From Kofleriaceae bacterium (GTDB lineage Bacteria; Myxococcota_A; Polyangia; Haliangiales; Haliangiaceae): a stretch of 36,098 nt of DNA. The position numbers were made by a program, and so were the translations under genes. A model generated the notes under the pieces. It was not told the DNA's origin. It was given only the letters and a program-made list of their open reading frames with translations, and did no database searches. Shown here one piece after another: positions 1 to 36,098 of the stretch; position 1 is the first letter of the stretch, and each line of letters starts with the position of its first letter. The DNA is taken from the NCBI GenBank assembly GCA_013368795.1, contig JABFXX010000581.1:1-36098 (forward strand). Reading direction: 5' to 3'.

Positions 1-50
1 CAAGTTGTTGCGCAATTCGTGCAGCAACTTGTGGAACTTGTGTCTGACCC
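1..50. repeat. Inverted and direct repeats at window edge, possible mobile-element border
   Basis: Bases 1-11 and 21-31 form an 11-bp inverted repeat with one G-U type mismatch around a 9-base loop. The octamer AACTTGTG occurs at 26-33 and again at 35-42. Bases 40-50 read GTGTCTGACCC, so on the minus strand GGGTCAGACAC follows directly after the stop codon of the leftmost gene. From memory, GGGTCAGA-type strings occur near REP-associated transposase genes in many genomes. Only this fragment is visible, so the link to a mobile element is a guess. The hairpin could also be a transcription terminator for the leftward operon, but no T-tract is visible inside the window. Confidence 0.35.
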
Positions 51-1057
51 TATTTCGCGAAGAGCGCGCTGTAGTGGCCGAAGCCGATCGCCGCGCCCTG
101 GCGCAGCGATGTCGCGACCTCACCGGCGTACTCGGGGAGCTTGATGAAGATGCGCTCGGGCGCCAGGCCCGCCGCGCGGTAGGCGGTGATGTCGCTGCTG
201 CGGTTGCCGATGCCGGCGATGGCGAAGTCGGCGGCGAGCTCGCCGATGACGCGCTTCTTGTACGCGACGGTCGGCGCGCCGGGGCGCAGCACGAGCGTCG
301 GCGCGAGCCGCACCGGGCCGCGTGGGAAGCCGTGTGTGGCGAGCCAGTGTCGCGTCGCATCGGTGAAGCGCTCGCCGCGCGCGGTCACGTAGACGACCTG
401 GTAGCCGGCGGCGGTCGCGCGCGACAGGGCCTCCGCGGCGCCGGGTTGTGCGCCGACCCGACGGCCGAGGAACACCGCCTTCGCGAACTGGTTCTCGTTC
501 GCGGTCAGCGTGCCGTCGACGTCGGAGACGACGAGCTGCGAGCCGGCGGGGGCGACGTACGCGAGGCAGCGAAATCCGGTGCGATCGCCGACGACCGAGC
601 CGTAGACGTCGCGGAGCCCGATCGGCATCCGCTGCGCGCCCTCGAGGCGGAGCGCGAAGTCGCCGTTATCGTCGGTGCGAGCGGTCCCGGCGAGCTGCCA
701 CGCGCCGGCGACGCAGGTGAAGAGGTCGACGTCCTCGTGCTCGAGCGACTTGTCGGTGAGGCCGTAGGCGAGCGTGCCGCGGAGCACCTGCGGCTCGGAC
801 TGTGTCGCGACGAGGTCGTAGCCGCGATGATCGGCGCGCGCGATCGCGGTGATCATGCCGGAGCGCCAGCTGCGGAAGCCGCGCTTGGGACCGACGGCCG
901 GCGTGCCCGCGCAGCGCACGTCGGGGACGCTGCCGGCGCGCTGGTCGATCGTACCGCCGGACCTCGGCGCGTACGGATCGGTCGCCATGTTGCCCGCACA
1001 CGCGAATGCGCCGACGGCGAGGACCCCGAACACCAGACGACGCATTCGGCGCAGCAT
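50..1057 (-). CDS. Lipoprotein with LNS2/lipin-like HAD phosphatase domain
   Basis: About 335 aa. The N-terminus (MLRRMRRL, then a hydrophobic stretch and AFAC) looks like a lipoprotein signal with Cys20 lipidated, placing it in the periplasm or on a membrane face. A beta-rich middle region (residues about 90-165) resembles a transthyretin/C2-like fold. The C-terminal half is HAD-like: DVDGT at about residues 179-183, then TARGERFTDATRHWL, FPRGPV, a conserved Lys (YKK), and GNRSSDITAY. That series matches the LNS2 domain of lipins and PITP/Nir2 proteins, which in lipins dephosphorylates phosphatidic acid. It is the last gene of the Mla-like transporter operon, 36 bases after the upstream stop. 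Substrate is inferred only. The start is uncertain: ATG at 1057 chosen; ATG at 1045 would leave a shorter signal. Confidence 0.8.
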   Translation of the reverse strand: MLRRMRRLVFGVLAVGAFACAGNMATDPYAPRSGGTIDQRAGSVPDVRCAGTPAVGPKRGFRSWRSGMITAIARADHRGYDLVATQSEPQVLRGTLAYGLTDKSLEHEDVDLFTCVAGAWQLAGTARTDDNGDFALRLEGAQRMPIGLRDVYGSVVGDRTGFRCLAYVAPAGSQLVVSDVDGTLTANENQFAKAVFLGRRVGAQPGAAEALSRATAAGYQVVYVTARGERFTDATRHWLATHGFPRGPVRLAPTLVLRPGAPTVAYKKRVIGELAADFAIAGIGNRSSDITAYRAAGLAPERIFIKLPEYAGEVATSLRQGAAIGFGHYSALFAK

Positions 1058-1093
1058 GACGGCGACCCGCGGTGCCGGCAAGACGAGGAATTC

Positions 1094-1870
1094 TCAGAAG
1101 CCAGGAGTTTCCATCGGTCCCGTGGAGTTGCCGTTGATGAACTGCTGGACCACCGGATCGGGAGACGCGCGGAGCTCGGCGGGCGTTGCCACGACGTGGA
1201 CCTTGCCCTGGTAAAGGAAGGCAACGCGGTCGGCGATGCCGAAGATCGACGGCGGATCGTGTGACACGACGATCGCGGTGACGCCGAGCGTCGTGGCGAG
1301 CTCGCGGATCAGCCGGTCGACCCGGCGCGCGCTGACCGGATCGAGGCCGGTCGTCGGCTCGTCGAACAGCACGACCTCGGGGCCGAGCGCGAGCGTGCGC
1401 GCGATCGCGGCGCGCTTGCGCATGCCGTCGGACAGCTCCGCCGGATAGCGGTCCGCGTACTCCGCCATGTAGACCTGCGCGAGCCGGCGATTCGCCTCCT
1501 CGAGCGCCACCGAGTGCCGCATCGCCTGATGCTTGCGAAGGGGCAGGGCGACGTTCTCGGCGAGCGTCATCGAGTCGAACAGCGTCGAGCTCTGGAACAC
1601 CATGCCGATGCGCTTGCGCAGTGGCGCGAGGTTGCGTTCGGGAATCTGATCGATGCGCGTGCCGTCGAACCAGATCTCGCCGGCATCGATGCGGAGCAGG
1701 CCGATCAGGTGCTTGATCGTCACCGACTTGCCGACGCCCGACGTGCCGATGATGAACATCACCTCGCCCTTGTTCACGGCGAGGTTCATGCCGCGCAGCA
1801 CCGGCTTGCCGCCGAACGCCTTCTGGACGTCCTTGAACTCGATGTACGCGCTCTCCGGTGGCGCCTTCAC
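1094..1870 (-). CDS. mlaF: MlaF-type ABC transporter ATPase 2 (degenerate signature motif)
   Basis: 258 aa, cytoplasmic ATPase of a phospholipid-type ABC importer/exporter (MlaF/Ttg2A family). Walker A GTSGVGKS (residues 42-49) is canonical, Q-loop Gln93, Walker B VVLFDEP with Glu171, D-loop GLDP and the H-loop His204 (VSHD) are all present. The signature motif reads LSDGM at 146-150 instead of LSGGM, an Asp at a normally invariant Gly. The C-terminal DPVVQQFINGNSTGP tail is typical of MlaF proteins. GTG start at 1870, chosen because it overlaps the stop of the upstream permease by four bases (GTGA) and has GGGGAG just upstream; no ATG precedes the domain. It is paired with ATPase 1 at 3458-4234, whose signature is intact but whose own nucleotide-site residues are altered. 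Confidence 0.93.
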   Translation of the reverse strand: MKAPPESAYIEFKDVQKAFGGKPVLRGMNLAVNKGEVMFIIGTSGVGKSVTIKHLIGLLRIDAGEIWFDGTRIDQIPERNLAPLRKRIGMVFQSSTLFDSMTLAENVALPLRKHQAMRHSVALEEANRRLAQVYMAEYADRYPAELSDGMRKRAAIARTLALGPEVVLFDEPTTGLDPVSARRVDRLIRELATTLGVTAIVVSHDPPSIFGIADRVAFLYQGKVHVVATPAELRASPDPVVQQFINGNSTGPMETPGF

Positions 1871-2688
1871 AAATCTCCCCCCGTGAGGAACAGCGCGGCT
1901 GCCGAGAGCACGAAGTCGAGGACGATCACCGAGAAGCTCGAGCCGATGACCGCGGCGGTCGTCGCCCAGCCGACGCCCTCGGAGCTGCCGCGCGCGCGGA
2001 GGCCGCAGAACCCGGCGACGACCGGAATCGCCGCGCCGTAGGCGATCGCCTTGACGACCATGAGGATGAGGTGGCGCGGCCGGATCAGCGTGAGGTCGAA
2101 GAAGAGGTTCGGGTTGACGCCGAACGAGTACTGCGCGGTGAGGCCGCCGGCGCCGTACATGATCGCGCCGCCGAGCGTCGACAGCATCAGCGTCATGATG
2201 ATGCAGGCGATGAAGCGAGGGACGATCAGGTAGTCGATCGGCAACACGCCGCTCATGCGAAGCGCGTCGATCTGTTCGGTGACCTTCATCGACCCGATCT
2301 CGGCGGCGATGCCGGCGCCGACGCGCGTCGCGAGCATCAGCGCGGTCAGCGTCGGTCCGAAGTCGGAGACGATCAGCCGGATGAACTGCGTGCCGAGCTG
2401 CGAGTAGTCGCCGGTGACGCGCGACAGCTGCAGACACGCCTCGTACGACATCACCATGCCGATGAAGCCGAGCGTGACGATGATGAAGATGAGCGACTTG
2501 TTGCCGATGAAGTAGAGCTGGCGCGTGATCTCGCCCTTGGGCCGGCCTCGGCCGCCCGCCTTGCGCGAGAGCCCTCGGATGATGCCGGCGATCGTCGACA
2601 CGTAGACGAGCCACAGCTCGATCGCGGCGCGGCTGGCGTCGACGACGACGCCACCGAGGTGCTCGATGCGTGAGGTGATCGCCTTCAT
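1867..2688 (-). CDS. mlaE: MlaE-type lipid ABC transporter permease 2
   Basis: 273 aa integral inner-membrane permease of the MlaE/YrbE/Ttg2B family. An amphipathic N-terminal region is followed by about five to six hydrophobic segments. The family signature is visible as DFGPTLTALMLATRVG, AAEIGSMKVTEQIDALR and DYLIVPRF. ATG at 2688 overlaps the TGA of permease 1 by four bases (ATGA), which fixes the start and implies translational coupling. Its sequence is clearly different from permease 1, so the channel is probably a heterodimer, as for YrbE A/B pairs in actinobacterial Mce systems. The partner MCE substrate-binding protein expected for Mla or Mce systems is not in the window. Confidence 0.93.
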   Translation of the reverse strand: MKAITSRIEHLGGVVVDASRAAIELWLVYVSTIAGIIRGLSRKAGGRGRPKGEITRQLYFIGNKSLIFIIVTLGFIGMVMSYEACLQLSRVTGDYSQLGTQFIRLIVSDFGPTLTALMLATRVGAGIAAEIGSMKVTEQIDALRMSGVLPIDYLIVPRFIACIIMTLMLSTLGGAIMYGAGGLTAQYSFGVNPNLFFDLTLIRPRHLILMVVKAIAYGAAIPVVAGFCGLRARGSSEGVGWATTAAVIGSSFSVIVLDFVLSAAALFLTGGDL

Positions 2689-3461
2689 CCGGTTGTATAG
2701 GTGATGAAGAAGTCGAGCAGCATGATCGTGACGGCAGCCGCGACGACTGCAGCGTTCACCGCCTTGCCGACGCCGACCGCACCGCCGCGCACGGTGACGC
2801 CGAAGTAGCAGCTCGACACCGCGATCGCCGCGCCGAACGCGATCGACTTGTAGATGCCGTGCAAGAAGTCGTACGGCTTCAGGTTGTCGGCGAACGAGTA
2901 GTACATCGTCGCCCAGTCGATATCGAGCATCGCGCGGCCGACGACCGACGCGCCGAGCAGCGACACGAGGTCGCCGATGATGGTGAGCGCGACGAGCATC
3001 ACGATCATCGCGACCACGCGCGGCACGACGAGGAATCTCACCGGATCGATCGCGAGCGCGCGCAAACCGTCGAGCTGCTCGGTCACGGTCATCGTGCCGA
3101 GCTCCGCCGTGTTGTTCGCGCCGACGCGGCCCGAGAACATGAGCGCGATCAGGATCGGACCGATCTCGCGCAGCACGGCGTAGCCCGCGCCCCAGCCGGC
3201 GAGCGACGTCGCGCCGAGCTTCTTCACGAACGGACCGGTCTGCAGCGTCATCAGGCCGCCCGCGAAGAACGCGGTGAGCACGATGATGGGCACCGAGCGG
3301 TTGCCCATCTTGTAGAGGTTCTTCATCAGCTCGCGCCAGTCGAGGCGCGGCGGGAACAGCGCGCGAATGACCTGCGCGGTGAGCACGATGATGCCGCCGA
3401 CCTCCTCGGCGACGCGGATCGCACCTGCGCCGATGCCGGCGAGCGCCCGCTCCCCGATCAT
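2685..3461 (-). CDS. mlaE: MlaE-type lipid ABC transporter permease 1
   Basis: 258 aa, second MlaE-family permease. The diagnostic block is very clear: [27 protein letters not shown], then [24 protein letters not shown] (each quoted piece is part of a continuous region near residues 98-150). About five hydrophobic segments follow, ending in [14 protein letters not shown] at 3461 overlaps the TGA of ATPase 1 by four bases (ATGA), so the start is well supported. This permease retains the consensus GRVGA and AELGTM elements more faithfully than permease 2. It presumably transports phospholipid between the inner membrane and the periplasm together with its neighbours; direction cannot be told from sequence. 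Confidence 0.94.
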
Positions 3462-4234
3462 GCCTCCGCCTCCTGCGTCTTCTCCTTGGACAGCGGGCCT
3501 TCGAGGTCGCCGCGCACGAACTGGCGGACGATCGGATCGGGCGCATCGGCGACGGTCGCGGCGGGGCCCCGATAGAGGATCTTGCCCTCGTAGAGGAACG
3601 CGATCTCGTCGACGAACTTGGCGAGCGCCACGACGTCGGACGATACCGCGAGCACGGTCGCTCCGGTCCGCGCCTGGTCCTCGGCGAGCAGGTCGTAGAT
3701 TTTTTGCGTCGTCACCGGATCGAGGCCCGCGGTCGGCTCGTCGTAGATCACGATCTCGGCGTCGGCGACCGTCGCGCGGGCGATGCCGACTCGCTTCTTC
3801 ATACCGCCCGACAGCTCGCCGGTCAGCTTGTGCTCGCTGCCCGCGAGGCCGACGGCGCGCAGCCTCGTCTCGACGCGCTTCGCGATGTCGTCGGCCGCGA
3901 AGCCACCGCGCTGCTCGAGCGGGAACGCGACGTTGCCCTTCACGTCGAGGAAGTCGAACAGCGCGTAGTTCTGGAACAGCATGCCGATGCGCTGGCGTAG
4001 ATCGCCGAGCTGCACCTCTCGCTTGCCGACGACGCTCTCGCCGAGCACGTCGATGTCGCCGCGATCGGGGTGATCGAGGCCGCACACGAGCTTCAGGATG
4101 ACGCTCTTGCCCGACGCCGCCGGGCCGATCAGGCCGAGCTTCGCGCCCTTGGCGACCTCGAGCGTGATACCGGACAGCACCTCGCGGCGGCCGAACCGCT
4201 TGTGCACGTCGCGCAGGCTGATCGCTACGGACAT
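3458..4234 (-). CDS. mlaF: MlaF-type ABC transporter ATPase 1 (altered Walker A and H-loop)
   Basis: 258 aa. Q-loop Gln88, signature LSGGM (141-145), Walker B IVIYDEP with Glu166 and D-loop GLDP are canonical. Walker A reads GPAASGKS (37-44), with Ala40 in place of the second Gly of GxxGxGKS. The H-loop reads VSSD, so Ser199 replaces the switch His. I confirmed the Ser codon (TCC) on the nucleotide sequence. The C-terminal [15 protein letters not shown] matches the MlaF tail. Together with ATPase 2 (intact Walker A and His, altered signature) these changes fall in one composite ATP site of a heterodimer. ATG at 4234 overlaps the TPR lipoprotein gene by 10 bases. It could still be an active enzyme; only biochemistry would tell. 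Confidence 0.93.
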
Positions 4235-5262
4235 TTGAGCTCCGCGGCGATGTCGCCCGTGCGCTCGATGTACTTCGAGTCCGGCGACTGCTTCTTCAGC
4301 GCGGCGATCGCGCGGCACGCGCCCGCGGCGTCGTGCGCCTTGTCGTAGGTGACCGCGAGCTCGTACAGCGCATCGTCCTTCAGGATCGACGCCGGGTAGT
4401 CCTTCGGCAGCTGGCGGAACGCCGCGATCGCGCTCGGCAGGTCGCCGAGGTCGTCGCGGAAGATCTTGCCGATCAGGAGCTGCGCGTCGTCGAGCCAGAT
4501 CGAGAAGTAGCTGCCGGGGCCGAGCGCGACCTCGCGCGTCGCCAGCAGCTTGCGCAGCCGATCGACCGCGCCCTGCGAGTCGCCGAGCTCGCGCGACAGG
4601 CGCGCCGCGTGCCAGCGCGCATCGTCGCGAAAGCCGCTGCTCGGCCAGTCGACCGGAATGCGGTCGTAGAGCGCGCGCGCCGCCTGCTTGTTGCCGAGCT
4701 CGTGCTCGGTGAGGTCGGCGAGCCACCACACGAGGTTGTCGGCGACGGCCGTGTCGGAGAGCGGCGTGAGCAGCTTCGCGAGCTGGTCGGCGAGCGCGGC
4801 CGCATCGCGGTGGCGGCCGTCCGCGACGAGCGTCTTGACCGCATCGCCGGCAAGCGGCTCGTCGGGGAAATCGGTGACGACCTTCCACAGCGCGGTCCAC
4901 GCCTCGACGACCTTGCCTTGCCCGAGCAACAGCTCGCCCGCGCGATACAGCGCCGTCGCTGCGGTCGTCGGATCGTCGGGCACGCGCGGTGGGATCGCGA
5001 GATACGTCGCGATCGCCGTGTCGATCCGTCCGCCACGCTCCTGCGCGTCGGCCTCGCCGAGCAGCGCCTCGCCGCACGCCTGCTTTGCGCGGCGCTCGGG
5101 GCGCAGGCGGTGACAGCTCGTCTGCGCTTCGCGATACGCGGCGACCGCGCCGTCGACATCGCCGCCGTCGGCGAGCTTCTCTGCCTTCACGAGCTCGGGC
5201 AACGTCGCCGGCGCGGAGCAGGCGAGAAGTTGCAGCACCGCGAGCAGACGCACCGTACGCAT
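4225..5262 (-). CDS. TPR-repeat lipoprotein
   Basis: 345 aa. A short signal ([15 protein letters not shown]) ends in a good lipobox LLAC, lipidating Cys15. The remainder is helical with repeated tetratricopeptide-like units, e.g. [73 protein letters not shown]. It lies between threonine aldolase and the Mla-type transporter, overlapping both neighbours, and so is probably co-translated with them. A role as the periplasmic partner or scaffold of the transporter is an inference from position. Start: ATG at 5262 shares its A with the TGA of threonine aldolase; a GTG at 5265 directly before it is the alternative. Confidence 0.85.
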
Positions 5263-6293
5263 CACAGCTTCGCGGCGATCTCCGCGATGACCTGCGCGGC
5301 GCGCAGCACGCCTTCGCGATCGACGTCGAGGTGCGTGACCGCACGCACGCGCTGCGGCCCGGCCGCGCCGAGCAGCACGCCATCCTCCTTCGCGAGCTCG
5401 ATCAGCGCGCGCGCGGTGCCGTGGGACAGGTCGATCATGACGATGTTCGTCTGGACCTTCGTCATGTCGATGCGGATGCCCGGCGCGCCGGCGAGCGCCT
5501 CGGCGAGCGCCTTCGCGTTCGCGTGATCCTCGCCGAGCCGCGCGCGGTTGTGGTCGAGCGCGAACAGGCCGGCCGCGGCGAGGATGCCGGCCTGGCGCAT
5601 GCCGCCGCCGTACATCTTGCGGAACCGGTGACAGGACCTGATGAACGGCTTACTGCCCGCGACCACGGAGCCGACGGGCGCGCCGAGGCCCTTCGACAGG
5701 CACACGCTGACCGAGTCGAAGCCGGCGGCGAGCTCGCGCTCCGACACGCCGGTCGCGACCGCGGCGTTCCACAGCCGTGCGCCGTCGAGGTGCGCGACCA
5801 TGCCGAGCTGGTGCGTCGTCTGGACGACGTCGGCGAGCTCCGCGCGGTTCCAGCACGTGCCGCCCGCCATGTTGTGCGTGTTCTCGACCTCGACGACGCG
5901 CGTGTGCGCCTGATACGGATCCTCGGCCTTGTACGCGGCGCGCACGTCGGCGGCCGTGAACATGCCGTCCTGGCCGACGACCTGCGTCTGCACGCCGGCG
6001 AGCGCGGCGAGCGCGCCCGACTCGTGACGCCAGCAGTGCGCGCCGACGCCGATGATCACCTCGTCACCGGGCTTCGTGTGCGAGCGCAGCGCGATCTGGT
6101 TTGCCATCGTGCCGCTCGGCGTGAACAGCGCGGCCTCGAGACCGAGGAGGCCGGCGACGGTCTCCTCGAGGCGGCGGACCGTCGGGTCCTCGCCGTAGAC
6201 GTCATCGGCGACCTCGGCGTTCGCCATCGCGAGCCGCATCGCGGCTGAGGGACGCGTGACGGTATCGCTGCGGAGATCGACGGGCGCTGCCAT
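5262..6293 (-). CDS. ltaE: Low-specificity L-threonine aldolase
   Basis: 343 aa PLP enzyme of the beta-eliminating lyase family; cleaves L-threonine/L-allo-threonine to glycine and acetaldehyde. Family marks are DLRSDTVT at residues 6-13, [32 protein letters not shown] (168-177) and [14 protein letters not shown] with the Schiff-base Lys201. Length is normal for the family. It is the first gene of the lipid-transporter operon: its TGA overlaps the next start. A TAGGCT box at 6305-6300 lies six bases before the ATG and no Shine-Dalgarno sequence is visible, suggesting a nearly leaderless transcript. Why an amino-acid enzyme heads a lipid-transport operon is not apparent. Confidence 0.95.
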
Positions 6294-6299
6294 GCACGG

Positions 6300-6305
6300 A
6301 GCCTA
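6300..6305 (-). promoter_or_regulatory. TAGGCT -10-like box of threonine aldolase operon
   Basis: On the minus strand TAGGCT ends six bases before the ATG at 6293. One of nine similar TA(G/C)NNT boxes placed 5-11 bases before starts in this window. A transcript initiating six or seven bases downstream would begin at about the start codon. No convincing -35 is seen. Confidence 0.4.
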
Positions 6306-6345
6306 ACACCAGGTCGCGCTGGCGACGCGCTGGGGCTCGCTCACA

Positions 6346-6798
6346 TCAGGGTGTGTCGCTGACCGGCGGACCGTCGTCCTTGGGAGCCTCGGGCTTTGTC
6401 TCGTCGGGTTTCGGCGGTTCCTTGCTCGGCGGCGGCGTCGGCTCGGGCGACGGCGAGCCGAGCTCGGCGCGTAGCTTGCGCTCGAGCTTCGTCAGCAGCT
6501 CGATCTCGACCCACGACGGACGGTCCTCGATCGTCAGCACGAAGCGGACGGCCTTGCGGCCACTCTTCACGACCTCGACCACCTCGAGCGAGCCGCGGAA
6601 CGTCTTCTTCTCCTCGACGTACTCGAACAGCACGTAGCCGGCGTCGGCGTCCTTCTCGACGACCTTCATCTTCGCGTCGACGCGGAGAAACCGGACCGAT
6701 GCCGCCCACGCGGGCTCGCGCTGGTACGCGAGCGTCTTCTCCGAGCGCGCGTGGGCGACGCCGGTGAGTAGAAGAAGCGCGAGCAGGATCCGCCGCAT
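6346..6798 (-). CDS. Small secreted protein with Pro/Lys-rich tail
   Basis: 150 aa, unrecognised. The N-terminus MRRILLALLLLTGVAHA is a convincing Sec signal peptide with cleavage after AHA. The body (about residues 20-105) is an alternating charged/hydrophobic beta-like domain, and the C-terminus is a disordered Pro/Glu/Lys tail (PEPTPPPSKEPPKPDE and onward). It follows the flippase-like gene by 13 bases, so it probably belongs to the cpsB-like/flippase unit rather than to the threonine aldolase operon, which has its own box in the following 52-base gap. Location periplasmic or extracellular by inference. No function assigned. Confidence 0.8.
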   Translation of the reverse strand: MRRILLALLLLTGVAHARSEKTLAYQREPAWAASVRFLRVDAKMKVVEKDADAGYVLFEYVEEKKTFRGSLEVVEVVKSGRKAVRFVLTIEDRPSWVEIELLTKLERKLRAELGSPSPEPTPPPSKEPPKPDETKPEAPKDDGPPVSDTP

Positions 6799-6811
6799 GG
6801 GCGGATCGTCG

Positions 6812-7876
6812 CTACTTCGCGGGGAGGTCGCCAGTTTTTGGCTCGGACCGGCGGACGTCGATGATGTCGTGGAACGACACCCAGGGCGTCGCGAGGCCGA
6901 GCGCGCCGCACAGGACGTACCAGACGACCTGCAGGCCGTAGTGCACGTTCGCCATCGCGAACGTCGTGCCGTAGATGGCGCTGCCCTTCGTCGCCGCGCC
7001 CGGGATGTAGAGCGAGAGGCCGAGCAGCGTGAACCACTGGAACTGGCCGACGAGGCCGGGCGAGTTCGGCAGCGTGATGCCGACCGCGACGAGGCCCATC
7101 GTCGCGAACGTGCCGACGAGGCCGAGCTCGAGGCCGAAGCCGCGTGCGAGCACGTAGACGCCGAGGCCATTGCAGATCCAGTAGACGAGGCTCCACGCGA
7201 CGAACGACGCGAGGTTCTTCGTGTCGCGCATGACCTCGAAGCCGCGGATCATCTCGAGCAGCTTGCGCTCGATCGCGTTCGCGATGCGCGGTGCGAGGCG
7301 CGGCAGCAGCGACAGCTTGAGCCAGAACCCGACGGACTTCTCGGGCCACTTGAGCGCGCCGATGAGGAACACCATCGCGAGCGCGAAGATGCCGAGCGCC
7401 GCGTACGCCGTCGGCATCATCCAGCCCGGCGAGTCCGGGCCGCGCAGCGCGAAGAACGCGCCGAACACGAACAGCGACACGAGCAGGCCGTCGATGATGC
7501 GCTCGACCGCGACGGTGCCGAGCGCGGCCGTCGCCGACACGCCGCGCTTGCGCAAAAGGCCCGGCCGCACGAACTCGCCGAGGCGAGCGGGCAGGGCGAG
7601 GATCGCCATGAAGCCGACCGACGAGATCGCGAGCAGCGGCCCCGACGGGACGCGCACGCCGAGCGGTGCGAGCAGGAAGTTCCAGCGCAGCGAGCGCGTC
7701 AGCTGCACGATCACGAGCAGGCCGATGTACGCGGCGAGATACGGCGCGAACTTCGCGAATTCGAGCGCCTGGAACGTCGCGGACAGCTGTTGCCGGGTCG
7801 TCGCGTCGGGCCACACGAGCCACGCGCACAGCGCGAGCATCCCGAGCGAGAGTCCGAGGTTGAGCGCGAGCTTCAC
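6812..7876 (-). CDS. Lysylphosphatidylglycerol synthase TM-region/UPF0104 family membrane protein
   Basis: 354 aa polytopic inner-membrane protein with about eight hydrophobic segments. The family pattern is seen as [31 protein letters not shown] and [10 protein letters not shown] near residues 64-128, followed by [15 protein letters not shown] near residue 270. This corresponds to the membrane domain of MprF/AglD-type proteins without the catalytic aminoacyl-transferase domain. Such stand-alone domains are often suspected lipid or lipid-linked glycan flippases. It sits 16 bases after a PHP-type phosphatase, consistent with a role in surface polysaccharide or lipid modification. Substrate unknown. 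Confidence 0.88.
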
Positions 7877-7892
7877 ATCTACTCCGTGTCAC

Positions 7893-8609
7893 TCATCTAT
7901 CGGGGAGGTCGCCGGCAAGGATCGCGCGCGGCGCTTGATCGAACAGCCGGACGACCGCCGCGTGCCCGAGCTTCTTCTCGATCCAGCGCAGCCCCTCGGC
8001 CGCCTGCTGCAGATCGCCAAGGTGGTGCGCGTCGGTCGCGACCGCGGTCGCGAGCCCTCGCTCGAGCAGATGACGCGCTGCCTTCATCTCGCGTCGCCCG
8101 TGAAAGCCACCGATCGCGCCGAGGTCGACGAGGAACGCACAGCTGTTGCGGAGCGTCTCGGCGAGCTCATCGTTGTCCCACAGCGCTTGGTAGCGCTCGG
8201 GATGCGCGAGCACCGGCACCTTGCCCGCCATGCGCCACTTGAACATCTGGTCGACCATGTTCGGCGGCATGAGCGGCGGCGGGATCTCGACGAGGAACGC
8301 GACCGTGTCGCGATAGTGCGGGATCGCGTTCTCGACGGAGCGCTTGAAGAACACATCGTCCCACATGTTCTCCGCCGCGAGGCGCAGCGTCGGGTGGCTC
8401 GGCTTACGGATCGTCTGCAGCTTGGCGAACGTCGTCTCGATCAGGTCCCACGCGGGAAGATACTGAGACGCTTTCTGATGTGGGGTCAGGCATTGCTCGC
8501 TGATCCCCAGCGATGCCAGCGCGTCGAGCATCGCGATCGCCGTTTTCTCGTCGGGAGCTCCGTCGTCAAGTCCATAGAGGACATGGCTATGGAGATCGAC
8601 AAAGCCCAT
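7893..8609 (-). CDS. CpsB/CapC-type PHP-domain tyrosine-protein phosphatase
   Basis: 238 aa, metal-dependent phosphatase of the polymerase-and-histidinol-phosphatase (PHP) fold that in other bacteria dephosphorylates BY-kinases controlling capsule export. Metal-binding motifs are visible: DLHSHVLYGLDDG (residues 4-16), LTPH, ENMWDD, HPERY and TDAHHLGD. Length matches CpsB/YwqE. ATG at 8609 places the first histidine motif at residues 6-8 as in the family; an upstream in-frame extension exists but adds non-homologous sequence. No BY-kinase gene is in the window, so the target is unknown. It heads a three-gene minus-strand unit with the flippase-like gene. Confidence 0.9.
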   Translation of the reverse strand: MGFVDLHSHVLYGLDDGAPDEKTAIAMLDALASLGISEQCLTPHQKASQYLPAWDLIETTFAKLQTIRKPSHPTLRLAAENMWDDVFFKRSVENAIPHYRDTVAFLVEIPPPLMPPNMVDQMFKWRMAGKVPVLAHPERYQALWDNDELAETLRNSCAFLVDLGAIGGFHGRREMKAARHLLERGLATAVATDAHHLGDLQQAAEGLRWIEKKLGHAAVVRLFDQAPRAILAGDLPDR

Positions 8610-8747
8610 GAGGGATGGCGGGTGTAGCGCAGCCGAATACGGCGTACAATCTTCTTCACGGGCCCAAGTGCGCGACCTCATTGCCCGGCGAGATCGTGCG
8701 TGTTAGAGATCGATGGGTCCGGGTCTCTGCCGGGCGAAGGATCCTCC
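8610..8747. promoter_or_regulatory. Divergent intergenic region with candidate promoters both ways
   Basis: 138 bases between the divergent phosphatase and coiled-coil genes. Rightward: TTGCCC at 8681-8686 with TTAGAG at 8703-8708 (16-base spacer), and a Shine-Dalgarno AAGGA ending at 8741, six bases before the ATG at 8748. Leftward: TTGTAC at 8649-8644 and TACACC at 8626-8621 (17-base spacer), which would give a very short leader before the ATG at 8609. These are eye-picked and weak matches. Confidence 0.35.
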
Positions 8748-9527
8748 ATGGCTCAGGGTGAGAAGCGCGAAAATTCTGTTTTGTTTTCTCTTCGAGAGCT
8801 CCGGCAAATCGAGGAGAACCGCGTCCAAGAAGAAGAGCACGCCGTTCGCAGCGCCGAAGAGGCTCGCATCCGTGCCAAAGAGGAAGCGGAGCGCAAGAAG
8901 CGCGAGGCCGAAGAGGCCAAGATCCGCGAGGAGCGCGAGCATCAGCGTCAGATCGAAGAGGCCCGCGTCGCCGCCGAGCGCGAAGCGCGGATGCGTGTCG
9001 AGTCCGCTGAGGCCGCCGAGCGCCAGCGCCATCAGGCCGCGCTCGAGCAGTCGCGCCTCCAGCAGGAGATGGAGCTGCGCCGCGCCGAGGTTGCCAAGAA
9101 GCGCCCGACGTGGATGCTCGCCGTCACCGGCATCGCGCTCGTCGCCGCCGTCGGTCTGATCTTCTTCGCGATCCAGCGCATGCGCGAGTCCGAGGAGTCC
9201 GACAGCCGCCGCAAGAAGGCGGAGGCCGAGGCCGCGCAGGCGGTCAAGGACGCGCAGGACGCCAAGGAGAAGCTCGAGAAGATCACGCGCGAGCTCGACG
9301 AGCTGGACACGAAGGTGTCTGCCGCGGTCACCGCGGTCGCCGACGCGCAGAACGACGCCGATCGCGCGGGCGCGAAGGCCAAGCTGATCGCGCTCCAGCG
9401 CGAGCAGGCCGAGATGAAGCAGCGCGCCGCTCAGGCGAAGGCCGCCGCCGAGCGCGCCGACCGCCTGAAGGGCGTGAAGATCAGCAAGGAGTGCATGGAC
9501 AACCCGCTCGCAAAGGGCTGTTCGTAA
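8748..9527 (+). CDS. Single-pass membrane protein with flanking coiled coils (paralogue A)
   Basis: 259 aa, not a family I can name. Residues 1-120 form a highly charged heptad-rich helix (many EEA/RAA/KREAEE units). KKRPTWMLAVTGIALVAAVG near residues 121-140 begins a single membrane span ending FFAIQRMR. Residues 145-245 form a second coiled coil, and the last residues hold two Cys (KECMDNPLAKGCS). The likely topology is N-terminal cytoplasmic helix, one span, periplasmic coiled coil, based on the positive residues before the span. The next gene is a paralogue with the same layout. A good Shine-Dalgarno (AAGGA) precedes the ATG; an in-frame GTG at 8700 is less likely. Terminated at 9548-9570. 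Confidence 0.85.
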   Translation: MAQGEKRENSVLFSLRELRQIEENRVQEEEHAVRSAEEARIRAKEEAERKKREAEEAKIREEREHQRQIEEARVAAEREARMRVESAEAAERQRHQAALEQSRLQQEMELRRAEVAKKRPTWMLAVTGIALVAAVGLIFFAIQRMRESEESDSRRKKAEAEAAQAVKDAQDAKEKLEKITRELDELDTKVSAAVTAVADAQNDADRAGAKAKLIALQREQAEMKQRAAQAKAAAERADRLKGVKISKECMDNPLAKGCS

Positions 9528-9547
9528 GCACGTAGTTGCTCGAACGG

Positions 9548-9570
9548 ACGGCGCCTACGGGCGCCGTTTT
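9548..9570 (+). terminator. Rho-independent terminator with UACG tetraloop
   Basis: Perfect 8-bp stem ACGGCGCC/GGCGCCGT (9548-9555 and 9560-9567) closed by a C(TACG)G loop, i.e. a UNCG-type tetraloop, followed by TTTTCGTTTTC. It lies 20 bases after the stop of paralogue A and before paralogue B, so the two paralogues are probably separate transcripts or B is read by readthrough. Confidence 0.85.
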
Positions 9571-9613
9571 CGTTTTCGGTGCAATCGTTGTCGGCTGGCC
9601 CTGTCTAGCCGGC

Positions 9614-10378
9614 ATGCGGATCGAGTCGTCCATCATCACGTCGCTCTCCGAGCTGCGCGCGATCGAGCAGCAACGTCTCGTCGAGGAGCGCTCCGCGATC
9701 GAGCGGCAGCGCCAGGCCGAAGCCGACGCGCGGCAAGCCCAGGAGCGAGCCCGGCGCGAGGCGGAAGAGGCGAGGGTCAGGGCGGAGCGCGAGGAGCTGA
9801 TGCGGCTCGAGATCGCGAGGGCGGAGGCGGAGCGCGAGGCGAGGCTTCGCGTCGAGGCGGCAGAGGCAGCGGAGCGCGCGCGGCTGCAGATCGCGCTCGA
9901 CCAGCAGCGGATGACCGAGGAGATGGAGCTGCGACGCGTCGAGGCGGCGAAGAAGCGGCCGACGTGGATGGTCGCGGTGACCGCGGTCGCGTGCATGGCA
10001 GCGGTCGGGCTCACGTGGTTCGCGATCGATCGCTCGAGCCGCATGGCCGATGCCGAGCGCGCGAAGGAGAATGCACTCGCGCTGGCGAAGCAGGCCGACG
10101 AGGAGAAGCACGAGGCGGCCAAGAAGGTCGGGATGCTCGAGCAGAACCTCGGGGAGCTCGACGCCCAGGTCACGAAGGCGCAGAAGGCCCTCACCGACGC
10201 GCAGAACGACGCCGACCGCAAGCGCGCCGCCGCCGAGCTTGTCGTCGCCAACCAGCGGAAGTGGGAGGCGAAGAAGGCCGCCGACGCCGCGAAGGCGGCG
10301 CTCGACAAGGAGATTCGCAACACGCCGATCGACGTGTCGAAGTGCACCGGCTCGCTCGGTTGCATGCCGTCGAAGTAG
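9614..10378 (+). CDS. Single-pass membrane protein with flanking coiled coils (paralogue B)
   Basis: 254 aa. Same architecture as the preceding gene: charged N-terminal coiled coil beginning SLSELRAIEQQRL (compare SLRELRQIEENRV in A), EMELRRVEAAKKRPTWM, one membrane span, second coiled coil with the shared string TDAQNDADR/ADAQNDADR, and a two-Cys tail (KCTGSLGCMPSK). A tandem duplication is clear. ATG at 9614 aligns with paralogue A; the longer in-frame reading from 9536 runs through the terminator hairpin and is rejected. No good Shine-Dalgarno is seen. Function unknown; the layout suggests an oligomeric membrane tether or spanning scaffold. Confidence 0.8.
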   Translation: MRIESSIITSLSELRAIEQQRLVEERSAIERQRQAEADARQAQERARREAEEARVRAEREELMRLEIARAEAEREARLRVEAAEAAERARLQIALDQQRMTEEMELRRVEAAKKRPTWMVAVTAVACMAAVGLTWFAIDRSSRMADAERAKENALALAKQADEEKHEAAKKVGMLEQNLGELDAQVTKAQKALTDAQNDADRKRAAAELVVANQRKWEAKKAADAAKAALDKEIRNTPIDVSKCTGSLGCMPSK

Positions 10379-10388
10379 TCGGCTCGTG

Positions 10389-10394
10389 TAGCAT
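10389..10394 (+). promoter_or_regulatory. TAGCAT -10-like box
   Basis: TAGCAT preceded by GTG (extended -10 look) ends eight bases before the ATG at 10403. A GAGGGAG stretch between box and ATG could be a ribosome site but would be at the very 5' end of a short leader. Confidence 0.4.
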
Positions 10395-10402
10395 CGAGGG
10401 AG

Positions 10403-12721
10403 ATGCGCTGGCTCGCGGTTGTCGTCGTTGCGATCCTCGTCCCGAACTGCCACTGCAGCACGAACAACGGCGGCACGCCCGATGCCGCGTTCGTGTGCAA
10501 TCCCGAGTGTCCTGCCGATCAGGTCTGTCGCTACGACGTCTGCATCGCGCCACCGACACCGTGCACGACGAACAGCGAGTGCCCCGGCGATCAGTACTGC
10601 GATACGTCGCGCAACGAGTGCCTGCCGTGGGGCGTCGGCCCCGGCGGCCAGAACGACAACATGTGCAAGCGCGACCCGGTGCCGGGCGTGTTCTTCCCCG
10701 GCGCGCAGTGCGAGTGGACCGGCCCGGCGGCGAACGACTTCGCCGACTCGAAGAACGTGCTCGCGACGCCGGTCGTCGCGACGTTCTACACGTTCGGCGA
10801 GTTCTCGGCGCCGTCGATCGTCTTCACGTCCTACAACTCGAACGACGGCGGCACCGATGCGTGCGCGAGCGCGACGCCCGCGTACTACGGCGTCGTTCGC
10901 ATCATCGACGGCCGCACGTGCGCGCCCCAGGCGACCATCTCGTCGCCGACGCTCGTGGCGTCCGCGTCGCTCGCCATCGCCGACCTCGGCGGCGCCGATG
11001 CCACGCCGGAGATCGTCGGTGCGCGCAGTAACGGCGGCCTCGTCGCGTGGACGCTGCGCCCGAGCGGCTGGGAGGTACTGTGGCAGACGACGTCGCAGTT
11101 CGCCGACGCGAATTGCGACTGGGCCGGGCCGTCGATCCACGACCTCGACGACGACGGCCTCCCCGAGGTGCTGTTCTACGGCAACGTCTACGACGGCGCG
11201 ACGGGCGCCGCGCTCGACGAGACGCTCGGCACCATCGACGATATCGGCGACGGCTACATCCCGGTCGCGGCAGACATCGACGGTGACGGCGCGGTCGAGC
11301 TCGTCACCGGCCGGATGATCTACGTCTGGAACAAGACGACGAAGAAGTGGGACACCAAGCAGGCGCTCGGCGGCTCGAACGGCTTCGTCGCGGTCGCCGA
11401 CTTCGGCACGTTCCCGGCGAGCGGCGCCGACGATCGCGCGACGCTCGACGGGATTGCCGAGATCGCGCTCATCTACAACGGCGTCGCCTCGGTGTACACG
11501 CGCGACAACCGCCTCGTGTTCACCGCGAACCTCCAGGGCGCGTCCCCGGGCCGCGGTGGGCCGCCGACGATCGCCGACTTCGACGGCGACGGCCGCGTCG
11601 AGTTCGCGTCGGCCGGCGCGATCACCTACAACGTGTTCGATCCCGACTGCAAAGGCACGCCCGACCCGCAGTTCTGCAAGTCGATGCGCACCGATGGCGT
11701 GCTGTGGACGCAGCCGTCGCAGGACGGCTCGTCGAACATGACCGGCTCGTCGGTGTTCGACTTCGACGGCGATGGCCGCGCCGAGGTCGTGTACGGCGAC
11801 GAGTGCTTCACGCGCGTCTACGACGGCGTCACCGGCCAGGTGGTGTACTCGCGCTATCGCACGTCGTGCACCTGGTACGAGAACCCGGTCATCGCGGACG
11901 TCGACGCGGACTACAACGCCGAGATCATCAGCACGTCGAACGACAACTGCTCGAACGTCACGTGCCCGACGCTCGATCCGATCTTCGACGGCGTGCAGTG
12001 TCTCGACGACTCCGACTGTCCGTCGGCGACCCAGTGCGGACGCGAGCAACCCGGCGACGCGCTCGGTCGTTGCCGCTGCAACACGACGCCGGAGTGCGGC
12101 GGCGACGGCTTCGTGTGCATGGATCCGATCGCGGGGCCCTCGGCCGCCGGCAAGGTCTGCCGCGCGTCGCATCCCGGCACGCGCATCCAGGGCATCCGCG
12201 TGCTCGCCGACGGCGTCGACCGCTGGGTGAACACCCGCGGGATCTGGAACCAGCACGCGTACAGCGTCACGAACGTCGACGAGAGCGGCAAGGTGCCGCG
12301 GACGAGCCAGTGGGCTGCCAACTGGACGCAGCCCGGGCTCAACAACTTCCGCCAGAACGCGCCCGGCGAGGGCCAGACCGCCGGCGCGATTCCGGACCTC
12401 ACCGTCAAGCAGGCGAAGGTCACGTGCGAGGCGAGCGGCGGCGCGACGATCACCGCCGACGTGTGCAACCGCGGCACCGAGCCCGTCGCGCGCGGCGTGC
12501 CGGTCGCGATCTACACGGCGGGGCCGCCGCGCACCGTCGCGTGCACCGCGCAGACGACGCAGCGTATCGATCCGGGGAACTGCGCGGCGGTATCGTGCGC
12601 GTGGACGGCGGGCAACGGCGACGGTGTCGTCGTCGTCGACGACCGTGGCGACTCGACCGGACTCGCACTCGAGTGTCGCGAGGACAACAACGAGCTCGCG
12701 GTCACCGTCGCGTGCCCCTGA
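10403..12721 (+). CDS. Large FG-GAP/VCBS surface protein with Cys-rich N-terminus and CARDB-like C-terminus
   Basis: 772 aa, exported. The signal MRWLAVVVVAILV is followed by CHCS; the residue before the first Cys is Asn, so lipidation is doubtful. Residues about 30-75 are Cys-rich (CNPECPADQVCRYDVC, CTTNSECPGDQYC), and another such knot lies near residues 530-585. The centre holds FG-GAP/VCBS calcium-binding repeats: DLDDDGLPEVLFYG, DIDGDGAVELVTG, DFDGDGRVEFASAG, DFDGDGRAEVVYGD, which should fold as a beta-propeller. The last 110 residues (DLTVKQAKVTCEASGGATI onward, ending CREDNNELAVTVACP) look like a CARDB adhesion module. Likely cell-surface or secreted. It overlaps the next gene, a second FG-GAP protein, by 10 bases. 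Confidence 0.9.
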   Translation: MRWLAVVVVAILVPNCHCSTNNGGTPDAAFVCNPECPADQVCRYDVCIAPPTPCTTNSECPGDQYCDTSRNECLPWGVGPGGQNDNMCKRDPVPGVFFPGAQCEWTGPAANDFADSKNVLATPVVATFYTFGEFSAPSIVFTSYNSNDGGTDACASATPAYYGVVRIIDGRTCAPQATISSPTLVASASLAIADLGGADATPEIVGARSNGGLVAWTLRPSGWEVLWQTTSQFADANCDWAGPSIHDLDDDGLPEVLFYGNVYDGATGAALDETLGTIDDIGDGYIPVAADIDGDGAVELVTGRMIYVWNKTTKKWDTKQALGGSNGFVAVADFGTFPASGADDRATLDGIAEIALIYNGVASVYTRDNRLVFTANLQGASPGRGGPPTIADFDGDGRVEFASAGAITYNVFDPDCKGTPDPQFCKSMRTDGVLWTQPSQDGSSNMTGSSVFDFDGDGRAEVVYGDECFTRVYDGVTGQVVYSRYRTSCTWYENPVIADVDADYNAEIISTSNDNCSNVTCPTLDPIFDGVQCLDDSDCPSATQCGREQPGDALGRCRCNTTPECGGDGFVCMDPIAGPSAAGKVCRASHPGTRIQGIRVLADGVDRWVNTRGIWNQHAYSVTNVDESGKVPRTSQWAANWTQPGLNNFRQNAPGEGQTAGAIPDLTVKQAKVTCEASGGATITADVCNRGTEPVARGVPVAIYTAGPPRTVACTAQTTQRIDPGNCAAVSCAWTAGNGDGVVVVDDRGDSTGLALECREDNNELAVTVACP

Positions 12722-13794
12722 GCCGCGCAGCGCTGGTCGGCCTCGCCGCATGCACCGGATGCTTCGGCGACGATGACGAGCTGCGCCTGTGGCCGCCGCC
12801 GCGCGGGATCACCGTGCAGGCGGTCGCCGCGGGCGATCTCGACGGCGATGACACGACCGACCTCGTCGTGTTCGGCGCGGATACCCCGCCGCGGACCGGC
12901 GTGTACCTGATCGCAGGCCGCGATATCGCGACGGGAAGCGGCCGGCCGATCCGGACCTACTCGACGTTCGTGCCGCGCGAGCTCGGGATCCCGACGGCGG
13001 CGACGATCGCTTCAGGGCAGGTCTTCGCGGCAACCGAGGAGACCAGCATCCAGCTCGCGAGCTTCGACGCGATGCTCGCCGAGAAGCACGCGTGGTCGAC
13101 CGGGGTCACGCCGGACCGGCTCTTCGTGCAGACAGTCGACCTCGGGGAGCTGCGCGTCGTCGCGGGCAACGAGTCCATGATCTTCCACACGTCGCTCGAC
13201 CTCGCCGACCCGCGCGGGCTGGACGCGCCTTCCGGCAACTGGCTCCAGGCGCGACTCGTGACCTCGTATGCCGAGGGACCGGATCACATCGTCGTCGTCG
13301 CGACCGAGACCGAGATCGTCCGCGCACGCTTCGCTGACCCTCTCGCGTGGACCGAGGTGCGCCAGGGACCCGCGTGGTTCGGCCAGACCGCGGTCGACCT
13401 CGACGGCGACGGCCGCGCCGAGATCGTCGGCTTCGATCCGATGACGAGCTCGGTGTGCGCGATCGATCCGGGCGCGAGCACATCTGCCTCGTGTCTGCAC
13501 GTGAACGATGCGACCGCCGACACCGAGGTCACGATCATCGCGGGCACGAACCTCACGTCGAACCCGGGGCTCGACATCCTGATCGCGCAGGCCAACGGTG
13601 GGGAGACGTCCTTCACGCTCGTCGAGGACTACAGCTACACGCCGGGCGCACTGACGGCCGCGATGACCCGCAGCGTCCCCGTCATCGGCCCCGCGCACGG
13701 CCGCACGGTGGCCGTGACGAGCCCCGGACGCCCCAACACCGTGCTCGTGTTCGGAACCGACGGTGCGATCAGCTGCGTGCTTGGCCCCTGCTGA
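12712..13794 (+). CDS. FG-GAP repeat lipoprotein
   Basis: 360 aa. GTG at 12712 lies inside the end of the preceding gene; the resulting N-terminus (PLSRAALVGLAAC) ends in a lipobox LAAC with Cys14. FG-GAP/VCBS-type units are visible: AAGDLDGDDTTDLVVFG and DLDGDGRAEIVGFD, plus ILIAQANGG-type strands, consistent with a beta-propeller. The arrangement with the upstream FG-GAP protein suggests joint surface display or complex formation; that is inference. No Cys-rich knot and no CARDB module. Function unknown. Confidence 0.82.
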   Translation: MPLSRAALVGLAACTGCFGDDDELRLWPPPRGITVQAVAAGDLDGDDTTDLVVFGADTPPRTGVYLIAGRDIATGSGRPIRTYSTFVPRELGIPTAATIASGQVFAATEETSIQLASFDAMLAEKHAWSTGVTPDRLFVQTVDLGELRVVAGNESMIFHTSLDLADPRGLDAPSGNWLQARLVTSYAEGPDHIVVVATETEIVRARFADPLAWTEVRQGPAWFGQTAVDLDGDGRAEIVGFDPMTSSVCAIDPGASTSASCLHVNDATADTEVTIIAGTNLTSNPGLDILIAQANGGETSFTLVEDYSYTPGALTAAMTRSVPVIGPAHGRTVAVTSPGRPNTVLVFGTDGAISCVLGPC

Positions 13795-13889
13795 GCTGTG
13801 CGAGTGCGGCCGATGCGCACGATGACCGTACCGAAACAGCGATGGTTCGCACGGTTGCCCGGGCACGTACCTTGCGATGCCTACTCGGT

Positions 13890-15296
13890 ATGCGGCGGCG
13901 TGCGCTCGCAAGTCTCGGAAGTCTCGTCGCACTGCTCGGCGTGACAGGAGAGCGCACGGCGATCGCGCAACCACCGCCAGAGCTGTCACCGTACCGGCCC
14001 GCAATCACCGATCCCGAGGACCTGCCGGTGAAGAAGAAGAGCTACTTCGTCCCGGCGGCGGAGATCCTGCTGCTCAACCTCTCGATGATCACCGGCGCTC
14101 GGATCGCTCAGATGCACTGGGGGCAGAGCGACCTCTCGACGATCCGGCGCAACTTGACCACGATGTGGGAGCTCGACGACGACGCGTTCTCGACGAACCA
14201 GCTCGGCCATCCGTTCGGCGGCGCGCTGCTGTTCTCGACCGCGCGCTCGACCGGTCATGGGTTCTTCGTCTCCGGTCTTTACGCGCTCGCCGGCAGCACC
14301 ATGTGGGAGGTGTTCCTCGAGAACGAGATCCCGTCGATCAACGATCAGATCACGACCCCGATCGGCGGCATGTTCATCGGCGAGGCGATGCATCGCTTCG
14401 GCCGCGCGCTCCTCTATCGGAGCTACGGTCGACGAAGCTGGCCTCGCAAGCTTGCTGCGTCGCTCGTCGATCCGGTCGGCGCGGTCAATCGCGCATGGTG
14501 GGGCGACGCGTGGGCCAAGACGATCCCACCGAACGTGAACGCGTACTTCGGCGCCGGATTCCAGCAGCCAACGACGGTGCTCGGCAATCACGGCGGCCCT
14601 GGTCAGCTCCACCTCGAGGTCTACGTCGAGCACGGCCTCGCCGGCGACCGCGCGTTCCAGCCTCGACGGCCGCTCGATCACTTCGTGTTCCAGGCGGCGA
14701 TCAACATCGTGCCGAGCAACGTCGAGGGCCTGCTCTACGTGCGCGGCATGCTGCTCGGCACCGGGATGTTCGGCGACCGCGTACGCGGGATGGCGGGGCT
14801 ATTCGGGGCGTACGACTACAACAACAACGACTTCACCCGCGCGAGCATGCTCGGCGTCGGTCCGGGCACGATGGCCGAGCTCCGCATCACGCCTCGCGGA
14901 TACCTGAACGGCACGATCGCCGCCTATGGCGTGCCGTATGGCTCCGCCGGCGGTGTCAACGAGACTGTTGGACCGATGCGCGACCATCACGATGGCCCCG
15001 GGCTCGCGCAACTCGTCGAGGTCAAGGGCGGCGTCCGCGGCCTGTTCTCGCTGCGCCTGACGACGCGCGCGTATCAGATCGCCGGCCGGCTCGTGAACGA
15101 TCACGCGAACGAGCTCGTCGTCAACTCGACCGCCGCTGCGCGCGTGAACTTCACGCCGAATCAGGGCATCGGTGTCGAGGGCACGTGGGCGTATCGGCAT
15201 GCGAGTTTTGCCGATGCGGCAATGAACCCGACCGACCGTACGGCGGATTTCAGGTTGTTCTATGCGTTAACCACCGACGAGGTTCTCGGGCGATAG
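13890..15296 (+). CDS. DUF3943 domain exported protein
   Basis: 468 aa. The N-terminus MRRRALASLGSLVALLGV with TAIAQ is a plausible signal peptide cleaved near residue 29. The DUF3943 hallmark is present at residues about 95-155: DDDAFSTNQLGHPFGGALL, STARSTGHGF, GSTMWEVFLENEIPSINDQI, TTPIGGMFIGE. The rest reads like an outer-membrane beta-barrel with alternating strands. The family is known from envelopes of many Gram-negatives but has no firm role. ATG at 13842, in frame, would add 16 basic residues before the signal; ATG at 13890 is preferred because it starts at the signal. The 95 bases before it hold no clear ribosome site; TACCTT at 13868-13873 may be a -10. Confidence 0.85.
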   Translation: MRRRALASLGSLVALLGVTGERTAIAQPPPELSPYRPAITDPEDLPVKKKSYFVPAAEILLLNLSMITGARIAQMHWGQSDLSTIRRNLTTMWELDDDAFSTNQLGHPFGGALLFSTARSTGHGFFVSGLYALAGSTMWEVFLENEIPSINDQITTPIGGMFIGEAMHRFGRALLYRSYGRRSWPRKLAASLVDPVGAVNRAWWGDAWAKTIPPNVNAYFGAGFQQPTTVLGNHGGPGQLHLEVYVEHGLAGDRAFQPRRPLDHFVFQAAINIVPSNVEGLLYVRGMLLGTGMFGDRVRGMAGLFGAYDYNNNDFTRASMLGVGPGTMAELRITPRGYLNGTIAAYGVPYGSAGGVNETVGPMRDHHDGPGLAQLVEVKGGVRGLFSLRLTTRAYQIAGRLVNDHANELVVNSTAAARVNFTPNQGIGVEGTWAYRHASFADAAMNPTDRTADFRLFYALTTDEVLGR

Positions 15297-15346
15297 CGGG
15301 CAGGGCGCGGCAACGATCTTCTGATGAGCAACGCGCACGCGCGCGC

Positions 15347-15352
15347 TACGCT
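15347..15352 (+). promoter_or_regulatory. TACGCT -10-like box
   Basis: TACGCT ends 11 bases before the ATG at 15364, in a 67-base gap. Part of the window-wide TA(G/C)NNT pattern. No Shine-Dalgarno is seen before the ATG. Confidence 0.35.
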
Positions 15353-15363
15353 CTGCTACCTCG

Positions 15364-15870
15364 ATGCGCGCGCTCACGAGCATGATCCTGGGTGGGATCG
15401 TCGCTGCGGCAACGCCGGCACGTGCCGACGATGCGCTGGCGGCGAGGGTGACCCCCGAGAAGCCATTCAGTCGTCACCTCATCTACGGCGAGCTGATGGG
15501 CAAAGGCGGTCTCTACGGCGTCGGCTACGAGTATCAGATGGCGCCGCGTCTCTCGGTCGGTGGCGCCGCATCGTTCGCGATCATCCGCGAGCAGCAGGTG
15601 ACGACGGTCTCGCCGTACCTGCACGCGAACTTGCTCCAGGGTAAGCGCAACGCGCTGTTCACGGAGGTCGGCGCGATCCTCGCGCATTCGCACCTCCCGT
15701 CGCCGGTCGCCGGTTGGGACGGCATGAGCGACACGGGCAGCGGAGGGTTCGTGACGTTCGGCTGGGAGCGCGGGACGCGGCACTTCGTATTGCGTGCGAG
15801 CGGCGGCGTTGTCTACGGCGAGGGAGGCTTCGGCCCGATGGCCGGCTTCGCGATCGGAGTGCGGCCGTGA
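15364..15870 (+). CDS. Small outer-membrane beta-barrel-like protein
   Basis: 168 aa. Signal peptide MRALTSMILGGIVAAATPARA with cleavage before DDAL. The mature part alternates short amphipathic strands with Gly and Tyr/Phe (LIYGELMGKGGLYGVGYEYQM, FVTFGWERGTRHFVLRASGG, MAGFAIGVRP), typical of an eight-strand barrel. Its TGA overlaps the GTG start of the following secreted nuclease-fold lipoprotein (GTGA), so the two are coupled and may work at the same site in the envelope. Specific function unknown. Confidence 0.75.
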   Translation: MRALTSMILGGIVAAATPARADDALAARVTPEKPFSRHLIYGELMGKGGLYGVGYEYQMAPRLSVGGAASFAIIREQQVTTVSPYLHANLLQGKRNALFTEVGAILAHSHLPSPVAGWDGMSDTGSGGFVTFGWERGTRHFVLRASGGVVYGEGGFGPMAGFAIGVRP

Positions 15871-16760
15871 GGGCGCTCGTCCTGCTCGCCGCGTTCGGTG
15901 GTTGCGTCGACATCGCCGATCAGGGCACGCCCTGGGAGGACGCGTCGACGATGACCGGGCCGATGGCGCCCGAGCTCGGTCCCGCGCCATCGCGGCGCGC
16001 CGAGCCCGGCTGCAAGCTCCGCATCGCGTCGTGGAACGTCCACAAGGTTCCCGATGCGGCCGACCTCGTCGCGCACCTGAAGATACCGTCGGCGATCGCC
16101 GATGCCGACGTGATCCTCATGCAGGAGTCGTCGGCGTATGCCGGCGAGCCGATGTCGCGCAGCGCGCAGATCGCGGAGGCGGTCGGCATGACGTGGGCGC
16201 ATCAGCCGGTCCGCGATCTCGGCGATGGCGGCGTTCAGGGCAACGCGATCCTGTCGCGGTTCCCGCTCGAGAACGTCGCGGTCAAGAAGCTGCCGTACAT
16301 CGAGCAGCCGTATCACGCACAGCCGCGTGGCGCGATCGCGGCGGATGTTGTCGTCGGTGACAAGCGCGTGCGCGTCGTCAGCGTCCACCTCGATGTCCGC
16401 ATCAGCATCACCGACCGCGTGCGCCAGCTCGATCCGGCGGTCATCGACCTCGACGAGCGCGCGGTGATCGGCGGCGACTTCAACACCGCGCCGTGGACGT
16501 GGGTCGAGGCGCTCGTCCCGCTGACCAGCTCGGAGGCCGTCATCGGCATGAAGCAGGCGGAGCTGCTCGACGACTACATGAAGTCGCGCGACTTCACCGG
16601 CAACATTCCCGCCGACGCGAACACGTTCCAGGTGCCGGGCTTCGGCATGCGCCTCGATAACCTGTACTCGCGCGCGATGCCCGTCACCGCGTCGGGCGTC
16701 GAGCATCTCGATGGTTCAGATCACTGGCCGATCTGGATCGACCTCGACCTCTGCAACTAG
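15867..16760 (+). CDS. Secreted endonuclease/exonuclease/phosphatase-fold lipoprotein
   Basis: 297 aa. GTG start overlapping the previous TGA. The short signal VRALVLLAAFGGC ends in a lipobox-like FGGC with Cys13. The rest is the DNase I/EEP metal-dependent fold: RIASWNVHK near residue 53, LMQESSAY with the metal-binding Glu, GNAILSRFPL, VSVHLD, VIGGDFNTAPW with the catalytic Asp-Phe-Asn, and the terminal GSDHWPIW with the Asp-His pair. All catalytic elements appear intact, so an enzyme acting on extracellular nucleic acid, phosphoinositide-like or other phosphodiester substrates is likely; the substrate cannot be chosen from sequence. Its stop shares CTAG with the opposing gene. Confidence 0.88.
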   Translation: MRALVLLAAFGGCVDIADQGTPWEDASTMTGPMAPELGPAPSRRAEPGCKLRIASWNVHKVPDAADLVAHLKIPSAIADADVILMQESSAYAGEPMSRSAQIAEAVGMTWAHQPVRDLGDGGVQGNAILSRFPLENVAVKKLPYIEQPYHAQPRGAIAADVVVGDKRVRVVSVHLDVRISITDRVRQLDPAVIDLDERAVIGGDFNTAPWTWVEALVPLTSSEAVIGMKQAELLDDYMKSRDFTGNIPADANTFQVPGFGMRLDNLYSRAMPVTASGVEHLDGSDHWPIWIDLDLCN

Positions 16761-17362
16761 CCAGCCGGCGGCGCCTGGCTTGCCAGCTCGGCGCCTTCCG
16801 GTTCTCGCAACGCGAGGCCGGTCAGCGCCGCGATGCCGATGAGGTCGAGGCACGTGATCCACAGGCCGAACCTGGAGCCCGCCTCGACCTTGGCATCCTT
16901 CATCATCCGGCTCGCTTCGCCTCTCTGTTTGGCCAGCTCCTTGTCGACGCCCTCCTTCATCTCGCCGCCGACCTTCACGTAGAGCCCGGCGAGTGCGCCC
17001 AGGCATGCGATCGACAGCGCGAATGCGGCGAGCATCGAGCCGCGCGTTCGTACCCACGAGAACCCGAACACCGTGATCGCGAGAAGCAGCGCGACGATCG
17101 CGAGCGGCTCGCGCTCGACCTTGTCGATCTTCACGCCGCCATCGCGCGTCATCGCCGCACCACCGCGCGCCTCCTTCTGGTCCTCCGCGTCGGCGATCAG
17201 GCCGCCCGGCCGGCAGCCGCCGGCCATGTCGGTCCCGGAGACCGTGATCACGTCCATGCCGCCGCACGACACCCCGAAGAACGGCAGGAAGAAGCACGCG
17301 AGCGTGATCCCCGTGATGAACCGTCCGAACTTGAACCAGAGTCCCCGCTTGCTACGCGCCAT
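16757..17362 (-). CDS. Hypothetical membrane protein
   Basis: 201 aa, unrecognised. A first hydrophobic segment (FITGITLACFFLPFFGVSC), a polar loop of about 60 residues with Cys in SCGGMDVITVSGTDMAGGC, two further spans near residues 82-125 (LAIVALLLAITVFGF, MLAAFALSIACLGALAGLYV), a charged helix (KEGVDKELAKQRGEASRMMKDAK) and a last span (ITCLDLIGIAALTGLAL). Four spans in total. Its TAG shares the palindrome CTAG with the convergent gene's stop. A TACGCT box lies eight bases before the ATG. Confidence 0.75.
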   Translation of the reverse strand: MARSKRGLWFKFGRFITGITLACFFLPFFGVSCGGMDVITVSGTDMAGGCRPGGLIADAEDQKEARGGAAMTRDGGVKIDKVEREPLAIVALLLAITVFGFSWVRTRGSMLAAFALSIACLGALAGLYVKVGGEMKEGVDKELAKQRGEASRMMKDAKVEAGSRFGLWITCLDLIGIAALTGLALREPEGAELASQAPPAG

Positions 17363-17370
17363 GATCGTCA

Positions 17371-17376
17371 AGCGTA
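17371..17376 (-). promoter_or_regulatory. TACGCT -10-like box
   Basis: Minus-strand TACGCT at 17376-17371, eight bases before the ATG at 17362, inside an unusually AT-rich stretch (17370-17398). It matches the box before the plus-strand gene at 15364 exactly. Confidence 0.38.
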
Positions 17377-17434
17377 TCAATAAAGAAGTGTGAATTGACG
17401 AGCCATCAGCCGCTGGCTGCCGCATCATCGGCCT

Positions 17435-18010
17435 GTGAGACTCCTCCTGGTTGCCTGCCTGTTCGCGGTCGCGTGCAAGAGCGAGTCTTCCACGTCGACT
17501 CCTGCTGCCACCGAGAAGCCGACGCCGACCGAGGTCGCAAAGCCGGAGCGCAATCGGGCACGGCCGCAGCTGCCGAACCTGCCGAAGAGCGACGACGACC
17601 GGATGCGGCCTCGGCTGCCGGGCCGCGAGGAGCCGCGCGACTGGACCGATCCAGAGGTGCGCGAGGAGATGCGTGCCAACCGCGAGGAGCGCCGCGCCAA
17701 GCGCGAGGCGATGCTCGACACGAACCACGACGGCGTCATCAGCGACGAGGAGCGCGTGCAGCGCATGGAGCCGATGCGCACGCGGCTCGACACCAACGGC
17801 GACGGCAAGCTGACGCCGGACGAGCTCGCGTCGTCGGAGCGCCGCATGGGCTTCGACGATCCGGCCGCGCTCGACGAGAACCACGACGGCGACATCTCGC
17901 TCTCCGAGCTCGACAAGGCAGTGACGACGCGCCGCGCCGAGATGCGGGCACGCTGGCGGGGCAGGGGCGGCGGCTCGGCGAACCTGCCGGCCGGCTCTGA
18001 CTCCGAATAG
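17435..18010 (+). CDS. EF-hand lipoprotein
   Basis: 191 aa. GTG start gives MRLLLVACLFAVAC with lipobox AVAC, Cys14 lipidated. A Pro/Lys-rich linker is followed by three canonical EF-hand calcium loops: DTNHDGVISDEE, DTNGDGKLTPDE and DENHDGDISLSE, spaced about 38 residues apart, between basic helices. Likely a membrane-anchored periplasmic or surface calcium binder. It precedes the OPT transporter on the same strand by about 47 bases, though that gene has its own TAGGAT box. No enzyme domain is present. Confidence 0.88.
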   Translation: MRLLLVACLFAVACKSESSTSTPAATEKPTPTEVAKPERNRARPQLPNLPKSDDDRMRPRLPGREEPRDWTDPEVREEMRANREERRAKREAMLDTNHDGVISDEERVQRMEPMRTRLDTNGDGKLTPDELASSERRMGFDDPAALDENHDGDISLSELDKAVTTRRAEMRARWRGRGGGSANLPAGSDSE

Positions 18011-18041
18011 TTCTCGCCCGTGGCCGAGCGCGCGTTTGGGC

Positions 18042-18047
18042 TAGGAT
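18042..18047 (+). promoter_or_regulatory. TAGGAT -10-like box
   Basis: TAGGAT overlaps the first possible ATG (18046) of the OPT gene and lies 10 bases before the second (18058). If it is a -10 element, the transcript starts downstream of 18046, which favours 18058 as the start codon. Confidence 0.38.
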
Positions 18048-18057
18048 GCGGGCGCTG

Positions 18058-19845
18058 ATGGCAGCCGACGATCTACAGCGTAACGCAGGCGAAGACCCCG
18101 AGAGCGTCTGGCTTCGCGAGACTTACCAGCCGAACGCGACGAACCTGACGGTGCGCGCGGTGCTCGGCGGCGCCGTGATCGGCGTCGTGATGTGCCTGTC
18201 GAACATCTACGTGTTCTTCAAGACGGGCTGGAGCCTCGGCGTCACGATCACCGCCGCGATCCTCGCGTTCGCCGTGTTCGGCATCGTGGCGCGCAAGAAG
18301 CCGCTCGGCATGCTCGAGAACAACGCGCTGACGACCGTCGCGTCGGGCGCGGGCTACATGACCGGCGGCGGCAACATGGCCGCATTCGGCGCGCTGCTGA
18401 TGGTGACGTCGCTGCGCCCGAACGTCGCGCCGATGATCGTGTGGTTCGCCGCGATCGCCGCGCTCGGCGTGTTCGCCGCGATTCCGATCAAGCGCCAGCT
18501 CATCAACCAGGAGGCGCTGCCGTTCCCGACGGGCACGGCGACCGCCGAGACGCTTCGCACGATTCACTCCGGCGGCGACAGCCGCGCGGTGAAGTGGCTC
18601 GGGCTCTCGGCGCTCGGAGCCGCGGCGATCAGCGTCGTGCGCAACCTCAAGTTCATCGAGGAGACCTATGCGCTGCCGTTCTCGATCAGCGGCCACTCGC
18701 TGAAGGCGTGGGGCCTGTCGTTCAAGACGGAGCTCGTCTATCTCGGCGCGGGCGCGCTGATGAGCTTCCGCACCGGCTGGTCGCTGCTGATCGGCTCGAT
18801 CTTCACGTACGGCATCCTCGCGCCGTGGCTCCTCGAGCAGAAGCTCATTTCGGGCACGAGCCTCAAGCAGATCGTCGGCTGGACCGTGTGGCCCGGTGCC
18901 TCACTGCTCGTCGCCGCTGGGCTCACCTCGTTCTTGCTCGACTACAAGAGCCTCGGTCGCGCGTTCACGGGCATCTCGAAGATCTTCAATCGCAGCAAGC
19001 GCGTCGAGACCGGCATCGCTGCCGTCGAGTCGCCCGACTGGTGGTTCCCGGCGGGCTTCGCCGTGCTCGCGCCGCTGGTCATCGTGCTGATGTGGCTGTT
19101 GTTCGACATCCCGGTCTGGGCGGCCGTGCTCGCGGTTCCGCTCGCCGTGATCATGGGCTTCATCGCGGCGCGCGTCACCGGCGAGACCGACGTCACGCCG
19201 ACGAAGGCGCTCGGTCCGCTCACGCAGATGATGTACGGCGGCGTCACGCCCGGAAACCTCTCGGGCAACATCATGTCGGCCAACGTCACCGGCGGCATCG
19301 GCCTCCATGCGGCCGACCTCCTCACGACGCTCAAGACCGGCTGGCTCCTCGGTGCCAAGCCGCGCCACCAGCTCTACGCGCAGCTGTTCGGCGTCGTCGT
19401 CGGCGCGATCGCGATCGTGCCGCTGTTCAACCTCGTCATTCCCGATCCGAAGATGCTCGGCACGCCGGAGTGGGAGGCGCCGTCGTGTCTCGTATGGGCG
19501 GGCGTGTCGGAGGCGTTCGCGGGCGGTATCGACAAGCTCGGTCACGAGGCGCGCATCGCGATCGTGATCGCCGCGGTCCTCGGTGTGGTGCTCGCGCTGG
19601 CCGAGAAGCTCGCGCCCAAGCACGTGAAGGCGTGGATCCCGTCGCCGTACGGCCTCGGCCTCGCGTTCGTGCTGTCGGGCTCGAGCAGCATCATGATGTT
19701 CATCGGCGCGGCGGCGGCCGAGCTGTTCCGGCGCCGCCAGCAGGTCGCCGGCATCGTCCCCGTCGCGTCGGGACTGATCGCGGGCGAGAGCCTCATGGGC
19801 GTCGTGTTCGCGATGCTGAAGTCCGCCGGTATCGTCGCGAAGTAG
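18058..19845 (+). CDS. OPT-family oligopeptide/metal-chelate transporter
   Basis: 595 aa polytopic inner-membrane protein of the oligopeptide transporter (OPT/YSL) superfamily. About 14 hydrophobic segments. Recognisable blocks are RAVLGGAVIGVVMCLSNIY followed by KTGWSLG, ALTTVASGAGYMTGGGNMAA, INQEALPFPTGTATAET near residue 157, and GNLSGNIMSANVTGGIGLHAADLLTT near residue 405. Bacterial members import peptides or metal chelates; the specific cargo is unknown. Start chosen at 18058 because a TAGGAT promoter-like box overlaps the alternative ATG at 18046, which would add four residues. Its stop is one base from that of the convergent outer-membrane gene. Confidence 0.92.
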   Translation: MAADDLQRNAGEDPESVWLRETYQPNATNLTVRAVLGGAVIGVVMCLSNIYVFFKTGWSLGVTITAAILAFAVFGIVARKKPLGMLENNALTTVASGAGYMTGGGNMAAFGALLMVTSLRPNVAPMIVWFAAIAALGVFAAIPIKRQLINQEALPFPTGTATAETLRTIHSGGDSRAVKWLGLSALGAAAISVVRNLKFIEETYALPFSISGHSLKAWGLSFKTELVYLGAGALMSFRTGWSLLIGSIFTYGILAPWLLEQKLISGTSLKQIVGWTVWPGASLLVAAGLTSFLLDYKSLGRAFTGISKIFNRSKRVETGIAAVESPDWWFPAGFAVLAPLVIVLMWLLFDIPVWAAVLAVPLAVIMGFIAARVTGETDVTPTKALGPLTQMMYGGVTPGNLSGNIMSANVTGGIGLHAADLLTTLKTGWLLGAKPRHQLYAQLFGVVVGAIAIVPLFNLVIPDPKMLGTPEWEAPSCLVWAGVSEAFAGGIDKLGHEARIAIVIAAVLGVVLALAEKLAPKHVKAWIPSPYGLGLAFVLSGSSSIMMFIGAAAAELFRRRQQVAGIVPVASGLIAGESLMGVVFAMLKSAGIVAK

Positions 19846-19846
19846 C

Positions 19847-20824
19847 TCAGTTGACCGGCAGGAAGTCGGACTCGAACGCGAAGCCGGCGAGGACGTACGG
19901 GACCGCGCGCGAGCGATAGTCCTCGCTCGTGCCGCCGACCGGAATCATCTCCGGCTCGCCGGCGCGGTACTTGTGCTGCAGGTACCACGACACGATCAGG
20001 ATCGCGGTCGGCTTGTTGAACCTCGACGGTCCGTCATCGCGGAACGTGTAGGCACCGAAGAAGCCGAGCCGCTGGTGCGCGTTGGCGCCATCGTACGCTG
20101 TCTCGTCGGCTGCGCCGAGGAAGTGGGTGCTCCGGTAGAACGGATGCACCCACGAGTGTCGCAGGCCGGCGGCGAGCCCGGTACCCGTCACGTAGAGGAG
20201 GTCGATGTCGGTCGCGAGCGTCCAGCCGTTGCGCGGCAGCAGCGTGTCGAGCGTCGGCTCGTAGACGGCGACGCCACCGTCCCGGACGTTGTAGCTCCAG
20301 TAATCGATCATCCCGAGCATGCGCGCGGCGATCTTGCCCGCCTTCAGCTGGATCATCGGCTGCACGCTGAAGTGCTTCATCAGCGACGACGTCGGCTCGG
20401 TCGCCGGCGTCGGGTTGTCCTTGTTGAATGCGAGCGTCGCGTCGGAGTAGTTGGCGTTCGCCGACGGGAACGACTGCAGATAGCCAAACGTCCCGAAGAA
20501 CTGCTGGACCTCCCCGAACACGCGGAGGTTGAAGATCGACGCGGGCTGGATCTCGCCGCCGAGGCTCAGCTGCGCGCTCGCCGGGTTGAGCTTGGGGAAC
20601 GCGCCGACGAACGCGAAGTTGTTCTCGGTGATCTTCTTTGACGATCGGTAGAGCCGCTTCTGCAGACCGAACCGCATGCGGGTCTCGAGCCCGAGCGGAT
20701 TGATGCGCAGGATCGTCAGATCCGAGAACATCAACCGCGGACCGTCAGGCAGGGAGGGCGGTTCGGCCTCCGCGCGAGCGATTGCAGGGCACACCACGAC
20801 CAGGGCCACCAATGCACGAAGCAT
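19847..20824 (-). CDS. Outer-membrane beta-barrel-like protein
   Basis: 325 aa, unrecognised family. Signal peptide MLRALVALVVVCPAIARA cleaved before EAEPP. The mature protein alternates polar/hydrophobic strands rich in aromatic residues (RMRFGLQKRLY, FNLRVFGEVQQFFGTFGYL, LTATDIDLLYVTG-like strands, TAILIVSWYLQHKYR), consistent with an outer-membrane barrel of about 12-16 strands. TAGGAT lies six bases before the ATG. It is divergent from the M1 aminopeptidase, with only 31 bases between the two starts, so their promoters must overlap. Confidence 0.72.
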   Translation of the reverse strand: MLRALVALVVVCPAIARAEAEPPSLPDGPRLMFSDLTILRINPLGLETRMRFGLQKRLYRSSKKITENNFAFVGAFPKLNPASAQLSLGGEIQPASIFNLRVFGEVQQFFGTFGYLQSFPSANANYSDATLAFNKDNPTPATEPTSSLMKHFSVQPMIQLKAGKIAARMLGMIDYWSYNVRDGGVAVYEPTLDTLLPRNGWTLATDIDLLYVTGTGLAAGLRHSWVHPFYRSTHFLGAADETAYDGANAHQRLGFFGAYTFRDDGPSRFNKPTAILIVSWYLQHKYRAGEPEMIPVGGTSEDYRSRAVPYVLAGFAFESDFLPVN

Positions 20825-20830
20825 CCGTGC

Positions 20831-20836
20831 ATCCTA
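20831..20836 (-). promoter_or_regulatory. TAGGAT -10-like box in 31-base divergent gap
   Basis: Minus-strand TAGGAT at 20836-20831, six bases before the ATG at 20824. On the plus strand TATACA at 20851-20856 overlaps the first ATG of the divergent aminopeptidase. Both genes could start leaderless transcripts from this tiny gap. Confidence 0.38.
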
Positions 20837-20855
20837 TCCGGCCCTCGGCGTATAC

Positions 20856-22703
20856 ATGACCAAGATGTGTACCCGCGCGATCGCGGCGCTCGCCCTCCTG
20901 GTGACCGGGGCCTGCTACAAGGCGGGACCGAGCGGAACCCTTCGCGATCCTCACTCGTTCAGCGAGCCCGATCGCGTCGCGGTGAAGTCGCTCGCGCTCG
21001 ACCTCGCCGTCGACTTCGCGACGAAGACGCTGACCGGCACCGCGCGGCTCGAGGTCCAGCGCACCGATCCGAAGGCGCCGCTCGTGCTCGACTCCAATGG
21101 CCTCGTCATCACCGCGGTCTCCGACTGCGCGGGCGCGGCGCTGACGTATCGCGTCGGCGACCACACGCCGATCGGCGAGCCCGTGAAGATCGATCTCGAG
21201 AGCGATTGCGCCGAGGTCGCGTATCACACGGCGCCCGATGCCGGCGCGCTCATGTGGGTCGAGCCCGCGGGGACGGCGGGCGGCGTCCAGCCGATGCTGT
21301 TCACGCAGTCGCAGGCGATCTACGCGCGCACGTGGATCCCGCTCCAGGACTCGCCGAGCGTCCGTTTCACGTACAGCGCGACGATCCGGACCCCGAAGGG
21401 CATGTGGGCGCTGATGTCGGCGGAGAATCCGCAGGCGCTCGTCCCCGACGGCGTGTGGACGTTCAAGCAGCCGAAGGCGGTCCCGTCGTACCTGATGGCG
21501 CTCGCGGTCGGCGACTTCGCATTCAAGCCGATCGGTCCGCGCACCGGCGTCTACGCCGAGCCGTCGATGGTCGACAAGGCGGCGTACGAGTTCGCCGAGG
21601 TCGAGCAGATGATCGACGCGGCGGAGAAGCTGTACGGGCCGTATCGCTGGGGCCGGTACGACATGCTCGTCTTGCCGCCGAGCTTCCCGATCGGAGGCAT
21701 GGAGAATCCGAACCTGACGTTCGTCACGCCGACGGTGATCAACGGCGACCGCGCGCTCGTCTCGATGATCGCGCACGAGCTCGCCCACTCGTGGAGCGGT
21801 AACCTCGTCACGAACAAGACGTGGAATGACCTCTGGCTCAACGAGGGCTTCACGACCTATGTCGAGCGCCGGATCATGGAGCAGCTCCGCGGCCGCGAGC
21901 ATGCCGACGTCGACTGGTACATCGGCACCAAGGACATCGAGGAGTACCTGAAGGCGCGCGGCCGCGATGGCCACGCGAGCCGGCTGTCGACCGCGTACGG
22001 CCGCGGCTCCGATCCGGACCAGATGTCGTCGGACCTCGCGTACGACAAGGGCGCGCTGTTCTTGCGCACGCTCGAGCAGGCGTACGGCCGCGACAAGTTC
22101 GACGCGTTCCTGCGCGGCTGGTTCGAACGCCACGCGTTCTCGTCGGCCGACTCGAAGATGTTCGAGACCGAGGTGAAGGCGGAGCTCGGCTCGGCATCGA
22201 TCGATCTCGAGGAGTGGCTCTACAAGCCGGGGCTGCCCGCGCACACCGCGCTGACCGGATCGCAGCGCGCCGCGCAGCTCGAGGCGAAGGCCGACGCGTT
22301 CGCGAAGGACGGCACGCCGATCGACGCGGCCGGATGGGGCACGATGGACTGGGTCGTGTTCCTCCGCGAGCTGCCGGAGAACGCGTCGCCGGCGCGCCTG
22401 GCCGAGCTCGACAAGGAGTACCGACTCACCGCGACGACGAACGCCGAGATCGCGACGCACTGGCTGCCTCGCCTCGTCGCTGCCGATGCGCGCGATGCGG
22501 TGCCCGCGATCGAGCAGTTCCTGCTGAGGGTCGGCCGCCGCCGGATGGTGTGGCCACTCTACGTCGCGATGGCGAACAAGAACGAGTTCTGGCGCGAGCA
22601 GGCGAGGGCGATCTTCAAGCGCGCGAAGCCGAAGTATCACGTGATCACGTCGGGCGACGTCGAGAAGCTGCTCGCTCCGCCACGCGTGCGCCCCGTGTTC
22701 TAG
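20856..22703 (+). CDS. M1-family aminopeptidase lipoprotein (leukotriene-A4-hydrolase-like)
   Basis: 615 aa. Signal with lipobox TGAC lipidating Cys20. N-terminal beta-saddle domain, then the gluzincin catalytic domain: GGMEN (280-284) binds the peptide amino end, HELAHSW (307-313) with Glu330 of NEGFTTYVERR completes the zinc site HExxH-18-E. Sequence around SGNLVTNKTWNDLWLNEGF and FPIGGMENPNLTFVTPT is closest to the LTA4H/aminopeptidase B branch, as is the all-helical C-terminal domain (EWLYKPGLPAH, ending RAKPKYHVI). It removes N-terminal residues from peptides in the periplasm or at the surface. An alternative ATG at 20865 is equally good if TATACA at 20851 is the -10 element. Confidence 0.94.
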   Translation: MTKMCTRAIAALALLVTGACYKAGPSGTLRDPHSFSEPDRVAVKSLALDLAVDFATKTLTGTARLEVQRTDPKAPLVLDSNGLVITAVSDCAGAALTYRVGDHTPIGEPVKIDLESDCAEVAYHTAPDAGALMWVEPAGTAGGVQPMLFTQSQAIYARTWIPLQDSPSVRFTYSATIRTPKGMWALMSAENPQALVPDGVWTFKQPKAVPSYLMALAVGDFAFKPIGPRTGVYAEPSMVDKAAYEFAEVEQMIDAAEKLYGPYRWGRYDMLVLPPSFPIGGMENPNLTFVTPTVINGDRALVSMIAHELAHSWSGNLVTNKTWNDLWLNEGFTTYVERRIMEQLRGREHADVDWYIGTKDIEEYLKARGRDGHASRLSTAYGRGSDPDQMSSDLAYDKGALFLRTLEQAYGRDKFDAFLRGWFERHAFSSADSKMFETEVKAELGSASIDLEEWLYKPGLPAHTALTGSQRAAQLEAKADAFAKDGTPIDAAGWGTMDWVVFLRELPENASPARLAELDKEYRLTATTNAEIATHWLPRLVAADARDAVPAIEQFLLRVGRRRMVWPLYVAMANKNEFWREQARAIFKRAKPKYHVITSGDVEKLLAPPRVRPVF

Positions 22704-23737
22704 CAGGGGCAGCCGAAGAACGGCAGCGCGAGCTCCTGTAGCGGCTCGCCGCTCGCCGTCGTCACGGTGCGCTCGAGATCGAGCCACGTGCGGCCGATCA
22801 GCTCGAACTCTCCGTCGTCGTCGAGGTCGACGAGCTCCTCGACCGTCGTGCCGTTCTCGAGCGCGCGCACGCGGCTCTCGACGAGCGAGCCATCGGGGGC
22901 GACGCGATACAGGCCCCACAGGTTCGCGTCCGGATCGCCGCAGCCGAAGTCCGCAGACACGTTGACCGAGATCCACGTGATCTCCGACAACGGGTGGCGC
23001 ACGACCTGGTATGTGACGTTCGCGCCCTGGGTCCACGGGCCGGTGCGCTCGACGCCCCACGCGCGCTGGATGTCGCTCGCCGCCGGCGTCGCGAGCAGCG
23101 CTGCCTTGGCCTTCTCGGCGAGCGCCACGGTCGCGTCGTCCTCGAGCAGGACCGGGTAGACGGTCGGGGAGAGCGCGGCGTCGCGGACGAGCGTGCCGGT
23201 GCAGCCGTCGAGCTGCGCGGCGATGAGCCGCGAGCCCTCGGCGAACACCGTCTTCGCGGTCCAGCGATCCACATTCTCGCCCGCGTAATCGGGACTGCCC
23301 GTGAGGCGCGCGATCACGGCGAACCCGGTCACCTTCGCCTTGCACGTGCCGTCGACCGTGACCTCGCGGCCGAGCCACGCGCGGTAGGCGGTTGGCAGGT
23401 CGGCGGCCGCGACGGTCGCGACCACACTCTGGATGCCATCGTCGTCGTGCAGCGAGAGCGCGCCGTGCTTCGGCATCGGCTCGGCGCCTTCGCCGATCGC
23501 GGCGAGCTTCATGTACGAAGCGCCGCCTGCCTTCACGAGCAGATGGACCTCGCGGCTCTGCGCCGGCGGCGCCTCGGCGGTCCGCTCGACGACCGTCTCG
23601 ACGACCTTCAGCTCGGGTACGCGGACGATGCTGACCTGCGTGTCCCGCGACGCAGACGCGGCGAGCGCGCCGAGCGTCGTGCAGCCTGCGGCGATCAGGA
23701 GATACCGGAGCGACAGGGAGGCGGTGGTACCGAGCAT
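22700..23737 (-). CDS. Exported or membrane-anchored hypothetical protein
   Basis: 345 aa, unrecognised. Residues 1-30 (LSLRYLLIAAGCTTLGALAAS) form a signal or anchor with a possible lipobox AAGC at Cys19. A low-complexity VETVVERTAEAPP linker precedes the globular part, which contains several conserved-looking Cys (GTCKAKV, LDGCTGTLV, DFGCGDPD) and ends FFGCPC. An Asp-rich turn LVDLDDDGEFELIGRTW resembles a single FG-GAP-like calcium loop. It lies 41 bases downstream of the glycoside hydrolase gene on the same strand and is probably co-transcribed. Its stop shares CTAG with the convergent aminopeptidase stop. A TTG at 23749 is a less likely start. Confidence 0.7.
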   Translation of the reverse strand: MLGTTASLSLRYLLIAAGCTTLGALAASASRDTQVSIVRVPELKVVETVVERTAEAPPAQSREVHLLVKAGGASYMKLAAIGEGAEPMPKHGALSLHDDDGIQSVVATVAAADLPTAYRAWLGREVTVDGTCKAKVTGFAVIARLTGSPDYAGENVDRWTAKTVFAEGSRLIAAQLDGCTGTLVRDAALSPTVYPVLLEDDATVALAEKAKAALLATPAASDIQRAWGVERTGPWTQGANVTYQVVRHPLSEITWISVNVSADFGCGDPDANLWGLYRVAPDGSLVESRVRALENGTTVEELVDLDDDGEFELIGRTWLDLERTVTTASGEPLQELALPFFGCPC

Positions 23738-23778
23738 GCTGATGATCAAACGACCACCGGGGCTCCGCTATTGCGCTG

Positions 23779-24993
23779 TCACTTCCAGGACATAGCTGGT
23801 GTGACGGCCGGCACGGCGTAGGGGCCCGGCGCACCCTCGGTCCCGACGAACGCATCCCACCGTGCCGGGTCCTCGTCGAGGTACGTCGACGCGAACACGA
23901 CCGTGCCCGCGGCACCACCGGCGCGCGACCGATCGATGCGCGCGCTGATCTGCGAGAAGTCGAACGCGTTGTCGTCGAGCGCGTGCATGCCGGCCCAGAT
24001 GTGGCGACCGGCCTTCGCGGCGACGAAGCCGTCGAGCAGTGTCGCCCAGTCGGTGCACGCACCGGGCTCGATCGACCAGTAGATCATCGGCGCGAGCGCG
24101 TCCATCGTGCCCGCCGCGAGCCAGCTGCGCGAGTCCTGGTAGTACTGGCCGTAGCCCTGGCTCGTCGAGCAACCGGGCAGCGGCGTGTAGATGCCCCACA
24201 CCGAGGCGGAGAGCTTCGCGTGCGGCCGCGTCTCGACGAGGACCTGGTGGATCTCGGCGACCATCGCGCTCACCTGACCGCGCATGAAGTCGGCCCACGT
24301 CAGCTGCGCGTTCGCCGCCTTCGCCGTGTTGTATGCGGCCATCGTCGCGGCGTCGCGCGAGTAGTCGGGGCCCGGCGTGCGGATGCGATCGAGGTGGAGA
24401 CCGTCGACGTCGTAGTTCGCCAACAGGTCGCGCGCGACGGCGACGATATGCTGGTGCACGGCCGGATTGCCCTGCGCGAACCAGCGGTACTCGGTGTCGC
24501 GGTTCTGTCCGCTCGAGTCGACGGCAAGCCAGTCGGGATGCGCGACGAGCGCGTGCTGCACCGGTCCCTCGGCGGTCGGCACCGCGGTCGTCGCGGTCCA
24601 CGCCGCGAACACGTTGAAGTACGCGTGCAGCTCCATGCCGTGCATGTGCGCGCGATCGATCGCGACCTGCAGCGGATCCCAGCCGGGGTCACGGCCGAGC
24701 ACGCCCGACAGCCGCTTGCTCCACGGCTCGTAGGCCGACTTGTAGTAGGCGTCGCCTTCACCGCGGATCTGGACGAACACCGCGTTGAAGTGCGCTGCGG
24801 CGGCGCGATCGATGATTGCCTCGAGCGACGCCTGCGAGTTGTAGGCAAAGCGCGTGATCCACACGCCGCGGAGCTCGTGCGGCCGCGGGTCGGCGTCGGC
24901 ACCGATATCGTCGCCGGCATCGGGCGAGACCTGCGAGCCGGGGCCCGAGCATGCCGCGGCGAGCACGAACGCCGCGAGCGAAAGCCACCTCAT
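23779..24993 (-). CDS. GHL10/YngK-like (DUF187) glycoside hydrolase lipoprotein
   Basis: 404 aa. Lipoprotein signal MRWLSLAAFVLAAAC with Cys15 followed by an acidic linker. The TIM-barrel domain starts at HELRGVWITRFAYNSQASLEA and contains FNAVFVQIRGEGDAYY, HMHGMELHAYFN, VDGLHLDRIRTPG, HAKLSASVWGIYT and DALAPMIYWS. These match the glycosyl-hydrolase-like family 10 (YngK, formerly DUF187), thought to act on peptidoglycan or surface glycans. The FVQIRGEGDAYY and GLHLDRIR acidic residues are candidates for the active site. ATG at 24993 gives a standard lipoprotein start; an ATG 11 codons upstream is possible. TATCGT at 25015-25010 may be its -10. Confidence 0.9.
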   Translation of the reverse strand: MRWLSLAAFVLAAACSGPGSQVSPDAGDDIGADADPRPHELRGVWITRFAYNSQASLEAIIDRAAAAHFNAVFVQIRGEGDAYYKSAYEPWSKRLSGVLGRDPGWDPLQVAIDRAHMHGMELHAYFNVFAAWTATTAVPTAEGPVQHALVAHPDWLAVDSSGQNRDTEYRWFAQGNPAVHQHIVAVARDLLANYDVDGLHLDRIRTPGPDYSRDAATMAAYNTAKAANAQLTWADFMRGQVSAMVAEIHQVLVETRPHAKLSASVWGIYTPLPGCSTSQGYGQYYQDSRSWLAAGTMDALAPMIYWSIEPGACTDWATLLDGFVAAKAGRHIWAGMHALDDNAFDFSQISARIDRSRAGGAAGTVVFASTYLDEDPARWDAFVGTEGAPGPYAVPAVTPAMSWK

Positions 24994-25070
24994 GACCGCC
25001 ACGCCATGCACGATAGCGGCCGGCATGGCGTCACGCGATTCCCGTGACTTGGAATCTGCGTGATCGCGCG

Positions 25071-25102
25071 TTGACGCATTCAGGTTGCACACCGCATAGA
25101 CT
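25071..25102 (+). promoter_or_regulatory. Candidate sigma70-type promoter with TTGACG and TAGACT
   Basis: TTGACG at 25071-25076 is a good -35. CATAGA at 25095-25100 (18-base spacer) or the overlapping TAGACT at 25097-25102 would be the -10. The ATG at 25111 is eight bases after TAGACT and has no Shine-Dalgarno, so the mRNA would be leaderless or nearly so. This is the best-supported promoter in the window. Confidence 0.5.
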
Positions 25103-25110
25103 GCTGTTGC

Positions 25111-25620
25111 ATGCACCCTGCGAATCTCGGCGCCGCTGGCCTCTGGGGCACCGTCGGGGTGATCGTCGTGCTCCTGCAGGCGATCGTGCGCCTCACGCCG
25201 CTCGCGCTCGATGTCGCGAGCCGTTCGCTCTCGCCGCTGCAGTGGACCGTGCTCGTCGTGTGGGTCGCGTTCAACGGCTACTCGGAGGGATGGCGCGGCT
25301 TTCATCGCAACTTCTCGCCGCGCGTCGTCGCTCGCGCCCAGGTCCTCGATGCGCATCCGCGTGCACTTCATGTCGCGCTCGCGCCGCTCTACTGCATGGG
25401 CCTCATCCACGCGACGAGGCGCCGGCTCGTCACGTCGTGGCTGCTCCTCGTCGGCATCGTCGGCATCGTCGTCGCGGTGCGCCAGCTCGACCAGCCGTGG
25501 CGAGGCATCGTCGATGCCGGCGTCGTCGTCGGCCTCGCGATCGGTCTCGTCTCGCTCGTCTACTACTTCGCGCGCGGGATCGCGGGCGCCGTGATGCCGG
25601 TGCCGCCGGACACGCCGTAG
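25111..25620 (+). CDS. Small polytopic membrane protein
   Basis: 169 aa, unrecognised. Four hydrophobic segments: LWGTVGVIVVLLQAIVRLTPL, LQWTVLVVWVAFNGYSEGW (less regular), ALHVALAPLYCMGLIHA and WLLLVGIVGIVVAVRQL, with a last one at AGVVVGLAIGLVSLVYYF. The conserved-looking loop EGWRGFHRNFSPRVVARA lies between spans two and three. Its 3' end overlaps the convergent YidD-domain gene by 58 bases. Function unknown. Confidence 0.75.
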   Translation: MHPANLGAAGLWGTVGVIVVLLQAIVRLTPLALDVASRSLSPLQWTVLVVWVAFNGYSEGWRGFHRNFSPRVVARAQVLDAHPRALHVALAPLYCMGLIHATRRRLVTSWLLLVGIVGIVVAVRQLDQPWRGIVDAGVVVGLAIGLVSLVYYFARGIAGAVMPVPPDTP

Positions 25621-26216
25621 CGGCGAGCCGCCCACCGCGCGTGAAGCGCGAATCGCAGCCGCTCGCCGACGAACGTCCGCACCGCGAGCAGCGCGCCCAC
25701 CGCCGGCACGATCGCGAGCCACGGCACGTGCGTCAGCAGGATCGCGCCGGCGAGTGCCGCGTAGAGGCCGGCCTTGCGCACACCTCGACGCACGCGGCCC
25801 GCGTCGGGCGTGACGCGCGGACGCTGGACGTCGGCGCCTGTGCACGCGCGGACCGATGCGAGGTCACCTCGCCACCAGGCAACGGCACGGCGCGCGCCGA
25901 GCATCCGGCCGATCGCGGGCGCAGTCTCCGCATCGGCGCGCATCTCGTCGACGATCGCCTGCGGTGGCCGATCGTGGACGTGCGCCCACGACAGCACGCG
26001 GCCGTCGCCGACGAGGTACGCGTCGCGACATCGGCCGAGCCGGCGAGCGATCCGCGCGATCGCGACTCGCAGCGAGCCGCTCGTGCGCGCGACGCGAAGG
26101 CCGTACGCCGAGCAGCTCTCGTGGCCCGCGAAGCTGCACGCCGCGCGAAAGGGTCCGCGCCCCGAGAGGAAGCGCCGGTAGAACAGGATGAGGCCGACGA
26201 GCAGTGCGGTCAGCAC
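25563..26216 (-). CDS. YidD-domain protein with long C-terminal extension
   Basis: 217 aa. The N-terminus (residues 9-40) is a YidD/haemolytic-type domain: LILFYRRFLSG, then CSFAGHESCSAYGLRVA, matching the LIRFYQRFISP...CRFxPTCSEYA pattern of the membrane protein insertion efficiency factor. YidD is normally about 70-85 aa; here 150 further residues follow, including an Arg-rich part and a hydrophobic segment (GLYAALAGAILLTHVPWLAIVPAVGALLAV). GTG at 26216 overlaps the stop of the Cys-rich gene upstream by seven bases. The gene is not near rpmH/rnpA/yidC, where yidD usually sits, so it is a divergent, possibly specialised member. Alternative starts farther upstream would overlap the neighbour extensively. 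Confidence 0.75.
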   Translation of the reverse strand: MLTALLVGLILFYRRFLSGRGPFRAACSFAGHESCSAYGLRVARTSGSLRVAIARIARRLGRCRDAYLVGDGRVLSWAHVHDRPPQAIVDEMRADAETAPAIGRMLGARRAVAWWRGDLASVRACTGADVQRPRVTPDAGRVRRGVRKAGLYAALAGAILLTHVPWLAIVPAVGALLAVRTFVGERLRFALHARWAARRYGVSGGTGITAPAIPRAK

Positions 26217-26635
26217 AGGTCGCAACCCGGCACGTCGCAGCCGCCGACATCGCAGTGGCCGAGGTCGCAGTGATGGAGCCCGTCGAGCAGATCGCAGGGC
26301 AGGTCGCAGCCGCTGCAGTCGAGCAGGTCGAGATGCGTGAGCGAGCGGTCGCCCGTGTTGCCTGCGACGGGCTTGGCGCGCGCGAGCTTGCCGCGGATCT
26401 CGTCGACCGGCTTCGCGTGCTCGCCCACGGCGTCGAGATCGGCGAGCGCGGCGAGCATCGCCGACTGACCCTGCGCGGTCGCGGCCATCACGAACGTGCC
26501 AGCTTCTGCCGCGTGAAACGTCACGCCCGCGCAGGCGATGTGAAGGCCATCGCGGCGAACGTCGTGTCCCTTCGCTCGTAGATGTGACTCGATGATGTCG
26601 AACGCTCCAGCGATTCCATCGCGATCGTTCCCCAT
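26210..26635 (-). CDS. Small protein with C-terminal Cys-Asp repeat, coupled to YidD-domain gene
   Basis: 141 aa, unrecognised. Residues 1-100 form a soluble alpha/beta-looking domain (GIAGAFDIIESHLRAKGHDV, GLHIACAGVTFHAA). The last 35 residues contain eight Cys at 107, 110, 114, 123, 128, 133, 138 and 141, mostly in CDxxx units (CDLGH, CDVGG, CDVPG, CDLC) with period five. Such spacing suggests metal binding or a disulphide/crosslinked tail. Its TGA lies inside the start region of the YidD-domain gene, so the two are translated together. ATG at 26635; a candidate promoter TTGACA/CAGGTT ends about nine bases before it. Confidence 0.72.
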   Translation of the reverse strand: MGNDRDGIAGAFDIIESHLRAKGHDVRRDGLHIACAGVTFHAAEAGTFVMAATAQGQSAMLAALADLDAVGEHAKPVDEIRGKLARAKPVAGNTGDRSLTHLDLLDCSGCDLPCDLLDGLHHCDLGHCDVGGCDVPGCDLC

Positions 26636-26644
26636 TACGAAGCA

Positions 26645-26672
26645 ACCTGAGTCGCGCGATCGAGGTGTCAAC
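26645..26672 (-). promoter_or_regulatory. Candidate promoter TTGACA-N16-CAGGTT
   Basis: On the minus strand TTGACA at 26672-26667 is a perfect -35 and CAGGTT at 26650-26645 a weak -10 with a 16-base spacer. The start of transcription would fall within about three bases of the ATG at 26635. The rest of the 127-base divergent gap also has TAGACT at 26685-26690 on the plus strand, 72 bases before the DUF1993 start. Confidence 0.4.
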
Positions 26673-26762
26673 GTCACGCACACTAGACTCCCGAGTTCAA
26701 CTAGCCGATTGGCTAACCGCGTCACGCTCTGCTCCCGCGCGCGGCGTGTTACGCCCGTGGCC

Positions 26763-27266
26763 ATGAACCCCCACGTCATCATCCTCGAAATGAAGAAGCT
26801 CCTCGGTCAGCTCGACACGTGGCTCGACAAGGCGGTCGCGTACGGCGAGGCCAAGAAGTTCGATCCGAACGTGCTCGCGCAGTCGCGCCTCGCGCCCGAC
26901 ATGTTCGCGTTCGTGCGCCAGGTGCAGTCGACGTGCGATTCGGCGAAGTTCGCCGCCGCGCGCACGGCGGGCAAGGACGCGCCGTCGCATCCCGATACCG
27001 AGCAGACGATCGACGACCTGAAGAAGCGCGTCGCGACCGTCATCGCGTACCTCGGCACGTTCAGCGCGAAGGACTTCGAGGGCGCAGACGAGCGCTCGAT
27101 CTCGCTGCCGCGCTGGGAAGGCAAGTCGATGAGTGCGACGAACTACCTCGTCGAGCACGCGCAGCCGAACTTCTTCTTCCACCTGACGACGACGTACGCG
27201 CTCCTTCGCCATGCCGGCGTCGATGTCGGGAAGCGCGATTTTCTCGGCCCGATGACCTGGCGCTGA
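26763..27266 (+). CDS. DUF1993 family protein
   Basis: 167 aa cytoplasmic helical protein. The family pattern is clear: LGQLDTWLDKAVAYGEAKKFDPNVLAQSRLAPDMFAF near the start, FVRQVQSTCDSAKFAAARTAG, DDLKKRVATVIAYLGT, and the final NFFFHLTTTYALLRHAGVDVGKRDFLG. DUF1993 is related to the DinB/YfiT four-helix bundle fold; biochemical role unknown. ATG at 26763 aligns with the family start; the longer in-frame reading from 26592 is rejected. Its stop abuts the stop of the small convergent gene. Confidence 0.9.
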   Translation: MNPHVIILEMKKLLGQLDTWLDKAVAYGEAKKFDPNVLAQSRLAPDMFAFVRQVQSTCDSAKFAAARTAGKDAPSHPDTEQTIDDLKKRVATVIAYLGTFSAKDFEGADERSISLPRWEGKSMSATNYLVEHAQPNFFFHLTTTYALLRHAGVDVGKRDFLGPMTWR

Positions 27267-27536
27267 TCACTTCGTCGCGCGGAAGTCGTCCGGGTCGATA
27301 CCTCTCTCCTCGGGGACGAGCTCCATCTCGACCTCGAACGGTCCGGCCTCGGTGACGACGACAACCTCCTCGCCGACGATCACCGGTTCGTCGAGATCCC
27401 TCTCGATATCCGAGAGCACCGCGTCGAGATTCCGCTCGAACTTCCTGGCCCGGAAATGCCGGATCGCGAAGACGGTTCCTGCGGCGGCCCCGGCTCCGAT
27501 CGTCCCGAGCATGATGAGTTTGGTTGACGTCTTCAT
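27267..27536 (-). CDS. Small single-pass membrane protein
   Basis: 89 aa, unrecognised. One hydrophobic segment near the N-terminus (LIMLGTIGAGAAAGTVFAI), followed by a basic stretch (RHFRARKFER) and an acidic domain (LDEPVIVGEEVVVVTEAGPFEVEMELVPEE). A GAGAG ribosome-site-like sequence lies six bases before the ATG, and TACGTT at 27559-27554 may be its -10. Stop codon directly adjoins that of the DUF1993 gene. The size, spacing and codon pattern look genuine, but no homologue is recognised. Confidence 0.65.
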   Translation of the reverse strand: MKTSTKLIMLGTIGAGAAAGTVFAIRHFRARKFERNLDAVLSDIERDLDEPVIVGEEVVVVTEAGPFEVEMELVPEERGIDPDDFRATK

Positions 27537-27624
27537 GCTCTCTCATCAACAGCAACGTACGTGCCGCGCGCCGTGCGAGGTTCGCCGATGACGTGGTGGC
27601 GGTGTGATTGCAGTGCATCACCGC

Positions 27625-28530
27625 ATGGCGAACAACGGGACCACTCACGCGCAAGAACACGTCGATAGCCATCCCAAGCCGCCGTTTCCGGCGAAGAAGC
27701 TCGAGAAGCCCGGCCTCGAGTCGAAGCTCGAGCCGAGGCCGCAGTACGAGGCGCCGACCTATCACCCCGCGGACAAGCTCGCCGGCAAGCGTGCGCTCGT
27801 GACCGGCGGTGATTCGGGCATCGGCCGTGCTGTCGCGGTGATCTTTGCGCGCGAGGGTGCGGATATCGCCATCAACTATCTTCCGGCGGAACAGAGCGAC
27901 GCCGAGGAGACCAAGCGCGCGGTCGAGTCACACGGGCGCAAATGCATCCTCATCCCGGGCGATCTGACTGATGAGAAATTCTGTCACGAGCTCGTCGAGC
28001 GCGCGGTCAAGGAGCTCGGTGGTCTCGACATCCTCGTGTCGAACGCGGCGCATCAGAACCGCAAGACGATCCACGAGCTGAGCCCCGAGGAGTTCGATCG
28101 CACGTTCAAGACGAACGTCTATGCGTACTACCTCCTGACGAAGGCCGCGATCCCGCACTTGCCTCGCGGCGGCTCGATCATCGCGACGAGCTCGAGCACC
28201 GGCTATCGCGGCAGCGAGGAGCTGCCCGACTACTCGGCGACGAAGGGCGCGATCAACCAGTTCACGAAGGTGCTCGCGAAGCAGCTCGTCGACAAACGGA
28301 TCCGCGTCAACGCGGTCGCGCCGGGACCGGTGTGGACACCGCTGAACCCTGCCGACGAAGGTCTGCCTCCGGAGGACGTCGCGCACTTCGGCGAGAAGAC
28401 GCCGCTGGAGCGTCCCGCGCAGCCCGAAGAGATCGCACCGGCGTACGTGTTCCTGGCGTCGGAGGCCGACTCGAGCTTCATCACCGGCATCATCTTGCCG
28501 GTGCTCGGCGGCGAGACCATCGGCGCGTGA
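27625..28530 (+). CDS. Short-chain dehydrogenase/reductase, YhdF/YghA-like
   Basis: 301 aa NAD(P)-dependent SDR. The N-terminal extension (SHPKPPFPAKKLEKPGLESK and PRPQYEAPTYHPADKL) is typical of the YhdF/YdaD/YghA subgroup of stress-related SDRs. Cofactor motif TGGDSGIG at 60-67, SN-AA at 139-142 (usually NNAA/SNAA), catalytic Ser189/190, Tyr203 and Lys207 in YSATKGA, and the terminal GxILPVLGGE. Substrate unknown; E. coli YghA reduces aldehydes. ATG at 27625 is preferred over the in-frame GTG at 27604. The following outer-membrane gene begins 39 bases after the stop. Confidence 0.93.
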   Translation: MANNGTTHAQEHVDSHPKPPFPAKKLEKPGLESKLEPRPQYEAPTYHPADKLAGKRALVTGGDSGIGRAVAVIFAREGADIAINYLPAEQSDAEETKRAVESHGRKCILIPGDLTDEKFCHELVERAVKELGGLDILVSNAAHQNRKTIHELSPEEFDRTFKTNVYAYYLLTKAAIPHLPRGGSIIATSSSTGYRGSEELPDYSATKGAINQFTKVLAKQLVDKRIRVNAVAPGPVWTPLNPADEGLPPEDVAHFGEKTPLERPAQPEEIAPAYVFLASEADSSFITGIILPVLGGETIGA

Positions 28531-28537
28531 GGCAACC

Positions 28538-28556
28538 GCCGCGCGAACCGCGCGGT
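28538..28556 (+). other. Intergenic hairpin without T-tract
   Basis: CCGCGCG (28539-28545) and CGCGCGG (28549-28555) pair around a three-base loop, directly after the SDR stop and before TAGCCT. There is no run of T, so it is not a classical terminator; it may simply be GC-rich sequence or weaken readthrough. Confidence 0.3.
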
Positions 28557-28558
28557 CG

Positions 28559-28564
28559 TAGCCT
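28559..28564 (+). promoter_or_regulatory. TAGCCT -10-like box
   Basis: TAGCCT ends five bases before the ATG at 28570, the shortest spacing of the nine boxes found. No Shine-Dalgarno is present, so a leaderless mRNA is predicted. Confidence 0.38.
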
Positions 28565-28569
28565 CCGAA

Positions 28570-29703
28570 ATGTTCGCGAAGCAGACGTGCGTGTCTGCCT
28601 CGCTCGTCGCGTTGCTTGGAGGGTCGGTGACCGCATATGCGGACGCGGATCCGGAGGAGCCCGCGTCGGGTGAGGTGCATCCCGAGGACGACGAACCCGC
28701 GGAGCCCGTCGAGGCACCGGGCACAACCGCGCCGGTCACACCGCCGGAGAAGCCGAGGTCCGGCATCTTCATGATCGGCGCCGGGTTCTCGAGCGTCGAG
28801 TCGTTCATCGCGACCGCGACGATCGCGCAGCCGAACCTGTTCGGCACCGGCTACGGGCTCGGGCTCACGGCGCGCGTGTCGAAGCTGCGCCAGCTGTTCG
28901 CGCTTCGGTTCAGGGATCCGTCGCTGTTTCGCAGCGGCTACGCGCTGACGACGGACCTGTTCCACGACGAGCGGGTGCTTCCGGGCTTCACGCGCAGGTC
29001 GACCGGTGGTGTGCTGTCGCTGTCGCGCGAGATCGCGCCGCACCTGCAGGCATTCGCGTCCTACAGGCTCGAGCAGGTATCGCAGAAGAACGACGTCGGC
29101 TGGATCGCGCGCTCGACGGGCCTCGGTGAGGAGCCACCGATCGATCCGTTGATCTCGTCGCTGCGCGGCGGGCTCGAGTACAACACGCTCGACGATCCGC
29201 TCGCGCCGACGCGAGGCACGCGCATCGGCGGCTCGATCGAGGTCGCACATCGGGGCCTCGGCTCGGACGTCAACCTCGTGCGCACGGAGGCATGGGCGAG
29301 CACGCATGCGCCACTCGGCCCGTTCACGCTGCACCTCGGCGGCCGCTTGTCGGCGGTCAGCGGCGAGGTACCGCGCACGGAGCGCCTGTTCCTGGATCCT
29401 CGCGAGGTCCGCGGATTCGTGCCCGGTGAGCTCGGACCCGTCGACGGGTGGGGCATGCCGGTGGGAGGGACGATGAAGGTCACAGGTCGCGCCGAGCTCG
29501 AGCTGCCGCTGCTTCGCAAGGCCGGCATCTCCGCGGTCGGCTTTCTCGACGCGGGCGGCGTGTTCGACCGCGGCCTCGGCGCGACCGGCATGTCCTACGG
29601 CGTCGGCTTCATCTGGCGGTCGCCGATCGGTCCGCTTCGGTTCGACTGGGCGTGGCGGCCCGACGGCGGTCCGCCGATTTTCGGGTTCGCCATCGGCTTC
29701 TGA
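28570..29703 (+). CDS. POTRA-less Omp85/BamA-superfamily outer-membrane protein
   Basis: 377 aa. Signal peptide (MFAKQTCVSASLVALLGGSVTAYA) then an acidic/Pro linker (residues 25-62) and immediately the barrel of the bacterial surface antigen family: GAGFSSVESFIATATIAQPNLFGTG and GLTARVSKLRQLFALRFRDP (quoted in parts) are the BamA-type first strands; RSTGGVLSLSREI, YNTLDDPLAPTRGTRIGG, and the C-terminal GVGFIWRSPIGPLRFDWAW follow. It ends in Phe like other Bam substrates. No POTRA domain is present, unlike BamA or TamA, and length agrees with a barrel alone. It resembles the N-terminally short Omp85 class. Predicted outer-membrane insertase, translocator or lipid channel; role uncertain. Confidence 0.88.
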   Translation: MFAKQTCVSASLVALLGGSVTAYADADPEEPASGEVHPEDDEPAEPVEAPGTTAPVTPPEKPRSGIFMIGAGFSSVESFIATATIAQPNLFGTGYGLGLTARVSKLRQLFALRFRDPSLFRSGYALTTDLFHDERVLPGFTRRSTGGVLSLSREIAPHLQAFASYRLEQVSQKNDVGWIARSTGLGEEPPIDPLISSLRGGLEYNTLDDPLAPTRGTRIGGSIEVAHRGLGSDVNLVRTEAWASTHAPLGPFTLHLGGRLSAVSGEVPRTERLFLDPREVRGFVPGELGPVDGWGMPVGGTMKVTGRAELELPLLRKAGISAVGFLDAGGVFDRGLGATGMSYGVGFIWRSPIGPLRFDWAWRPDGGPPIFGFAIGF

Positions 29704-29708
29704 CGCGA

Positions 29709-30500
29709 CTACAGCGCGTCCTCGGACTCCGGGCGCGCGTTCTGACTCGCGGTGTAGGTCGCGCGACGGATCGCGTGGACGAGACCGACGGGCTTGAGCA
29801 CGCCGCGAAACGGATCGAACCGCAGCGCCTCCTGATCGAGGTCGACGGGGTTCTCGAGCTGGACGCGCGCGACGTGGTGCCAACGGAGCGTCAACGTGCG
29901 GCGTGCCTCGAGCCACCACGCGGCACGTCCCATCTCGACCGCACGTGCGAGCTTGGTGACGCGGTTGCCCTGCAGGTGAACCGGATGGTCGGGGACGAGG
30001 CGAATCTCGATCCGGCCGACCGAGTGCTCGAACGGCGACACGGCCCAGTAGCGGTTCGTCGTGAAGTCGCTCGCGTTCGTGAAGAACGGCGACGCGAGCA
30101 TCGTCAGCGGGCTGCGGATCGTCGCGGTCAACAGGTCGGTGTCGCCGGGGTGCGCGACGTGATCGAACACGGGACTCGGGCCGCGGCGAAAGCGCATCGC
30201 CATGCCGAGCACGTCGAAATACTCGAAGTCACCGCGCCACAGCGCAGCCGACAGCCGCACGAGCACGCGCCCGGTGAGCTCGCGGCCGAGCGGGGCAAGC
30301 GGGTTGTCGAGGATCGGCTCGACCCAGCCCTCGTACGTATGTCCCTCGGGATGGAACATCCGGCCCTGACGCGCACGACTGATCGCAGCGACGTACGGCG
30401 CCCACCATCGACCGATCGCCGCGCCGATCCGCTCTCGGAGACCTTCGGATTCGCCGCCAGCCACTGAAACCATGGTGTCGATCGCGCGGGAACCGAGCAT
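29709..30500 (-). CDS. Hypothetical protein, possible remote catalase-like fold
   Basis: 263 aa, no signal peptide. Not firmly recognised. The stretch VRLSAALWR...FDVLGMAMRF...DTDLLTATI resembles the VRFS...D..G.A.KF...DL...T region of catalase-related haem proteins, and GRMFHPEGHTYEG lies where the distal His loop might be. The rest (NRYWAVSPFEHSVGRIEIRLVP) has no match I recall. Haem binding is a guess. Start uncertain between ATG at 30545, 30500 and 30473; 30500 is a compromise, with TTGCAT about ten bases upstream. It converges on the Omp85 gene with five bases between stops. Confidence 0.55.
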   Translation of the reverse strand: MLGSRAIDTMVSVAGGESEGLRERIGAAIGRWWAPYVAAISRARQGRMFHPEGHTYEGWVEPILDNPLAPLGRELTGRVLVRLSAALWRGDFEYFDVLGMAMRFRRGPSPVFDHVAHPGDTDLLTATIRSPLTMLASPFFTNASDFTTNRYWAVSPFEHSVGRIEIRLVPDHPVHLQGNRVTKLARAVEMGRAAWWLEARRTLTLRWHHVARVQLENPVDLDQEALRFDPFRGVLKPVGLVHAIRRATYTASQNARPESEDAL

Positions 30501-30556
30501 GGCTGGAGACGATGCAACGGTCGCGCCGCGGCACCTGCAATGCATCGCGCCCGATC

Positions 30557-30970
30557 ATGCCGCAGTACCACGTGGAGCCGACGGCAGAGAGTCACTTCTC
30601 CTGGCTGCGTACGCGCCTCTCCGTCGACCGCACGTTCATGTCCTGGGTGCGCACAGCTGCATCGATGATCGGGTTCGGGTTCACGATCGTGCAGTTCTTC
30701 GAGCACCTCTCCAAGCTGGAGGAGTTCGAGGCACCGAGACTACCGCACGCTCCGCTGGTCCTCGGCCTGGCGCTCATCGGCACCGGCGTCATCGGGTTGG
30801 CGATCGCGCTCTACGAGCACGCGACGGCTGTTCGCCATCTCGAGGAGCCGCAGTTCAGGGATATCGCCGACCCGCACATGCACAAGGGGTCCGCATTCGT
30901 CATCGCGATCGCGATGATCGTGACGGGCATCGTCGCGTTTGGCTCGATCGTCATGCGGGCGCTGTTCTGA
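30557..30970 (+). CDS. DUF202 (YidH-like) membrane protein
   Basis: 137 aa. The cytoplasmic N-terminus carries the DUF202 pattern SWLRTRLSVDRTFMSWVRTAASMIGFGFTIVQFF (residues 15-48, shown in parts), followed by LVLGLALIGTGVIGLAIALYEH and FVIAIAMIVTGIVAFGSIVM as further spans. DUF202 proteins are small inner-membrane proteins of unknown role. ATG at 30557 aligns with the family; an in-frame ATG at 30512 is rejected. No strong ribosome site. The next gene, aspartate decarboxylase, follows after 76 bases with its own ribosome site, so the two may or may not share a transcript. Confidence 0.88.
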   Translation: MPQYHVEPTAESHFSWLRTRLSVDRTFMSWVRTAASMIGFGFTIVQFFEHLSKLEEFEAPRLPHAPLVLGLALIGTGVIGLAIALYEHATAVRHLEEPQFRDIADPHMHKGSAFVIAIAMIVTGIVAFGSIVMRALF

Positions 30971-30997
30971 CGCGTGACCTACGCAGCGTCGCCGGGC

Positions 30998-31044
30998 CCT
31001 CTGCTTGCACCGATGTCGAACAGAGGACCGCTGAAGCGGAGGAG
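30998..31044 (+). promoter_or_regulatory. Leader elements of aspartate decarboxylase gene
   Basis: A 6-bp inverted repeat CCTCTG/CAGAGG (30998-31003 and 31021-31026) is followed by a small hairpin CCGC-TGAA-GCGG and then GGAGGAG at 31038-31044, a strong Shine-Dalgarno two to four bases before the ATG at 31047. This is the strongest ribosome site in the window. The hairpin ends inside it, so it could affect access. Confidence 0.45.
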
Positions 31045-31046
31045 AC

Positions 31047-32651
31047 ATGGAGACGTCCACACTCGATCAGCTGAGCCCGTTCGAGCTCAAGGACGAGCTC
31101 ATCCGGTACGCGAAGGACTTCACGCAATCGAAGGCGGCGACGCACAAGTTCCTCAACGCGGGACGCGGCAACCCGAACTGGATCGCGACGACGCCACGCG
31201 AGGCGTTCTTCCTCCTCGGGCGCTTCGGTATCCAGGAGTCCAAGCTCGTGTGGGACGAGCCGGACCTCGGCGGGATGCCGCACGAGATGGAGATCGCCGA
31301 GCGGCTCGCCGAGTTCGTGCAGGACCACGCGGAGGATGCGGGTGCGCAGATGCTGTCGAAGGCGATCGACTATGGCGTGCGCAACCTCGGGTTCGATGCC
31401 GACATGTTCGTGCACGAGCTCACCGACGCGATCGTCGGCGACTCGTACCCCGAGCCCGACCGCATGCTGATGCACTGCGAGGCGACCGTTCGCCGCTACC
31501 TCGAGAAGGTCATGTTCGATGACCATCCACCGGAGGGCGTGCTCGACATCTTTGCCGTCGAGGGCAGCACGGCTGCGATGTGTTACCTGTTCGAGAGCCT
31601 GTTTCACAATCGCATCCTCCGGCAAGGCGACACGATCGCGCTCGGCACGCCGCTGTTCACGCCATACGTCGACCTGCCGCACTACGCCGACTTCAAGCTC
31701 GCGACCGTCGAGGTCAGGCAGGGCTCGATGGCGGACGGTCGCAACACCTGGCAGTACACGGATGACCAGCTCGAGAAGCTGCTCGATCCGAACGTCAAGG
31801 CGTTCGTCCTCGTGAACCCGTCGAACCCGGCGTCGTTCGCGATGGCACCGGAGACGCAGAAGAAGATCGTCGACCTCGTCACGACCAAGCGTCCCGACCT
31901 GATCATCGTGACCGACGACGTGTACGGGACGTTCGTCGACGGCTTTCGCTCGCTGGCTGCGGATCTGCCGCGCAACACGCTGCTCGTGTACTCGTACTCG
32001 AAGTACTTCGGCTGCACCGGCTGGCGGCTCGGCGCGCTCGGCCTGCACGAGGACAACATCATCGACGAGAGGCTGGCGGCGCTGCCCGAGACCGACCGCG
32101 AGGCGCTGCGCGAGCGCTACGCGTCGCTGACGACCGGACCCGAGAAGCTCAAGTTCATCGACCGCGTCGTCGCCGATAGCCGCGATGTCGCGCTCGACCA
32201 CACGGCGGGACTGTCGACGCCGCAGCAGGTGCAGATGGCGCTGTTCTCGCTGTTCGCGCTCGTCGACGAGGAGGACCGCTATCAGAAGCGCTGCCGCGAG
32301 ATCATCCACGAGCGCTTTCAGGCGCTGCTCCGCGGCCTCGAGATCGAGCTGCCCGAGGATCCGCTGCGTGTCGGCTACTACGCCGACTTCGATCTCGAGG
32401 CGTGGGGCCGTCACGTCATCGGCGCGGACTTCGCCGACTACGTGATGCAGCACCCCGATCCGATCGACGTCGTGCTCGGCCTCGCACGCGACTACGGCAC
32501 CGTGCTCCTGACCGGCAGCGGCTTCAACGGCCCGGCCTGGTCCGTGCGGGTGTCGCTCGCGAACCTCGACGCCGAGGACTACGAACAGATCGGTCGAGAC
32601 CTCAAGGAGATCGTGTCGAACGCGGTCCAGCGCTGGCGAAACGCCCACTGA
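31047..32651 (+). CDS. asdA: Bifunctional aspartate aminotransferase/L-aspartate 4-decarboxylase
   Basis: 534 aa PLP fold-type I enzyme. The N-terminal block LNAGRGNPNWIATTPREAFFLLG (residues 36-58, quoted in pieces) and the total length are specific to the AsdA/Asp beta-decarboxylase family, which converts L-aspartate to L-alanine plus CO2 and also transaminates aspartate. PLP-site residues: VEGSTAAMCY near 171-180, NPSNP (257-261), DDVYG (290-294), and SYSK with the Schiff-base Lys319, then GCTGWRLG. Cytoplasmic. In other bacteria AsdA works with the AspT antiporter to generate proton motive force; AspT is absent here, but a SulP permease converges on the gene. Strong Shine-Dalgarno upstream. 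Confidence 0.95.
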   Translation: METSTLDQLSPFELKDELIRYAKDFTQSKAATHKFLNAGRGNPNWIATTPREAFFLLGRFGIQESKLVWDEPDLGGMPHEMEIAERLAEFVQDHAEDAGAQMLSKAIDYGVRNLGFDADMFVHELTDAIVGDSYPEPDRMLMHCEATVRRYLEKVMFDDHPPEGVLDIFAVEGSTAAMCYLFESLFHNRILRQGDTIALGTPLFTPYVDLPHYADFKLATVEVRQGSMADGRNTWQYTDDQLEKLLDPNVKAFVLVNPSNPASFAMAPETQKKIVDLVTTKRPDLIIVTDDVYGTFVDGFRSLAADLPRNTLLVYSYSKYFGCTGWRLGALGLHEDNIIDERLAALPETDREALRERYASLTTGPEKLKFIDRVVADSRDVALDHTAGLSTPQQVQMALFSLFALVDEEDRYQKRCREIIHERFQALLRGLEIELPEDPLRVGYYADFDLEAWGRHVIGADFADYVMQHPDPIDVVLGLARDYGTVLLTGSGFNGPAWSVRVSLANLDAEDYEQIGRDLKEIVSNAVQRWRNAH

Positions 32652-34158
32652 CCGAATCGGCGCGCTGCACGCGGCTCGTCCGGCTCTCGCGGACCGCCGC
32701 GAGGAACTGCGCCTCCTCGATCATGTGGAGGCCGGCGCGCGAGAGCGCCTCGCGCTGCGCCGGGTGCACGTTGCCGAACACGAGCTGGATGCCCTTCCTC
32801 GCGAGAAGCGAGTGCGAGGCGACGAGCGCGTCGCGCGCGACGACATCCGGGATGCCGAGCGCGTCTGCATTCACGACGACCCTGCGCAATGTCGCCGGTG
32901 CATGGCGGGCGATCCGCCGCATGTCGTCGACGAAAAGCTGGGCGTTCGCGAAGAACAGCGTGGCACCGAGCCGGTAGACCACGACGCCATGCGAGCTGCG
33001 CAGCGCCTTCGTGCTGAACGGCTCGTAGATGTGCTCGCCGGCGCGGCTCGTGACGAGGAGCCGGTCGGGATGCATCGTCCGCCGGAAGGCCTGGGCGAGC
33101 GCGACCACGATCGCGAGCGCGATGCCATGCGTGACGCCGGCGGCCACGACTGCGGCGCCGACGACGAGCGCGATCCAGAAGTCGGCACGGTGAACGCCCA
33201 GCATGTGGCGCAGCGCCCGCCACTCGACGAGGTCGAGCGCGGCGACGCACACGACGCCGGATAGCGCGGCGAGCGGCATATCCTCGAGAAGCCCGATGGA
33301 CAGCGCCGTGATGACGAGGAGGACGCACGCGATCGCGCCCGCGGGCTTCGTGTTCTCTCGGATCGCGCTCGTGCCGGCGACGAAGCCGCCCCACATACCG
33401 GACACGAGGTTGACCGCGCCGAGCGCGAAGTACTCGCGGCGCGGGCGCACCGCCTCGTCGGCCCTTGCCATCTTCGCGAGCGCGTCGACGTAGACGATCA
33501 GCGCGAGCCCCGCCGCGGGCGCGATCAGGTGACGCACGTCGGCCCACGCGAGGCCGTCGGGCAAGGCCGGCGTCGTGAAGTGACCGACCGAGCTGCCGAT
33601 GACCGCGATCCCTCGCTCCGGGAGGCCGAACAGCGCGCTGGCGATCGTCGCCACGACGAGGAGCGCGAACGACGCGGGCAGCTTCGGTACGAGGCGGTCG
33701 AGCGCGAACACCGTGGCGATCGTGGCGCCGGTGATCGCGATCGAGCTCGTACCGCCGGCGACGACGTCCTCGCCCTGACCGACGAGGATCGTGACGCCCA
33801 CGCCGGTGAGGTAGCCGACCAGCACCGGTGCGGGCACCAGCCGCTGGATGACCGAGATGCCGACGAGCCCGGCGATGCAGAGGAATGCGCCGGTCGCGAG
33901 CGTCAGGATCGCGAGCGACGCGCCGAGGTGCTCCGGCCGGACACCGGCGACGGCCGCGCCGACGATCGCGGCGACGGCGATGGCGGGGCCGATCGAGATC
34001 CGCCTGCTCGAGCCGAGCAGCGCGTACATGAGCCAACCGGCGGTCGCCGTGACGATCGCCGCAGTCGCGGTCGCATGTGCAAGTCGCGCGCAGGCGAGGG
34101 ACTGCGCGACGAGCACCGCCCACAGCGTCAGCCCCGGGGTCAGGTCCCGCCGCGCCAT
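32602..34158 (-). CDS. SulP-family anion permease with STAS domain
   Basis: 518 aa inner-membrane transporter. The N-terminal DLTPGLTLWAVLVAQSLACARLA corresponds to the SulP entry helix, followed by 10-12 hydrophobic spans including GLLEDMPLAALSGVVCVAALDLVEW. The cytoplasmic C-terminus is a STAS domain: GVVVYRLGATLFFANAQLFVDDM and VVNADALGIPDVVARDAL, near residues 400-490. SulP members carry sulfate, bicarbonate or C4-dicarboxylates (the E. coli DauA type); the cargo here is not determined. The final 50 bases overlap the 3' end of the aspartate decarboxylase gene on the other strand. A 10-bp palindrome AGCAATTGCT lies 12 bases before the start. Confidence 0.92.
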   Translation of the reverse strand: MARRDLTPGLTLWAVLVAQSLACARLAHATATAAIVTATAGWLMYALLGSSRRISIGPAIAVAAIVGAAVAGVRPEHLGASLAILTLATGAFLCIAGLVGISVIQRLVPAPVLVGYLTGVGVTILVGQGEDVVAGGTSSIAITGATIATVFALDRLVPKLPASFALLVVATIASALFGLPERGIAVIGSSVGHFTTPALPDGLAWADVRHLIAPAAGLALIVYVDALAKMARADEAVRPRREYFALGAVNLVSGMWGGFVAGTSAIRENTKPAGAIACVLLVITALSIGLLEDMPLAALSGVVCVAALDLVEWRALRHMLGVHRADFWIALVVGAAVVAAGVTHGIALAIVVALAQAFRRTMHPDRLLVTSRAGEHIYEPFSTKALRSSHGVVVYRLGATLFFANAQLFVDDMRRIARHAPATLRRVVVNADALGIPDVVARDALVASHSLLARKGIQLVFGNVHPAQREALSRAGLHMIEEAQFLAAVRESRTSRVQRADSVSGRFASAGPRSTRSP

Positions 34159-34329
34159 GTCCCGGCGAGAAGCAATTGCTGAACCAGTACGCGCGACTAC
34201 GTAGCAACCGGTGTAGCCAAGTGAGCGCGTCTCGACCTCTGCTACCGCGGGATCGCGGCCGCCGATTGCCGTGTGCCGCATTGCGATTGTCGATCGATGC
34301 GAACCGGCGCTCGTGTAGCTTCGAACGCG
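34159..34329. promoter_or_regulatory. Divergent intergenic region with palindromes
   Basis: 171 bases between the SulP gene and the right-edge lipoprotein. It contains the perfect palindromes AGCAATTGCT (34171-34180) and CTACGTAG (34197-34204) close to the SulP start, and TAGCTT at 34316-34321 eight bases before the rightward ATG. No open reading frame is supported. Confidence 0.35.
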
Positions 34330-36098
34330 ATGAGGGTAATGCTGGTCTGGGGCCTCTGCGCGCTGACCGCGTGTGCGAGCTCGCGACGCGACAACTGCGA
34401 TCCGGCGCTGGGAACATGCGCCGACGTCGACGCGTCGTCGGAGCCGCAGGACGCGCCACCGGTGCCGATCGATATGATGGACGCGCCGAACAAAGGCTTC
34501 GGCGAGCCGTGCACCGACAGCCAGCAATGCGCGTCGAGCATCTGTCTGCTCGTCCCGACGGGCGGCGTCTGCACGATGACGTGCCCGACCTGTCCCGACG
34601 GCTGGGGTTGCTTCGGCGTCCTCGGCGCGATCGAGCCGGATCAGATCGCGTTCGTCTGCGTGCCCGTGACGACGCAGCTCTGCAGCCCGTGCCAGCAGGA
34701 CACCGAGTGCGCACAGATCGGCATGGACAAGTGCCTGACCGAGGACAGTGGGCGCAGCTACTGCTCGCGTGACTGCTCGACGGTGTCGTGCCCGTCCGGC
34801 TACGACTGCGTCGACACGCAGATCGGCCCGTCGATTTACAAGGAGTGCGTGCCGCACTCGGGCGCATGTGACTGCAACACCGCGATGCAGGCCGGCGCGA
34901 CCGACGCCTGCACGATCACGACGGCACTCGGCACCTCCTGCGCGGGCACGACCACGTGCGGCGGTACCGCGGGCTGGGGCGCGTGCGATCCGCCGTCGCA
35001 GATGGATGCGCCCGACGCGGCGTACGGCGACGAGAACTGCGACGGGATCGACGGTGACATCACGAAGGGCATCTTCGTCGCCGGCGGTGGCACGAACAGC
35101 GCGACCTGCGGCCTGACGTACCAGACGCCGTGCCAGACGATCTCGTTCGGCATCGTGCGCGGCGTGCAGGCGTCGCGTCCGAACGTCTACGTCCAGGCGG
35201 GTACGTACAACGAGGTCGTCGTCCTGCAGAGCGGCATCAATGTCTGGGGCGGATACGACTTCAACTGGCACCGCGGTCCGTACTCGAACCCGGCGAATCG
35301 CGTCGTCGTCACCGGCGGCCAGGACAGCGGCGTCGGCGGCGACGGCGAGTACATGGCGGTGCGCGCGCACGATCTGATCGTGCCGGTGATGATGGCCGAC
35401 CTCGTGCTGCAGGGGCCGAACGCGCAAGGCCTCGGCGGCGCGTCGGGTCGCGACGGTCGGTCGAGCTACGTGATCCACGCGAAGGCCGCGACGGTCGCGC
35501 TCGCGCGCGTCCAGCTCGTCGCCGGCATGGGTGCTCCCGGCGGCACCGGCTCGGCGGGCCAGGACGCCGAGCTCGTCGATGCGCAGACGTTCATGGTCGG
35601 CAAGATCGGCGGCGCGGGAGACGAGTTCGGCACCGTGTGCAACTCGAGCTCGCGCGGTGCCGGCGGTGCGGCCGGCACGAACAGCTGCGGCGTGAGTCCG
35701 TCGACGCGGGCGATGAACGGCGGCGCCGGCGGCCGCGGTGGCACGATGGACACCAGCTGCGGCGTGATCCCGAGCCTCGACGCACGCGCCGGCGACAACG
35801 GCGCCGACGCCGCGCTCGTTCTCGGCTCCAACGGCGTCCACGGCAACGGCGGCTCGGGCGTTGGCTCTTGCGGACCGACGACGTCCGGTAATCCGGGCCG
35901 CGTCGCGAATGGCGCGGCTGGCACGGCGGCAAGCGGCGGTTACCTCGGCGGCACGAACAGTATGTACTGGTACGCGCGCGTGGGCGGCAGCGGCGGCACC
36001 GGCGAGAACGGCACCGGTGGTGGTGGCGGCGGCGGTGGCGGTGGCTGCGACGACGGCACCGACGCGTATGGCGCGGGCGGCGGTGGCGGTGGCGCTGG
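34330..36098 (+). CDS. Large Cys-rich and Gly-rich lipoprotein, DUF1565-type, cut by window end
   Basis: At least 589 aa; the reading frame is open to the last base, so the 3' end is missing. Lipobox LTAC lipidates Cys15. Residues 20-230 hold many Cys pairs in knot-like units (CTDSQQCASSICL, CSPCQQDTECAQ, CSRDCSTVSCPSGYDC) and a MopE-like DENCDGIDGD metal loop. Residues about 250-300 (TCGLTYQTPCQTISFGI, PNVYVQAGTYNEVVVLQSGINVWGGYD) match the DUF1565 start of a parallel beta-helix. From residue 340 on, GGxGG-type sequence increases, ending in runs of Gly with scattered Cys. Such proteins are common on myxobacterial surfaces; function unknown. It is preceded by TAGCTT. Confidence 0.88.
   Translation, partial: MRVMLVWGLCALTACASSRRDNCDPALGTCADVDASSEPQDAPPVPIDMMDAPNKGFGEPCTDSQQCASSICLLVPTGGVCTMTCPTCPDGWGCFGVLGAIEPDQIAFVCVPVTTQLCSPCQQDTECAQIGMDKCLTEDSGRSYCSRDCSTVSCPSGYDCVDTQIGPSIYKECVPHSGACDCNTAMQAGATDACTITTALGTSCAGTTTCGGTAGWGACDPPSQMDAPDAAYGDENCDGIDGDITKGIFVAGGGTNSATCGLTYQTPCQTISFGIVRGVQASRPNVYVQAGTYNEVVVLQSGINVWGGYDFNWHRGPYSNPANRVVVTGGQDSGVGGDGEYMAVRAHDLIVPVMMADLVLQGPNAQGLGGASGRDGRSSYVIHAKAATVALARVQLVAGMGAPGGTGSAGQDAELVDAQTFMVGKIGGAGDEFGTVCNSSSRGAGGAAGTNSCGVSPSTRAMNGGAGGRGGTMDTSCGVIPSLDARAGDNGADAALVLGSNGVHGNGGSGVGSCGPTTSGNPGRVANGAAGTAASGGYLGGTNSMYWYARVGGSGGTGENGTGGGGGGGGGGCDDGTDAYGAGGGGGGA

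Follow-up and report, generated by a model that had tools for sequence, protein, structure and literature searches.

Complementary motif defects point to a one-site asymmetric ATPase pair in an MlaFE/MCE-type transporter of Myxococcota and Bdellovibrionota

Two MlaF-like ATPases, ATP1 and ATP2, encoded together with two MlaE-family permeases (PER1 and PER2) in a Kofleriaceae bacterium, carry complementary motif defects which, as read from their sequences, would all fall in one composite site of a head-to-tail dimer, with the other site consensus. This distribution, originally predicted from a single pair, proved true for the pair in the window (the whole stretch of 36,098 nucleotides that was analysed) and for each of 120 distinct pairs in which ATP1 and ATP2 are linked and could be read completely. 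All of these break the same composite site; they comprise 35 pairs from Bdellovibrionota and 85 others, nearly all from Myxococcota. Altogether, it is highly probable that ATP1 and ATP2 work as a heterodimer on PER1 and PER2 with MCE proteins, as a one-site asymmetric MCE lipid transporter; we infer heterodimer assembly, the lack of hydrolysis at the degenerate site and the lipid nature of the cargo alike.

The four overlapping genes, of the MlaFE/MCE class, occupy positions 1094-4234 of the minus strand in the order ATP1-PER1-PER2-ATP2. The order and the four-base overlaps of the original prediction were reproduced, with three overlaps of 4 bases each (ATP1/PER1 at 3458-3461, PER1/PER2 at 2685-2688 and PER2/ATP2 at 1867-1870). 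The features of interest are the following:

3458..4234, minus strand: ATP1, MlaF-like ATPase of 258 aa with a broken catalytic pair and an intact LSGGM (fold prediction)
4103..4126, minus strand: ATP1 Walker A GPAASGKS, residues 37-44, with the fourth-position Gly changed to Ala and GK[ST] kept
3800..3814, minus strand: ATP1 signature LSGGM, residues 141-145, consensus
3638..3640, minus strand: ATP1 H-loop codon, Ser199 in place of His (VSSD), a motif reading
2685..3461, minus strand: PER1, MlaE-family permease (PF02405, 227.2 bits)
1867..2688, minus strand: PER2, second, divergent MlaE-family permease (PF02405, 184.9 bits)
1094..1870, minus strand: ATP2, MlaF-like ATPase of 258 aa with a GTG start, consensus Walker A, Glu171 and His204, and an altered signature
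1421..1435, minus strand: ATP2 signature LSDGM, residues 146-150, with Gly changed to Asp148 at position 3
4225..5265, minus strand: TPR-repeat protein (YbgF/BamD-like), sharing 10 bases with the start of ATP1

Both permeases exceed the curated cut-off of the MlaE permease domain (PF02405, 22.5 bits), while general Pfam models recognise both ATPases just as ABC_tran, and their scores with the MlaF equivalog model NF008809 (157 bits for ATP1 and 199.9 bits for ATP2) fall below its cut-off of 441 bits. The predicted fold of ATP1 (mean pLDDT of 95.1) has E. coli MlaF as its nearest solved chain (6xbd chain I, TM 0.92, 35% identity), its best structural matches being MlaF 6xbd/6xgy and MceG 8fed; by sequence, the best PDB matches are MceG and MlaF for ATP1 and MlaF for ATP2. 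The six window proteins scanned include no MlaB-like STAS protein. Taken together, the four-gene set appears to belong to the broad family of MlaFE/MCE-type lipid ABC transporters, with lipid as the putative cargo.

The MCE partner proteins are a part of the system that was not visible in the original prediction, and no MCE match occurs on the window's own contig. The same genome has an MCE pair on another contig, C455, which ends in a stretch of 95 bases matching window positions 49-143 with 2 mismatches, and at same-genus loci (e.g., L042 and L041) the MCE pair adjoins ATP2. An MCE gene (PF02470) lies within 6 kb of ATP2 at 115 of 165 places, a tally that counts places and not distinct sequences, duplicates included, and in which some stretches end before such a gene could be seen. 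Most likely, the partner genes of the window are located just past its left edge. On the upstream side, a homologue of the TPR-repeat protein (phmmer, 1e-10) directly precedes ATP1 at 55 of 173 ATP1 places, again counted with duplicates and none of them in Bdellovibrionota; it is a probable operon member of uncertain role, and as a component of the system it has support from a subset of the loci in the window's phylum but not more widely. An LNS2/PITM-like protein (50-1081) was discarded as part of the system, since the loci examined in relatives contained no homologue at 1e-10.

Re-reading of the motifs agreed with the original description of ATP1 (GPAASGKS, VSSD and an intact LSGGM) and of ATP2 (intact Walker A and VSHD, altered LSDGM). 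The Walker B of ATP1 (DEP) retains Glu166, and ATP2 combines the Walker A GTSGVGKS (residues 42-49) with a DEP containing Glu171 and a VSHD containing His204. Among 154 ATP1 rows, the Walker B Glu and the H-loop His never occur together: the residues found are Glu/Ser-Thr (78), Asp/His (39), Asp/Asn (31), Glu/Asn (3) and Asp/Ser (3), that is, six residue combinations and none intact. At least one of the two catalytic residues is thus missing in 154/154 ATP1 rows and in 0/141 ATP2 rows. The reverse is observed at signature position 3, which is Gly in all 154 ATP1 rows and never in the 141 ATP2 rows, where we find Asp (96), Tyr (35), Pro (7), Phe (2) or Ser (1), with the Walker A Gly, the Walker B Glu and the H-loop His retained throughout. 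A strict either/or loss of Glu or His in ATP1 does not hold, since both are gone in L195, L310, L314 and most Bdellovibrionota, and the Walker B Asp by itself could leave weak hydrolysis in ATP1. Over an alignment of 27 rows, the ATP-contacting residues Gly42, Lys43, Gln88 and Asp165 of ATP1 are unchanged, and its signature Ser-Gly-Gly is also invariant.

The predicted co-occurrence of the substitutions was examined in these relatives, and neither random substitutions nor substitutions in the same ATPase appeared in any of the 120 pairs, with 0 exceptions at the defining positions in the 154 ATP1 and 141 ATP2 rows. Of the substitutions first proposed, the altered signature of ATP2 recurs throughout, and the H-loop change of ATP1 is one form of a defect in its Glu/His pair that is equally constant. 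The Walker A Ala had to be dropped as a core feature: it is present in just 74 of the 154 ATP1 rows, is missing from 39/39 Bdellovibrionota ATP1 rows and is a lineage-specific trait outside the general pattern.

These counts depend on how rows were selected. The ATP1 and ATP2 labels follow the best HMM score with one best domain per open frame, save for two near-tied frames (L316 at 4430 and L320 at 4225) whose place among the genes led to manual assignment to ATP1. Loci lacking the four-part set were moved manually to a comparison set of 45 rows, made up of MlaF-type ATPases other than these two and a small number of stray ABC rows. Rows shorter than 215 aa, identical rows, rows with X and loci before L038 were left out of the three row counts, as were unrelated ABC rows (L179 at 9351, L187 at 8, L128 at 6 and L220 at 993), whereas the pair count leaves out loci missing either ATPase, duplicates and the motif-gap loci L045, L046, L090 and L166. 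Removal of near-copies (more than 99.5% alike) gave 154 ATP1, 140 ATP2 and 45 comparison rows, and still 120 pairs. The two groups compared are Bdellovibrionota and all the rest, the latter including the Oligoflexales record L193 and being called Myxococcota after its named records.

In the comparison set, 42/45 rows show no deviation from consensus at any of the four positions. Odd residues do occur in other MlaF-type ATPases, such as a Walker A Ala in L070 and L080, a signature Ala in L304, a signature Glu in a second NBD of L075 and the lack of a Walker A in L258. Seven comparison rows score best to the ATP1 model, of which six are consensus; the four included in the tree all fall outside the ATP1 clade.

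Trees calculated with the motif columns removed place ATP1 and ATP2 in clades with supports of 97/89 and 98/96, respectively, and the permeases fall likewise into PER1 (99/96) and PER2 (99/93) clades. Because each of the four subunits forms one supported clade across both Myxococcota and Bdellovibrionota, the four-part engine is old and of common ancestry over the two phyla. On a tree of 147 rows, the broken pair of ATP1 maps as one change, with at least 4 changes at Walker B and at least 4 at the H-loop, so that the single catalytic residues turn over and yet the pair is never whole. The co-occurrence of the defects goes back to a single old origin that was then conserved for long; an independent-pairs test of Glu/Asp against His had 3 usable pairs and no power. 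In the permease tree, which excludes L076-L082 (single permeases of the same genome), L258-L261 and L268, and in which the second permease of L311 was relabelled, the L200 permease, filed as other, groups within the PER2 clade.

In the mechanism that we favour, ATP1 and ATP2 would form one heterodimer beneath the PER1/PER2 pair, capped on the periplasmic side by an MCE protein encoded by one or two genes. Site A, made of the Walker A/B and H-loop of ATP1 and the signature of ATP2, would keep what is needed to bind ATP and, because it has neither a complete Glu/His pair nor a normal signature, would show little hydrolysis, if any. At site B, where the Walker A/B and His of ATP2 face the LSGG of ATP1, all motifs are consensus, and hydrolysis would take place there. 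Thus, about one ATP would be burned per cycle at site B, with the ATP at site A holding the two ATPases together, and lipid would pass from the inner membrane to the MCE assembly or the reverse way. Linkage, co-retention and the matching clades support the placement of ATP1 and ATP2 in one putative dimer. Some Bdellovibrionota (L314, L317 and L318), in contrast, have ATP1-like copies with no recognised neighbours, which speaks against this model.

It could be argued that the operon encodes two separate homodimeric transporters, ATP1 serving one permease and ATP2 the other, given that all four proteins are full-length members of their families and that excerpts of PMC7790496 and PMC10517005 describe MlaF and MceG, respectively, as acting in pairs of one gene product. 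In an ATP1 homodimer both sites would nevertheless lack the Glu/His pair, and in an ATP2 homodimer both would carry the altered signature, which leaves either homodimer without a complete site; moreover, the four genes are kept as a set over two phyla, and the genomes with scattered genes that were checked still contain both ATPases, all of which makes this explanation very improbable. Slightly less credible still is the idea that ATP1 is not half of the motor but a pseudo-ATPase in the course of disappearing, or else a subunit with a regulatory role. Its catalytic residues are lost and it is unlinked in several lineages, but its signature Gly and ATP-binding residues are invariant in the rows described above, the intact signature is exactly what the site of ATP2 would use, and ATP1 is retained even where unlinked, as in Sorangium cellulosum So0157-2 and four other genomes. 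The least probable of these explanations, with hardly any room left for it, is that motif variation is merely tolerated in this MlaF branch and the complementarity accidental. The odd residues of L070/L080, L304, L075 and L258 speak for such tolerance, but they are rare, and the pattern is far from chance because all 120 pairs are complementary while the comparison set is free of deviations in 42 of its 45 rows; at the sequence level, the 120 pairs refute accident.

Returning to the heterodimer, the fact that the ATP1 residues vary singly (Glu/Asp and His/Ser/Asn/Thr) with the pair never whole would suggest selection against a second hydrolytic site. With somewhat better than even confidence, we regard the system as an ancient asymmetric MlaE/MCE branch, established before the split of Myxococcota and Bdellovibrionota or exchanged between them, with a one-site motor whose degenerate site is actively maintained. 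One ATP would then be spent per lipid stroke and the other would hold the ATPases together, in a pump that may never fully reset as Mla does.

The degenerate ATP sites of some ABC transporters have long been puzzling and were mostly studied in exporters of another fold. TM287/288, TAP and ABCB11 are exporters of this kind with a different membrane fold, and CFTR and BmrCD also have one degenerate site. The present pair resembles TM287/288, TAP and ABCB11 in gathering the non-consensus residues within one composite site, but differs from them in combining the asymmetry with MlaE-type permeases and MCE proteins and in the number of residue combinations by which the catalytic pair of ATP1 is broken. 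TM287/288 is reported to have a Walker B Asp and a deviating signature (PMC5216877), the consensus site of TAP to carry out hydrolysis (PMC12422388), and ABCB11 to have lost the catalytic Glu and changed its signature at the position of ABCB1 Gly1178 (PMC7544095). The latter source also states that ABCB1 no longer transports when just its catalytic Glu is lost, and that it regains function with all four ABCB11-like residues, including the change at signature Gly1178.

Among lipid transporters, MlaFEDB of Escherichia coli, Acinetobacter and Pseudomonas shares with the four-part set an MlaE-family permease, an MlaF-type ATPase fold and an MCE-domain partner, and is described in excerpts of PMC7790496 as MlaF2E2D6B2 encoded by four genes. 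Unlike MlaFEDB in the strict sense, with its single ATPase gene, homodimer and two equivalent sites, the four-part set has two distinct ATPase genes, two distinct permeases, one degenerate site and complementary defects in 120/120 pairs. The mycobacterial Mce1 and Mce4 systems (YrbEA/YrbEB-MceG) also have a heterodimeric MlaE-family permease and MCE proteins, but a single ATPase, MceG, is thought to supply their NBDs (excerpts of PMC10517005), whereas the ATPases here are also of two kinds and asymmetric. Searches of open-licence PubMed Central yielded no account of MlaF/MceG-type transporters in which the ATPase pair is heterodimeric or has a degenerate site.

An arrangement known for other pumps would be placed on a lipid-transporting MlaE/MCE chassis, and the more than 100 natural pairs breaking one site with different residues constitute a natural experiment: were a second active site merely dispensable, the whole pair would be expected sometimes, and it never appears in the rows read. 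With hydrolysis expected at a single site, the number of ATPs that an MCE transporter spends per lipid could also be addressed in this system. The pattern is not confined to Myxococcota and includes Bdellovibrionota. In predatory and social bacteria this envelope transporter would be widespread, with ATP1 found in 56/240 Bdellovibrionota genomes and a strong PER2 match in ~181/378 genomes of the window's phylum (a count by eye, and not proof of the four-part set). PER2 was matched at 1e-30 in 222 genomes, 41 of them with a best E of 1e-31 to 1e-36; from these 41, 18 were searched for MlaE, and the four-part set was absent from the stretches of 14 genomes and from two stretches of another genome. 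Other genomes of the phylum hold operons (L253-L256) that are alike in having two tandem MlaE permeases and an MCE gene and unlike the four-part set in having one MlaF-type ATPase, which is consensus in all four, and permeases that form their own clade.

On the minus strand of the window, from position 4234 to 1094, four genes joined by three 4-base overlaps encode two MlaF-like ATPases (ATP1 and ATP2) and two MlaE-family permeases (PER1 and PER2), and are flanked as follows:

4225-5265, minus strand: TPR protein with YbgF/BamD-like repeats, its gene overlapping the ATP1 start by 10 bases
3458-4234, minus strand: ATP1, ABC_tran ATPase
2685-3461, minus strand: PER1, MlaE family (PF02405)
1867-2688, minus strand: PER2, MlaE family (PF02405)
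1094-1870, minus strand: ATP2, ABC_tran ATPase with a GTG start
50-1081, minus strand: LNS2/PITM-like protein (PF24694, PF08235, PF24695), between ATP2 and a probable MCE pair

The top NCBIfam match of both ATPases was the MlaF equivalog, with a score far under its cut-off. The motifs originally noted, with Walker A and H-loop changes in ATP1 beside an intact signature and the reverse arrangement in ATP2, were borne out on reading (GTSGVGKS, LSDGM, DEP and VSHD in ATP2), and therefore, in a head-to-tail dimer, every deviation falls in one composite site, formed by the Walker A/B and H-loop of ATP1 with the ATP2 signature.

This division of defects is widespread. ATP1 was matched at 1e-50 in 32 of 36 genomes (that of the window and 35 relatives), and the fetched loci mostly shared the gene order of the window as well as its distribution of defects. 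In this first set, the H-loop position was Ser in every ATP1 row (29 labelled rows plus L065), and all 27 ATP2 rows combined a non-Gly residue at signature position 3 with a consensus Walker A, Glu and His being consensus wherever covered by the fetched stretch. The other MlaF-type rows of the set were consensus at these positions except for L070 (Walker A Ala) and L075 (signature Glu). Sorangium and four genomes from the class of the window still have ATP1 with unchanged motifs, although it is encoded on a separate contig or at least 150 kb away from the PER1-PER2-ATP2-MCE block. When ATP2 was sought in 14 genomes, 11 of them without it in the stretch first fetched, it was present in all 14, always with Asp at signature position 3.

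A PER2 search of 378 genomes of the phylum gave 222 matches at 1e-30, about 181 of them strong (counted by eye), and a further 60 stretches were fetched, two being MCE contigs of the window's own genome without permease match. Families elsewhere in the phylum have Asp in place of the Walker B Glu of ATP1 (DDP) and retain the H-loop His. Scanning genome contigs for PER2 alignment yielded at least 80 loci, which do not amount to a census; among the matches listed, Myxococcota-type records were in the majority, including Sorangium cellulosum So0157-2, together with Bdellovibrionales, and with Verrucomicrobia and a few more that carry single consensus ATPases. Bdellovibrionales loci show the order ATP1-ATP2-PER1-PER2-MCE, or parts of it, and a third substitution set hitting the same composite site: DDP and TND in ATP1 (Glu to Asp, His to Asn) and SYG in the ATP2 signature. 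A Bdellovibrionota survey found ATP1 in 56 of 240 genomes at 1e-65, from which thirty stretches were read.

Counts over distinct rows 215 aa or longer, checked by recount, gave for the Walker B/H-loop residues of 154 ATP1 rows Glu/Ser 77, Glu/Thr 1, Glu/Asn 3, Asp/His 39, Asp/Asn 31 and Asp/Ser 3, with an intact Glu/His pair in none of them. Walker A Ala occurs in 74 of these rows overall and in 0 of the 39 from Bdellovibrionota, and the signature Gly-3 is kept in all 154. Conversely, signature position 3 of 141 ATP2 rows was Asp in 96, Tyr in 35, Pro in 7, Phe in 2, Ser in 1 and never Gly, and Walker A Gly, Glu and His were intact in all 141. Pro replaces Asp here (GPS, APS, GPP or GPG) at loci L118, L121, L122, L131, L190, L192, L193 and L199. 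Among loci with both ATPases readable, the defects were complementary in 120 of 120 distinct pairs (35 Bdellovibrionota, 85 others). Comparison rows were fully consensus in 42 of 45 cases, the exceptions being L080 (Walker A Ala), L304 (signature Ala) and L258 (motifs unrecognisable).

In an ATPase tree of 77 rows, built with the four motif columns left out, all ATP1 rows from both phyla formed one clade (97/89) and all ATP2 rows from both phyla another (98/96), with ordinary MlaF rows placed between them. The permease tree likewise separated PER1 (99/96) from PER2 (99/93), the latter including a Bdellovibrionales row, L200, originally classed elsewhere. The simplest reading of these trees would be a single old four-part engine, passed on vertically or exchanged as a unit. 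A 147-row tree requires 1 change for the broken pair, at least 4 each for Walker B and the H-loop and at least 6 for the ATP2 signature letter, counts that carry no direction; an independent-pairs test was without power.

An intact Glu/His pair is described as needed for efficient hydrolysis (PMC7544095), and ATP1 has none; it retains the ATP-holding residues, and its predicted structure shows the whole MlaF fold (pLDDT 95.1, best match 6xbd). In an ATP2 homodimer the abnormal signature would affect both sites. Judged from the motifs, one complete site should exist only in the ATP1/ATP2 heterodimer. For TM287/288, nucleotide in the degenerate site is reported to stabilise NBD-NBD contacts (PMC5216877), and for TAP the consensus site is described as hydrolysing while ATP remains in the degenerate one (PMC12422388); by analogy with both, the dimer would be expected to behave alike, using about one ATP per cycle. 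Lipid is the predicted cargo because of family membership.

Regarding partners, one or two MCE genes often lie 3′ of ATP2 (no more than 6 kb away at 115 of 165 places, counting duplicates). No MCE match was found on the window's own contig. Another contig of the same genome, C455, carries two tandem MCE genes whose homologues adjoin ATP2 in same-genus loci (e.g. L042, L041). Contig C455 very probably adjoins the left end of the window, since its final 95 bases match window positions 49-143 with 2 mismatches next to a palindromic repeat (ends were compared, contigs not joined). This long repeat, with GGTCAGACACAA arms, lies at L083 8980-9052 and window 1-55, where the assembly is broken between C455 and C400. 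A TPR protein of this kind is encoded immediately upstream of ATP1 at 55 of the 173 places examined and is a possible envelope partner for the transporter. The LNS2/PITM-like protein was not found in the relatives' loci examined; its domain is familiar chiefly from lipid proteins of eukaryotes.

Heterodimers with a degenerate site are already known in exporters; a literature search of open-licence papers turned up none built on an MlaE/MCE chassis. MlaFEDB is described with two copies of one ATPase (PMC7790496), whereas the window's operon encodes two different ones, and Mce1 is described with two permeases yet one ATPase, MceG (PMC10517005), as opposed to two of each here. Other arrangements were also seen. 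Loci L253-L256, which come from other families within the phylum, combine a tandem pair of MlaE permeases, forming a clade of their own, with an MCE gene and a single MlaF-type ATPase that has consensus motifs. At L258 (G032 C374), an ABC-like protein without recognisable Walker A adjoins an MlaE permease. Finally, L304/L305 (G015 C726) and L075 (G017 C10) encode a fused tandem MlaF-like ATPase whose two NBDs share a single open frame, the first consensus and the second with signature ISAGQ or VSEGQ and an intact Glu/His pair, possibly another asymmetric pair.
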